From an uncultured Bacteroidales bacterium (lineage in GTDB: Bacteria; Bacteroidota; Bacteroidia; Bacteroidales; UBA932), in assembly GCA_944326315.1 (NCBI GenBank), contig CALVDP010000014.1:1-46772 (forward strand): a stretch of 46,772 nt of DNA. The letters are read 5' to 3'. Numbering within the stretch: position 1 is the stretch's first letter; the number at the start of each line of letters is the position of its first letter. Shown here piece after piece: positions 1 to 46,772 of the stretch. A model generated the notes under the pieces. That model saw nothing but the letters and a program-made list of their open reading frames with translations, made no database searches and was not told where the DNA came from. The position numbers were made by a program, and so were the translations under genes.

Positions 1-93
1 GGCCCGGGATGGGTGCAGGACGGGAAACTTGTAGTCCGCAAGGTAAAGGAGGTTTACGGTCCTAATTTCCCGGGGCACCGCAATCATGAATGA
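1..93 (+). CDS. 3' end of an unidentified gene (partial)
   Basis: Frame 1 is open from the window edge to a TGA at 91-93 and encodes the last 30 residues of a protein, ending in PNFPGHRNHE. Composition (WVQDGKLVVRKVKEVYG, then a His/Pro-rich tail) looks like a real C-terminus, not random sequence. The family is not recognisable from this fragment, so no function is proposed. An 11-bp tandem repeat starts 17 bp after the stop. Confidence 0.55.
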   Translation, partial: GPGWVQDGKLVVRKVKEVYGPNFPGHRNHE

Positions 94-110
94 AAGCACG
101 CAGGAAGCGA

Positions 111-153
111 TAATGTACGCCTAATGTACGCCTAATGTACGCCTAATGTACGC
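111..153. repeat. 11-bp tandem repeat, four copies
   Basis: The unit ctaatgtacgc is repeated head to tail (111-120 lacking its first base, then 121-131, 132-142 and 143-153). Each unit contains the self-complementary tetramer GTAC. The array lies between the stop of the upstream partial gene and the promoter of the first beta-barrel gene, about 47 bp upstream of the -7 box. An 11-bp period is close to one helical turn, so it could present a factor on one DNA face or be a slippage-prone array. Confidence 0.9.
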
Positions 154-199
154 TACCCATAAAAGAATGATAAAAATAGGAAAGTCGGCATAAAAAAAC

Positions 200-208
200 T
201 ATATTTGC
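200..208 (+). promoter_or_regulatory. Bacteroidota -7 promoter box
   Basis: TATATTTGC matches the Bacteroidota sigma-ABfr -7 consensus TAnnTTTG. It lies 25 bp before the ATG at 234. No clear -33 TTTG was found. Confidence 0.65.
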
Positions 209-233
209 AATTAAACAAAAACATTTAAGACAG

Positions 234-695
234 ATGAAAAAATTTATTTTGATTGCAGCATTGGCACTGGGAGTGGCTTTTGCCGCATCAGCACAGCCGA
301 GAGCAATCGGAGCAAGATTGGGCTACGCAATGGAGGCTAGTTACCAGCACACAGTAAGCAACGCCGACTTCGTGGAGGTGAACCTCGGTACATTCGGATA
401 CCACAACCTCAGCATAGCTTCCACGTACAATTTCATGATTGCCCAGCCGGCATGGACAGACAGAGGTGAATGGGGCTTCTACGCAGGACCCGGTCTTGCA
501 TTCAGTTTCTTCAGCGGAACGACTATCGCCGTGCAGGCTCAGGTAGGCCTGGAGTACACGTTCTGGTTCCCGCTGCAGCTTGCAATTGACCTCAAGCCTC
601 AGTTCGGAGCATGGATAGGCAACCACGCTTCAGGATTTTACACTGGAGGACTTTACGGATTCGCTCCAGCACTTTCAGTCCGCTACAGATTCTAA
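234..695 (+). CDS. small outer-membrane beta-barrel protein
   Basis: A 153-residue protein with a signal peptide (MKKFILIAALALGVAFAASAQ, cleavage after ASA) followed by alternating hydrophobic/polar strands and a C-terminal YRF, the terminal aromatic signature of BAM-assembled barrels. Aromatic girdle stretches such as GLEYTFWFPLQ and GLYGFAPALSVRYRF fit an 8-strand OmpX/OmpW-sized barrel. It is clearly paralogous to the protein at 798-1379, sharing WTDxGxW, YxGPGL and LEYTFWFPLQ(L/I)A. A promoter box precedes it and a strong terminator follows, so it is probably monocistronic. The specific function is unknown; a porin-like or structural outer-membrane role is inference from fold class only. 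Confidence 0.8.
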   Translation: MKKFILIAALALGVAFAASAQPRAIGARLGYAMEASYQHTVSNADFVEVNLGTFGYHNLSIASTYNFMIAQPAWTDRGEWGFYAGPGLAFSFFSGTTIAVQAQVGLEYTFWFPLQLAIDLKPQFGAWIGNHASGFYTGGLYGFAPALSVRYRF

Positions 696-726
696 GAGGC
701 TGCAGAACGAAAGAGTATTAAAACTT

Positions 727-760
727 GAACTGACCTTGTTTCCGGTCAGTTCTTTTTTTT
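727..760 (+). terminator. rho-independent terminator
   Basis: A perfect 9-bp stem (gaactgacc at 727-735, ggtcagttc at 744-752) with an 8-nt loop is followed by a run of eight T residues. It separates the two paralogous beta-barrel genes into independent transcription units. Confidence 0.9.
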
Positions 761-797
761 CTTTCAACAAACCAATGACAGAAAACAGAGAAGAAAT

Positions 798-1379
798 ATG
801 AGAAAAATTACCATCTTGATTATTTCATGCCTGGCAGGCTGTATCGCACTTTCAGCCCAGCCGCGTTCGCTTGGAGGCAGGATAGGCATGACTGGCTTTG
901 ATTTAAGCTATCTGCACAGCGTGGGAAAGAAAAACTTCATAGAGACGGATCTGAGCCTTGATTTCGGATATGGAGGAAGCGGTGCACCGGGCTTCAAGGC
1001 CACAGGCATATACAATTTCGTGGTGGCACGCCCGGCATGGACAGACAAGGGAAGCTGGGCTCTGTACACAGGCCCCGGGCTGTCGCTCGGATATGTACAG
1101 GACAAAGTCGTCTACAAGAGCGGGAATCTGCGGTATCACCCCAATGACTATGGTTTCATGCTGTCACTGGCAGTACAGGCAGGTCTGGAATACACATTCT
1201 GGTTCCCTCTCCAGATAGCAGTGGACCTGAGGCCGCAGTTCGGCATGCACATAAACGACGGCATTTCCAGACGTATAGACAATTACACTGACCGGATAGA
1301 CTATAAAGGCAAGGCCGGATACTACAACAACGGATGGTTCGGCTTCGTGCCTACCGTCTCCGTTCGCTACCGGTTCTGA
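798..1379 (+). CDS. outer-membrane beta-barrel protein, paralogue of upstream gene
   Basis: A 193-residue protein with a signal peptide (hydrophobic segment ITILIISCLAGCIALSAQ) and a C-terminal VSVRYRF. It aligns throughout with the 153-residue protein at 234-695, including PRSLGGRIG, PAWTDKGSW, YTGPGLS and GLEYTFWFPLQIAVDLRPQFG. It differs by two insertions: around residues 90-120 (VVYKSGNLRYHPNDYG) and near the end (SRRIDNYTDRIDYKGK). Both look like enlarged extracellular loops, so the pair probably arose by tandem duplication followed by loop divergence. No operon partner is evident; the next gene is convergent. Function unknown beyond outer-membrane barrel. Confidence 0.8.
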   Translation: MRKITILIISCLAGCIALSAQPRSLGGRIGMTGFDLSYLHSVGKKNFIETDLSLDFGYGGSGAPGFKATGIYNFVVARPAWTDKGSWALYTGPGLSLGYVQDKVVYKSGNLRYHPNDYGFMLSLAVQAGLEYTFWFPLQIAVDLRPQFGMHINDGISRRIDNYTDRIDYKGKAGYYNNGWFGFVPTVSVRYRF

Positions 1380-1409
1380 TATAGCGGGCAGAATCCGCAG
1401 GCACACGTA

Positions 1410-1745
1410 CTACGGATTCATCAGATCGACATTGACAAAACCGTTTATTTCCTTCAGCAGTTCTACCGATGCCAGCGCCCGTGAGCGCAGACTTTCCAGA
1501 GCTGCAATATCGTTTTCTACAGCAGGATTCCGGGGAAAATCATCCCTGATCCGCTTCATTTCCTCAACGGCAGTCTCGGCCGCCATCATGAAGGCGTTCA
1601 TGGCATCACCGAAGCAAGCCTGCTGACGCAAAGATACACCCAGATCAAACCATTCTGTCGGCGACCCGGGTGTATCATTCATTTCACAACAATATTTCAT
1701 TCTGTCCATAACAATCGTTGAAACAGCGGAGACGGTGAGCCCCAT
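1410..1745 (-). CDS. small TPR-like protein downstream of rnfA
   Basis: A 111-residue open frame. The segment EWFDLGVSLRQQACFGDAMNAFMMAAE resembles a tetratricopeptide helix pair (W/L/G/Y/A/F/A pattern), and the tail KEINGFVNVDLMNP resembles the YNKDxYNP ending of short TPR proteins common in Bacteroidales. The start is uncertain: the first Met gives an unlikely N-terminus, and the Met codons at 1709 or 1700 are equally plausible; no ribosome-binding site decides it. It lies 53 bp downstream of rnfA on the same strand and may be the last gene of that transcript. TPR modules bind proteins, but no partner can be named. Confidence 0.6.
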   Translation of the reverse strand: MGLTVSAVSTIVMDRMKYCCEMNDTPGSPTEWFDLGVSLRQQACFGDAMNAFMMAAETAVEEMKRIRDDFPRNPAVENDIAALESLRSRALASVELLKEINGFVNVDLMNP

Positions 1746-1798
1746 AACCGGCTGTCTGCCGTGTTCTTTCGGGTCACACCTGTGTCTCTCCTGCCCGA

Positions 1799-2398
1799 CT
1801 AGACAAGGCCGGAAAATCCCATGAAGGCCATAGCCAGGATGCTGGCTGTCACAAGTGCGATAGGAATACCGCGGAACGGCTTAGGGACCTTGTTCAGAGC
1901 TATCTGTTCACGGAGTCCGGCAAACAGAATCATTGCCAGTCCGAAACCGAGCGAGGTAGCGAAGGCGAATACCACGGACTCTCCGAGATTCAGCATGTGA
2001 GGCTCACCTCCGTAAGTGAATTCCTTGGTCACCACCATCAGGGCCACACCAAGCACGGCGCAGTTCGTGGTGATAAGCGGCAGGAAGATACCCAAAGCCT
2101 GATAAAGGGCCGGGCTGACCTTCTTGAGCACTATCTCCACCATCTGCACGAGGGCGGCAATGATAAGGATGAACGCTATCGTCTGCATGAACTCAATATG
2201 CAGTGGCACCAGCACATAATACTGGAAAAGGTATGTCACCAGTGTGGCGAGCGTGATGACGAAACATACTGCTCCTGACATGCCGGTCGCCGTACTGAGC
2301 TTGTTGGATACTCCCAGGAACGGGCATATACCCATGAACTGTGAGAGCAGGATATTGTTGACGAATATCGCCGATATGATAATCAATATATATTCCAT
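1799..2398 (-). CDS. rnfA: Rnf electron transport complex subunit A
   Basis: A 199-residue, six-helix inner-membrane protein with the RnfA/NqrE hallmark start MEYILIIISAIFVNNILLSQ and the segment GICPFLGVSNKLSTATGMS. The conserved ITTNCAVLGVAL contains the cysteine that helps bind the intramembrane iron-sulfur centre between RnfA and RnfE. Length is normal. It is last of the six rnf genes in the order B-C-D-G-E-A, 22 bp after rnfE. The complex couples electron flow between reduced ferredoxin and NAD+ to Na+ or H+ transport across the inner membrane. Confidence 0.97.
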   Translation of the reverse strand: MEYILIIISAIFVNNILLSQFMGICPFLGVSNKLSTATGMSGAVCFVITLATLVTYLFQYYVLVPLHIEFMQTIAFILIIAALVQMVEIVLKKVSPALYQALGIFLPLITTNCAVLGVALMVVTKEFTYGGEPHMLNLGESVVFAFATSLGFGLAMILFAGLREQIALNKVPKPFRGIPIALVTASILAMAFMGFSGLV

Positions 2399-2420
2399 AT
2401 TCTATCAGTTTTAAGACCTA

Positions 2421-3011
2421 TCACTCGCCTTTCTTCGCAGTAACCTTCTTGAAAAGCACAATCAGGTATGCAAGAGCCATGAAGGCTCCCGGAGCAAGCA
2501 CGAAGACAAGTATGCCGTCGCCTGAAATGAACTTGAAGCCGAAAGCCGATCCGCTTCCGAGAATTTCCCTGACAAGGCCCAAAAGGGTAAGGGCAAAGGT
2601 GAAGCCGATGCCGATACCGAGGCCGTCGCATGCAGAGTCCACCACACTGTTCTTGTTGGCGAATGCCTCGGCCCTTCCGAGCACGATACAGTTCACCACA
2701 ATCAGCGGTATGAAGAGGCCCAGAGTCTCGTAGATGTCCGGAGTGAAAGCCTGCATCACGAACTGAAGTATGGTCACGAATGCCGCAATGATGACAATAT
2801 ATGCAGGGATACGCACCTTGTCCGGTATATAAGGTGCAGCAGCCGAGATAGCCATGTTAGAAAGCACCAGCACGAACAGTGTCGCAAGCCCCATGCTCAT
2901 TCCGTTGATAGCGGAAGTCGTAGTCGCAAGGGTAGGACACATGCCCAGCAGAAGGGAGAATGTAGGGTTCTCCTTTACAAAACCTTTTGTTATAAGCTGA
3001 ATTTTTCCCAT
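2421..3011 (-). CDS. rnfE: Rnf electron transport complex subunit E
   Basis: A 196-residue membrane protein homologous to RnfA (RnfE/NqrD). The conserved LLGMCPTLATTTSAINGMSMGLATLF region and IVVNCIVLGRAEAFA each carry a cysteine equivalent to those in RnfA. The start is taken at the ATG at 3011 (MGKIQLITKG) because GGAGAACAG sits just upstream. The longer in-frame extension to 3059 would overlap rnfG and does not resemble family members. Spacing to rnfG is 13 bp. Together with RnfA it forms the pseudo-symmetric membrane core of the complex. Confidence 0.96.
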   Translation of the reverse strand: MGKIQLITKGFVKENPTFSLLLGMCPTLATTTSAINGMSMGLATLFVLVLSNMAISAAAPYIPDKVRIPAYIVIIAAFVTILQFVMQAFTPDIYETLGLFIPLIVVNCIVLGRAEAFANKNSVVDSACDGLGIGIGFTFALTLLGLVREILGSGSAFGFKFISGDGILVFVLAPGAFMALAYLIVLFKKVTAKKGE

Positions 3012-3024
3012 AATCTGTTCTCCT

Positions 3025-3642
3025 TTATTCGTTTTGCGGGATTCCGGAAGCTGCCTCAACTTCAGCAGACTCTTCCTGGGCAGCAGAAGAGACTATCGCG
3101 TCATATACGGACACGGCGATCTCCACCGCCTTCGTATAAGCCCTTGATGTAATGGTGGAAGCAGTGATGGCATCGATGTCGCCGCCGTCCTTCTTCACCT
3201 TGAGAGATTTGGCCGCAGGGTCCAGATTCTTGAACTGTCCGGCGAACTCCGGTTCTACGCACTTGGCGCCAAGACCCGGAGTCTCTGCCTGAGAAAGCAC
3301 CGTAGTGCTGTAGACTACCCTGTCGGCAGTCATGCCCACCATCAGGCTTACAGGACCGCTGAAGCCGACAGATGAAGTCATGATGGCATATCCGGCCGGC
3401 TTGCCGCCCTTGTTGACCGTATAATAAGAATATTCCTTGCCGTCGACCGTTACGGTGCCCGGGACAGGATCTCCCTCGAATTCAGGCACGACCTGGGCGA
3501 TGGCATTGGCCGTCTTGGCATGTTCGGCCGCCTCGATAGGCTCCTTGGTCACCGCATATACGGCGGCAAGCAAGGCTGAAGACACTATGCATACTGCGAA
3601 AAGGCAGAGTGTCATATTCTTGAATGATGATTGTACTGCCAT
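3025..3642 (-). CDS. rnfG: Rnf electron transport complex subunit G (FMN-binding)
   Basis: A 205-residue protein with one N-terminal membrane helix (MTLCLFAVCIVSSALLAAVYAV) and a periplasmic FMN-binding domain. The family covalently attaches FMN to a threonine in an SGAT-type motif; here the site reads DAITASTITSRAYTKAV, so Gly-Ala of the usual motif is replaced by Ala-Ser while the acceptor Thr position is kept. The C-terminus is an acidic/alanine tail (SSAAQEESAEVEAASGIPQNE). It lies 2 bp after rnfD. In the complex RnfG passes electrons through its flavin with RnfD. Confidence 0.95.
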   Translation of the reverse strand: MAVQSSFKNMTLCLFAVCIVSSALLAAVYAVTKEPIEAAEHAKTANAIAQVVPEFEGDPVPGTVTVDGKEYSYYTVNKGGKPAGYAIMTSSVGFSGPVSLMVGMTADRVVYSTTVLSQAETPGLGAKCVEPEFAGQFKNLDPAAKSLKVKKDGGDIDAITASTITSRAYTKAVEIAVSVYDAIVSSAAQEESAEVEAASGIPQNE

Positions 3643-3644
3643 GG

Positions 3645-4631
3645 TCAGGCCCTCCCGAATTTCTTTTGTTTACAGAATTTGTTGATAAGCGGAACGGTAG
3701 AGTTCATGATCAGGATGGCGAAGGACATTCCTTCCGGATATGATCCGAAATACCTGATAAGCATGGTTATGATACCGATTCCGACTCCGAATATGATACC
3801 GCCCTTGTCGCTCATCGGGGATGTCACATAATCGGTGGCCATGAAGACCGCACCGAGAAGGACGCCGCCCGTAAGGAGATTGAACAGAGGGTCCGTGTAC
3901 TGGGTCGGGTCTATGAGCCAGAAAATGCCGGAGAAGACCGCCACCGTGACAAGCACCGAAAGGGTGATATACGGTCTGATCACCTTGCGTGCAAGCAGGT
4001 AGATGAAACCGATGATGATGGCGATCGCAGAGATCTCTCCCGCAGAGCCTCCGATATTGGCGAAAAGCATCTGCCCGTATGAAAAGTCATGCATTGCATA
4101 AATCTGGTCGAGAGTCATCCCCTGCGCAAGGCCTTCCTTCACTATTCCGAGAGGAGTGGCACCAGAAACGGCATCAGCGCCTCCGATAAAGCCCTTCGCG
4201 CCTCCCCAGGTAGTCATGATGGCAGGGAAGGATATAAGGAGGAAGACACGCCCTGTGATGGCAGGGTTGAAGACATTCTGTCCAAGACCTCCGAATGTCA
4301 TCTTGGTCACCCCGATAGCCACGACAGCACCTATCATGGCTACCCACCAAGGGGCTGTCGGAGGAAGGTTCAACGCCAGGATGATACCGGTAACAAGGGC
4401 TGACAGGTCCCCAATCGTGGATGCCTGCTTCATGAGGTACCTCGTGATAAGATATTCCAGCAACACGCAGAACACCACGCTGCTTGCGAGCACGACCACT
4501 GCCGACCAGCCGTAGAACAGCACTGAGACTATCACGGAAGGCAGGAGCGCAATCACCACATCCAGCATGAGGCTGCGCGTGGAAGTCTTGCTGTGGATAT
4601 GGGGTGATGGTGAAACCAATAGTTTATTCAT
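3645..4631 (-). CDS. rnfD: Rnf electron transport complex subunit D (FMN-binding)
   Basis: A 328-residue polytopic membrane protein of the NqrB/RnfD family. It begins MNKLLVSPSPHIHSKTSTRSLMLDVVIALLPS, typical for RnfD, and contains SGATPLGI, whose Thr is the covalent FMN site. Further conserved segments are NVFNPAITGRVFLLISFP and GVLLGAVFMATDYVTSPMS. It starts 30 bp after rnfC and ends 2 bp before rnfG, so the operon is tight. Family role: membrane flavoprotein linking the RnfC/B side to RnfG and ion translocation. Confidence 0.97.
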   Translation of the reverse strand: MNKLLVSPSPHIHSKTSTRSLMLDVVIALLPSVIVSVLFYGWSAVVVLASSVVFCVLLEYLITRYLMKQASTIGDLSALVTGIILALNLPPTAPWWVAMIGAVVAIGVTKMTFGGLGQNVFNPAITGRVFLLISFPAIMTTWGGAKGFIGGADAVSGATPLGIVKEGLAQGMTLDQIYAMHDFSYGQMLFANIGGSAGEISAIAIIIGFIYLLARKVIRPYITLSVLVTVAVFSGIFWLIDPTQYTDPLFNLLTGGVLLGAVFMATDYVTSPMSDKGGIIFGVGIGIITMLIRYFGSYPEGMSFAILIMNSTVPLINKFCKQKKFGRA

Positions 4632-4661
4632 CTTTCTTTCTGTTTAATATTCTTGTCTGTT

Positions 4662-6023
4662 TCATTTCTTGGGAGCAGTCCTGCTTCTGATAATCCTGAT
4701 CACTTCTCCCTTGGCTATCCTTATGCTGTCAAGGAGAGGAATGTTCGCCGGACATGAATAGAGGCAGCATCCGCATTCTATGCAGTCCTGTACCCCGTTC
4801 TGCTCCAGTTCATCAGTCATGCCGTTGCGGGCGAGCTTGTTGAGAAGGAACGGTTCCAGGCCCATAGGACATGCTTCGACACACCTGCCGCACCTGATAC
4901 AGTTCGACTCCGGCTTTCTCCTTGTCTGCTCCTCCGTCAGGAAGAGGATGGATGAAGTGCCCTTGAGTGTGGCGGCATCGAGATTGGCTATGGCTTTGCC
5001 CATCATAGGACCGCCGCTTATGGCCTTGGCGGCATTCTCCGGGATCCCGCCAAGACTGTCGATAATATATGACAGCGGTGTCCCCACACGTACCAGGACA
5101 TTGCTCTGCCGAGGGAAACAGTCTCCGGTCACGGTAATCGTATTGTCTATCAGAGGACGGTTCTTCTGCACTGCATCGTACACGGCAAGGGATGTGGCGA
5201 CATTCTGCACCACCGCCCCGACATCTATCGGAAGCCCCATGGACTTCACCTGCCTGCGGGTAATGGCATCTATGAGCTGCTTCTCGCCGCCCTGCGGATA
5301 TTTCTTCTTGAGGGTGATCACCTCTATGCCTGCATAATCACCGGATCCTGCGGCAAGCGAAGACACGGCCTCGGACATCTTGGCAATGGCCTCCGGCTTG
5401 TTCTCCTCTATACCAATCACGACCTTGTGCACTCCGAGGACCCGTTTCATCAGAGCGGCACCGACAACTATCTGCCTGCTCTTCTCTATCATGATACGAT
5501 AGTCGGAAGTAAGATACGGCTCGCACTCAGCCCCGTTGAGTATCAGGATGTCAGCCTTCTTGTCCGGAGGAGGGCACAGCTTCACGCTGGTAGGGAATGT
5601 AGCCCCGCCGAGTCCCACCACTCCGTTGGCCTTGATCCTGTCCACTATAAATTTGGGATCCTGCGGTATCTCCGTCACAAGCGTATCCGTAGTGTCTGCA
5701 GTCTCCACCCATTCGTCCGGCTCCACATCTATCTCTACATGGACTACAGGTATGCCTGCCAGGTCCTTGCGCAGTCCGACGGACTTTACGGTACCGGTAA
5801 CAGAAGAATGCACGTATGCTGATATGAAACCGGTAGGCTCACCGATCACCTGGCCAGTCTTCACCCTGTCACCTGCTGCCACTACAGCCTTTGCAGGACC
5901 TCCAAGATGCTGTGCCATGGATATATACACTGTCTTGGGAGTAGGAAGCACTTCTATCGCGCAACCTGCCGATATCTTCTTGTCATCGGGATGGACTCCA
6001 CCTATTGAAAATGTCTTCTTCAT
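4662..6023 (-). CDS. rnfC: Rnf electron transport complex subunit C
   Basis: A 453-residue peripheral subunit. The N-terminal part (about 1-100) has the biotinyl/lipoyl-like barrel (GDRVKTGQVIGEPTGFISAYVHSSVTG). The middle is the NADH/FMN-binding domain (GVVGLGGATFPTSVKL, ILNGAECEPYLTSDYR, KKYPQGGEKQLI). Near the C-terminus are two 4Fe-4S motifs, CIRCGRCVEACP and CIECGCCLYSCP. Length matches Bacteroidales RnfC. It follows rnfB by 3 bp. It is the NAD(H)-reactive, cytoplasm-facing subunit of the complex. Confidence 0.97.
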   Translation of the reverse strand: MKKTFSIGGVHPDDKKISAGCAIEVLPTPKTVYISMAQHLGGPAKAVVAAGDRVKTGQVIGEPTGFISAYVHSSVTGTVKSVGLRKDLAGIPVVHVEIDVEPDEWVETADTTDTLVTEIPQDPKFIVDRIKANGVVGLGGATFPTSVKLCPPPDKKADILILNGAECEPYLTSDYRIMIEKSRQIVVGAALMKRVLGVHKVVIGIEENKPEAIAKMSEAVSSLAAGSGDYAGIEVITLKKKYPQGGEKQLIDAITRRQVKSMGLPIDVGAVVQNVATSLAVYDAVQKNRPLIDNTITVTGDCFPRQSNVLVRVGTPLSYIIDSLGGIPENAAKAISGGPMMGKAIANLDAATLKGTSSILFLTEEQTRRKPESNCIRCGRCVEACPMGLEPFLLNKLARNGMTDELEQNGVQDCIECGCCLYSCPANIPLLDSIRIAKGEVIRIIRSRTAPKK

Positions 6024-6026
6024 AGT

Positions 6027-7022
6027 CTACTCCTCTTTTTTCTCAACTTCAGGTTTTGCTGCCGGTCTGGCATCGGCCGGTTTCACAGGCTTGACGGCAG
6101 ATGACGCCTCTGTCTGCGGGGATGCTGCCGCTGCCGGAGCAGATGCCGGTGTCACAGGCTTGGCCGCAGGCTTAGGAGCCTGCTTGTCTGGCTTCGGCGC
6201 AGGTGCAGGGAAATTCACGTCATGTATTGCTCCAGTAGGGCATTCCACCACGCATTTGCGGCACAGCCGACACTTGTTGAAATCGATATAGGCCACATTG
6301 TGCTCCACCGTGATGGCATCGAACGGGCAGGCTTTCGCACACTTGCCGCAGCCGATACATGCTGACGAACATGCCTTGCGGGCTGCCGCGCCTTTCTCCA
6401 TATTGACGCAGGATACGAACACCCTTCTGTTCTTCGGGCCCTTGTTCCTCAGCTCGATAATCTTCTTTGGACACGCCTTGACGCATGCGCCGCAGGCAGT
6501 ACACTTCTCCTCGTCCACTACAGGAAGGCCGGTCTCCGGATCCATGGAGATAGCACCGAACTGGCAGGCAGACACGCAGTCGCCGCATCCGAGACAGCCG
6601 TAGAAACACCCGGTGTCGCCACTGTACAGGGCAGCCTTCACCTTGCAGGATTTCAGACCGTCATAATCGTTCACGACCGGACGGTTGGCACAGGTACCGT
6701 TACAACGGACGACAGCCACCATAGGAGCTTTCTCATGTACCTCAAGCCCTAAGACGGCTGCCACTTTCTTCATTACCTCGTTGCCACCCACCGGACAGTA
6801 ATTGTTGTCCAGATTGGCCGCTTCCACGCAGGATTGGGCGAATGCCCTGCATCCTGCAAATCCGCAGCCTCCACAATTGGCCCCCGGCATCACTTTCTCC
6901 ACTTCGTCTATCCGTGGGTCTTCCTCTACCTTGAACTTGTTCGCTACAAGGTAAAGGACTACCGCAAGGACGATTCCAAGGATGGTGATCGCCGCAATAG
7001 TCCAGATAATTGTTGCAGTCAT
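6027..7022 (-). CDS. rnfB: Rnf electron transport complex subunit B (ferredoxin-like)
   Basis: A 331-residue protein with one N-terminal membrane helix (about 5-28). A 4Fe-4S domain follows, with CGGCGFAGC (Cys50, 53, 58), and then four ferredoxin-type CxxCxxCxxxC(P/Q) motifs (CLGCGDCVSACQ, CTACGACVKACP, CIGCGKCAKACP, CRLCRKCVVECP). The last 60 or so residues are a Pro/Ala/Lys-rich low-complexity tail (PAPAPKPDKQAPKPAAKPV onward), absent from short RnfB proteins but seen in varied lengths in the family. It is the entry point for electrons from ferredoxin. First of the six contiguous rnf genes; rseC lies 55 bp upstream. Confidence 0.97.
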   Translation of the reverse strand: MTATIIWTIAAITILGIVLAVVLYLVANKFKVEEDPRIDEVEKVMPGANCGGCGFAGCRAFAQSCVEAANLDNNYCPVGGNEVMKKVAAVLGLEVHEKAPMVAVVRCNGTCANRPVVNDYDGLKSCKVKAALYSGDTGCFYGCLGCGDCVSACQFGAISMDPETGLPVVDEEKCTACGACVKACPKKIIELRNKGPKNRRVFVSCVNMEKGAAARKACSSACIGCGKCAKACPFDAITVEHNVAYIDFNKCRLCRKCVVECPTGAIHDVNFPAPAPKPDKQAPKPAAKPVTPASAPAAAASPQTEASSAVKPVKPADARPAAKPEVEKKEE

Positions 7023-7077
7023 TATTATTCAGGTTTTAAAATTAGTCCAATGTCATTATGGGTGCATCCGCTCCACA

Positions 7078-7491
7078 TCATTTTATGTAAAACACGAAAT
7101 CCTTGGACAGACGGTCACGGAAAATGTATATCACAATGTAATACAGCACCACACCGGCTATCGCCCCAAGGCCCGTATAGACTTCGTGCACGGTAACGGA
7201 CGACAAAGATAATATTAAAATCATTAAAATGAACAAAGGAATCACATAAGATATCCAAACCGCCTTCATTCCCATTGATTTTTTGAGAAAGACATCGACC
7301 TCATCGCCCGGACTGTGCTCCGAATAAGGGTCTGTCGGCACGGTTATTTCCTTGATTTTGGAATCCGCCACACCACAGACTCCCTTGGCATGGCAGGCAG
7401 AACATGCAGATGTGGATACAATCTCCACAACAGTCACTTCAGGCGTGACGGAGATTATCCTCCCTTTGTGAGAAATTTCGTTTTTTGACAT
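7078..7491 (-). CDS. rseC: RseC/MucC-family membrane protein
   Basis: A 137-residue protein with an N-terminal domain carrying CSACHAKGVC (Cys30, 33, 39) and two C-terminal membrane helices (WISYVIPLFILMILILSL and GLGAIAGVVLYYIVIYIF). This is the SoxR-reducing RseC/MucC architecture. In Bacteroidales this gene characteristically precedes rnfB, as here. Family knowledge: RseC proteins accompany Rnf/Rsx complexes and are linked to redox maintenance of SoxR in enterobacteria; in Bacteroidota the target is not established. It is likely the first gene of the rnf transcript. Confidence 0.88.
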   Translation of the reverse strand: MSKNEISHKGRIISVTPEVTVVEIVSTSACSACHAKGVCGVADSKIKEITVPTDPYSEHSPGDEVDVFLKKSMGMKAVWISYVIPLFILMILILSLSSVTVHEVYTGLGAIAGVVLYYIVIYIFRDRLSKDFVFYIK

Positions 7492-7504
7492 GGTATTGAT
7501 TCTG

Positions 7505-7537
7505 TTTAACGTCTGTCCAACGGATAAATTAACGTCA
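7505..7537. repeat. short relic related to the intergenic repeat family
   Basis: Read on the minus strand, the sequence after the DUF3108 gene runs TGACGTTAATTTATCC then GTTGGACAGACGTTAA. It resembles the outer tail of the repeat copy at 23773-23805 (TAACGTGGATTCGTCGG, then ACAGACCTTAAATAACG). The first TGA is the stop codon of the DUF3108 gene at 7535-7537, the same stop-codon overlap seen at the full copies. Short length makes the relation tentative. Confidence 0.45.
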
Positions 7538-8401
7538 TTTCTTCATCAGGGCAGAGAACGGATGTTTCAGCCCTGACCAGTCAGTAATCCTCCCGGAAGC
7601 CACACCGACAAGTATCGGTGCCTCGAACAATACCGGAATACGGTTGTCGTCATCGGTGATCCAGACAGACAGGTCCTCCTCTCCGGTGAACACATTGCCG
7701 GAGATGAGCTTGACGGAGAACTTTATGGTCCTGACATTGCCGACGCCCCTTACCTTGATGGTCTCGCGTCCTCTCATGATGAAATACACATTATATATGT
7801 CATCGTCTATCGCGAATGTCATCGGATACTTCACGTCCGGGACCACAGTCGAGAAATCCATGTTTCTGGCGAAGTAGAACAGTGCCGGCAGATCGAAGGT
7901 ACAGTCATCAAGAGGAAGGACCACGGAACGGTCCCCGCTGCTTGTCGTGTAGACGTCCGCAAGTATGTGCGGGTCCGATATGCCTCCCCGCCGGTACACA
8001 TAGGTGTTCCTGGCCGTATATTTTCCTTCCTTCGTGTCTCTGGTGAATCTCAGCGGCCTGAGCCCGTCATACGAAAACCATGACTGGAAATTCTCCCTTA
8101 CCGGGAAGAAGAGGTCATAGAGCCTGGTGGTCCTGCCGTACACCATGCAATGATATGCCTTGACACCGTTGACGCGCAAGGTGTCGAGCACGATATTGGC
8201 CCAGCCCACATCGGAATCTATCGCCCCCCATTCATAATGTATCGAGAACGAGAACTTCTCCCCTGCCCCGTATGCAAGGGAATCCCCGTCCGATATGTCC
8301 ATGACAGGGACACAGCCCCCTTCCGACCACGACCGTGTCTGTCCCGACGCAGAGAACGCCAGGATGCAAGACACAAGCACGAATATTATTCTAAGACACA
8401 T
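7535..8401 (-). CDS. DUF3108-containing secreted protein
   Basis: A 288-residue protein from the chosen ATG at 8401, which gives a signal peptide (MCLRIIFVLVSCILAFSASGQ). An in-frame extension upstream would overlap dnaB and add a polar leader, so it is rejected. The body matches the DUF3108 pattern of a lipocalin-like/outer-membrane-associated beta-rich protein: LAYGAGEKFSFSIHYEWG, a DLFFPVRENFQSWFSYDGLRPLRF core and a basic RDTKEGKYTARNTYVYRR stretch. It starts 4 bp after the dnaB stop, so it is probably co-transcribed with dnaB. No biochemical function is established for the family. Confidence 0.82.
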   Translation of the reverse strand: MCLRIIFVLVSCILAFSASGQTRSWSEGGCVPVMDISDGDSLAYGAGEKFSFSIHYEWGAIDSDVGWANIVLDTLRVNGVKAYHCMVYGRTTRLYDLFFPVRENFQSWFSYDGLRPLRFTRDTKEGKYTARNTYVYRRGGISDPHILADVYTTSSGDRSVVLPLDDCTFDLPALFYFARNMDFSTVVPDVKYPMTFAIDDDIYNVYFIMRGRETIKVRGVGNVRTIKFSVKLISGNVFTGEEDLSVWITDDDNRIPVLFEAPILVGVASGRITDWSGLKHPFSALMKK

Positions 8402-8405
8402 GGGA

Positions 8406-9920
8406 TCAGAAATCCGGATTGTAGAATTCGGTATTTGATGATGGGAAATCCCCGGCACCTTGACTTGCGTGGACTTCGTTCATTATGGATGAAGCCGGGA
8501 CGAATGACTGTGCCACCAGGGCATCGGCATTGTCCACGAAACGCACTTCGGAAGCCTTGAAAGTGAGTGGCACGTCACCGATCTCGCCGTTTCGGTGCTT
8601 GGCTATGATAAGGTCCGTCTTTCCAATCTCGGACGAATCTTCATTGAGACCCTGATAATCATAACGATGGATAAAGAGTACCATATCGGCGTCCTGTTCT
8701 ATTGAACCGGACTCCCTCAGATCGCTGAGCAGCGGACGGCTGTTGCTGCCCTGCCGCTTCACGGCATCACGGCTCAACTGTGAAAGGGCGATGATAGGCA
8801 CGTTCATCTCCTTGGCCGTGGCTTTCAGCATCCTGGATATGGCCGCCACTTCCTGCTCTCTCATCCCTTTCAGTTCGGCAGGGCCCTGCATGAGCTGGAG
8901 ATAGTCGACTATGACCAGGCGCACCCCTTTCTGGTTCACAAGGCGTTTCACCTTGGAGCGGAACTCCATGACCGGCAGCGAAGGAGTGTCATCTATATAA
9001 AGAGGAGCCTTGGCCAGGTCCTTCAGCTTTTCCTCAAGCTGCACCCACTCGTACGGGGCAAGCTTGGTACCTCCCTTGATCTTGTCGGAAGACAGCCCGG
9101 TCTCCGAGACCATCATCCTCATTGCAAGCTGTATGGCCGGCATTTCAAGGGAGAAGAAAGCTACCGGCATATGATGGTCCACAGCCGCGTTCCTGGCAAT
9201 GTTCATGACGAAAGCGGTCTTACCCATGGACGGACGCGCCGCCACAATGATAAGGTCCGAAGGCTGCCAGCCGAATGTGATCTTGTCGAGAGAAGGGAAG
9301 CCTGACGGTACGCCGCTCAGTCCTGTGGAAGCCTGCAGCTTCTCGATAGCGGATATCGCCTGGTTGATTACCGACCCGATCTCCTGGACATCCTTCTTGA
9401 CATTGTTCTGGATGGCAGCAAAGATCTTGGTCTGCGCCATGTCGATGAGCTGGTCGACATTGACGCTGTCGTCATAGGAATTCTTGAGGATGTCATACGA
9501 GGCCGTAATCAGCTCTCTCTGTATGCATTTCTGCTTGAGTATCTTGATATAATACTCGATATGGGCCGCCGCCCCCACCTTCTGGGTAAGCTGGGCCAGC
9601 GCCTGCGCCCCGCCGACAATGTCGAAATTACCCTGCTCCCTGAGCTTCTGGGAGACAGTCAGCAGGTCCACGGTAGAATGCTCGTTCACAAGCGCCACTA
9701 CCGCCTGGTATATCATCCTGTGCTTCTCGCTGTAGAATGCGGAGGGGGTCAGTTCCTCGATAGAATCATCCACACAGCTCGGTTCGATAAGGAGCGCGCC
9801 TATGACAGCCTCTTCGACATCAAGAGCTTGAGGCGGTCTGTTTCCCATCTCAAGCCCTAATGTATCGAGGTTGACTGTTTCCTTTTTCCTGGTGTATCTT
9901 CTTTTTGCCTCGTCAGCCAT
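8406..9920 (-). CDS. dnaB: replicative DNA helicase DnaB
   Basis: A 504-residue protein, normal DnaB length. The N-terminal helical domain begins at PPQALDVEEAVIGALLIEPSC. The RecA-type helicase core carries Walker A ARPSMGKTAF (about residue 230), Walker B region VRLVIVDYLQLM, and DnaB motifs FFSLEMPAIQLAMRM and SQLSRDAVKRQ. A Ser/Asn-rich tail ends the protein. No intein interrupts it. It follows the zinc-ribbon gene by 11 bp. It is the hexameric helicase that unwinds DNA at the replication fork and recruits primase. Confidence 0.98.
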   Translation of the reverse strand: MADEAKRRYTRKKETVNLDTLGLEMGNRPPQALDVEEAVIGALLIEPSCVDDSIEELTPSAFYSEKHRMIYQAVVALVNEHSTVDLLTVSQKLREQGNFDIVGGAQALAQLTQKVGAAAHIEYYIKILKQKCIQRELITASYDILKNSYDDSVNVDQLIDMAQTKIFAAIQNNVKKDVQEIGSVINQAISAIEKLQASTGLSGVPSGFPSLDKITFGWQPSDLIIVAARPSMGKTAFVMNIARNAAVDHHMPVAFFSLEMPAIQLAMRMMVSETGLSSDKIKGGTKLAPYEWVQLEEKLKDLAKAPLYIDDTPSLPVMEFRSKVKRLVNQKGVRLVIVDYLQLMQGPAELKGMREQEVAAISRMLKATAKEMNVPIIALSQLSRDAVKRQGSNSRPLLSDLRESGSIEQDADMVLFIHRYDYQGLNEDSSEIGKTDLIIAKHRNGEIGDVPLTFKASEVRFVDNADALVAQSFVPASSIMNEVHASQGAGDFPSSNTEFYNPDF

Positions 9921-9931
9921 AAAAGGATGGA

Positions 9932-10741
9932 TTATTCAAAATCCGGATTCACCAGGATCCTGCCGCAGTATTCGCAGATGATCATCTTCTTGTTGGTGGA
10001 GATGTCGATAAGCCTCTGTGGCGGTATTGAGTTGAAGCATCCGCCGCAGGAGTCGCCGTTGAATACGGATACCACCGCAAGATGGTTGTTGCAGCTCTGC
10101 CTTATCCTCTCGTACGCACTCATGGTCCTGGCATCTATCTTCGCTGCACAAGCGTCCCTTCTCGCACGGAGCTTCTCTTCTTCCGCAGAGGTGGATTCCA
10201 CAATAGTCGAAAGCTCTGCCTTCTTGGCCTTGAGATCCTCGTTCTTCACGTTCTCCTTCTCCTTGACAGCCTCCATCTCAGACTTCCTGGCCACGATTTC
10301 GTTCCTGGACTCATCGATATTCTTCTGGGCTATGTCCCTGAGAAGCCCCTGGTTCTCTATCTCCTTGTTCAGAGAATCGTACTCCCTGCTGTTCGCCACA
10401 TTGTCAAGCTGTGACTTGTACTTCTCCAGCTGGGCCTCACATTCCACGATATTATGCTTGGACTCCGCTATCTTGGCGTTGAGCTCCTCTATCTGGGCGG
10501 AAATATTGGCTGACTTGCCCTTCAGCTCGGAAATCTCGTTCTCCAGGGCCTCCACTTCAAGCGGAAGCTCTCCCCTGAGCTGCAGGATCTTGTCAATGGC
10601 AGTATCCGCCTGCTGCAATTCATATAAGGTCTTGAGCTTCTCCTCCACGCTCAAGTCAGAATCGGCAAAGCTCTTCTGGATGGACACGAAAGTCTCCCTC
10701 TGGTCGATAGGGGTCTCGATTTTTTTCGTTTTCTTAGCCAT
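9932..10741 (-). CDS. coiled-coil protein with C-terminal C4 zinc ribbon
   Basis: A 269-residue protein. Residues about 30-200 are a long, heptad-rich coiled coil (for example ELPLEVEALENEISELKGK). The C-terminus carries two CxxC pairs, CGGC and CEYC, in the pattern of the zf-RING_7 / C4 zinc-ribbon family (SIPPQRLIDISTNKKMIICEYCGRI). Nearly every Bacteroidota genome pairs this gene with a Nif3-family gene, as here. Proposed roles (nucleic-acid binding or scaffolding) are inference. A full intergenic repeat (10755-10951) separates it from the upstream nif3 gene, and dnaB follows by 11 bp. Confidence 0.9.
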   Translation of the reverse strand: MAKKTKKIETPIDQRETFVSIQKSFADSDLSVEEKLKTLYELQQADTAIDKILQLRGELPLEVEALENEISELKGKSANISAQIEELNAKIAESKHNIVECEAQLEKYKSQLDNVANSREYDSLNKEIENQGLLRDIAQKNIDESRNEIVARKSEMEAVKEKENVKNEDLKAKKAELSTIVESTSAEEEKLRARRDACAAKIDARTMSAYERIRQSCNNHLAVVSVFNGDSCGGCFNSIPPQRLIDISTNKKMIICEYCGRILVNPDFE

Positions 10742-10754
10742 ATCGCTTAAATAT

Positions 10755-10951
10755 AACGTCAGTTCGACGAATTAATTTACTTAATGTCAGAGATTCCGTC
10801 GAACTGACGTCACGATTTCTTCGGAATCCCTTCTTATTCACGTGTCATTCCTCCTGAATTCTCCCCACGTACGGGAGAACCTGTGCCGGACTTCGTCCTT
10901 TATAGAGGTAATTCGATGAAATTCAATTCTTTCATTCCATCGAATCCACGT
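10755..10951. repeat. intergenic repeat element, copy A (197 bp)
   Basis: Closely similar over its whole length to copy C (23573-23771) and to partial copies B and D. Internal structure: a 14-bp stem (10756-10769 with 10797-10810) around a 27-nt loop; gatttcttcggaatc; ttctccc/gggagaa (10859-10865 with 10873-10879); ggacttcgtcc; and cctttatagagg. The ends form an imperfect inverted repeat (AACGTCAGTTCGACGAA against the complement of the tail ending CGAATCCACGT). On the minus strand it begins at the nif3 stop codon and ends about 14 bp before the zinc-ribbon start. Confidence 0.85.
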
Positions 10952-11733
10952 CAAACATAATAATATACCGGATTACTGTTTATGTTTCCGGTCATATGGA
11001 CTGCAAAGTTAGGAAAATTTTTCTTTATGAGTGAAAATAAAATCGGAACTATGTATTTCTCGCTTTCGTAGTGTCCTATATCCATTATCATGAAGCCAGG
11101 GGACGTGAAAAAGTGATGGTAAGAGACATCGCCGGTAATATAAAGGTCCGCACCGGCATCCACGGCCTTCCCTATCAGCGAAGAGCCTGCCCCTCCGCAC
11201 AGCGCCACTTTCCGGGTCATCACCCCGTCAGGCCGAGACGCCCTGATGACCTGCAGTCCGAAACGCTCCTTCACGTACGCAAGAGCCTCCTCCCTGGTCA
11301 TGGGCTCATGAAGATACCCGACGACACCGAGTCCGTTGCCGTCGGCTTCCGGATCAAGCACACGGACATCTGTCAGGCCAAGCCTCTCCGCCATGGCTCC
11401 ACTGACGCCTGCAATGACCTTGTCAGCCGTAGTATGTGCCGAATAGACTGAGATTCCCGCAGACACAGCCTTGATGACAGCCGCGCCCACAGGATCGTCC
11501 GGAGAGATCTTCTTAAGTCCGGAGAAGATAAGCGGATGATGCGTCACTATCATGTCAGCTCCGCATGCCACTGCCTCATCCACAAGCTCAGGTGTACAGT
11601 CCAGTCCCACAAGCACTGATGAGACCGGATTCTCCGGCGCCCCTATGCAAAGCCCGCTGTTGTCCCATTTCTCCTGTATCGGAAGCGGGGCAAAATCTTC
11701 TATCGCCCTTACAATATCCCCTACCCTATACAT
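10951..11733 (-). CDS. Nif3-like dinuclear metal centre protein
   Basis: A 260-residue Nif3/YbgI family protein (GTP cyclohydrolase I type 2-like fold). Metal-ligand motifs: VTHHPLIFSGLKKI, SAHTTADK (usually AHTNLD; the second Thr replaces Asn but the Asp is kept) and IGHYESE. It is the short form without the PII-like insert found in longer homologues. The enzymatic role is not established; annotation as GTP cyclohydrolase rests on distant structure-based work. Its TGA stop (10953-10951) is formed at the border of repeat copy A. Confidence 0.9.
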   Translation of the reverse strand: MYRVGDIVRAIEDFAPLPIQEKWDNSGLCIGAPENPVSSVLVGLDCTPELVDEAVACGADMIVTHHPLIFSGLKKISPDDPVGAAVIKAVSAGISVYSAHTTADKVIAGVSGAMAERLGLTDVRVLDPEADGNGLGVVGYLHEPMTREEALAYVKERFGLQVIRASRPDGVMTRKVALCGGAGSSLIGKAVDAGADLYITGDVSYHHFFTSPGFMIMDIGHYESEKYIVPILFSLIKKNFPNFAVHMTGNINSNPVYYYV

Positions 11734-11744
11734 ATTATATATAA

Positions 11745-11805
11745 TTAACGTTACGACTTCTTCGGAAACCCTTCTTATTCACGTGCCATCCCTCTTAAAT
11801 GTGAC
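11745..11805. repeat. intergenic repeat fragment, copy B
   Basis: The stretch aacgttacgacttcttcgg followed by aaacccttcttattcacgtg and ccatccctcttaaat matches the middle of copies A and C (A: 10804-10860). It lacks the long stem arm and the distal half. It lies between merR and nif3, 23 bp downstream of the merR stop on the minus strand and in the same orientation as copy A. Its hairpin gacttcttcggaaac is imperfect, consistent with decay. Confidence 0.75.
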
Positions 11806-11828
11806 ACCCGTCATATTCCTGGAAGCGG

Positions 11829-12152
11829 TCATTTTTTGGTCATGGATGCCCTGATCTCGACAAGCTGCCCGCGTATGGCCCTCAGCGAATCAAGCACCTT
11901 GAGCTCGGCAGACACGGCAGCCCTGTCATCCCGAAGCCGGCGTGCGACCCCTTCAAGCGTCAGGCCTGTCCGCACAAGATAATGTATCTGCCTGAAAGTC
12001 TCGACATCATCGGCCGAAAAAAGCCTGTCCCCCTTCCCGTTCCTTGAAGGATGTATGAATTTGGGGAACGTGTCAGACCAGAATCTCACCAGGGAAACAT
12101 TCTCCCCAAGGATCTCGGCCACCTCACCTATCGAATACAGAACCTTACGCAT
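11829..12152 (-). CDS. MerR-family transcriptional regulator
   Basis: A 107-residue protein with an N-terminal winged helix-turn-helix of MerR type: YSIGEVAEILGENVSLVRFW, then the wing region PKFIHPSRNGKGDRLFSADDVETF, and a dimerisation helix VRTGLTLEGVARRLRDDR. There is no C-terminal effector domain with metal-binding cysteines. It starts 2 bp after the upstream M23 peptidase gene, a conserved Bacteroidales pair. The target is unknown. Confidence 0.9.
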   Translation of the reverse strand: MRKVLYSIGEVAEILGENVSLVRFWSDTFPKFIHPSRNGKGDRLFSADDVETFRQIHYLVRTGLTLEGVARRLRDDRAAVSAELKVLDSLRAIRGQLVEIRASMTKK

Positions 12153-12154
12153 AA

Positions 12155-13108
12155 TCAGTCCAATGACTGGCCGGTGACCACTGAGACAATGGACATCCCG
12201 GCATATTCATCCGGATTCACCGAGCCGAAAAAATAATTGACAGGATCGCATACCAGCGTATCCTTCCACACTTCATAATGCAGATGCGGGGCGTAGGACT
12301 GCCCTGACATCCCCACATGGCCTATCACCTCACCTCTCGACACGCTCTCGCCCTTCCTTACGCTGAAATCCTGCAAGTGCGCATACCGTGTCCTGTAACC
12401 GTTGCCATGGGCTATCTCCACCACATTGCCTGGGCCTTTCCTGGATCTGGACACGGATATCACAGTACCGTCCGCAGCAGCCACGACCTCGCTTCCGAGC
12501 GGAGCCATGAAATCGAGTCCGTCATGCTGTCCCATCACCTTGAAGAAAGGGTTCATCTTGCGCCCGACAGAGGCTCCCGTCATAGGCATGCTGAAGCCGT
12601 TGAGCGGAATGTGCATGGGCGGCGCCACATACTCTTCCGCCGACAGCACTTCAAGTATTCTCCGCATGTTCGCCTCGACAACAGCAGCATCTGACATCAG
12701 CTTGCCGGCCTTGGCTTCCGTCAGCTTGACCAGATCCTCCTCCGTAATGGAATCTGTCAGTGGAAGAAGATTGGTGTCAAGTATCCTGTCCAGCTGAGGC
12801 GCTTCGGTCTCGAAAATATCTTCGTATATCTTCGTGTCACGGACTTTCAGGCCCTCCACCACATCTTCGAGCAGCACCGCCTTGCGCTCCATCTCGGGAT
12901 ATATCCTTTCGAGCATCCTGTTTTCATTCTGCAGTGCACGCTCCTTGTCCGTACTGAAGAACACGGCGAATACTATATAATATACTACTGTCAGTGAAAT
13001 GCTCGCCACGAAAAGCTTGAGGGCGGTAAAAGCAAGCCTGCGACCCTTCCTTTCCGCCTTGCCGACACTGAAGTCCTCGCTGTCGAAAACATACTTTTTC
13101 TTACCCAT
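12155..13108 (-). CDS. M23-family metallopeptidase (membrane-anchored)
   Basis: A 317-residue protein. A cytoplasmic leader and one membrane helix (about 28-52, LFVASISLTVVYYIVFAVFF) precede a coiled-coil-like region and a C-terminal peptidase M23 (LytM) domain. Zinc ligands are present: HDGLD (His and Asp of HxxxD) and HLHYEVW (HxH). This indicates an active cell-wall DD-endopeptidase or amidase-activator domain in the periplasm. It overlaps in layout with its neighbour at 13139-14113, its paralogue. Both probably act in peptidoglycan remodelling; the substrate bond is inferred from the family. Confidence 0.92.
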   Translation of the reverse strand: MGKKKYVFDSEDFSVGKAERKGRRLAFTALKLFVASISLTVVYYIVFAVFFSTDKERALQNENRMLERIYPEMERKAVLLEDVVEGLKVRDTKIYEDIFETEAPQLDRILDTNLLPLTDSITEEDLVKLTEAKAGKLMSDAAVVEANMRRILEVLSAEEYVAPPMHIPLNGFSMPMTGASVGRKMNPFFKVMGQHDGLDFMAPLGSEVVAAADGTVISVSRSRKGPGNVVEIAHGNGYRTRYAHLQDFSVRKGESVSRGEVIGHVGMSGQSYAPHLHYEVWKDTLVCDPVNYFFGSVNPDEYAGMSIVSVVTGQSLD

Positions 13109-13138
13109 GGCAGGAATTGCAGGATTTGGAATTACGGA

Positions 13139-14113
13139 TCAGGCAGGATTCCCTGCTGGTGCGGAAGCCTTCTCGGTGACCTGCGCGTACTCATCCACAC
13201 TCATCGCCAGATCCATGTAATTCATCGGGTTCACATAGTTGCCCATATAGATCACCTCGTAATGAAGATGCGGGCCGGAAGAGCGGCCGGAATTGCCTGT
13301 CAGCCCTATCAGGGTGCCCCTGGTCACTGTCATGCCCTGCTCCACATCTATCCTTGACAGATGCGCATATCTGGTCTTGTAGCCGAATCCGTGATCCACG
13401 ACGACGAATTTGCCGTAACCGTATGAACTGGTTCTGACAGACTCCACCACACCGTCTGCCGTAGCGAACACCTTGTTCCCCACTTCGCAGGCGAAATCAG
13501 TCCCCGTATGCCTCTTCTTCTGACCTGTGAACGGATCTGACCTGTACCCGAACGAACTTGAAATATGGTAGATATTCCTGTCAGGCACTACCGGAGGCAT
13601 GGACGGAATGCATACAGCCATGTCGCCGGCCTTTTTCGCCACGGATTCTATCTCGTCGAAAGAGTTGGACTGCAGATATGCCTTCTTGGTCAGCACGTCA
13701 AGCCTCACTTCTGTACGTGTCATGAGGCCGGTCCTGTCGATGGCGGCAAGGTAGGCGTATCTGTTCACTCCACCGAAACCGGCGTTCCTCACTTCTGCCG
13801 GTATCTGGGCCATGCCGAAAACAGAGCGGTAGATATCATTGTCCCTTGACTGCAGGGATTCAAGATATTCCGCATCGGAATCAAGATCCCTGTTCAGAAG
13901 CTCCAGCCTGGAATTGAGCCTGGCGTTCGTCTTTTTCAGGAATGCCGTCTTCGGCAGGTCACACCCGAGCACGGCCACATAAAACCACAGGTACAATGCA
14001 GCCGCAGCGACGCTCACCGCGAAAAACAGAAGGCCTTTTACAAGCTTCAACCGTCCGGAAGAGGTATATTCCTCGTAGTTGAGGGTATCTTTATTGAATA
14101 TATATTTCGGCAT
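13139..14113 (-). CDS. M23-family metallopeptidase (membrane-anchored), paralogue
   Basis: A 324-residue protein from ATG 14113 (MPKYIFNKDTLNYEEY). An upstream TTG in the same frame is rejected because it falls inside a promoter box. One membrane helix (about 25-48, LLFFAVSVAAAALYLWFYVAVL), a helical linker, then an M23 domain with HTGTDFACEVGNKVFATADG and HLHYEVIYMGNYVNPM, so the zinc site is intact. The order M23-M23-MerR on this strand facing alaS recalls the conserved Bacteroidales arrangement. Here the PUL lies between this gene and alaS. The start codon is almost at the predicted transcription start. Confidence 0.92.
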   Translation of the reverse strand: MPKYIFNKDTLNYEEYTSSGRLKLVKGLLFFAVSVAAAALYLWFYVAVLGCDLPKTAFLKKTNARLNSRLELLNRDLDSDAEYLESLQSRDNDIYRSVFGMAQIPAEVRNAGFGGVNRYAYLAAIDRTGLMTRTEVRLDVLTKKAYLQSNSFDEIESVAKKAGDMAVCIPSMPPVVPDRNIYHISSSFGYRSDPFTGQKKRHTGTDFACEVGNKVFATADGVVESVRTSSYGYGKFVVVDHGFGYKTRYAHLSRIDVEQGMTVTRGTLIGLTGNSGRSSGPHLHYEVIYMGNYVNPMNYMDLAMSVDEYAQVTEKASAPAGNPA

Positions 14114-14118
14114 AACAC

Positions 14119-14127
14119 GCAAATTTA
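14119..14127 (-). promoter_or_regulatory. -7 promoter box, near-leaderless
   Basis: On the minus strand TAAATTTGC matches TAnnTTTG. The ATG at 14113 is only 5 bp past the end of the box, so the mRNA would have a leader of a few bases at most. Confidence 0.6.
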
Positions 14128-14270
14128 ACGATTATTTTCGCATTTCCGGCAATTTCGCGGAAGTTTTTCTTGTATAAAATATTTTTTCTATCCGCAAAAG
14201 TACCCCAAGCGTCATCCCGCATGAGCATCCCCGACGAGGCTTCTCGAGCGCAGGGGATCATTTCCATACT

Positions 14271-14301
14271 AAAAAGAGCCGGCCCGAAAATGGACCGGCT
14301 C
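14271..14301 (-). terminator. rho-independent terminator of the PUL operon
   Basis: On the minus strand a 7-bp GC-rich stem GAGCCGG/CCGGCTC (14295-14301 with 14276-14282) is followed by TTTTT. It lies about 40 bp after the LamG-protein stop. A second weaker inverted repeat (atcccc/ggggat) lies at 14227-14258. No gene was seen in 14128-14340. Confidence 0.85.
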
Positions 14302-14340
14302 CGCACGCCATGTCTTGGACAGACGCGTTGTCAATCTGGC

Positions 14341-15438
14341 TTATTCACCAAGCTCGTCACTGTAGAGTTTGCTTACCTGACCGTCCGTAAGGGCGATGTC
14401 ATAGACCTTGAGGTTGTCGATCAGACCGTTGTAAGCCACACTCGCGTTCCAGTATTCAGGAGTCTGTGACCATGTCCAAGTCCATGTAGCCGCCTCTTCA
14501 TACGTAGTGGTGGTACCGATCATGATAGGGAGCTGTCCGCCTGCAGCCGGGGTATAGGTGCTGAATGATGCGCCTCCGATAGCAGGATAGTCAGCATCGG
14601 TAAATGTTTTCGTAAGCTCACCGTTGACATACATGTTGACAACATCGTCGGTCAGTGACACTGTCATGACAAGATGTGTCCATGTATCCGGCTTGACAGA
14701 CTCAGGAACGGAATTGTCCATGTCTGCGCCACCTTCTGTCGTATTGATAGTAAGGCAAGGCCTTCCATGAGAAGGGATGTTTATCTTGAGCGTATTCCAG
14801 TAATTGATGGCGAACACGTAGTTGCCCTCGACCATCTTTGAAGGGTTGACCCATACTGAAACGCTGACATCGCTCTTGAGCAGCTCGCTCTGGTTCCAGT
14901 TGGCGATTTCAAGGTGCGAACCGTTTGAAAGTGAGATGGCATGACCTCCGTTTATGCCTTCCACGAATTCAGGAAGTGCAGTGTCGCTTCCGTAGATCTC
15001 AGACGGACCAGCAGTAAGTTCGGCTTCATATGCAAGGGTACCTGTTGATACCTGGGTATTGCCCTCTGTATCGAAGTCGAATGAGAGAAGCAGGTTCTCG
15101 TCAGGTATGGCACCGTATGCAGAAGCCTCGAATGTATCCCTTGCGGCATTGAGGTTTGCAAGCAGGTTGTTCACGACAGTCTGGGTAAGACCGCCGGCAG
15201 CAAGTGCCTCATTGACAGCATCTACAGTCTCCTGGAAAGTAGTGATGGCCTCTTCAGGATAGTCGGTGGTGGTAGCGTCGTCAAGCAGAGCCTGGCACTC
15301 CTCAAGGGCAGTCTCAAGCTCGGTAGTGTCTACTTCGCCTGTCTGTTCCTGTCCGTTGTCATCGGTACATGATGTGAACACCGGGGCTGACACAAGGGCA
15401 GCCATCGCGATGATGATGAATGAATAAATCTTTTTCAT
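14341..15438 (-). CDS. surface glycan-binding lipoprotein with LamG/concanavalin-like domain
   Basis: A 365-residue lipoprotein (lipobox VFTSC, Cys24) followed by TDDNGQE; acidic residues right after the Cys fit the Bacteroidota surface-export signal. Residues about 38-105 form a three-helix FIVAR-like module (ELETALEECQALLDD onward). Residues about 115-362 are a LamG-type jelly roll: DVSVSVWVNPS, DTWTHLVMTVSL, VNMYVNGELTKTF, GLIDNLKVYDIALT. As last gene after SusC/SusD it occupies the usual position of a surface glycan-binding protein. Ligand unknown; binding, not catalysis, is inferred. Confidence 0.82.
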   Translation of the reverse strand: MKKIYSFIIIAMAALVSAPVFTSCTDDNGQEQTGEVDTTELETALEECQALLDDATTTDYPEEAITTFQETVDAVNEALAAGGLTQTVVNNLLANLNAARDTFEASAYGAIPDENLLLSFDFDTEGNTQVSTGTLAYEAELTAGPSEIYGSDTALPEFVEGINGGHAISLSNGSHLEIANWNQSELLKSDVSVSVWVNPSKMVEGNYVFAINYWNTLKINIPSHGRPCLTINTTEGGADMDNSVPESVKPDTWTHLVMTVSLTDDVVNMYVNGELTKTFTDADYPAIGGASFSTYTPAAGGQLPIMIGTTTTYEEAATWTWTWSQTPEYWNASVAYNGLIDNLKVYDIALTDGQVSKLYSDELGE

Positions 15439-15485
15439 GATATCTTATTGTTATGTTGTGTAAAAAATTATGTAATGTGTCTGTT

Positions 15486-16889
15486 CTAGTCCTGGCTGAT
15501 GCCGAGATTGGAATCAAGCTCGGTCTGAGGAATAGGGAAATAATAGCGGGAAGAAGCTTCGCCCCATCTCTGCTGGTCGAAGAAACGGTGGAATTCGAAG
15601 CCGAGTTCCCTGCGTCTCTCAGTCCTGATATAGTCCCTCATCTCAGTCTGTCCTGTCGTCTCCGGTACCGAAGTCAGGCCTGCCCTGCCGCGCACAAGAT
15701 TCAGCGGTTCGGCAGCAAGTTCCGGATGGTTCAGCTCGTTCTGGCACTCAGCTTCCATAAGCAGGATATCGGCATAGCGGAGATAGATGTAGGCAAGGCC
15801 GCCGTCGCCCTTGCGTCCGGCATCCACCTCTGAAAGCGGCTGGTTGTGCTTCTTCACGAGATAATTGGTAGCAGGAGCCCAGCTTGACTGGAACGGACCT
15901 TCCTCGAACCATTCCACGCCTTCCCTGCCTATCGAAACGTCTATACGCGGATCCTCTTCACCGGCAACCGTAGTCTCGTCGAAACAGTCGAGCCAGTCCT
16001 GTGTAGGGGCATTGAAATAATATCCGCCTTCCGCACTCGGTGCGAACCACTGGTTCAGCTCGTTGCCGACAGCCGGCACCTGGTCCGAAAGGAAGAAGAT
16101 GGCGAAAATGCTTTCGATGCTGTTTCCGTTGCTCGTTCCGTCCTCGCCGAGCTTGAAGAGGTCTGCATAATTTCCCTCAAGGTCATATATCCCGAGGGAC
16201 TTGAGGTTGCTGATGTTCGTCAGAGCATCTGAATATTTTTCCTGGTAGAGCTGTACCTTGGCAAGAAGTCCGTACGCTGCACCGCGTGTCACCCTTCCTG
16301 TCTCGGAGGTATATGACACCGGAAGAGCCAGGGCATCTGTCAGATCGTCCTCTATCTGGCCGTATATGACGTCCACCGGGGACAGGTCTACATGGACATT
16401 CTCCACCGTTGACTGCGGTTCAAGCTTGAGAGGCACCTCTCCGAAGATGTTTACAAGCTGGAAATAGGAATACGCCCTGAGGAATTTGGCCTGGCCGATG
16501 AGCTCGGTCTTCACGCTCTCGTCAATGGACGAAGCCTCTATTCCGGCGATGGCATTGTTGGCCCTGCTGATGGTCTCGTAAGTGTTCTGCCAGAATTCGG
16601 CTACGGCACCGTTGTCGCTCTGGACATTGAGTTCGTCTATGTATCCGATGTCTGCCTGGTCTCCTGCATTTCCGCCCTTGACGGCATCGTCCGAAGCCAC
16701 ATCCCCGAATTTCCAGAGATTGATGCTGTATGCCGCCGCATTGTAAATGCCGTTCACGGCAAGTTCAGCCTGCTCGGCTGAAGAGTACATCGTGCCGGTA
16801 CTGTAGTCGCCCTTCATCGGCTCATCCAGGAAAGAATCACAGGATGCGAGGCAGGCGGCAGCGAGAAATATGTATATTGTCTTTTTCAT
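15486..16889 (-). CDS. susD: SusD-family outer-membrane lipoprotein
   Basis: A 467-residue SusD/RagB lipoprotein (Cys17 in CLASCDSFLDEP). It has the family signatures GIYNAAAYSINLWKFGDVASDDAV near the N-terminus, the TPR-like YFQLVNIFGEVPL and GLLAKVQLYQEKYSDAL, and the C-terminal YLRYADILLMEAE and RTERRRELGFEFHRFFDQQRWG. It is the lid that binds glycan above the SusC barrel. It starts 42 bp after susC. Substrate specificity cannot be read from sequence. Confidence 0.97.
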   Translation of the reverse strand: MKKTIYIFLAAACLASCDSFLDEPMKGDYSTGTMYSSAEQAELAVNGIYNAAAYSINLWKFGDVASDDAVKGGNAGDQADIGYIDELNVQSDNGAVAEFWQNTYETISRANNAIAGIEASSIDESVKTELIGQAKFLRAYSYFQLVNIFGEVPLKLEPQSTVENVHVDLSPVDVIYGQIEDDLTDALALPVSYTSETGRVTRGAAYGLLAKVQLYQEKYSDALTNISNLKSLGIYDLEGNYADLFKLGEDGTSNGNSIESIFAIFFLSDQVPAVGNELNQWFAPSAEGGYYFNAPTQDWLDCFDETTVAGEEDPRIDVSIGREGVEWFEEGPFQSSWAPATNYLVKKHNQPLSEVDAGRKGDGGLAYIYLRYADILLMEAECQNELNHPELAAEPLNLVRGRAGLTSVPETTGQTEMRDYIRTERRRELGFEFHRFFDQQRWGEASSRYYFPIPQTELDSNLGISQD

Positions 16890-16931
16890 GTTTCTGTATA
16901 TTTCGTTTTTCTCCCGATTATATGGTCACTG

Positions 16932-19900
16932 TCAGAAAGTAAGGTTCACACCGAAAGTGAATGTACGGCATACAGGGTATGTTCCCCAGTCTATACCGTT
17001 CGCCCTGTCGCCTTCCCCCTCGGAATTGGCACTTACCGTCATCTCCGGGTCAAAGCCGCTGTACTTGGTGATGGTGAACAGGTTGGTGCCGGCAAGATAG
17101 AGCCTGAGGCTGCATGCGTCGTTGAACTTCTCGGACGGAATGGTATATCCGATCTGGAGGTTCTTCAGACGAAGATATGAGCCGTCTTCAAGGAATCTCG
17201 TAGACACCCTTGCATTGTTTGACTTCGCGCTCCAGCTTGCCCTCGGATATGTGTCGCTCGGATTGTCCGGAGTCCACCTGTTGTCATAATACCTCTTGGT
17301 CACGGTGAAACCTCTGTAGAAGCCTTCGCAGTCCGTGAGTATCTGGTTGTAGATCTTCTGTCCGAAAGCTCCCTGGAAGAAAGCCGAGGCATCGAGGTTC
17401 TTCCACTGCACGCTCAGGTTGAGACCGAGGGTGAACTTCGGTATGGAGCTGCCCACGTGGGTCCTGTCGTTGGAGTCTATTACACCGTCTTCATTCTGAT
17501 CCACGAATTTCACGTCTCCCGGCTCGATGCCGTCACCCTGGTTGGCTGATGTCAGGATTTCAGACCTGCTCTGGAAAATCCCGGCCATCTCGTACATATA
17601 GAACGAACCGATCGGATACCCGACTTCTGTCCTGGTGGCATAGACACCGTTGTCCACACGGCCTCCGGTAATAGGTGCATCTATTTCGAGCACTTCATTG
17701 TGGAGATAGCCGCCGTTGAGGGAAACATCGAAGCTTCCGTCCTTGAAGAGATGGTGATAGAAGATCTCGATATCCACACCGCGGTTGAGCACCTTGCCGC
17801 TGTTGATCCATGGAGTGGAGGCGTTGCCGACAGAAGGCGGATAAGAGGCCTGCATCAGCATGTCATCCGTGATCTTGTTGTAGAAATCCACGCTAAGTCC
17901 GAGCTTGCCCTTGAGGAATTCCATGTCGACACCGGCATTGAACTGCTTGCTGGTCTCCCATTTCAGGTTCTCATTGCCGAGCTGGCTCTGTGCATATCCG
18001 TCATAAGAGACACCGCCGAAAGGATAGTTGTAGTTCGGGCTGTAATGGTCGGAATAGGCATAAGTACCGACATTCTGGTTTCCTATCGCACCATAGCCGA
18101 CACGCAGCTTGAGGTTGCTGAACACGTTCTGGTCTGCCATGAACGGCTCGTTGGAGATGGTCCATCCCGCAGACACGGCATAGAAGGTACCCCATCTGTT
18201 ATTGCCTACAAACCTGGATGTTCCGTCTTCCCTGAGGGTACCGCTTATGAAATAGCGGTTTTTCCAGTTGTAGTTGGCCTGGAGGTAGAAAGAAGCAAGG
18301 GTATTCACCCATTCGCTTTCATCGGACACCTTCTCTCCCAGACCGTTCCCGATGTAGATAAGGTCCTTGTCCCAGAGAGGGAAATCCTGGTCCGAATTGC
18401 TGACTGACTTGCCGTGCTCCTTTATGGCCTCGAAACCGAGGAGTGCGGAGATATTATGGTCGTTGAAGCTCTTGTTCCAGTTCAGCGTGGTGTTGAGAGT
18501 CCAGTTCAGGTTCTCGTTGCCGACGATGCTGAGGCTGTTCGGGTTGTTGATCCTATTGTCATCTCCCCACGAGCGGTTGTAGGTCTTGTCCTCGGAATTG
18601 ATATAGTCCACACCGAAGTTGGTGTTGAGGTTGAAGCCCCATGGTAGGATGATGTTGGCATTCACCTTGGCGAAGAGGGTCTTCGTCCTTGTGCTCATGT
18701 CCGTGTACTCGGCAAGTGCTACAGGGTTGTATCCGTCACCGAAGAATGTATCATAGATGGTGTCACCGAAATATGTGCTCGGCTTGTCCACATAGTTGCC
18801 GGCCGCATCCCTTATAGGAATTGCAGGGTTCCTGAACATGGCATACCTCACCACGCTGCCGCCATAGCTGTTGTTGTATCCGTCGCCTGAGCTTGACACA
18901 GATTGCGTGTTCGAAACGCTTCCGTTCACGTTCATGCCTATCTGCAGCCACTTCTTGGCATCGGCTGAGACATTGGCCCTCAGAGTACCGCGGTCATAGC
19001 CGCTGTTCATGATGATACCGTCCTGGTTGTAGTATGAGCCTGACACGAGATATCTCACCTTGTCCGAACCGCCGCTGACAGAAAGCTCGTGCGTGTGCAT
19101 AAGCGCAGGACGGAATATCTCCCTTACATAGTCCACGTCGTCAAGATTGGCAAGAATGTCGTCAGTGATATACTGGCGCTGGATGGAAGACACGGCATTG
19201 TCGTTCGCGGTAGCTTCGTTGTAGAGCTCCACATATTCGGCAGTGTTCACCATGTCCACAAGGTTCGCAGCCATCTGGAGATTGACTGTTCCGTTGTATG
19301 TGATGCGGGCGTCACCGGACTTTCCCTGCTTGGTAGTGATGAGGATGACACCGTTGGTCGCACGTGATCCGTAGATGGCTGCGGAAGATGCATCCTTCAG
19401 CACTGAAATGCTTTCGATATCGTTCGGCGAAATGTTGTTCATACCGTCGGATGAAGGTATGCCGTCTATGATGTACAGAGGTGAATTGTCGGAGTAAATG
19501 GACCCGACACCACGTATCCTGACGGAAACATCTGATCCAGGGGCTCCGGTAGCGGTAGATACCTGCATACCTGCCACACGTCCCTGGAGCGCCTGCTCAC
19601 CGGTAGCGACCGGAAGGGCGTTCAGGTCCTTGCTGGAGACCTTCGAAATGGCTCCCGTCACGTCTCTTTTCTTCATTGTGGCATAACCTACCACAACGAC
19701 TTCCTCCATATACTCAGTCTGCACATGCATGCCGACATTGATCACGGAACGGCCGGCGACATTCTCGTTGACTGTCTCGTAGCCGATATAGGAAATGTCC
19801 AGAACGGCATTCTCATCCACCGTTATCGAATATTTCCCGTCGAGGTCAGTGATGACACCGTTTGTAATGCTCCCGTTCTCCAATATGCTGACGCCGATCA

Positions 19901-20024
19901 GAGGTTCTCCCGTATCGCCGTCGGTAATGGTTCCGGTCACTGTTATCTTGGTCTGGGCGAAAGCTGTCACGCCCAGCAGCATGGCTGCCGCCAAGAATAG
20001 GGTTTTGATAGATATTGGCTTCAT
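16932..20024 (-). CDS. susC: SusC-family TonB-dependent outer-membrane transporter
   Basis: A 1030-residue protein with a signal peptide (LFLAAAMLLGVTAFAQ). An N-terminal carboxypeptidase-regulatory-like domain (VTGTITDGDTGEPLIGVSI) is followed by a TonB-box-like EEVVVVGYATMKKRDVTGA, the plug (LPVATGEQALQGRVAGMQV, PLYIIDGIPS, SAAIYGSRATNGVILITTKQ) and a large beta-barrel ending TFGVNLTF. It imports oligosaccharides across the outer membrane using TonB energy. It begins 1 bp after the stop of the 578-residue lipoprotein gene, so translation is probably coupled. Confidence 0.98.
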   Translation of the reverse strand: MKPISIKTLFLAAAMLLGVTAFAQTKITVTGTITDGDTGEPLIGVSILENGSITNGVITDLDGKYSITVDENAVLDISYIGYETVNENVAGRSVINVGMHVQTEYMEEVVVVGYATMKKRDVTGAISKVSSKDLNALPVATGEQALQGRVAGMQVSTATGAPGSDVSVRIRGVGSIYSDNSPLYIIDGIPSSDGMNNISPNDIESISVLKDASSAAIYGSRATNGVILITTKQGKSGDARITYNGTVNLQMAANLVDMVNTAEYVELYNEATANDNAVSSIQRQYITDDILANLDDVDYVREIFRPALMHTHELSVSGGSDKVRYLVSGSYYNQDGIIMNSGYDRGTLRANVSADAKKWLQIGMNVNGSVSNTQSVSSSGDGYNNSYGGSVVRYAMFRNPAIPIRDAAGNYVDKPSTYFGDTIYDTFFGDGYNPVALAEYTDMSTRTKTLFAKVNANIILPWGFNLNTNFGVDYINSEDKTYNRSWGDDNRINNPNSLSIVGNENLNWTLNTTLNWNKSFNDHNISALLGFEAIKEHGKSVSNSDQDFPLWDKDLIYIGNGLGEKVSDESEWVNTLASFYLQANYNWKNRYFISGTLREDGTSRFVGNNRWGTFYAVSAGWTISNEPFMADQNVFSNLKLRVGYGAIGNQNVGTYAYSDHYSPNYNYPFGGVSYDGYAQSQLGNENLKWETSKQFNAGVDMEFLKGKLGLSVDFYNKITDDMLMQASYPPSVGNASTPWINSGKVLNRGVDIEIFYHHLFKDGSFDVSLNGGYLHNEVLEIDAPITGGRVDNGVYATRTEVGYPIGSFYMYEMAGIFQSRSEILTSANQGDGIEPGDVKFVDQNEDGVIDSNDRTHVGSSIPKFTLGLNLSVQWKNLDASAFFQGAFGQKIYNQILTDCEGFYRGFTVTKRYYDNRWTPDNPSDTYPRASWSAKSNNARVSTRFLEDGSYLRLKNLQIGYTIPSEKFNDACSLRLYLAGTNLFTITKYSGFDPEMTVSANSEGEGDRANGIDWGTYPVCRTFTFGVNLTF

Positions 20025-20025
20025 A

Positions 20026-21762
20026 TTATCTATAGCTGATTATTTTGTTGTTGTCTGATTTGTCCACAAGCCTGTCGCCGGATTTCACTATGTCCGTTCC
20101 GGCAGGAACTTCGACAATGACTGCGGCATTGTCGGCCGGCAGCGTCACCTTCGCGGTACCGCTTGCATTCTCTGCAAGGTATTTCCTGGAAATGATGTCG
20201 AAGAGGTCCACCGGACCTTCACCTGATACCGTATATGTGACAGTTTTGTTTTCCTTGTACGGGTTATAGTAAAGATGCACCGGATACGGTCTGGCGGCAT
20301 AGAAGTCAGTGACATTGCAGTCTATGCCCAGAATGGCCTCCACGTCGGTAGTCCTCACCATTGCACCGAGTATGCCCACCGGAGACGTACTGTACACGCT
20401 GAACATTGACTCCGGCGGATTGGATGATGTCCATTTCGGTCCGTCACCCAAAGCCACAGGCGATACACCTTCAAGCTCCTTCTTGCCGTAGTCGTCGTGC
20501 TTGCGCAGCCCTTCGTAGGCTATATTGTTATCCGTCAGGTCCTTCATCTCCGGAAGCCACTGGTGTGCATCATCCATCTCGCCAGGATAGAAGAGACGGC
20601 ATGCATTGGCCAGATTCAACATCCACTTTCCTATCGCACGCGCATACTGAGGCTCGTACTTGACTACCGGCACCAAAGGCCATGCAAGCTTCACGGAGTT
20701 CATGAAGAATGCATATCCGCCTCCGTCAGTGATGCTTCCCTGAAGCCCATACACGTCATAGTCGCCCCATCTGTCCGCAATCACGCCCCAGCCGTAACGT
20801 CCGTCAGGATTATTGCATCCCTCGAATGTCCAGTCTATTATCTTCTTCACATCGTAGTCGGTGCCCAGCTCAGCATTCATACGCGCAGCCACCACCGCGC
20901 CCATAGGCAGAAGTATCTCATAGAAACGGCTTTCCTTCTGGGACAGAAGTGCTTCAAGGGCCGATTTGGCATGGTCGAGATATTTCTGGTCGCCGAACTT
21001 GTGCCATGCTGCATAAAGCACCCAGGCATGTCCGCCTGCGGCATCCTGCTGGAGAGGGATGTTGTTCACCATTCCCTGCATTTTCGAATAGTCGAAGTAG
21101 GAATAGTCATAGTTCCCGGCCAGCACCTCGTCAGCCTTGGCGAACTGGTCTGCCACAGTCCTCTGGATGGACTCGGCACCCTCCACGTCAGGATACAGGT
21201 CACAGAGGGCATAGTACAGGACATTCGGGAACACGTCATACCACCAGTCGCGACCATATCCTCCCCCGAGAAGTGCCACATCAGGACAGGTGTTGTTCAT
21301 CACTATGTTCCAGCCGTTGTCGCTGTTGAAATAGTTCTGGACCATCTTCACATAGTTGCGGCCGTTCTGGTCCGTCTTGTCCACCCCCACCAGTGTACCG
21401 CCGATAAGAGCGGCAAGTGAGTTCAGGCTCTCATGGAATTCGCCTCCGTTGTGAGAAGGACCCTGTCTGGAATCATTGACGGCGGTATAGAGGCCGAACG
21501 TCTCCTGGTCAATGTTCCTTCTGCTGTTGTCATACCAGATCATAGGGTTGCCTTTCACCCTTGTATTCTCGTTGAAGACATACGCGTCAAAATCCAGCGC
21601 CTTCTGCCTCCAGTCGAGCATCTTGTATGGGGACGGGATATTCGGCATAAGCTCTATCCTTGCTATACCGGTCTGCTCTACCGGCTCGCCGTATCCGCCT
21701 TCCGTGCAGCCTGCGGCTAATACGCACAGGGCTGCTGACATTATCACTATCGGTTTTTTCAT
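20026..21762 (-). CDS. PUL lipoprotein of unknown function, predicted helical-barrel enzyme
   Basis: A 578-residue lipoprotein (VLAAGC, Cys19). I do not recognise a named family. Repeated helices with aromatic/acidic loops (DAAGGHAWVLYAAWHKFGDQ, SRFYEILLPMGAVVAARMN, LQGSITDGGGYAFFMNSVK) suggest an (alpha/alpha)6 six-hairpin-glycosidase-like barrel. The last 110 or so residues (YPVHLYYNPYKENKTVTYTV onward) look like a beta-sandwich cap. It is a close paralogue of the adjacent 582-residue protein, and 1 bp separates it from susC. A surface or periplasmic glycan-cleaving role is inferred from context only. Confidence 0.6.
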   Translation of the reverse strand: MKKPIVIMSAALCVLAAGCTEGGYGEPVEQTGIARIELMPNIPSPYKMLDWRQKALDFDAYVFNENTRVKGNPMIWYDNSRRNIDQETFGLYTAVNDSRQGPSHNGGEFHESLNSLAALIGGTLVGVDKTDQNGRNYVKMVQNYFNSDNGWNIVMNNTCPDVALLGGGYGRDWWYDVFPNVLYYALCDLYPDVEGAESIQRTVADQFAKADEVLAGNYDYSYFDYSKMQGMVNNIPLQQDAAGGHAWVLYAAWHKFGDQKYLDHAKSALEALLSQKESRFYEILLPMGAVVAARMNAELGTDYDVKKIIDWTFEGCNNPDGRYGWGVIADRWGDYDVYGLQGSITDGGGYAFFMNSVKLAWPLVPVVKYEPQYARAIGKWMLNLANACRLFYPGEMDDAHQWLPEMKDLTDNNIAYEGLRKHDDYGKKELEGVSPVALGDGPKWTSSNPPESMFSVYSTSPVGILGAMVRTTDVEAILGIDCNVTDFYAARPYPVHLYYNPYKENKTVTYTVSGEGPVDLFDIISRKYLAENASGTAKVTLPADNAAVIVEVPAGTDIVKSGDRLVDKSDNNKIISYR

Positions 21763-21807
21763 ATTTCTAATATTAATAAGGTATGTTTATTTTCTATTCC
21801 GCGGATG

Positions 21808-23556
21808 TCATTTGTAGCATATGACACTTCCGTCCCCGGTATTCACTATCCGGCCGCCGTCCTGTCCGAGCACTGTACCGGCAGGGATCTCCACGATGAC
21901 GGTGCTGTGACCTCCGGGAAGAGAGATTGTCTCGGACCCCGCGACATCCCTGGCCACATATGTCCTGGATACTATGTCGAAGAGGTCTGCCGCCCCGTCA
22001 GAAACCGTGTATGTGACCTCCTTGTCTTCATCGTATGGATTGTAGTACATGTAGACAGGATATGGCCGTTCGGCATAGAAGTCGGTCGCATTGCAGTCTA
22101 TCCTGATGATGCCTTCGACCTCTGTCTTCTCCACAAGCGCCCCGAGGATACCCACAGGAGCCGTGCTGTAAAGACTGAACATAGTCTCTTCGCCGTTGTT
22201 TTCCGTCCATTGCGGACCGTCGCCGAGAGCCACCGGAGACACCCCCTCAAGCTCTGCCTTGCCGTATTTGTCCTCCCTGCGCAGGCCTTCATAGGCGATA
22301 TTCCCGGCTGTGACATCCTTCATCTCCGGAAGCCACTGGTGCGCGTCATCTATTTCCGTAGGATAGAAAAGCCGGCAGGCATTGGCGGCATTCAGCATCC
22401 ATTTTCCTATTGCGTCAGCAAACTTCGGTTCATATTTGACAATAGGGACCATAGGCCACATCAGTTTCACCGAGTTCATGAAGAATGCATATCCTCCGCC
22501 GTCCAGCGTGCTTCCCTGCAGTCCATAGACGTCATAGGCGCCCCACTTATCAGAAATCACGCCCCAGCCAAGTCTTCCGGTACTGGACTTGCACCAGTTG
22601 AACGTCCAGTCTATGATACGCTGCACATCATAGTGTGCGTCAAGCTCAGCATTCATCCTGGCGGCCACCAGCGCCCCCATCGGCATAAGTATCTCATAGA
22701 AACGGCTCTGCCTCTGGGCAAGCAGCGTCTCGATGGCGGACCTGGCATGTTCGAGATAGTTTTCGTCCCCGAATTTCTGCCATGCGGCATAAAGCACCCA
22801 CGCATGTCCGCCCGCAGCATCCTGCTGGTAAGGTATGTCAGTCTGCACGCCCTGCATTTTCGAATAGTCGAAATACGAGTAGTCGTAGTTCCCGGCAAGA
22901 ACCTCATCCGCACGTGCGAACTGGTCGGCGATGCTCCTCTGTATGGCTTCCGCACCGTCCACATCCGGATACAGGTCGCAAAGCGCATAGTAGAGGACAT
23001 TAGGGAAAACTATGTACCACCAGTCCCCGCCGCCTGCACTCGTATTGTTCATCACTATGTTCCAGCCGTTGTCGCTGTTGAAATAGTTCTGGACCATCTT
23101 CACGTAATTGTGACCGTTCTGTGTGGTCTTGTCCACACCGAGCAGGCTCGCGCCTATGAGGGCAGGCAGCGTGGTCACCGCCTCGTGGCCGTCCTCATTG
23201 ACACCCGGACCCTGGCGGGAATCATTCAGGGCCGTATAAATGCCGAATGTCTCCTGATGTATGTTGTGTGTGCAGTCATAGAACCAGATCAGCGGCTTGC
23301 CGAAGACCTCGGTATTCTCATCGAACACATAGGCATCGAAATCCAGGGCCTTCTGCTTCCAGTCGAGCATCCTGTACGGCGACGGCATGTCCGGCATACC
23401 GGAGATCCGGCTGATCTCCACCTGCTCCACCCCGTCACCGAGGTCAGTCTGTCCGTTATCCTGTTTGCCGGAGACATTTTCCGGGTCGCAGGCCGCCATG
23501 GATACCGATACCAAGGCTGCGGACAATATGGCTGGAATATTTCTGACTGTCATCAT
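21808..23556 (-). CDS. PUL lipoprotein of unknown function, tandem paralogue
   Basis: A 582-residue lipoprotein (SVSMAAC, Cys23), collinear with the 578-residue neighbour: PSPYRMLDWKQKALDFDAYVF, ETFGIYTALNDSRQGPG, VKMVQNYFNSDNGWNIVMNN, NYDYSYFDYSKMQG, GLRREDKYGKAELEGVSPVA. Invariant acidic and aromatic positions in both copies (the FDYSK, DAAGGHAW, WGxIxDxWGxYDVYGLQGS and DGGGYAFF blocks) are candidate catalytic or sugar-binding sites. It lies 45 bp upstream of its paralogue. Copy C of the intergenic repeat sits just upstream, between it and the MFS gene. Function unknown; a duplicated glycan-active enzyme is the leading guess. Confidence 0.6.
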   Translation of the reverse strand: MMTVRNIPAILSAALVSVSMAACDPENVSGKQDNGQTDLGDGVEQVEISRISGMPDMPSPYRMLDWKQKALDFDAYVFDENTEVFGKPLIWFYDCTHNIHQETFGIYTALNDSRQGPGVNEDGHEAVTTLPALIGASLLGVDKTTQNGHNYVKMVQNYFNSDNGWNIVMNNTSAGGGDWWYIVFPNVLYYALCDLYPDVDGAEAIQRSIADQFARADEVLAGNYDYSYFDYSKMQGVQTDIPYQQDAAGGHAWVLYAAWQKFGDENYLEHARSAIETLLAQRQSRFYEILMPMGALVAARMNAELDAHYDVQRIIDWTFNWCKSSTGRLGWGVISDKWGAYDVYGLQGSTLDGGGYAFFMNSVKLMWPMVPIVKYEPKFADAIGKWMLNAANACRLFYPTEIDDAHQWLPEMKDVTAGNIAYEGLRREDKYGKAELEGVSPVALGDGPQWTENNGEETMFSLYSTAPVGILGALVEKTEVEGIIRIDCNATDFYAERPYPVYMYYNPYDEDKEVTYTVSDGAADLFDIVSRTYVARDVAGSETISLPGGHSTVIVEIPAGTVLGQDGGRIVNTGDGSVICYK

Positions 23557-23572
23557 CTGTAGTACTCTATTT

Positions 23573-23771
23573 AACGTCAGTTCGACGAATTATTCTGTTC
23601 AATATCAGAGATTCCGTCGAACTGACGTTACGATTTCTTCGAAATCCCTTTCCTTTTTCGTGTCACCCCTCTTAAATTCTCCCCTGCGTAGGGGAGAACT
23701 TACGCCGGACTTCGTCCTCTATAGAGGTAATTCTCTGAAATTCATTTCATTCATTTCATCGAATTCACGTT
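23573..23771. repeat. intergenic repeat element, copy C (199 bp), inside the PUL operon
   Basis: Best-preserved copy. Perfect 15-bp stem (23573-23587 with 23615-23629) with a 27-nt loop; gatttc-ttc-gaaatc hairpin; 9-bp stem ttctcccct/aggggagaa (23677-23685 with 23690-23698); ggac-ttc-gtcc; palindrome cctctatagagg. Ends: AACGTCAGTTCGACG and GAATTCACGTT, an imperfect inverted pair. A second partial border (ctgtccgacgaatccacgtt, 23781-23800) reaches the MFS stop codon. It occupies nearly all of the gap between MFS and the 582-residue gene. Confidence 0.88.
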
Positions 23772-23798
23772 ATTTAAGGTCTGTCCGACGAATCCACG

Positions 23799-25052
23799 TT
23801 ATTTAGCGTCAGAGGAATTGCAATCCTTGATTATATTCTTTGCAAGAGGTATGGAGAGCATCTGCAGTCCTCCGACTATCGGCAGGGCGAACTTCAGCGC
23901 GAACACCTCGGATATGCCGAAAGCAAGCGCAAGGAAGAGCAGCAGGCCGAATGCACGGCCTATGAAAAGCCCTATCTCATGGCTCAGGATATATGTGTAC
24001 TCGTTCCTGTTCTCTGCCTTCGACACTACGTCTATCGTCCTCATCATGATCGGAAAATAAGCCAGGTCATGCAGAGGCTGGAACATCACCTTGCACAGGA
24101 TGAACACTATCGCACCCATTGCCGAGAACCAGAAGCAGTTGACCAATGTGCCGAAGAAAAATATGCTGATACCTATCGAGAACACGATGATCCTGTGTTT
24201 CGGCTTGGTGACACGGCCCAGGATATAGACCAGGATGGCAGTCAGACCGCCGCTGATGCTCTGTATCACGCCGAGAGTGCCCTCCTCGCCGATAAGCTTC
24301 ATCACCAGGATGGCCGGAGCCGTCACCAGGAAGCCCTGCACCATGCCTTTCAGGGAAGACAGGCACAGCATCTTGTTCCACAGCTTCGAGAACTTCAGGT
24401 AGAAGAACTTGGAGTCCCTGGGATTCGTATAGTGTCCGCTGAGGATATTCGCGCAGGCTATCAGCGAAATCACAGTGGCAACCACAGTCACAAGCCTGTA
24501 CGTCATGTTGACATCGAAGCTGATACCGAATACCTCCTTGCCGGAAAGATTCGCGATTACGGCACCGACGATGAGAGGTACCGCTATGTTTCCTATGGTG
24601 AAGCCCAGGCTTTCGAGGCCGAAGAAGTAATTTCTGTTGTTGTCGTCAGTAGAGTTCAGGGTAATCAAGTAGCGGTTGGTCCAGAAAAAACCTGAGGCAG
24701 CACCCATGACGAAGCCTATGAGAAGCAGCTCCGTGATGCCGAGTGCGTCCAGCATCATCATCCCCACCATGGAGACCGAGGAGAAAAGGATACCCGCGCA
24801 ATAAAGCCAGGCCACATTGAATTTCCTCAGCAGCCATCCGTTGATGATGGAAGTGAACACGATACCTGCATACATCGCGAGCTGGAACATGGCCACATAA
24901 GAAGGCTTGCCGCAGCTGCGCATGATATATGCGCCCACGAATATCTCCACGATAGGCAGCACCCATGCATAGAGCATATTCGTGATCAGCAGTTTCCTCA
25001 TGTCGCGGGGATACTGCATGAAGACCTGGAATTCGTTGAGGAACTTCTTCAT
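23799..25052 (-). CDS. MFS-type sugar transporter
   Basis: A 417-residue integral membrane protein with about 12 hydrophobic segments, starting MKKFLNEFQVFMQYPRDMRKL. The ATG at 25052 is preferred over the in-frame GTG at 25055 because it forms a TGATG overlap with the GH130 stop, implying translational coupling. Major-facilitator hallmarks: long hydrophobic helices, GFVMGAASGFFWTNRYLITL and a central basic loop. PULs with GH130 enzymes typically carry such an inner-membrane importer for the oligosaccharide that the enzyme processes. The TAA stop is provided at the border of the repeat tail. Confidence 0.85.
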   Translation of the reverse strand: MKKFLNEFQVFMQYPRDMRKLLITNMLYAWVLPIVEIFVGAYIMRSCGKPSYVAMFQLAMYAGIVFTSIINGWLLRKFNVAWLYCAGILFSSVSMVGMMMLDALGITELLLIGFVMGAASGFFWTNRYLITLNSTDDNNRNYFFGLESLGFTIGNIAVPLIVGAVIANLSGKEVFGISFDVNMTYRLVTVVATVISLIACANILSGHYTNPRDSKFFYLKFSKLWNKMLCLSSLKGMVQGFLVTAPAILVMKLIGEEGTLGVIQSISGGLTAILVYILGRVTKPKHRIIVFSIGISIFFFGTLVNCFWFSAMGAIVFILCKVMFQPLHDLAYFPIMMRTIDVVSKAENRNEYTYILSHEIGLFIGRAFGLLLFLALAFGISEVFALKFALPIVGGLQMLSIPLAKNIIKDCNSSDAK

Positions 25053-26098
25053 CACTTCAGGATTGAGGACAATATTTCTTCAATTGAGAAGTCAGCGGCG
25101 CAGATGACCTCATCGCTCGCACCATAATAGATATGGATAGTGTCGCCGTCGACAATCTGTCCGTTGGTGAAGACCACGTTGCCGAAGAAGCCGGTCTGCT
25201 CATAAGGGGCGACAGGCTCCATTATCGGCTCCTCGCTCCTTGCAATGACCTTCGTCGGGTCATCCTTGTCCAGCAGAAGCGCGCCGAGGCAATATCTGTT
25301 TTCCTCATTGGCCCCGTGATAAATCTCTAGCCAGCCCTTGCTTGTCTTTACAGGAGCTGCACCTGCACCGACACGCACTGAATCCCATTTTCCCGGACGG
25401 GTGGTGGCTATGCAGATATGCCTGCCCCAGTGTATCCTGTCAGGGCTCTCGGCCAGCCAGATATAGTTACCTCCAAGTTCCGGGCTACTCGGCCTGTGGA
25501 AAGCATAGTATTTCCCGCCGATCTTCTCCTCCCACAAGGCGCAGTCCTTGTTGTGTGGCGGGAAAATCATCCCGTGACGGGTATATGACTTGAAATCGCG
25601 TGTCTCGATAAGACCTACACCGACAGCCACCGGTGACACCTCCGTGAATGTAAGGAAATAGCCGTCCTCCATTGTGGCCACCCTGCAGTCCTCTATGCCG
25701 AATGACTCCTGCGGTCCCTTGCCGAAAATCGGAGGATAGGCAGGATCTTCATGGAAATGGACACCGTCCTCGCTGCACACCAGTCTCAGATAAGACATTG
25801 TGGTAAGGTAGTTCTGTCCCTTGTATCCTATCACACGCGGATCAGACGCGTCCAGGTCCGGATCGTCCTTGTCGAAATGCAGGACTTCAATATTGCCCTC
25901 GGCATTGTATACGGGAAAGCTTATCTTGCCTTCTACCTGCTCCGGTCTCTCGGCCACTCTCAGAAGCAGCCACACCTTGCCGTCCATTCTGAATACGCCC
26001 GGATTCAGCAGACAGGCGATTTCCATTCCTGGGATTCCCGGCTTCAGGTCCGACGGCCTGAGTATCGGGTTATTCGAATTTCTCTTTGCTATATCCAT
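25052..26098 (-). CDS. GH130-family beta-mannoside phosphorylase or hydrolase
   Basis: A 348-residue five-bladed beta-propeller enzyme of GH130. The proton-donor Asp is in GIEDCRVA (Asp137; usual form GIEDPR). Other family blocks: NPILRPSDL, LLLRVAERP, YYAFHRPSSPELGGNYIWLAESPD, WLEIYHGAN and VVFTNGQIVDGDTIHIYYGASDEVICAA. No signal peptide is present, so it is cytoplasmic and acts on imported oligosaccharide. Basic residues near FHRP suggest a phosphorylase, but the subfamily (beta-1,4-mannosyl-glucose, beta-1,4- or beta-1,2-mannoside) is not resolved. It is first gene of the PUL transcript and overlaps the MFS gene. Confidence 0.93.
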   Translation of the reverse strand: MDIAKRNSNNPILRPSDLKPGIPGMEIACLLNPGVFRMDGKVWLLLRVAERPEQVEGKISFPVYNAEGNIEVLHFDKDDPDLDASDPRVIGYKGQNYLTTMSYLRLVCSEDGVHFHEDPAYPPIFGKGPQESFGIEDCRVATMEDGYFLTFTEVSPVAVGVGLIETRDFKSYTRHGMIFPPHNKDCALWEEKIGGKYYAFHRPSSPELGGNYIWLAESPDRIHWGRHICIATTRPGKWDSVRVGAGAAPVKTSKGWLEIYHGANEENRYCLGALLLDKDDPTKVIARSEEPIMEPVAPYEQTGFFGNVVFTNGQIVDGDTIHIYYGASDEVICAADFSIEEILSSILK

Positions 26099-26123
26099 AT
26101 TATGATTGTGTTATTAGTTTTCC

Positions 26124-26174
26124 GGTCTGCGGCACTGACAGGTCTGCGGCTTTGACCGGTCTGCGGCTTTGACT
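26124..26174. repeat. 17-bp tandem repeat, three copies, in the PUL leader
   Basis: ggtctgcggcactgaca (26124-26140), ggtctgcggctttgacc (26141-26157) and ggtctgcggctttgact (26158-26174). They lie between the predicted PUL promoter box and the GH130 start, so they would be transcribed into the 5' leader (antisense reading on the mRNA). Confidence 0.9.
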
Positions 26175-26177
26175 GAT

Positions 26178-26186
26178 GCGAAAATA
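26178..26186 (-). promoter_or_regulatory. possible -7 box of the PUL operon
   Basis: On the minus strand TATTTTCGC matches TAnnTTTGC with one mismatch. It would start a transcript with a leader of about 70 nt ahead of GH130. A weak box would fit an activator-dependent promoter. Confidence 0.4.
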
Positions 26187-26257
26187 CCTTTTTATCATGT
26201 CGCGCACGTATGCTATAATTTCAAAAATGTCTACTGGAACGCGCCGGATGCAATATT

Positions 26258-26293
26258 GAAACAATAATATACCTTCAGGAAACAATAGTATAC
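26258..26293. promoter_or_regulatory. direct repeats with 21-bp period, candidate HTCS operator
   Basis: gaaacaataatatac (26258-26272) and gaaacaatagtatac (26279-26293) differ at one of 15 bases and are spaced 21 bp start to start, i.e. two helical turns on one face. They lie about 72 bp upstream of the proposed PUL -7 box and 86 bp upstream of the sensor's -7 box. AraC-type regulators bind such paired direct repeats; this makes it the likely binding site of the adjacent hybrid regulator. Function inferred. Confidence 0.6.
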
Positions 26294-26364
26294 ACAGCTA
26301 CAGGGAAGGCTGCCCAGGCGGTTCCGGACAGAAATCCGACATCCGATTTTCACCGGATAAGCGT

Positions 26365-26391
26365 AAAATCTAAAGATTTTGTGTATGTTTG
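26365..26391 (+). promoter_or_regulatory. inverted repeat and -7 box upstream of the hybrid sensor gene
   Basis: AAAATCT (26365-26371) and AGATTTT (26374-26380) form a 7-bp inverted repeat with a 2-bp spacer. TATGTTTG (26384-26391) follows and fits TAnnTTTG. The ATG chosen for the sensor (26430) is 38 bp past the box; the box position argues against the longer reading frame beginning at 26379. Confidence 0.6.
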
Positions 26392-26429
26392 TCGTCCGCT
26401 CCTGCAGAAACGGGGCCGGCGATGGAAAA

Positions 26430-29400
26430 ATGAGAGCACTGGCCTTTATAATATTTTACATGGCGGCAGTCATCGGAAGCGTCTCCGTAGCTGCCGTTCC
26501 GGACGGCTACACCCAGATCAGCAACAATGCAGGTCTGAGCAACAGTTCCGTGACAGCCATCTTCCAGGACAGTGAGGATGAAATGTGGTTCGGCACCTGG
26601 AACGGGCTGAACAGATACGACGGGAACGTCCTGATACAATACAGGCCGCAGTCAGCATCGGACGACGCCATCTCCCACCAGGTCATCAGGTCGATAGACG
26701 AGGACAAGGACGGATACCTGTGGATAGCCACCGACTTCGGCATCAACAGGATGGACAGGGACTCCGGGAAATTCACATGCTACTTCCTCGGGTACGGACG
26801 GTCCTACATATACGAAGAAGGGCTCTTCTCATGCTGCGTGTCGGATGAAGGCACTGTGACGGCGGCTCTTAAGGGAGGAAATGCAAGCGTCTACGACAAG
26901 GCGTCGGACACATTCATGCCGATAGAAGGATGCGAAGACATCACCGTATCGGAAGTTCTGTTCTTCGATAAGGAAGGAAAACTGTGGGTGCAGACTTCCG
27001 GAGGAGACCTGGCATGGATGACACTCGACGGGAACCGGGCAGGAAAGATACATGAAATACAGCTCCCGGAATATCACGGGAGGCCGATTTTCGACGGAAA
27101 TGACAGGGTGTGGGTACAGGACGGAGAAGACGTGTCTTGCGTCGGCATATATTCGGCGGACCCTGTACCTGAGTATCCGGGGCTGAAAATAATGAGCACG
27201 CTGAACACCGTCAGGAACATTGACGGAAAGCTCTACGCCGGTACGACGACCGGATGCTACGCCATTGGCACGGACTACTCCAAGACAAGCGTGACCGGAG
27301 AAAAGATATCCGTGCTGTCACTTTTCAGAGGGACCCAGGACATATTGTGGCTCGGCACGGACGGGCTCGGGGTGCTCAAGGAGAAATACCGTCCGGAATT
27401 CATTTCGGCACTCCACCCCTCCCCTGCGGTTTCCGGGAGATTTCCTGTCCGGGCCATCCTGATCGACAGCCATGACAATATTTATATAGGAAGCAAGGGA
27501 GGAGGACTCTCAGTCAGAGGTTCAGGGGAACAGACCTTCAGGAATTTCAATGTAGGGCCGGGGAAGACATATAATTCAGTCCTCGCGCTTGAAGAAGACG
27601 GGGACAGGATATTCATCGGCACTGACGGAGACGGGCTGCTCTTCATGGACAGGACGGCAGGAAGCCCGAAGAGACTTGACCTGTCCGGATTTCCGGAAGG
27701 AAGCCGTGTAAGCTCGGTATACGCGATAGAGAAGTCCGGTGACGACACGCTGTATCTCGGCACAAGCGGGAACGGACTGTTCCGCATTATAATGGAGAAT
27801 GGCAAGGCTGTCTCTGTCACCAACTACAGGCATGAAGACGGAAGGGCTTCAAGCATCGGAAGCAACATCATATACGACATAGCCGACGACGGGCGGTACC
27901 TGTGGCTTGCTACCAGGGGCGGAGGCCTCAACAGGTTCGACAAAAGGTCAGGTACGGCGGAAATACTCACAGGAAGCGGCAGAGGCACGGCTACAAGCAA
28001 CGACATACTGTCCCTCCTGACAGATTCTGCGGGAAGGATATGGGCCGGATCATCGTCCGGGCTGATCATGGTGACAAGGCAGGAGGACGGGACATTCGGG
28101 ACCAGACTCTTCGATGAGACATCCGGTCTTCCGAACACCGACATCCACGCCATCCTCGAAGGATGTGACGGCTCGATATGGGCCAGTACGGACAAGGGCA
28201 TGGCACGGCTTGACAGAGACGGGACATCCATATCTTCATGGACCTATGATGACGGACTCTCGGACAACGAATTCTGCGACGGGGCATGCTTCGCTGCGGA
28301 TGACGGAAGCAAGCTCTATTTCGGCAGCGTCGGAGGTGTGGACATCATCAGCCCGGAGCTCGTGAAGGAGGTCGGCTTCATCCCGAAGCTGAACCTCAGC
28401 ATGGTGGAAGTGGACAATACCAGATACCTCCCGTGCGGCAATGTGATATCCACGGACTACAGGTCAGGCTCCATATCGCTTAAATTCTCCCTGCCGGACT
28501 ATGTTTCCGGCGGGAAATGTTCGGTAGCCTATTTCCTGAAAAGGGGCAGGGACAAGGATTACGGCAACATAAAAGAATCCGAGTGGATAGACATAGGCGA
28601 AAGCCGGCAGATAATAGTCAGCCAGCTCAGGCCGGGCAACTACACCCTGCTGGTGAGGGCTGTCGGAGCGGACAGGGAGTTCGGCATCCCGCAATCCTGG
28701 CTGATAGAGGTATCATGGCCGATGCTCCTTACGCCATGGCTCATCCTTCTGTATTGCTGTATCGCAGCTGCTGTGGTCTGCGTACTGTACTGGCTACACA
28801 AGAGCAAGAAGGCAATATCGGAAGAGCTTGAGCAGGAGAAGCGCGACAATGCCGTCAAGGAAGAGATTGTGCAGGCAAAATTCCGCTTCTTCACGAATAT
28901 CGCACACGAATTCTCCAATTCCATCACATTAATCTTCGGAGCTGTCGAACAGATATTTTCGCTGGATGACGACAGCGGGAAGTGCAGGAAACAGCTGATA
29001 GCCATACGCAGCAACGCCGACAGGATGCACAGGCAGATACAGGAGCTGATGGAATTCAGCAAGGCGGATTCCGGGCATCTTCCTGTCCTGTACGAGAAGG
29101 TGGACGTGAACGAACTTCTGAAATACACGTTCGACAACTTCATGGACGTGGCTGAATCCAAGAAGATAAAGCTGGCTATAAATGCCCAGGAGGGGCTGCC
29201 GCAATGGGTTTCCGACAGAAGCATGCTGGAAAAGATAGTGTTCAACCTGATATCCAACGCCATGAAATACACACCTGCTGAAGGAAGCATCGACATCAGT
29301 GCAATGCGGGGCGGGGACGGGTCTCTGGTGATATCGGTGAGGAACAGCGGACCGGGAATCCCTCAGGACAAGCTCAAGGTAATCTTCGACAGATATGTGA

Positions 29401-30407
29401 TCCTGGACAACTTCGAATCCAAGCTTTCGCACGGGCACTATACAAGGTCCGGGATAGGGCTGGCTCTCTGCAAGGACCTCACAGAGCTGCTCGGAGGCAC
29501 GATTTCAGTGGAAAGCAAGGTGGACGAATACACCATGTTCTCCGTCTCACTGCCTTGGAAGGACGATACGGATATCACCCGGGCGTCCCAGCAGCCTTCA
29601 GGCCCGTCTGAATGGACAGGCCACCATTCAGGGAAAAGGCCTGTCATCCTTGTAGTGGACGATTCTGCCGGCATCAGAATGCTCATCTCCGATATCCTGT
29701 CGGACAGCTTCGACACGCTGGAAGCCAAGGACGCCGAAAATGCCATGGAAATAATGAAAGACGTCACCCCGGCCCTTGTCATCAGTGACATGATCATGCC
29801 AGGGATGGGAGGGATAGAATTCGTGAAGAAGATGAAGTCCTCGGAGAAGACTAAGAGTATCCCTGTGGTCATGCTTTCGTGCGATACAGATATCGAGAAC
29901 AGGGTAAACGCCATAGACACCGGTGCCGACATGTTCATAGCCAAACCGTTCCATCCGAGATACCTGAAAGCTGTGGTGGACAGGATGCTCCAGGACAGCG
30001 TTCCGGGCACGGCTGCCAGGAACAGCCTTGAAAGCGTCATCGACAGAGTGGACGGAATCATCCCGGAGACAGGGACCGGAAGCTTCACGGACAAAGTGAT
30101 GGAAGCGCTGTCCAAGAACTTCAGCGACGAGAACTACAACCAGGATGCGCTGGCATACGATCTGGCCATGAGCCGTGTGCAGCTCTACAGGAAGGTGAAA
30201 CATGAGCTGGGGACTACCCCGGGAGAACTTATCCGCAGGTACAGGATAAGGCAGGCGGAGATCATGCTTGCCAGGACGGACAAGACCGTACAGGAAATAA
30301 TGTATGACTGCGGCTTCCACAACAAGGCCTATTTCTACAGGGAATTTTCCCGTCTGCACAACTGTTCGCCGAAAGATTTCCGCAATACAAGCAAGACATC
30401 GGCATAA
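26430..30407 (+). CDS. hybrid two-component system sensor/regulator (HTCS)
   Basis: A 1325-residue one-protein phosphorelay. Signal peptide (MRALAFIIFYMAAVIGSVSVAA), then about 700 periplasmic residues of beta-propeller Reg_prop repeats (MWFGTWNGLNRYDG, LWIATDFGINRMD, IYIGSKGGGL, LYFGSVGG) and a Y_Y_Y domain. A membrane helix (about 765-790) precedes a HisKA domain with His826 in an unusual NIAHEFSNSITLIFG box. HATPase: NLISNAMKYTP and NSGPGIPQ. Receiver: LVVDDS, Asp1120 in ISDMIMPGMGG, and FIAKPF. C-terminal AraC helix-turn-helix: AYDLAMSRVQLYRKVKHELG. It senses an oligosaccharide in the periplasm and activates the divergent PUL. The start 26430 is chosen for the signal peptide. Confidence 0.96.
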   Translation: MRALAFIIFYMAAVIGSVSVAAVPDGYTQISNNAGLSNSSVTAIFQDSEDEMWFGTWNGLNRYDGNVLIQYRPQSASDDAISHQVIRSIDEDKDGYLWIATDFGINRMDRDSGKFTCYFLGYGRSYIYEEGLFSCCVSDEGTVTAALKGGNASVYDKASDTFMPIEGCEDITVSEVLFFDKEGKLWVQTSGGDLAWMTLDGNRAGKIHEIQLPEYHGRPIFDGNDRVWVQDGEDVSCVGIYSADPVPEYPGLKIMSTLNTVRNIDGKLYAGTTTGCYAIGTDYSKTSVTGEKISVLSLFRGTQDILWLGTDGLGVLKEKYRPEFISALHPSPAVSGRFPVRAILIDSHDNIYIGSKGGGLSVRGSGEQTFRNFNVGPGKTYNSVLALEEDGDRIFIGTDGDGLLFMDRTAGSPKRLDLSGFPEGSRVSSVYAIEKSGDDTLYLGTSGNGLFRIIMENGKAVSVTNYRHEDGRASSIGSNIIYDIADDGRYLWLATRGGGLNRFDKRSGTAEILTGSGRGTATSNDILSLLTDSAGRIWAGSSSGLIMVTRQEDGTFGTRLFDETSGLPNTDIHAILEGCDGSIWASTDKGMARLDRDGTSISSWTYDDGLSDNEFCDGACFAADDGSKLYFGSVGGVDIISPELVKEVGFIPKLNLSMVEVDNTRYLPCGNVISTDYRSGSISLKFSLPDYVSGGKCSVAYFLKRGRDKDYGNIKESEWIDIGESRQIIVSQLRPGNYTLLVRAVGADREFGIPQSWLIEVSWPMLLTPWLILLYCCIAAAVVCVLYWLHKSKKAISEELEQEKRDNAVKEEIVQAKFRFFTNIAHEFSNSITLIFGAVEQIFSLDDDSGKCRKQLIAIRSNADRMHRQIQELMEFSKADSGHLPVLYEKVDVNELLKYTFDNFMDVAESKKIKLAINAQEGLPQWVSDRSMLEKIVFNLISNAMKYTPAEGSIDISAMRGGDGSLVISVRNSGPGIPQDKLKVIFDRYVILDNFESKLSHGHYTRSGIGLALCKDLTELLGGTISVESKVDEYTMFSVSLPWKDDTDITRASQQPSGPSEWTGHHSGKRPVILVVDDSAGIRMLISDILSDSFDTLEAKDAENAMEIMKDVTPALVISDMIMPGMGGIEFVKKMKSSEKTKSIPVVMLSCDTDIENRVNAIDTGADMFIAKPFHPRYLKAVVDRMLQDSVPGTAARNSLESVIDRVDGIIPETGTGSFTDKVMEALSKNFSDENYNQDALAYDLAMSRVQLYRKVKHELGTTPGELIRRYRIRQAEIMLARTDKTVQEIMYDCGFHNKAYFYREFSRLHNCSPKDFRNTSKTSA

Positions 30408-30445
30408 AAAACAGGCTAAAGGAAAGGGCAAAGCAATATTTTTTC

Positions 30446-30454
30446 TAATTTTGC
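30446..30454 (+). promoter_or_regulatory. -7 promoter box for alaS
   Basis: TAATTTTGC fits TAnnTTTG, in an A/T-rich stretch 64 bp before the alaS ATG. Confidence 0.55.
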
Positions 30455-30518
30455 AGGATATTCCGGACAGAAGGTCTCTGTCCGGACATTTTGACACGAC
30501 TAGAAAACGAAAAACAAT

Positions 30519-33128
30519 ATGACTTCTAATGAAATCAGGAAGGCCTTCTTGGATTTCTTCGCATCCAAGGGACATACCATTGTGCCTTCAGCACCTATGG
30601 TCGTCAAGAACGACCCAACACTCATGTTCACGAATGCCGGGATGAACCAGTTCAAGGACTATTTTCTCGGAAACAGCATACCTGCACAGAAAAGGGTGGC
30701 GGACAGCCAGAAATGTCTGAGGGTAAGCGGCAAACACAATGACCTCGAAGAGGTGGGACACGATTCCTACCACCATACGATGTTCGAGATGCTCGGGAAC
30801 TGGAGTTTCGGCGACTATTTCAAGGCCGAAGCCATCTCATGGGCATGGGAACTGCTGACTGAGGTCTACGGCATCGACAAGGACAGACTGTATGCCACAG
30901 TGTTCGAAGGCGATGCGTCTGACGGCACCGAAATGGACAAGGAAGCCCTTGAAGAATGGAAAAAGCACCTTCCGGAAGACAGGATACTTCTCGGCAACAA
31001 GCATGACAATTTCTGGGAAATGGGTGATACCGGCCCTTGCGGACCGTGCAGCGAGATACATGTGGACCTGCGCAGCGACGAGGAAAGGAAGGCTCTGCCG
31101 GGACGCGAGCTTGTGAACAAGGGGCACCATCTCGTGATAGAGATATGGAACCTGGTGTTCATGCAGTTCAACCGCAAGGCCAACGGAGAGCTTGAGCTTC
31201 TCCCGAACAAGAACGTGGACACCGGAATGGGCTTTGAACGGCTCTGCATGACGCTCCAGGGCAAGACCAGCAACTACGACACAGACGTATTCACCGGGAT
31301 GATAGCCAGGATAGAGGAGCTCTCGGGACACGGATACCACGAATCCGGGAAGACGGAAGTAGCCATGAGGGTCATCGCAGACCACATCAGGGCGATAAGC
31401 TTCTCCATAGCAGACGGACAGCTGCCGTCCAACGTGAAAGCCGGCTATGTCATAAGGCGCATCCTCAGGCGTGCCGTAAGATACGGATACACCTTCCTCG
31501 GCTTCAACGAACCGTTCCTCTGCAGGCTTGTAAGCCAGCTCGTAGCCGACATGGGCGAGTTCTACCCTGAACTTCCGGCACAGCAGGAACTCATAGAGAA
31601 AGTCATCAGGGAGGAGGAAATAGCATTCCTCAGGACGCTGGACCGGGGCATAAAGCTGATTGAAACCATCATGGAGAAGTCTTCAGACACCAAGGTGATA
31701 AAGGGAGAAGACGCTTTCGTCCTCTACGACACGTTCGGCTTCCCTATCGACCTGAGCGAACTGATAGCATCGGAACGCGGCTTCTCCATAGACCTGGAAG
31801 GCTTCGAGGCCGAGCTGAAGAAACAGAAAGACCGTGCAAGGAATGCGACCGCCATAGAATCCGGAGACTGGACAGAGTATGTCCACTGCGAGAACGTACA
31901 GTTCCTCGGCTACGACACTACCTCTACGGATGACGCCATCCTTGTAAAACACCGTACCGTCAAGGCGAAGAACAAGGTGATGTACCAGCTGGTATTCGAC
32001 AAGACTCCTTTCTATGCGGAGATGGGCGGACAGGTGGGAGACACCGGCTGCATCGAGGCCGCTGACGGACAGAAAATCAGGATTCTCAACACCATCAAGG
32101 AGAACAACCTTACCATACATATTGCAGAAAGCATCCCTGATGACTGCACAGGCAGATTCAAACTCACCGTAGATGCCGAAAGGAGGCTGGCCATCACCAA
32201 CAATCACACTGCCACACATCTTCTCCACCAGGCGCTGCGCGAGATTCTGGGGACACATGTCGAGCAGAAAGGCTCCTATGTCTGCGATAATTATTTCAGG
32301 TTCGACTTCTCCCATTTCGAGAAGCTCACCGACGAGCAGATAGACAAGGTGGAACTGAGGGTCAACGCCCTCATCAGGATGAATTCACCGCTCTGCGAGA
32401 ACAGGGAGGCCACCATGGAAGAAGCCCGGGAAATGGGTGCGATGGCCCTGTTCGGAGAAAAATACGGGGACAAGGTGAGGGTCGTCCGCTTCGGTGATTC
32501 CATCGAACTGTGCGGAGGTACGCATGCACGGGCCACCGGACAGATAGGGTTCTTCAAGATAATATCCGAATCCGCGATTGCAGCCGGAGTAAGAAGGATA
32601 GAGGCCACCACCGGACTCAATGCCGAGCATATAGTAGATACAATGGAGAACACGCTCAGGACGGCGCGCGCATTCTTCAACAATGTGCCGGACCTTGCCG
32701 GAGCCATAAGGAAACTTGTCGAGGAAAACGAGAATTTCCGCAAGGAAATGGAAAAGGTGGCCAAGGACAAGGCCGCAGCCATGAAGAAGAGCCTTGAAGA
32801 GAAGGCAGAGCTTGTCAACGGCGTGAAAGTAGTCAAGTTCTGCATGCCTGTTGACCCTGCCATCCTGAAGAACGTGGCCTTCATGATACAGAAGGAAGCT
32901 GAGAACACCGCCCTCCTGGCAGCGTTCGAATACTCAGGGAAGCCACAGCTTCTCATCATGTATTCATCAGACCTGGTAGAGGCCGGACGCAATGCATCCA
33001 AGGACATCAAGACAGCTGCCAAAGCCATACTCGGCGGAGGCGGCGGGCAGCCGGGACTGGCGACAGCCGGAGGAAAAGAGACATCAGGCCTTGCGGAGGC
33101 GATGGATATCATGCTGAAATCCATCTGA
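30519..33128 (+). CDS. alaS: alanine--tRNA ligase
   Basis: An 869-residue class II synthetase. The catalytic domain begins [19 protein letters not shown] with [20 protein letters not shown] and [10 protein letters not shown]. The editing domain has HTATH (about 563-567) and CGGTHA (Cys665, His669), an intact zinc site. The C-terminal DHHA1 domain has the glycine-rich [14 protein letters not shown]. Full length. It charges tRNA-Ala and edits mischarged Ser/Gly. In Bacteroidales alaS usually lies divergent from the M23 gene; here the PUL separates them. Confidence 0.98.
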
Positions 33129-33158
33129 CCGGACACAGCACTCACATTTTAGCACAGG

Positions 33159-35633
33159 ATGAAAAGACTCGACCGATTCATATTGGGATCTTTCATAGGA
33201 CCGTTCTTCGCGATCCTCTTCGTCGTCATTTTCATCCTGATGATGCAGTTCCTGTGGCTCTACATCGACGAACTCGTCGGCAAAGGCCTGAGTTTCAAGG
33301 TTATACTGGAATTCCTCGGGTGGGGCAGCGCTACACTTATACCGCTGTCCCTGCCTCTTGCCACCCTGCTTTCGGCCGTGATGACCCTCGGTACCCTGGG
33401 AGAGAATAACGAGCTTCTGGCGATCAAGGCCGCAGGCATTTCCCTGAACAGGGTGCTTCTGCCTCTCATAATCGTGTCCGCCATTATAAGCATCGGCGCA
33501 TTCTTCGCCTCGAACGAGCTTATCCCGGTGGCATACAACAAGATATTCACGCTGAGAGATGACATTGGCAAGACCAAGGAAGAGATCAAGATCCCGACAG
33601 GGACATTCTACGACGGCATAGACGGTTATATCCTGCGGGTGAACGAGAGGGACAAGGAGACGGACATGATGCACGGGGTGATGGTCTACAACCATACCGG
33701 GAAACAAGGCAACACAAGCCTTACCATTGCAGATTCCGCCATGATGAAGATGTCCGAGGACAAGACCTACCTGACATTCATCCTCTACAGCGGCTCCAAT
33801 TATGAGGAGACCAACACAAGGAAGTACAGGGACACCACCCTGCAGCTGCAGAAGATTGAATTCCAGAAGCAGGAGATGGTCATCCCTCTGGAAAACTATG
33901 CCTTCAAGAAATCGGAGGACACCCGTTTCGGAGACGAAGTCAGGACAATGAACCTGAAACAGCTGAATCACAGCGAGGACTCCATCGGAAGGGTGGACTC
34001 GGGAGCCATGATGGACAATATTGCCAGATTCTACAACGACAGGTCACTGAAATACCATTTCCAGCTCGACACCTCCAACAGGAGGAACGACAAGCTTGTG
34101 ACTGCCTTCTCGTACGAAGGCTTCGGGGAGTGGGATGACCTGGAGAAAGAGATAGAGGCCGAGAAGAACGCCATCTCGAAGGTCAACGAGACCATCGGGG
34201 AGCTTACGACATACGGAAGGGAAAGATATTACAATGCATACACGCTCAGGAGGATTGACGTAGAGATACTCAAGAAGTTCGCCCTTGCGTTCGCATGCTT
34301 CATCTTCTTCTTCATTGGCGCCCCGCTGGGTGCTCTGATCAGAAAGGGAGGACTGGGCACGCCTGCCATAATAGCGGTGCTGTTCTTCGTCCTGTACTGG
34401 GTGATAGACATTACCGGCAACAAACTGGCGAAAGACGGTGCCGTGTCGGCATTTGTCGGAGTGTTCATATCATCCGCCGTGCTGCTGCCGATAGGGCTTC
34501 TGTTCACATGGAATGCCATAAATGACAAGTCGCTGATAGACACGGAGAAGGCTGGAAGACTGTTCAAGAAGATCAAAGACTTCGTAATAGGTAAGATGAG
34601 AAAGACCAAGATAGTATTCATGGGGACACCGGAATTTGCGGTGGCTTCACTCGACGCCCTGCTCAAGGCAGGATACAATGTGGCCGGAGTAGTGACAGTG
34701 GCGGACAAGGCAAGCGGACGCGGACTCAAGGTCAACGAAAGCGCTGTGAAGAGATATGCCGTGGAACACAATATCCCGGTACTGCAGCCGGTATCGCTGA
34801 AAGATCCGGAATTCCTTGCCTCCCTTGCCGCATGGAAGGCTGACCTGTTCGTGGTGGTGGCATTCAGGTTGCTTCCGGAAGAAGTCTGGAAAATGCCTAA
34901 GTACGGTACATTCAACCTGCACGCCGCACTGCTTCCGCAATACAGGGGTGCAGCCCCTATAAACTGGGCTCTGATAAACGGTGAACACTACACTGGAGTC
35001 ACCACCTTCATGATAAACGAAGGCATGGACACCGGACACATCATATTCAGGGAACAGTGCAGGATAGAGGACACTGACAATGCCGGGTCGGTACATGACA
35101 AGCTGATGGAGCTCGGGGCCAGGACCGTGCTGGAGACCGTAAGCGCCATTCTTGACAACAAGGTGGAGCTGCGCCTGCAGAAGAGCTTCATCCAGGGCTC
35201 GGAGACATTGAAGCCGGCGCCGAAAATCAGCAAGGAGCTCTGCCACATAGACTGGAACCGCCCTTCACGCGAAATACTGAACCTTATCAGGGGACTCAGC
35301 CCTTACCCGGCGGCATATACCGTGCTTGTCAGGGACGACAGGGAAGCTTCGCTGAAAATATACGGGGCAGAAAAAGCCGATATGGACAGACTCAGGGCAG
35401 AATGCGGTCTGACACAGGATGCCGTGCCGGGAACAATCGTGTCTGACGGCAAGGAGATACTGGCAGTCGTGACAGCAGACGGCGCCATAGCCCTTACCGA
35501 CATCCAGCTTGCAGGCAAGAAGAGAATGTCCGCCAGGGACTTCCTCATAGGCTTCCGTGATCCCGGATCATGGTCTGTTACTGCCGGGACATCATCCGCT
35601 GTTCTGGACAGATACAGGGAATCCATCAAATGA
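33159..35633 (+). CDS. LptG/YjgP-family permease fused in frame to methionyl-tRNA formyltransferase
   Basis: One 824-residue open frame. Residues 1-479 are an LptF/LptG lipopolysaccharide-export permease: three N-terminal helices (about 10-35, 55-75, 100-120), a periplasmic beta-jellyroll region, three C-terminal helices (about 370-455). Residues 480-824 are complete Fmt: MRKTKIVFMGTPEFAVASL, NLHAALLPQYRGAAPINWAL (catalytic Asn and His) and EGMDTGHI (catalytic Asp). Met480 (ATG 34596-34598) is exactly the native Fmt start. In the +1 frame TAATAG (34585-34590) sits 5 bp before it, where an LptG stop is expected. It may be a real fusion, a recent single-base indel, or a sequencing/assembly error. 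Internal initiation at 34596 could still give free Fmt. Confidence 0.9.
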   Translation: MKRLDRFILGSFIGPFFAILFVVIFILMMQFLWLYIDELVGKGLSFKVILEFLGWGSATLIPLSLPLATLLSAVMTLGTLGENNELLAIKAAGISLNRVLLPLIIVSAIISIGAFFASNELIPVAYNKIFTLRDDIGKTKEEIKIPTGTFYDGIDGYILRVNERDKETDMMHGVMVYNHTGKQGNTSLTIADSAMMKMSEDKTYLTFILYSGSNYEETNTRKYRDTTLQLQKIEFQKQEMVIPLENYAFKKSEDTRFGDEVRTMNLKQLNHSEDSIGRVDSGAMMDNIARFYNDRSLKYHFQLDTSNRRNDKLVTAFSYEGFGEWDDLEKEIEAEKNAISKVNETIGELTTYGRERYYNAYTLRRIDVEILKKFALAFACFIFFFIGAPLGALIRKGGLGTPAIIAVLFFVLYWVIDITGNKLAKDGAVSAFVGVFISSAVLLPIGLLFTWNAINDKSLIDTEKAGRLFKKIKDFVIGKMRKTKIVFMGTPEFAVASLDALLKAGYNVAGVVTVADKASGRGLKVNESAVKRYAVEHNIPVLQPVSLKDPEFLASLAAWKADLFVVVAFRLLPEEVWKMPKYGTFNLHAALLPQYRGAAPINWALINGEHYTGVTTFMINEGMDTGHIIFREQCRIEDTDNAGSVHDKLMELGARTVLETVSAILDNKVELRLQKSFIQGSETLKPAPKISKELCHIDWNRPSREILNLIRGLSPYPAAYTVLVRDDREASLKIYGAEKADMDRLRAECGLTQDAVPGTIVSDGKEILAVVTADGAIALTDIQLAGKKRMSARDFLIGFRDPGSWSVTAGTSSAVLDRYRESIK

Positions 35634-35700
35634 CGAATACGGAAAGGACAAATACGGAAAGTACGAATAGTGGCGAATATGGAAGTGGCGAATATGGGAA
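35634..35700 (+). repeat. degenerate 15-bp tandem repeats before and into the TPK start
   Basis: Units such as acgaatacggaaagg, acaaatacggaaagt and ggcgaatatggaagt repeat with drift, ending in the ATG of the pyrophosphokinase gene. Because the period is 15 bp, copy-number change would keep reading frame and would add alternative GTG/ATG starts (35670, 35679, 35694). Confidence 0.6.
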
Positions 35701-36350
35701 AGACTGTGGCAATAATAGACAACGGCACCTTCCCGAAGAAGGAATATCCGAGATACCTGCTCGGCAAGGCCGATATCATAATATGCTGTGACGGCGCACT
35801 GATGAAATATTTCCGCAACATGGCAGCTGTATTCGGACATGAAAGAATGCCCGACGTGGTCATCGGAGACATGGACTCCATCACGCCGTCGGCGCGCAGA
35901 AGATACACCGGCAAAATCGTGCACATGACAGGCCAGGATGACAATGACCAGACCAAGGCGGTAAACTATGTCATCGAGAACATGCCTGATGTCAGCGACA
36001 TCTACATACTCGGCGGGTCAGGAGAACGTGAAGACCACACCATCGGCAACATTTCGCTTCTGATGGAATACGCAAGACAATACGGTGACCGTCCTCACAT
36101 AGAGATGGTGTCAGACTACACTACGGCATTCGCAATCACCGGCACGTCCGACATACAATGCGGGGAGGGCCGGAGGATCTCGATATTCTCGCCGGACAAC
36201 AGCCTCACCATCAGATCCAGGGGGCTGCAGTGGCCCACCGACGGCGTAGTGTTCGACAACTGGTGGAAAGCCACGCTGAACAGGGCGACCGAAGACAACG
36301 TGCACCTTGAATTCAGCCATCCGTCAGTCGCCCTTGTCATCATGGACTGA
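35694..36350 (+). CDS. thiamine pyrophosphokinase
   Basis: A 218-residue protein from ATG 35694 (MGKTVAIIDNGTFP). The open frame extends to a GTG at 35670, but those residues are repeat-derived. TPK motifs: ICCDGA, VIGDMDSI, QDDNDQTKAV (metal/thiamine binding) and GGSGEREDHTIGNI. The C-terminal beta-sandwich dimer domain (ISIFSPDNSLTIRSRGLQW) is present. It transfers pyrophosphate from ATP to thiamine, giving thiamine diphosphate, in the cytoplasm. It lies 60 bp after the LptG-Fmt gene, likely the same transcript. No THI-box leader was seen. Confidence 0.9.
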   Translation: MGKTVAIIDNGTFPKKEYPRYLLGKADIIICCDGALMKYFRNMAAVFGHERMPDVVIGDMDSITPSARRRYTGKIVHMTGQDDNDQTKAVNYVIENMPDVSDIYILGGSGEREDHTIGNISLLMEYARQYGDRPHIEMVSDYTTAFAITGTSDIQCGEGRRISIFSPDNSLTIRSRGLQWPTDGVVFDNWWKATLNRATEDNVHLEFSHPSVALVIMD

Positions 36351-36358
36351 GCCGCCAT

Positions 36359-36586
36359 TCAGGACAGGCCGAGGTCATGCTTCAGGGCAAGAACAGCCTC
36401 TTCCGCATTCCCTTCATGCTCATCAAGCAGCGTGACGAACCGGCTGCCGACTATGGCGCCTGAAGACCATTCGCATGCGGTCCTGAAAGTGTCCCTGTTG
36501 CTGATGCCGAAGCCAGTCATACGGGGATTCCGCAGCCCGAGTCTGTCGCCAATACAGGCTGTAACGGACGCCACCACCAGAATGTA
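36359..36586 (-). pseudogene. trpA: trpA remnant (tryptophan synthase alpha C-terminus)
   Basis: The minus-strand frame ending at 36359 encodes LGLRNPRMTGFGISNRDTF and ACEWSSGAIVGSRFVTLLDE, which are the C-terminal TrpA blocks (GFGISN..TF, SGAIxGSxFV). Upstream, recognisable TrpA sequence stops near 36586 (ILVVASVTACIGD, perhaps a decayed VSSASVTG core). There is no room for the 200 missing N-terminal residues before the divergent ilvA promoter. The active-site domains are gone, so this is a non-functional fragment. It implies past loss of a trp operon at this place. Confidence 0.82.
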
Positions 36587-36657
36587 TTGACTGAAAATAT
36601 TGTCATATTGTCTGCAATTGTCGACGATAAAATTATACAGAATTTCCAATTTCTCCC

Positions 36658-36683
36658 AAATTATTTTTCCAAATTATTTTTCC
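36658..36683. repeat. 13-bp perfect tandem duplication
   Basis: aaattatttttcc occurs twice head to tail (36658-36670, 36671-36683), about 35 bp upstream of the ilvA -7 box. May be an UP-like A/T element or slippage product. Confidence 0.85.
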
Positions 36684-36716
36684 CCGGATAAAATTTCCTT
36701 GTGTCCTGAAAAATGC

Positions 36717-36724
36717 TAAATTTG
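36717..36724 (+). promoter_or_regulatory. -7 promoter box for ilvA
   Basis: TAAATTTG fits TAnnTTTG; the ATG of ilvA is 50 bp past it. Confidence 0.6.
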
Positions 36725-36774
36725 TACGTTTGTGCAGTCAAGTGCTGTACGCAACGTAAACAATTTGTCATTCT

Positions 36775-38034
36775 ATGCCAACAACAGAATACCTTCCACG
36801 CATCGAGGATGTCGTCACTGCCTCGAAGATACTGGACGAGGTCATAGATCCGACTCCAATGATGATGAACCAGGCATTGTCGGAAAAGTACGGAGCCGAA
36901 GTATATCTCAAAAGGGAAGACCTCCAGATTGTCAGATCTTACAAGATCCGCGGGGCGTACAACAAGATACGCACCATCTCGCCTGATGCGATCAAGTACG
37001 GCATCGTGTGCGCGAGTGCCGGCAACCACGCCCAGGGTGTGGCATTCTCATGCAACAAGCTCCATATAATGGGGTCCATATACATGCCGACCACTACTCC
37101 GAGGCAGAAAATAGAGCAGGTGAAGATGTTCGGCAAGGAATACATCGACATAGTGCTGACCGGCGACACCTTCGACGCGGCGAACAATGCGGCCATCGAA
37201 TACGCCAGAAAATCAGGCAAGACATTCATCCCGCCGTTCGATGACCCGAAGATAATAGAAGGGCAGGCGACAATCGGCCTTGAGATAGAAAAGCAGATGA
37301 AGAAGCCTCTGGACTATCTCTTCATCCCCATAGGAGGAGGCGGACTTGCCTCCGGAGTGGGTGCCTACATGAAATCGGCATCACCTCAGACCAAGATAAT
37401 AGGAGTGGAGCCTGCTGGCGCCCCATGCATGAAGACGGCTCTGGACAAGGGCGAGATCGTGGAACTCGAACATATAGACAAGTTCGTGGACGGAGCGGCA
37501 GTGAAAAAGGCCGGGAAGCTGACATTCGAGATATGCAGGAAAGTACTCGATGACATCGTGGTGGTGCCGGAAGGGGCCATCTGCACGACCATCATCGACA
37601 TGTACAACAAAAGCGCGATCGTCGTGGAGCCTGCAGGTGCCCTTTCCGCCGCAGCCTTGAGATTCTACGCGGACAAGATAAGGGGGAAGAGGGTCGGATG
37701 CATCATCAGCGGCAGCAACAACGATATCACCCGCACAGAGGAAATACGAGAGAAATCACTGCTCTACGAGGGGCTGAAGCACTATTTCATCATCAGTTTC
37801 CCACAGCGCTCCGGAGCGTTCCTGTCCTTCATCAGGGACAATCTCGGACCGAAGGACGACCTTGTCCACTTCCAGTACATCAAGAAGACCAACAAGGATG
37901 TCGGTCCGGCGCTCATAGGCGTGGAAGTGGAAAGCAAGGCGGATTTCGAGGCCCTGGTACACAGGATGGACGCCAACGGGATTGTCTACGAATACATCAA
38001 CGAGAACAACAAGCTCTTCGAGATCCTGATATAG
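36775..38034 (+). CDS. ilvA: threonine ammonia-lyase (threonine deaminase)
   Basis: A 419-residue PLP fold-type II enzyme. Lys57 in VRSYKIRGAYNKI binds PLP; SAGNHAQGVAFSC and the glycine-rich GGGGLASGV hold the phosphate. A C-terminal regulatory ACT-like domain (residues about 325-419, HYFIISFPQRSGAFLSFI) suggests allosteric control. It converts L-threonine to 2-oxobutanoate and ammonia, first step to isoleucine. ilvE follows 57 bp downstream on the same strand, supporting a branched-chain amino acid role. Confidence 0.95.
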   Translation: MPTTEYLPRIEDVVTASKILDEVIDPTPMMMNQALSEKYGAEVYLKREDLQIVRSYKIRGAYNKIRTISPDAIKYGIVCASAGNHAQGVAFSCNKLHIMGSIYMPTTTPRQKIEQVKMFGKEYIDIVLTGDTFDAANNAAIEYARKSGKTFIPPFDDPKIIEGQATIGLEIEKQMKKPLDYLFIPIGGGGLASGVGAYMKSASPQTKIIGVEPAGAPCMKTALDKGEIVELEHIDKFVDGAAVKKAGKLTFEICRKVLDDIVVVPEGAICTTIIDMYNKSAIVVEPAGALSAAALRFYADKIRGKRVGCIISGSNNDITRTEEIREKSLLYEGLKHYFIISFPQRSGAFLSFIRDNLGPKDDLVHFQYIKKTNKDVGPALIGVEVESKADFEALVHRMDANGIVYEYINENNKLFEILI

Positions 38035-38091
38035 GGCATCCGGGCACAACGGCACAACATGAGAAACAAACAATAAAATATATTACGGACT

Positions 38092-39126
38092 ATGGCAAAT
38101 TTGGATTGGACAAAACTCGGGTTCGGCTACAGGAAGACGAACACCATACTGACCAGCTACTACAAGGACGGTGAATGGAGTCCGGTAGAGAGCCACACTG
38201 ACGACAACATAAACATAAGCGCATTCGCAGGGTCGCTCCACTACAGCATCGAATGCTTCGAGGGACTCAAGGCTTTCCGCGGGGCTGACGGCAAGGTCAG
38301 GCTTTTCAGGCCGGAAGAGAATGCGAAGAGGCTTCAGAGGTCTGCAGCCTACATCGGCATAGCAGCCCCGTCCGTGGAACTCTTCATAGAGATGTGTATC
38401 CGCGTCGTGAAGGAGAACATTGACTTCCTTCCTCCATACGGGACCAACGCATCCATGTACCTCAGGCCTACTCTTATCGGCATCAATCCGCAGCTGGGCG
38501 TGAAGTCATCCACCGAATGCCTTTTCATGATGCTATGCGCACCGGTAGGAGCCTACACCGGAGGAGCATTGCAGCCTTCTTACGTAGTGATATCAAGGGA
38601 CTATGACAGGGCTGCGCCAAACGGCACAGGAAGCTTCAAGCTCGGCAGCAACTACGCCGCTTCGCTCTATTCATACAACCTTGCCCACGAGCTCGGCTAT
38701 GAAGCAGTGCTCTATCTCGACCCGCTGCACCACCAGTACATCGACGAATTCAATTCATCGAACTTCTTCGCCATCAGGGACAATTCGTATATCACCCCTA
38801 AATCAGACACTATCCTGCCTTCCATCACGAACAAGTCTCTGGAGACTGTCGCCCGTGAGCTTGGCATGACAGTGGAAAGAAGGCCTGTCCCTGTCGAGGA
38901 GCTGTCCACTTTCGAGGAGGTCGGGGAATGCGGTACGGCCGTAGTCATCACTCCGGTATACCAGATAGATGACAAGCCGACTCTGGAATCAGCAGAAGTC
39001 ACTCCGTATTATTTCGGTTCGAAAGAACAGTGCGGGCCGAAGAGTCTGAAGCTCTACAAGATGATCAGAGGCATACAGGACGGAGAGATAGAAGATCCGT
39101 TCGGCTGGTGCATGTTCGTGGACTGA
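38092..39126 (+). CDS. ilvE: branched-chain amino acid aminotransferase
   Basis: A 344-residue fold-type IV aminotransferase of the eukaryotic/Bacteroidota-type BCAT group. PLP Lys183 lies in GTGSFKLGSNYAAS. Other blocks: HYSIECFEGLKAFRG, MYLRPTLIG, VLYLDPLHHQYIDE and GECGTAVVITPV. It catalyses the last step of Val, Leu and Ile synthesis and their first degradation step with 2-oxoglutarate. It probably shares the ilvA transcript. Confidence 0.96.
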   Translation: MANLDWTKLGFGYRKTNTILTSYYKDGEWSPVESHTDDNINISAFAGSLHYSIECFEGLKAFRGADGKVRLFRPEENAKRLQRSAAYIGIAAPSVELFIEMCIRVVKENIDFLPPYGTNASMYLRPTLIGINPQLGVKSSTECLFMMLCAPVGAYTGGALQPSYVVISRDYDRAAPNGTGSFKLGSNYAASLYSYNLAHELGYEAVLYLDPLHHQYIDEFNSSNFFAIRDNSYITPKSDTILPSITNKSLETVARELGMTVERRPVPVEELSTFEEVGECGTAVVITPVYQIDDKPTLESAEVTPYYFGSKEQCGPKSLKLYKMIRGIQDGEIEDPFGWCMFVD

Positions 39127-39215
39127 CCGCGCACGGCACAAGGCACGGGACTCACGGCAGGCTTCCGCATCCGGAATACGGCACAAAAGGCGCGGAAGCC
39201 ACGAAATCCGGCACG

Positions 39216-39830
39216 ATGAAAGACAGGAAAGATATCCTTGAAGTACCTGGAGGAGAACGGAAAGTTCTCCTCCATACTTGTTGTGCCCCATGCTCTTCTG
39301 CCATCATAGAATGTATGCTGCAGAACGGCATCACACCTCTCGTCTACTATTGCAACCCGAACATCTGGCCAGAGGAAGAATATCTCATACGCAAGAACGA
39401 ATGTACGCGATACGCGAATTCGCTCGGACTTGAAATCGTGGATGAGGATTATGACCACAACTCCTGGCTTGAGCACATGAAAGGGCTTGAGAACGAACCT
39501 GAAAGAGGTTCACGCTGTCTTGAATGCTTCAGACTGAGGCTCGCGTCGGCAGCCAGATATGCACATGAGCATGGCTACAAGGTAATCACCACCACCCTTG
39601 CCTCCTCGCGGTGGAAAAGTCTGGACCAGATAAACCGTGCAGGTGAAGAAGCCGCCGCACTCTACGATGATGTAGTGTGGTGGGACAGGAACTGGAGGAA
39701 GGGCGGACTTCAGGAGAGGCGCGGGGAACTCATCCGGGAATACGGGTTCTACAACCAGCAGTACTGTGGATGCGAGTTCAGTTTCAGTGCCTTACATCTT
39801 ACCCATTCTAACACGCCTCAGGACATTTAA
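39216..39830 (+). CDS. queH: epoxyqueuosine reductase QueH
   Basis: A 204-residue protein from ATG 39216 (MKDRKDILEVPGGERKVLL). The frame is open further upstream into ilvE but that part does not resemble QueH. QueH cysteines: HTCCAPCS (Cys22, 23, 26), CLECFRLRL and YCGCEFS, ligands of a 4Fe-4S cluster and metal site. It reduces epoxyqueuosine to queuosine in tRNA, the last modification step, in place of cobalamin-dependent QueG. The stop overlaps the convergent response-regulator gene by 4 bp. Confidence 0.93.
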   Translation: MKDRKDILEVPGGERKVLLHTCCAPCSSAIIECMLQNGITPLVYYCNPNIWPEEEYLIRKNECTRYANSLGLEIVDEDYDHNSWLEHMKGLENEPERGSRCLECFRLRLASAARYAHEHGYKVITTTLASSRWKSLDQINRAGEEAAALYDDVVWWDRNWRKGGLQERRGELIREYGFYNQQYCGCEFSFSALHLTHSNTPQDI

Positions 39831-40534
39831 CCAGGCAACAGCTTTTTCAGGAAGTCTGAAGAATATACACGTCCCACCGGAAGCACCGCCCCGCAGGCAA
39901 GCGTGACACTCCGGCTCGAATACTTGAACACCTTGCCGACAGGCACGATATAAGAGCGGTGTATCCTCACAAACCTGTCTTGGGGCAAGATATCCGAAAG
40001 CTCCCTGAGACTCATCTGTGTAAGCACAGGATCCCCGTCAGGAAGATATATCTTGACATAATTGTCCATCGCCTCTATATACTGGATGTCGGAAAACGGC
40101 ACATTGATATTCTTGTATTCCGACTTGACCGTCAGCTCCCCTTCTCCCCTGCCGGCCTCCACAGCCGCACTCCTGAGCCTTATTATCTCACGCACTTTCC
40201 TCATGGCTGCTTCGAAACGCGAATAAGAGAAAGGCTTGTGCAGGAAGTCTATTGCATTGAGTTCAAAACCGTCCAAAGCAAAGCGCGCATACGCTGTGGT
40301 AAATATCAGAAGTACCCCTTCAGGCAATGTCCTGGCCACATCAAGGCCTGTTATCCCGTTCATCTCGATATCCAGGAACACAAGCTGGGGCCGGTCCCTC
40401 CTGACTGCCTCAAGGCCGAGGACCGGATCACTGTATACAGAGAGGGAGACATCTCCTGCCCTCCCGCAAAACTGTTCTATTATCGACAGGGCCAGAGGCT
40501 CGTCATCTATTGCCACCGCATCGATCTTGTTCAT
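39827..40534 (-). CDS. LytTR-family response regulator
   Basis: A 235-residue AlgR/LytR-type regulator. The receiver has Asp10-Asp11, phospho-acceptor Asp55 in LVFLDIEMNG, Thr/Lys switch residues (FTTAYA, HKPF). The C-terminal LytTR DNA-binding domain begins about residue 135 (INVPFSDIQYIEAMDNYVKIYL ... DRFVRIHRSYIV). It overlaps its kinase gene by 4 bp (ATGA), a cognate pair. The target may be the divergent Spy-like gene next to the kinase; this is inference from position. Confidence 0.95.
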   Translation of the reverse strand: MNKIDAVAIDDEPLALSIIEQFCGRAGDVSLSVYSDPVLGLEAVRRDRPQLVFLDIEMNGITGLDVARTLPEGVLLIFTTAYARFALDGFELNAIDFLHKPFSYSRFEAAMRKVREIIRLRSAAVEAGRGEGELTVKSEYKNINVPFSDIQYIEAMDNYVKIYLPDGDPVLTQMSLRELSDILPQDRFVRIHRSYIVPVGKVFKYSSRSVTLACGAVLPVGRVYSSDFLKKLLPG

Positions 40535-41571
40535 AAGATTTTCCTGTTTTTTTCAAGTGATATGGACAGGCGGACATCGTAGAATCCGCCGGTATCCGAT
40601 ATGGAAAGGGAGTGGGCGCCCGGATAGATGAGGGACAGTCTCTTGCGGCAATTGGCTATGCCTATCCCGTCCCCTTTCTTCTTTAACGCCTCCGGGAATA
40701 TGCTGTTCCTGACATGGAAGTCCACATGTCCGGAATCCGCCTTGACCGTGATCTCTATCCGGCTGTCATAGTGTGAGGACACCCCGTACTTGAAGGCATT
40801 CTCCACGAATGTCATCAGCAGCATCGGGGCAATTACAGCATCTCGGTCGTCACACTCCACCTCCAGGGCTACGGATGTATGCTCGTTGAGCCTGATTTTC
40901 TGCAGATCAATATACTGCCTTATATAGCTGATTTCCTCCTGCACAGGTATGAAGTCCGCGGAAGTCCTTGAATACATGTATTTCATCATGTCGGTAAACT
41001 GCATGAAAGCCTGCTCAGCCTTGTCTGAACGGGTGATTATCAGGCCGTACAGGGAATTCAGTGTATTGAAAAGGAAATGCGGGTTAATCTGAGCCTTGTA
41101 GAGGGCAAGCTCCGCCTTGGACTTCTCCTGTTCCAGCTCTTTCTTCTCCAGCATCTGCCGGTAAAGCTCAGTCAGCAGCCCCACGGCGAAACTGAAAGTC
41201 GTCACCACCACGAACAGGAACCATACGCCCTGCTCCCGCGGACGGAGATGGAATATGCGGCGGAATCCTTCGGGCATCCTCCTGTGCATGGCAAAGTGAG
41301 GAGGCTCGTCGATAACGGATATCATGTAAGTGACAGCCACAGTGAAAAGCATCACCAGAGCCGCAGCGAGATACTTTTTCCTTCTGAATACAAGAGGGAT
41401 GGTCAGCCTCCTGTGTATCGCATAGATGACATACAGCCAGCACACCAGGATAAGCACGAATGCCGTATGGTGCGTCAGCCATCTTTCCACAGGCAGAAGC
41501 ATGATCATCACCGGAAGGATAATGACACAGAATATTATGTCGATATAAAGCGGAAGATTCCTGTTGTTCAT
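40531..41571 (-). CDS. LytS/YehU-type sensor histidine kinase
   Basis: A 346-residue kinase with four membrane helices (about 8-27, 36-52, 67-86, 116-134), a short coiled coil (MLEKKELEQEKSKAELALYKA) and a His_kinase domain with His165 in INPHFLFNTLNSL. The ATPase part has TFVENAFKYGV (N box) and GDGIGIANCRKRL (G box). There is no periplasmic sensor domain, so the signal is probably membrane or envelope state. It is transcribed with the LytTR regulator from the -7 box at 41626-41634. Confidence 0.95.
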   Translation of the reverse strand: MNNRNLPLYIDIIFCVIILPVMIMLLPVERWLTHHTAFVLILVCWLYVIYAIHRRLTIPLVFRRKKYLAAALVMLFTVAVTYMISVIDEPPHFAMHRRMPEGFRRIFHLRPREQGVWFLFVVVTTFSFAVGLLTELYRQMLEKKELEQEKSKAELALYKAQINPHFLFNTLNSLYGLIITRSDKAEQAFMQFTDMMKYMYSRTSADFIPVQEEISYIRQYIDLQKIRLNEHTSVALEVECDDRDAVIAPMLLMTFVENAFKYGVSSHYDSRIEITVKADSGHVDFHVRNSIFPEALKKKGDGIGIANCRKRLSLIYPGAHSLSISDTGGFYDVRLSISLEKNRKIL

Positions 41572-41625
41572 AAGGATATGTTTTCACGGGCGGGACAGCG
41601 TGGACGGTCACACACCTGACTGAAT

Positions 41626-41634
41626 GCAAATATA
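41626..41634 (-). promoter_or_regulatory. -7 promoter box of the LytS/LytTR operon
   Basis: On the minus strand TATATTTGC matches TAnnTTTGC; the kinase ATG is 54 bp past it. Confidence 0.65.
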
Positions 41635-41731
41635 CGCAGATTCCCTATTCGTCCGGATGTCGTTTGCCATCTGATTTGTGCCGTTTGCCACCAAAGCCTC
41701 ATCCACGGCAGTGAAGGGAACATATCTTGGA

Positions 41732-41739
41732 TAACTTTG
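41732..41739 (+). promoter_or_regulatory. -7 promoter box of the Spy-like gene
   Basis: TAACTTTG fits TAnnTTTG and lies 62 bp before the ATG at 41802. It is divergent from the kinase promoter, with about 97 bp between the two boxes. Confidence 0.55.
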
Positions 41740-41801
41740 TCCTCGGGCGGGGAAAATGCCGGCAAGCTTCCCCGGAAAGTTTCACGAAAAAGAATTGGAA
41801 T

Positions 41802-42302
41802 ATGAAAAGGTTAGTTACAGTATTGGCAGCAGCGGCTGCAGGTCTTGGCTGCATGTTCGCACAGGCTCCGCAGAGGCCTGAGATGAAGCCGCAGAGAGAC
41901 ACCCTCAGCGATGCACAGAGGATTGAAATGAGAGTTGACAGACTCCAGGAGAAGCTCGGGCTTACCGATGCTCAGGCAGAGGAAATGACAACACTTCTGA
42001 CGCAGCAGACCCAGGAAAGAAAGGAAGCCGTGGCGGCACACCGGGAGGCAATGAAGAAGATGGCGGAGAAAAACCGCACTGACATGGAGAAGATCCTGAC
42101 TCCTGAACAGAAAGAAGCATGGGAAAAGATGAGGGCGGAACGTCCGCGCTTCGGTGCAGGACCTGAAGGAAGGCCTCACCATCACCGTCATCCAGCTCCG
42201 GGACCTGACGGATGCAGACCTGGACACGGGCCTCACAATGGACCTGAATGCAGACCTCAGAACGGTCCTGAATGCGGATGTCCTTGCGGATGCCAGAAAT
42301 AA
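41802..42302 (+). CDS. Spy/CpxP-like periplasmic protein with His/Cys-rich tail
   Basis: A 166-residue protein from ATG 41802, which begins a signal peptide (MKRLVTVLAAAAAGLGCMFAQ). The open frame extends 25 codons upstream but those contain the promoter. The body is helical and resembles Spy/CpxP and DUF4890 proteins: LSDAQRIEMRVDRLQEKLGLTDAQ, LTPEQKEAWEKMRAER. From about residue 122 the tail is Gly/Pro/His/Cys-rich (RPHHHRHPAPGPDGCRPGHG, then GPECGCPCGCQK), a plausible metal-binding segment. It is divergent from the LytS/LytTR genes. An envelope-stress or metal-buffering role is inference. Confidence 0.8.
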   Translation: MKRLVTVLAAAAAGLGCMFAQAPQRPEMKPQRDTLSDAQRIEMRVDRLQEKLGLTDAQAEEMTTLLTQQTQERKEAVAAHREAMKKMAEKNRTDMEKILTPEQKEAWEKMRAERPRFGAGPEGRPHHHRHPAPGPDGCRPGHGPHNGPECRPQNGPECGCPCGCQK

Positions 42303-42330
42303 GGATAAACTTCAAATAACAATAATAGGC

Positions 42331-42370
42331 AAGGGGCTGTGTCAAAATGAATGTTTTGATGCAGCCCCTT
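42331..42370. terminator. long imperfect palindrome, probable terminator or IS-end remnant
   Basis: aaggggctgtgtcaaaa (42331-42347) pairs with ttttgatgcagcccctt (42354-42370), one mismatch and a 6-nt loop. It lies 29 bp after the Spy-like gene; the T-run is short (ttta). The sequence resembles GGGGCTGT-type ends seen at insertion sequences and terminators in Bacteroidota. Confidence 0.55.
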
Positions 42371-42604
42371 TAAGGTGTGTAAGAATTAGCAAAATGCAAG
42401 GCATTGAGGATGAGGGCGACAAGAGTTTACTGGAGTAAATGACTTAGCCCGAATTCCGAAAATAACGCAGCAGTTTGCAATTATGACACAACGTCCAAAA
42501 TATCTGTTCAGCACTTTGCGATACATTTACCCATTGGAAATAATCCAATGAAAATATCTGTATCGACATTCCGTGACCGTATCTCCCCGGTTAATTCCGT
42601 AAAA
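42371..42604. other. non-coding stretch without recognised gene
   Basis: Between the palindrome and the AGE gene stop. It contains a short reading frame (ending GIEDEGDKSLLE at 42438) and A/T-rich sequence with two ATTGGA-like inverted bases (42533-42550). On the minus strand TLVALILNALHFANSYTP is open for a few codons and faintly recalls a transposase C-terminus. I see no intact gene. Confidence 0.4.
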
Positions 42605-43780
42605 TCACAGAAGTCCGTCGCAGAGTTCCGATGCGACAAGCATCATACGCGGAATGTGGAACGGACCCTTGAAAAGATTGCCCTTGGCAGGCTGGGCCAC
42701 TGTACCGTCACGATGCAGATACCCGTACCATTCCCCGTATTCATTGTCCTTCAGATGCGTATAGGCATACTCATGCGCCTTTCTGTGCATCTCAAGATAC
42801 TTCTCGTCACCGGTAGCCTTGTATGCATACAGGGCGGCGATAATGGCCTCGCACTGCGGCCACCAGAACTTCATGTCCTGCGAATAGTCCTGCGGAGGGA
42901 AATTCCTGCAGTCACGGAAATTGATCATCCCGCCGTACTGCTCGTCCCAGCCCCAGTCCCAGGCCCAGTCGATGATGGTCGTGCCCATCTTCACAAGAGA
43001 AGCATCCCAGCCGCGGCTGCGTGCCACATCAAGGATAAACCACCCTGTCTCGATGCAATGCCCCGGATTGATGGTGCGCCCTGCGCATGTGTCGATGAAT
43101 TCCCCTTCCGGCCCCACCGTCTCAAGTATCGTCTTGAACTCAGGATGCATGAAGTACTTTGCAAGTTCTTCTATCGACTGGTCTATCCTGGCATCCAGAA
43201 TAGGGTCGGACGAGACCTTACGCACTACCTGCGCCACATTTATCAGCATCATCGTGATGGAATGCCCTCGTCCCGGAATGTAGGTCTTCGGAGGCAGAAA
43301 TCCTGGAAGACTCAGCATCCTGAGTGTATTACGGAACATGTCCACAGCTTTTTCCGCATATTTCCCGTTGCCTGTCGCCGCAGCATATTCGGCCATGGCC
43401 ATCGCGGCGAAACACTCCGAGAAGACATATCTGCGCTTCTGTACCGGCCTGCCGTCCTCAGTGACCGTGAAGAACATGTGGCCGTCCGTGTCTATGCAAT
43501 ATTTCTCAATGAAATCTATGGCACTTCCGGCTGCCTCTATCCATTCCGGATCAGCGTCAGGCAGCTGTGCGGCCCGTGACATGATATATCCGAAACGGCC
43601 TTGGAACCACACGGACTTGGTAGTGTCCATCAATGTCCCGTCCCTGTCCACACAGGTATATACTCCGCCATGTTTCCTGTCATATCCGTATTTCATCCAG
43701 AAAGGCAGGATATTCCCCTTCAGGTCAGCCTTGTACTGTCCTGAACACGCGGACAAAAAATTACTTTGTTCTGTTGTCAT
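42605..43780 (-). CDS. AGE-family sugar 2-epimerase (N-acylglucosamine 2-epimerase-like)
   Basis: A 391-residue (alpha/alpha)6-barrel protein without signal peptide. AGE-superfamily blocks: KSVWFQGRFGYIMSRAAQL, RRYVFSECFAAMAMAEYA, NPGHCIETGWFILDVA (first catalytic-type His), DMKFWWPQCEAIIAALYAY and KGPFHIPRMM (His375, second). Family members interconvert GlcNAc/ManNAc, cellobiose or mannobiose 2-epimers. The N-acyl form is favoured by length and by a NagX-like neighbour, but the mannoside epimerase is possible since the window has a GH130 PUL. It lies 56 bp after the GDSL esterase gene, probably same transcript. Confidence 0.85.
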   Translation of the reverse strand: MTTEQSNFLSACSGQYKADLKGNILPFWMKYGYDRKHGGVYTCVDRDGTLMDTTKSVWFQGRFGYIMSRAAQLPDADPEWIEAAGSAIDFIEKYCIDTDGHMFFTVTEDGRPVQKRRYVFSECFAAMAMAEYAAATGNGKYAEKAVDMFRNTLRMLSLPGFLPPKTYIPGRGHSITMMLINVAQVVRKVSSDPILDARIDQSIEELAKYFMHPEFKTILETVGPEGEFIDTCAGRTINPGHCIETGWFILDVARSRGWDASLVKMGTTIIDWAWDWGWDEQYGGMINFRDCRNFPPQDYSQDMKFWWPQCEAIIAALYAYKATGDEKYLEMHRKAHEYAYTHLKDNEYGEWYGYLHRDGTVAQPAKGNLFKGPFHIPRMMLVASELCDGLL

Positions 43781-43836
43781 ATATATGGTGTTTTATATCT
43801 GATCCATTATAAATTTCCGACCAGGACCGGCCGGAG

Positions 43837-44961
43837 CTAATCAAGTCCGGAAGACCGCAATGCCTTCCTGATGACAGGATACAAATGGCGTGCGTATCTT
43901 TCCATGCCAAGATCAGTGAAATGCACCCCGTCGACAGTAGCCTCGGAATCATTCCCTATCATACCTTCGGATGAAACATAGTAGACATGCTTCTCTCCTG
44001 CCTTCCTGAGCTTATCATACAAGGCTTTCTGTGCGGCATTCTTCTTTGTCACCTCCCTGTACACGGCCGTATTGAACTTCGAATGAGGAAACATCGGATC
44101 CTCCACGAATATGACCGGCACATCCGGATGAGCATCCCTGAGTATCCGGAAGAACTTCTCCCCCTTTTCCTCTATCATCTTCGCCGAAGCATTGGGGACA
44201 TAGTCGAGGACAAAGGCTCCGGGTGTCTCCACGGATGCCATCAGTCCGGCTATCTCATAATCGAGGAAGGCATTCCCGCTGAAACCGAGATTAATGACTT
44301 CCCTGCCGAGCATCCTGCCGAGAATATTGGTGTGTGCCATGCCAGGACGGCTTGCACACCCGCCCTGAAGAATGCTTGTCCCATACATCACCACAGGGTG
44401 CCCGCAATCAGGCAAGTCCACTTCCGGCTGCCCTATTGAGGAGCCCTCCTCAATTCCTATCGACAGGTCCTCTACACCGTCGTACAGCGACAGATAAAGC
44501 ATGTACTCCCGCGCCTCCCTTGTCATGTTCTGCACAAGAACAGCATCGGTAGTCTTTCCTTCCGGGCGTCCGACACCCGCGAAGCGCCATTGTCCGTCCT
44601 CAAGCACATACAGGTCAAGGCCACGCACCCCTGTCTCAGCCATGTGATTCATGGTATTTCCGTGCAGAGATGTCCACCTGGCCCGGATGAAAGGAGAATC
44701 CGAACGGAACCTCACGACAAGTCCTGCCGAATTCTGCCCGAGATTCCAAACAGGATCCCGGCTTACCCCCAGACATGAGGAAGGAAGGCGCCCGTAGCGG
44801 GTATAGGTGGAATCCACAGCCTTGCCGGACAGAGGGAAGGAAGAGGCGTCATGCCACTCCGGAGTCCCGGCCAGGGCAGGAAACGCCCCGGCAAATGCGA
44901 GACATGATACCGCCGCCATCTGCAGGCAGGCTTTAAGAAAGTCCACTCTATATTTTTTCAT
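43837..44961 (-). CDS. SGNH/GDSL-type carbohydrate esterase with GxDLY N-terminal domain
   Basis: A 374-residue secreted protein from ATG 44961 (MKKYRVDFLKACLQ); the longer frame from 44985 would lie inside a promoter box. Signal peptide to about residue 32. N-terminal beta domain with GLDLYV (residues 115-119, GxDLY family), then the SGNH hydrolase: GTSILQGGCASRPGMAHTNI (nucleophile Ser196), LGFSGNAFLD and the DGVHFTDLG Asp-His pair. These enzymes deacetylate sugars or glycans in the periplasm. Substrate unknown; partner gene AGE suggests a sugar. Confidence 0.88.
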   Translation of the reverse strand: MKKYRVDFLKACLQMAAVSCLAFAGAFPALAGTPEWHDASSFPLSGKAVDSTYTRYGRLPSSCLGVSRDPVWNLGQNSAGLVVRFRSDSPFIRARWTSLHGNTMNHMAETGVRGLDLYVLEDGQWRFAGVGRPEGKTTDAVLVQNMTREAREYMLYLSLYDGVEDLSIGIEEGSSIGQPEVDLPDCGHPVVMYGTSILQGGCASRPGMAHTNILGRMLGREVINLGFSGNAFLDYEIAGLMASVETPGAFVLDYVPNASAKMIEEKGEKFFRILRDAHPDVPVIFVEDPMFPHSKFNTAVYREVTKKNAAQKALYDKLRKAGEKHVYYVSSEGMIGNDSEATVDGVHFTDLGMERYARHLYPVIRKALRSSGLD

Positions 44962-44981
44962 CTTATCTATGATATGTATAG

Positions 44982-44990
44982 GCAAATATA
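44982..44990 (-). promoter_or_regulatory. -7 promoter box of the esterase-epimerase operon
   Basis: On the minus strand TATATTTGC matches TAnnTTTGC and lies 20 bp ahead of the ATG at 44961. The region 44985-45110 is strongly A/T-rich. Confidence 0.65.
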
Positions 44991-45112
44991 ATAATTTTAT
45001 TAAATAACGAAAGTATTTTTCTTAAATTTTAATTATAACCATGAAATTATTAAATAAAATATTTAATTTTACCGCAAACTTTCATAATCGAAAGAAAAAA
45101 CAGGAAAATATT

Positions 45113-45154
45113 CCAGACATAACAATAACGTAACCAGACATAACAATAACGTAA
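45113..45154. repeat. 21-bp perfect tandem duplication abutting a start codon
   Basis: Two identical 21-bp units (45113-45133 and 45134-45154; each begins ccagacataac and ends aataacgtaa). The second ends one base before the ATG at 45156. The gene therefore has a duplicated leader with no purine-rich ribosome-binding site. Confidence 0.95.
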
Positions 45155-45155
45155 A

Positions 45156-46586
45156 ATGAACACCACGACCAGCACTTCCTCAAGGATAGCCACAATAGAC
45201 ATTCTCCGCGGAATAGCCATTTTCGGCATGATACTGTGTGCCAATATCGGATGGGAATCAGGGCTTCCGGCATGGATGTTCCACGCCCAGGTACCGCCGC
45301 CAGACTATGTTTTCCGGCCTGATGTCCCGGGTATAACCTGGGTGGACCTCGTGTTCCCTTTTTTCCTGTTCTCGATGGGTGCGGCATTCCCTTTCGCCCT
45401 TGACAAGAGAATCCGGTCGGGGCAGCCTGCCGGCAAGACAGTTCTCGGGCTTGTGAAACGCTGGGCCATCCTCGTGGCGTTCAGTATCGTGCTCGGCAAC
45501 GGCTATGCCGCAAGGTCATCCGAAGTGAACAGATATGTCATCTACGGCTTCCAGCTTCTCCTTTGGGGCGCCATGTTCCTTTCCCTGACCAGGTTCAACT
45601 TCAGGAAAGAACGTCTCTCGACTCTGGTGAACATCTCCGGCGTGGCCCTGACAGCAGTGCTTGCAGTAATCCAGCATACGGTTCTCGATGTCCCGTTCTC
45701 GAAAGGACGCAGCGACATCATAATAATGGTCCTTGCCTATGTGGCCCTGACGGGAGGACTGATATGGCTTGCCACAAGGAAATCAGTCATATACCGCTGG
45801 ATGGTCTTCATCGGAATAGGCATTATCAAGGGAATCACCGCATACGCCCCAGGCGTATTCGCATTCCTGCCGGATGTGGACAGCCTTGGCATCGGATGGA
45901 TATTCAGGTGGGAATTCCTGCAGTACCTCATGATAGCGCTTGCCGGCTCTGTCGTCGGCGACATGATTCTCGCCAGGAGAAATGAATGTCTGCCCGCCGG
46001 AGATCAATGCGGGAACATGGACAGACCGGATATTTCCAGGAAAGATACATGGCTTGCCAATCTGGTCATCCTGACAGTGTGCTTCCAGCTCTGGGGGCTG
46101 TTCACAAGACATGTCACCGCAGACTTCGCAGTGTCTGCAGTCTCGGCTTTACTGTTCATCACAATGACATACAGGAAGCGGAATCTCTGGTCAGATATTG
46201 CAGCCATCGGCTATATCCTGCTGCTTGCAGGCATTGTCTTCGATCCGATTGACGGGGGTATAACGAAAGACCATTGCAACCTCTCATACCTGTTCACCAC
46301 CGCAGGCATGGCAGCCATGACGACAGGCTTTCTCATCTTCATGGAGACCTGCTACGGTATGAAAGCGAGGCTGTTGTCAGAGTGCGGGCAGAACCCGATG
46401 ATAGCCTACACGGTCACGAATTTCATCACATCTCCGGTCCTGTACGGTGCAGGGCTTCTCGGTCTGATCGACAGCTGGGCCGTCGGGTCGCCTTTCATGG
46501 GTATTGTCCGGGGACTGTTCGTCACCGGCATCATGATGGCAATAACGGTATTCTTCACGAGGAAAAGGATTTTCTGGCGCAGCTGA
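45156..46586 (+). CDS. DUF5009/NagX-like membrane acyltransferase
   Basis: A 476-residue polytopic membrane protein with about 10-12 helices. The start RIATIDILRGIAIFGMILCANIG and WVDLVFPFFLFSMGAAFPFALDKR are the HGSNAT/NagX (heparan-alpha-glucosaminide N-acetyltransferase-like, DUF5009) hallmarks; late blocks include ECGQNPMIAYTVTNFI. Human HGSNAT moves acetyl from acetyl-CoA to glucosamine across the membrane; bacterial homologues lie in amino-sugar loci, but direct function is mostly untested. It is divergent from the GDSL/AGE pair, supporting a shared acetylated-sugar theme. Confidence 0.88.
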   Translation: MNTTTSTSSRIATIDILRGIAIFGMILCANIGWESGLPAWMFHAQVPPPDYVFRPDVPGITWVDLVFPFFLFSMGAAFPFALDKRIRSGQPAGKTVLGLVKRWAILVAFSIVLGNGYAARSSEVNRYVIYGFQLLLWGAMFLSLTRFNFRKERLSTLVNISGVALTAVLAVIQHTVLDVPFSKGRSDIIIMVLAYVALTGGLIWLATRKSVIYRWMVFIGIGIIKGITAYAPGVFAFLPDVDSLGIGWIFRWEFLQYLMIALAGSVVGDMILARRNECLPAGDQCGNMDRPDISRKDTWLANLVILTVCFQLWGLFTRHVTADFAVSAVSALLFITMTYRKRNLWSDIAAIGYILLLAGIVFDPIDGGITKDHCNLSYLFTTAGMAAMTTGFLIFMETCYGMKARLLSECGQNPMIAYTVTNFITSPVLYGAGLLGLIDSWAVGSPFMGIVRGLFVTGIMMAITVFFTRKRIFWRS

Positions 46587-46630
46587 TCACTGCAATGCTT
46601 TCATATTCAGTATTTTGATACAAAAATAAC

Positions 46631-46678
46631 AAAACTGCCGTATAAAAACAGCAGTTTTGGCGAAAATCGCCGTTTTTT
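46631..46678 (+). terminator. tandem hairpins, terminator of the DUF5009 gene
   Basis: aaaactgc (46631-46638) pairs with gcagtttt (46651-46658). Directly after, ggcga-aaa-tcgcc (46659-46671) is followed by gtttttt. A further alternative pairing gaaaatcgcc/ggcgattttc (46662-46671 with 46681-46690) overlaps the second hairpin. Confidence 0.8.
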
Positions 46679-46696
46679 CAGGCGATTTTCATAAAA

Positions 46697-46772
46697 TAAC
46701 GTGAATTCGATGAAATGAATGGAATGAATTTCATAGAATTACCTCTATAGAGGACGAAGTCCGGCGTAAGGA
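46697..46772. repeat. intergenic repeat element, copy D (opposite orientation, cut by window end)
   Basis: From aacgtgaattcgatgaaatg at 46697 to the window end, the sequence is the reverse complement of the distal part of copy C (23699-23771), including cctctatagagg and ggacgaagtcc. It lies 110 bp after the DUF5009 stop. Its plus-strand orientation mirrors the host gene, as with copies A-C relative to their minus-strand genes. Confidence 0.88.

Follow-up and report, generated by a model that had tools for sequence, protein, structure and literature searches.

A hairpin-built 199-bp repeat family of uncultured Bacteroidales with the ends of IS982 insertion sequences

Porphyromonas gingivalis belongs, like the uncultured bacterium studied here, to the Bacteroidales. 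The terminal inverted repeats (TIRs) printed for its elements ISPg3 (ACGTCAGTTCGA), MITE239 (ACGTGAGTTCGA...) and MITE700 (ACGTCATTCGA) equal or nearly equal the ends of the element described below, in a comparison of the printed TIRs (PMC4596501). ISPg3 is filed under IS5 in that paper, whereas IS195, formerly named ISPg3 (PMC5771137), is listed with a length of 1070 bp in the IS982 family (PMC7335449). For this family, the accessible part of the latter source gives direct repeats (DRs) of 2-10 bp where there are any, AC ends and the inverted-repeat consensus AC(N)6T(N)5TT.

In Cardinium, MITECca01 is a ~240-bp non-autonomous IS982-family derivative present in 169 copies, mostly intergenic (PMC9769881). 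The element described here resembles it in being short, high-copy, mostly intergenic and of the IS982 type. As far as the accessible text of that paper goes, however, MITECca01 occurs beside intact parental IS copies, whereas the source assembly here lacks the parent; no other sequenced Cardinium was found to have it, whereas the present family spans several species; and no hairpin chain is mentioned for it, whereas the element here has one. BrickBuilt of P. gingivalis is, according to the accessible text, an intergenic MITE with a repeat-built interior of variable length, as here, but it consists of tandem 23-nt repeats and its TIR is most like those of ISPg1 and ISPg9 (PMC4596501). ERIC/IRU and Correia/NEMIS elements are described, in the parts of the sources available, as short, structured and mobile; their RNA acts on the flanking mRNA, in the case of ERIC in an orientation-dependent manner (PMC2229807, PMC3049150). 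They have other hosts and other ends, and mRNA evidence is cited for them. Within a literature coverage outside which most subscription journals fall, the Cardinium paper (PMC9769881) was the sole find for an IS982 MITE in Bacteroidetes, no published description of a Cryptobacteroides MITE family was found, and IS982 is absent from the accessible text of a MITE review (PMC10969869).

Copies in the window and in the source genome

The window, i.e. the whole stretch of 46,772 nucleotides that was analysed, is contig C14 of the source MAG (GCA_944326315.1), which comprises 2.42 Mb in 103 contigs. A first-pass annotation of the window had described three copies of a multi-hairpin element and two fragments. 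Two of these copies were found as described: an intact 199-bp MITE on the plus strand at 23573-23771, which serves as the reference copy, and an older, diverged plus-strand copy at 10755-10951, with 170 of 201 aligned columns identical between the two. The third, which had been placed at 46697-end, is indeed present from 46698 to 46772 on the minus strand. It is, however, no full copy of the same size: what remains before the contig stops is the right end of a long-class copy, which departs from the 199-bp type after 'ggcgtaagga' and then resembles the 319/471-bp class. Breaks in other contigs fall close to where this copy is truncated. The fragment reported at ~11745-11805 was recovered as an internal element fragment at 11743-11800 (plus strand, 84% over 58 nt, repeat D7). 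As to the one reported at 7505-7537, positions 7508-7535 (plus strand) resemble, as read from the sequence, a possible decayed TIR pair, but a weak one that is absent from the repeat listing. A decayed end fragment (AAGGTCTGTCCGACGAATCCACGTT), likewise read from the sequence, directly follows the reference copy at 23776-23800 on the plus strand. The window also contains, at 20026-23556, tandem ORFs of ~580 aa on the minus strand whose repeats share 71-80% DNA identity, the second of the pair having no Pfam match at 1e-5, and, at 234-1379, two tandem small ORFs that are apparently paralogous (repeats D9 and D10).

The two ends of the reference copy are built differently. Its left end (23573-23629, plus strand) is a 57-bp palindrome with a 17-bp stem that carries an inverted copy of the TIR in each arm and in which 13 of the 17 pairs never vary among 37 sequences, while its right end (23729-23771, minus strand) consists of a single terminal TIR, AACGTGAATTCGATGAA, together with an imperfect inverted partner (helix 4, with a GC/AU two-sided change). 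Small plus-strand hairpins lie in between: GATTTC-TTC-GAAATC at 23632-23646, with all cells paired in the 37 sequences; a C/G-rich hairpin, TTCTCCCC...GGGGAGAA, at 23677-23698, with a UA/CG two-sided change; and GGAC-TTC-GTCC at 23707-23717 and a CCTCTATAGAGG palindrome at 23716-23727. In 209-bp relatives a longer hairpin, GGATTCGT...ACGAATCC, takes the place of GGAC-TTC-GTCC, and a shared site shows that a ~105-nt cassette occupies the position of the C/G-rich hairpin in a long-class relative. The target-site duplication (TSD) of the reference copy is ATTT; by the IS982 convention, in which the ends begin with AC, the copy spans 23574-23770 and the TSD becomes TATTTA.

Among the 40 of 140 candidates that were scored, the reference copy recurs at 100% identity over 199 nt in at least nine further places, and these at least ten identical copies show a recent amplification in the source lineage. 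The core GCCGGACTTCGTCCTCTATAGAGG has 73 matches at up to 3 mismatches in the source MAG and none in the reversed control; the TIR pattern has 265 matches at up to 1 mismatch (252 in the family-wide TIR count), against none in its control. The element is short, too small for a transposase and present in high copy number, as is typical of a MITE. Several contigs of the source assembly end inside it, so that it probably contributes to assembly breaks. Other length classes exist beside that of 199 bp, namely 319- and 471-bp versions of it that carry extra hairpin cargo, and one of 233 bp whose interior differs. The latter forms a second family in the source genome (L101:816-1048, L108:642-874, L109:715-947 and L110:508-740), with TIRs similar to those of the 199-bp class, a different hairpin interior and relatives in L153 (G062) and L154 (G147). 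When DNA from the whole order was searched, scoring ~2 candidates in each genome, it matched 2 of 393 genomes, both of this genus.

The 199-bp sequence class is patchy in its genus, since this query had no match at 1e-5 in the 40 other same-genus genomes sampled. At least 70 listed stretches share the terminal hairpin and all come from Bacteroidales MAGs, one named Candidatus Cryptobacteroides intestinipullorum and the rest 'uncultured Bacteroidales bacterium'; it is from the name of that one MAG that we infer Cryptobacteroides as the host genus. The TIR pattern has some match in 63 of 299 family genomes, and reaches multiple copies almost exclusively in the same genus. G166, from another genus of the family, has 13 TIR matches and may be an additional host, either for the IS or for the MITE.

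Insertion sites and partner insertion sequences

We assembled 101 distinct insertions (42 from the source genome, 59 from relatives) in which TIR patterns on both sides lie 180-700 bp apart. Of these, 86 are flanked by an exact TSD of 4 bp or longer, one by a TSD of 3 bp and 14 by none; when left and right flanks are paired wrongly at random, 7.5% match. The duplications measure 4 bp (32 insertions), 5 bp (47), 6 bp (6) or 7 bp (1). In 80 of the 86 cases, those with both a flanking T and a flanking A, the AC-end notation adds these two bases. A T-A...T-A target is seen in 70 of the 87 insertions with a TSD of at least 3 bp. At least two rows without a TSD, those of 523 and 271 bp, each combine copies that lie next to one another. 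The 15 insertions whose exact TSD is shorter than 4 bp or lacking nevertheless count against an IS982 MITE, as does the copy at 10755, outside this set, which has no visible TSD and whose right end overlaps the stop codon of a NIF3-family gene.

REP and REPIN units mobilized by TnpA_REP, a Y1 transposase, are not known to produce a TSD. The first-pass annotation had offered, beside a MITE, a REP-type unit that is moved in single-stranded form by such a Y1/HUH enzyme, and the strong hairpins and intergenic position are in line with this. The duplications of 4-7 bp that flank 86 of the 101 insertions are not, nor is the fact that the ends coincide with those of an IS982 element whose transposase is of the DDE type, and we regard this reading as very improbable. 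The argument that hairpin loops closing with C-GAA-G suit single-strand transposition thereby becomes unnecessary.

Empty sites in sister species, which the first-pass annotation had proposed to look for, do exist. The element at L209:6062-6271 in BRZ_MQ__bin2 (CALVDR), inserted 5 nt before an ATG, is flanked by ...ggatatatt and atattatggcagac..., and the same place in the sister species G331 (L288) reads ...gaatatattatggcagac..., an exact empty site. A second site is filled in L224 and empty in G331 (L267/L268), with slightly diverged flanks, and other sites, e.g. L204/L227 and L168/L234, are occupied in both species; several CALVDR copies at contig ends were judged from one side only. For copies of the source genome itself, five comparisons at four loci gave no base-exact empty site, the intergenic stretches being too diverged, and at L014 the relative G331 has a TIR-like remnant rather than a cleanly empty place. 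The flanks differ at the 30 source-genome copies printed, nearly all of which have TSDs of their own. That the copies are parts of a segmental duplication is refuted by these unrelated flanks and by the empty sites, and the probability left to a duplication is practically nil; nor are the copies few, with 73 core matches. With many copies, TIRs, TSDs, empty sites and an IS with the same ends, the MITE reading of the first-pass annotation holds.

Reduced forms of the element also occur. L158:292-316 (G229 C1:106718-106742) is a 25-bp palindrome, AACGTGAATTCGTCGAACTGACGTT, that consists of just two fused TIRs and has AGATT on both sides: a collapsed or minimal version whose TSD is retained. L300:14310-14422 (G331) is a truncated copy with the hairpin end, of which the orthologous CALVDR locus L192 keeps only a stub; this suggests a deletion in CALVDR.

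In three genomes of the same genus (G189, G319 and G081), TIR pairs 1056-1059 bp apart enclose a transposase ORF of ~310 aa, which is interrupted in G081. The ORF matches NF033520 'IS982 family transposase' at E ~1e-74 and ~250 bits, compared with a cut-off of 130 (L147, L148), and also PF13612; the first piece of the interrupted ORF (L149, G081) still scores 165 bits to NF033520. By these profile matches the partner ORF is an IS982-family DDE transposase. The ends of the G081 IS, AACGTCAGTTCGACGAATTA and AACGTGAATTCGATGAAA, are identical to the left 20 and right 18 bases of the MITE, so TIRs are shared with an autonomous IS that resides in other genomes of the genus. IS982 copies with similar ends are also present in G205 and G241. 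Matching flanks were seen in one of the five IS copies bounded on both sides (AATTT at L147; not L148, L149, L239 or L240). Set beside the accessible description of IS982 in PMC7335449, the length of the IS agrees with ~1 kb and its ends, (A)ACGT, with a start in AC, and the MITE has DRs of 4-7 bp; of the consensus AC(N)6T(N)5TT, the TIR has AC and T, but its last two bases are AA and not TT. By eye, the interior of the MITE shows no obvious similarity to the IS beyond the TIR, which gives no support for its origin from that IS by simple deletion.

The first-pass annotation had noted that no transposase is nearby, and this was an understatement. Searches with IS982 transposase protein and NF033520 found nothing in the source assembly, which is 95.6% complete, nor in G158, G331 and G062, and G147 and G217 gave weak hits only, below the NF033520 cut-off; the searches do work, as they were positive in G205 and G319 (fragments at contig ends). 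A transposase with matching ends, another search it had proposed, thus turned up in same-genus genomes and not in the source. MITE-rich assemblies exist both without an assembled helper (G158, 265 TIR matches; source, 252; G331, 138) and with an IS982 transposase (G205, 153; G241, 79). Multi-copy insertion sequences are often lost from MAGs, and missing DNA is a plain alternative explanation for the absent helper. Insertions at the C7/C12 contig ends and a 'ggggctgaattctaagttaagacc' repeat were discarded as candidates for the autonomous partner, because their ends differ. One MITE copy apparently carries a further insertion in its loop, bounded by ends like CTAGTGTCCCGTT / CTACTGTCCCGTT and seen at two contig ends, in L111 (contig C7) and L135 (contig C12). 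In G241, L155 and L164 have the same left TIR, with a 477-bp element in L155 and an interior of a 'GTCATCCCGAGCGGAGCCGAGGGATCT' repeat and GC-rich hairpin chains.

Taken together, the element is very probably a mobile, non-autonomous IS982-type MITE, and the 199-bp family is a new family of a kind that was already known. An IS982 DDE transposase would act in trans on the MITE ends, inserting the element at AT-rich sites, most often TA-N2-3-TA, and duplicating 4-7 bp, or two more when the ends are set at AC. Since no such transposase was found in the assembly, the helper may have come and gone or may have been lost from the MAG. The recent copies of the source genome are in this respect a counterpoint to the IS982 identity, as their mover has no assembled candidate.

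Hairpin folding and orientation between genes

The multi-hairpin fold proposed for the element stands up well against shuffled sequences: the RNA fold z-scores are -7.2 for the plus strand, -6.7 for the minus strand and, in a relative, -7.5, and in none of the three cases did any of 200 shuffles reach the same stability. Rfam 15 covariance models gave no match above the gathering score in the window. Covariation was scored over the 42 pairs of the named structure in 37 sequences, picked from 55 distinct elements of ~200 bp. Of the cells, 95.6% are paired, and 27 cells changed on both sides, compared with 10.8 in shuffles and 0 in six slid controls. Two-sided change is found in 2 of the 42 pairs against 2.5 in shuffles, and there are 3 pair types against 5.6. 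Most pairs never vary, so that covariation neither proves nor excludes an RNA role. In L081 and L182, the sequence of one right-end arm has been replaced by the complement of its partner arm. This pattern points to template switching within quasi-palindromes, a process that can mimic compensatory change. At the site shared by L168 and L234, flanks and TSD agree and the outer parts are nearly identical, but the middle is a ~20-nt hairpin in one and a ~105-nt cassette in the other. Judging from this one site, the interior would be a modular chain of hairpins whose cassettes are probably exchanged between copies by recombination.

Gene context was derived from codon-scored ORFs, and a cruder ORF picker gave the same direction of bias. 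Of 88 insertions that were classed (out of 101), 52 lie between co-directional, 20 between convergent and 16 between divergent genes. The two orientations are unequally represented among the co-directional ones (41:11, p=3.6e-5; source 17:5, relatives 24:6), and in the majority orientation the element is read on its minus strand and turns its 57-bp hairpin towards the downstream gene start. Stricter filters gave 35:6 (71 insertions), and a ratio of 26:4 was obtained with both genes within 150 nt (44 insertions; 11:3 and p=0.057 for the source genome alone). The hairpin end lies a median of ~50 nt from the downstream start in 35 co-directional cases. Both copies in the window have the common orientation between minus-strand genes: the neighbours of the 10755 copy are a CT398-like coiled-coil/zinc-ribbon gene and the NIF3-family gene, and those of the 23573 copy a gene without Pfam match and an MFS gene. 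The region 23540-23800 contains no site resembling a promoter or an intrinsic terminator. TTTG, which is part of the Bacteroidota promoter motif, is absent from both strands of the 199-bp element.

This bias could reflect selection against the other orientation, usefulness of the common one or an insertion preference. The last of these would make it a property of insertion, coupled to transcription or replication and unrelated to function or selection. It finds some backing in the near-identical, presumably young copies of the source genome, in which the ratio is already 11:3 (5:0 among the ten identical ones), although these numbers are small; against it, IS982 is not known to show orientation coupling, and we hold such an insertion bias to be possible but doubtful. 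A second account would have the copies maintained as a host-useful structured RNA, in an oriented intercistronic or leader position and ERIC-like, with mobility as nothing but their origin. The 41:11 bias between co-directional genes, the ~50-nt spacing to the downstream start, the fold z-score of about -7 and the two pairs with two-sided change, together with the 27 cells against 10.8, all fit this account. It is nevertheless weakened by the 36 of 88 insertions that lie outside co-directional gene pairs, by the parasitic appearance of recent insertions with intact TSDs, by a number of two-sided pairs (2) no higher than in shuffles (2.5), and by template switching with copied arms in L081 and L182 as another source of palindrome changes, and we consider it rather unlikely. 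For the IS982-type MITE itself, the 57-bp hairpin in front of the downstream gene start may affect the mRNA.

Spread between species

Two copies of the 199-bp type, L213 (CALVDR) and L185 (BRZ_PT__bin109), share 197 of 199 positions with the window copy, to which another two copies in CALVDR show identities of 96% and 94.5%. Orthologous flanks of the source genome and CALVDR, by contrast, are only 66-78% identical (eight alignments of at least 300 nt; L170, L199 and L205). L213 is on the same 149-kb contig as L170, L195 and L231, which are of the local 209-bp type, and this argues against a misbinned contig. Since the identity of the element is far above that of the flanks, horizontal transfer between species is likely, and the family would then move between the species of its genus; the alternative is strong selection on the element. 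Carriage by a plasmid or phage had no match in plasmid or phage records, and the exact hairpin pattern was absent from the viral contigs searched. A still broader proposal is that of a genus-wide IS982 MITE, with several hosts lacking a resident transposase, that is carried between Cryptobacteroides species by transient helpers and has now become an oriented, hairpin-built module for mRNA processing or insulation between operon genes, with interchangeable interior cassettes. As a whole, we judge this scenario to be unlikely.

A high-copy repeat family, from a genus seen here only through MAGs, is now tied to a specific transposase family. Moreover, the sister species offer a natural series of sites that are empty, filled or changed in their cassette, and this series could be used to ask whether oriented hairpin elements between co-directional genes owe their orientation to tolerance, to selection or to the insertion itself.
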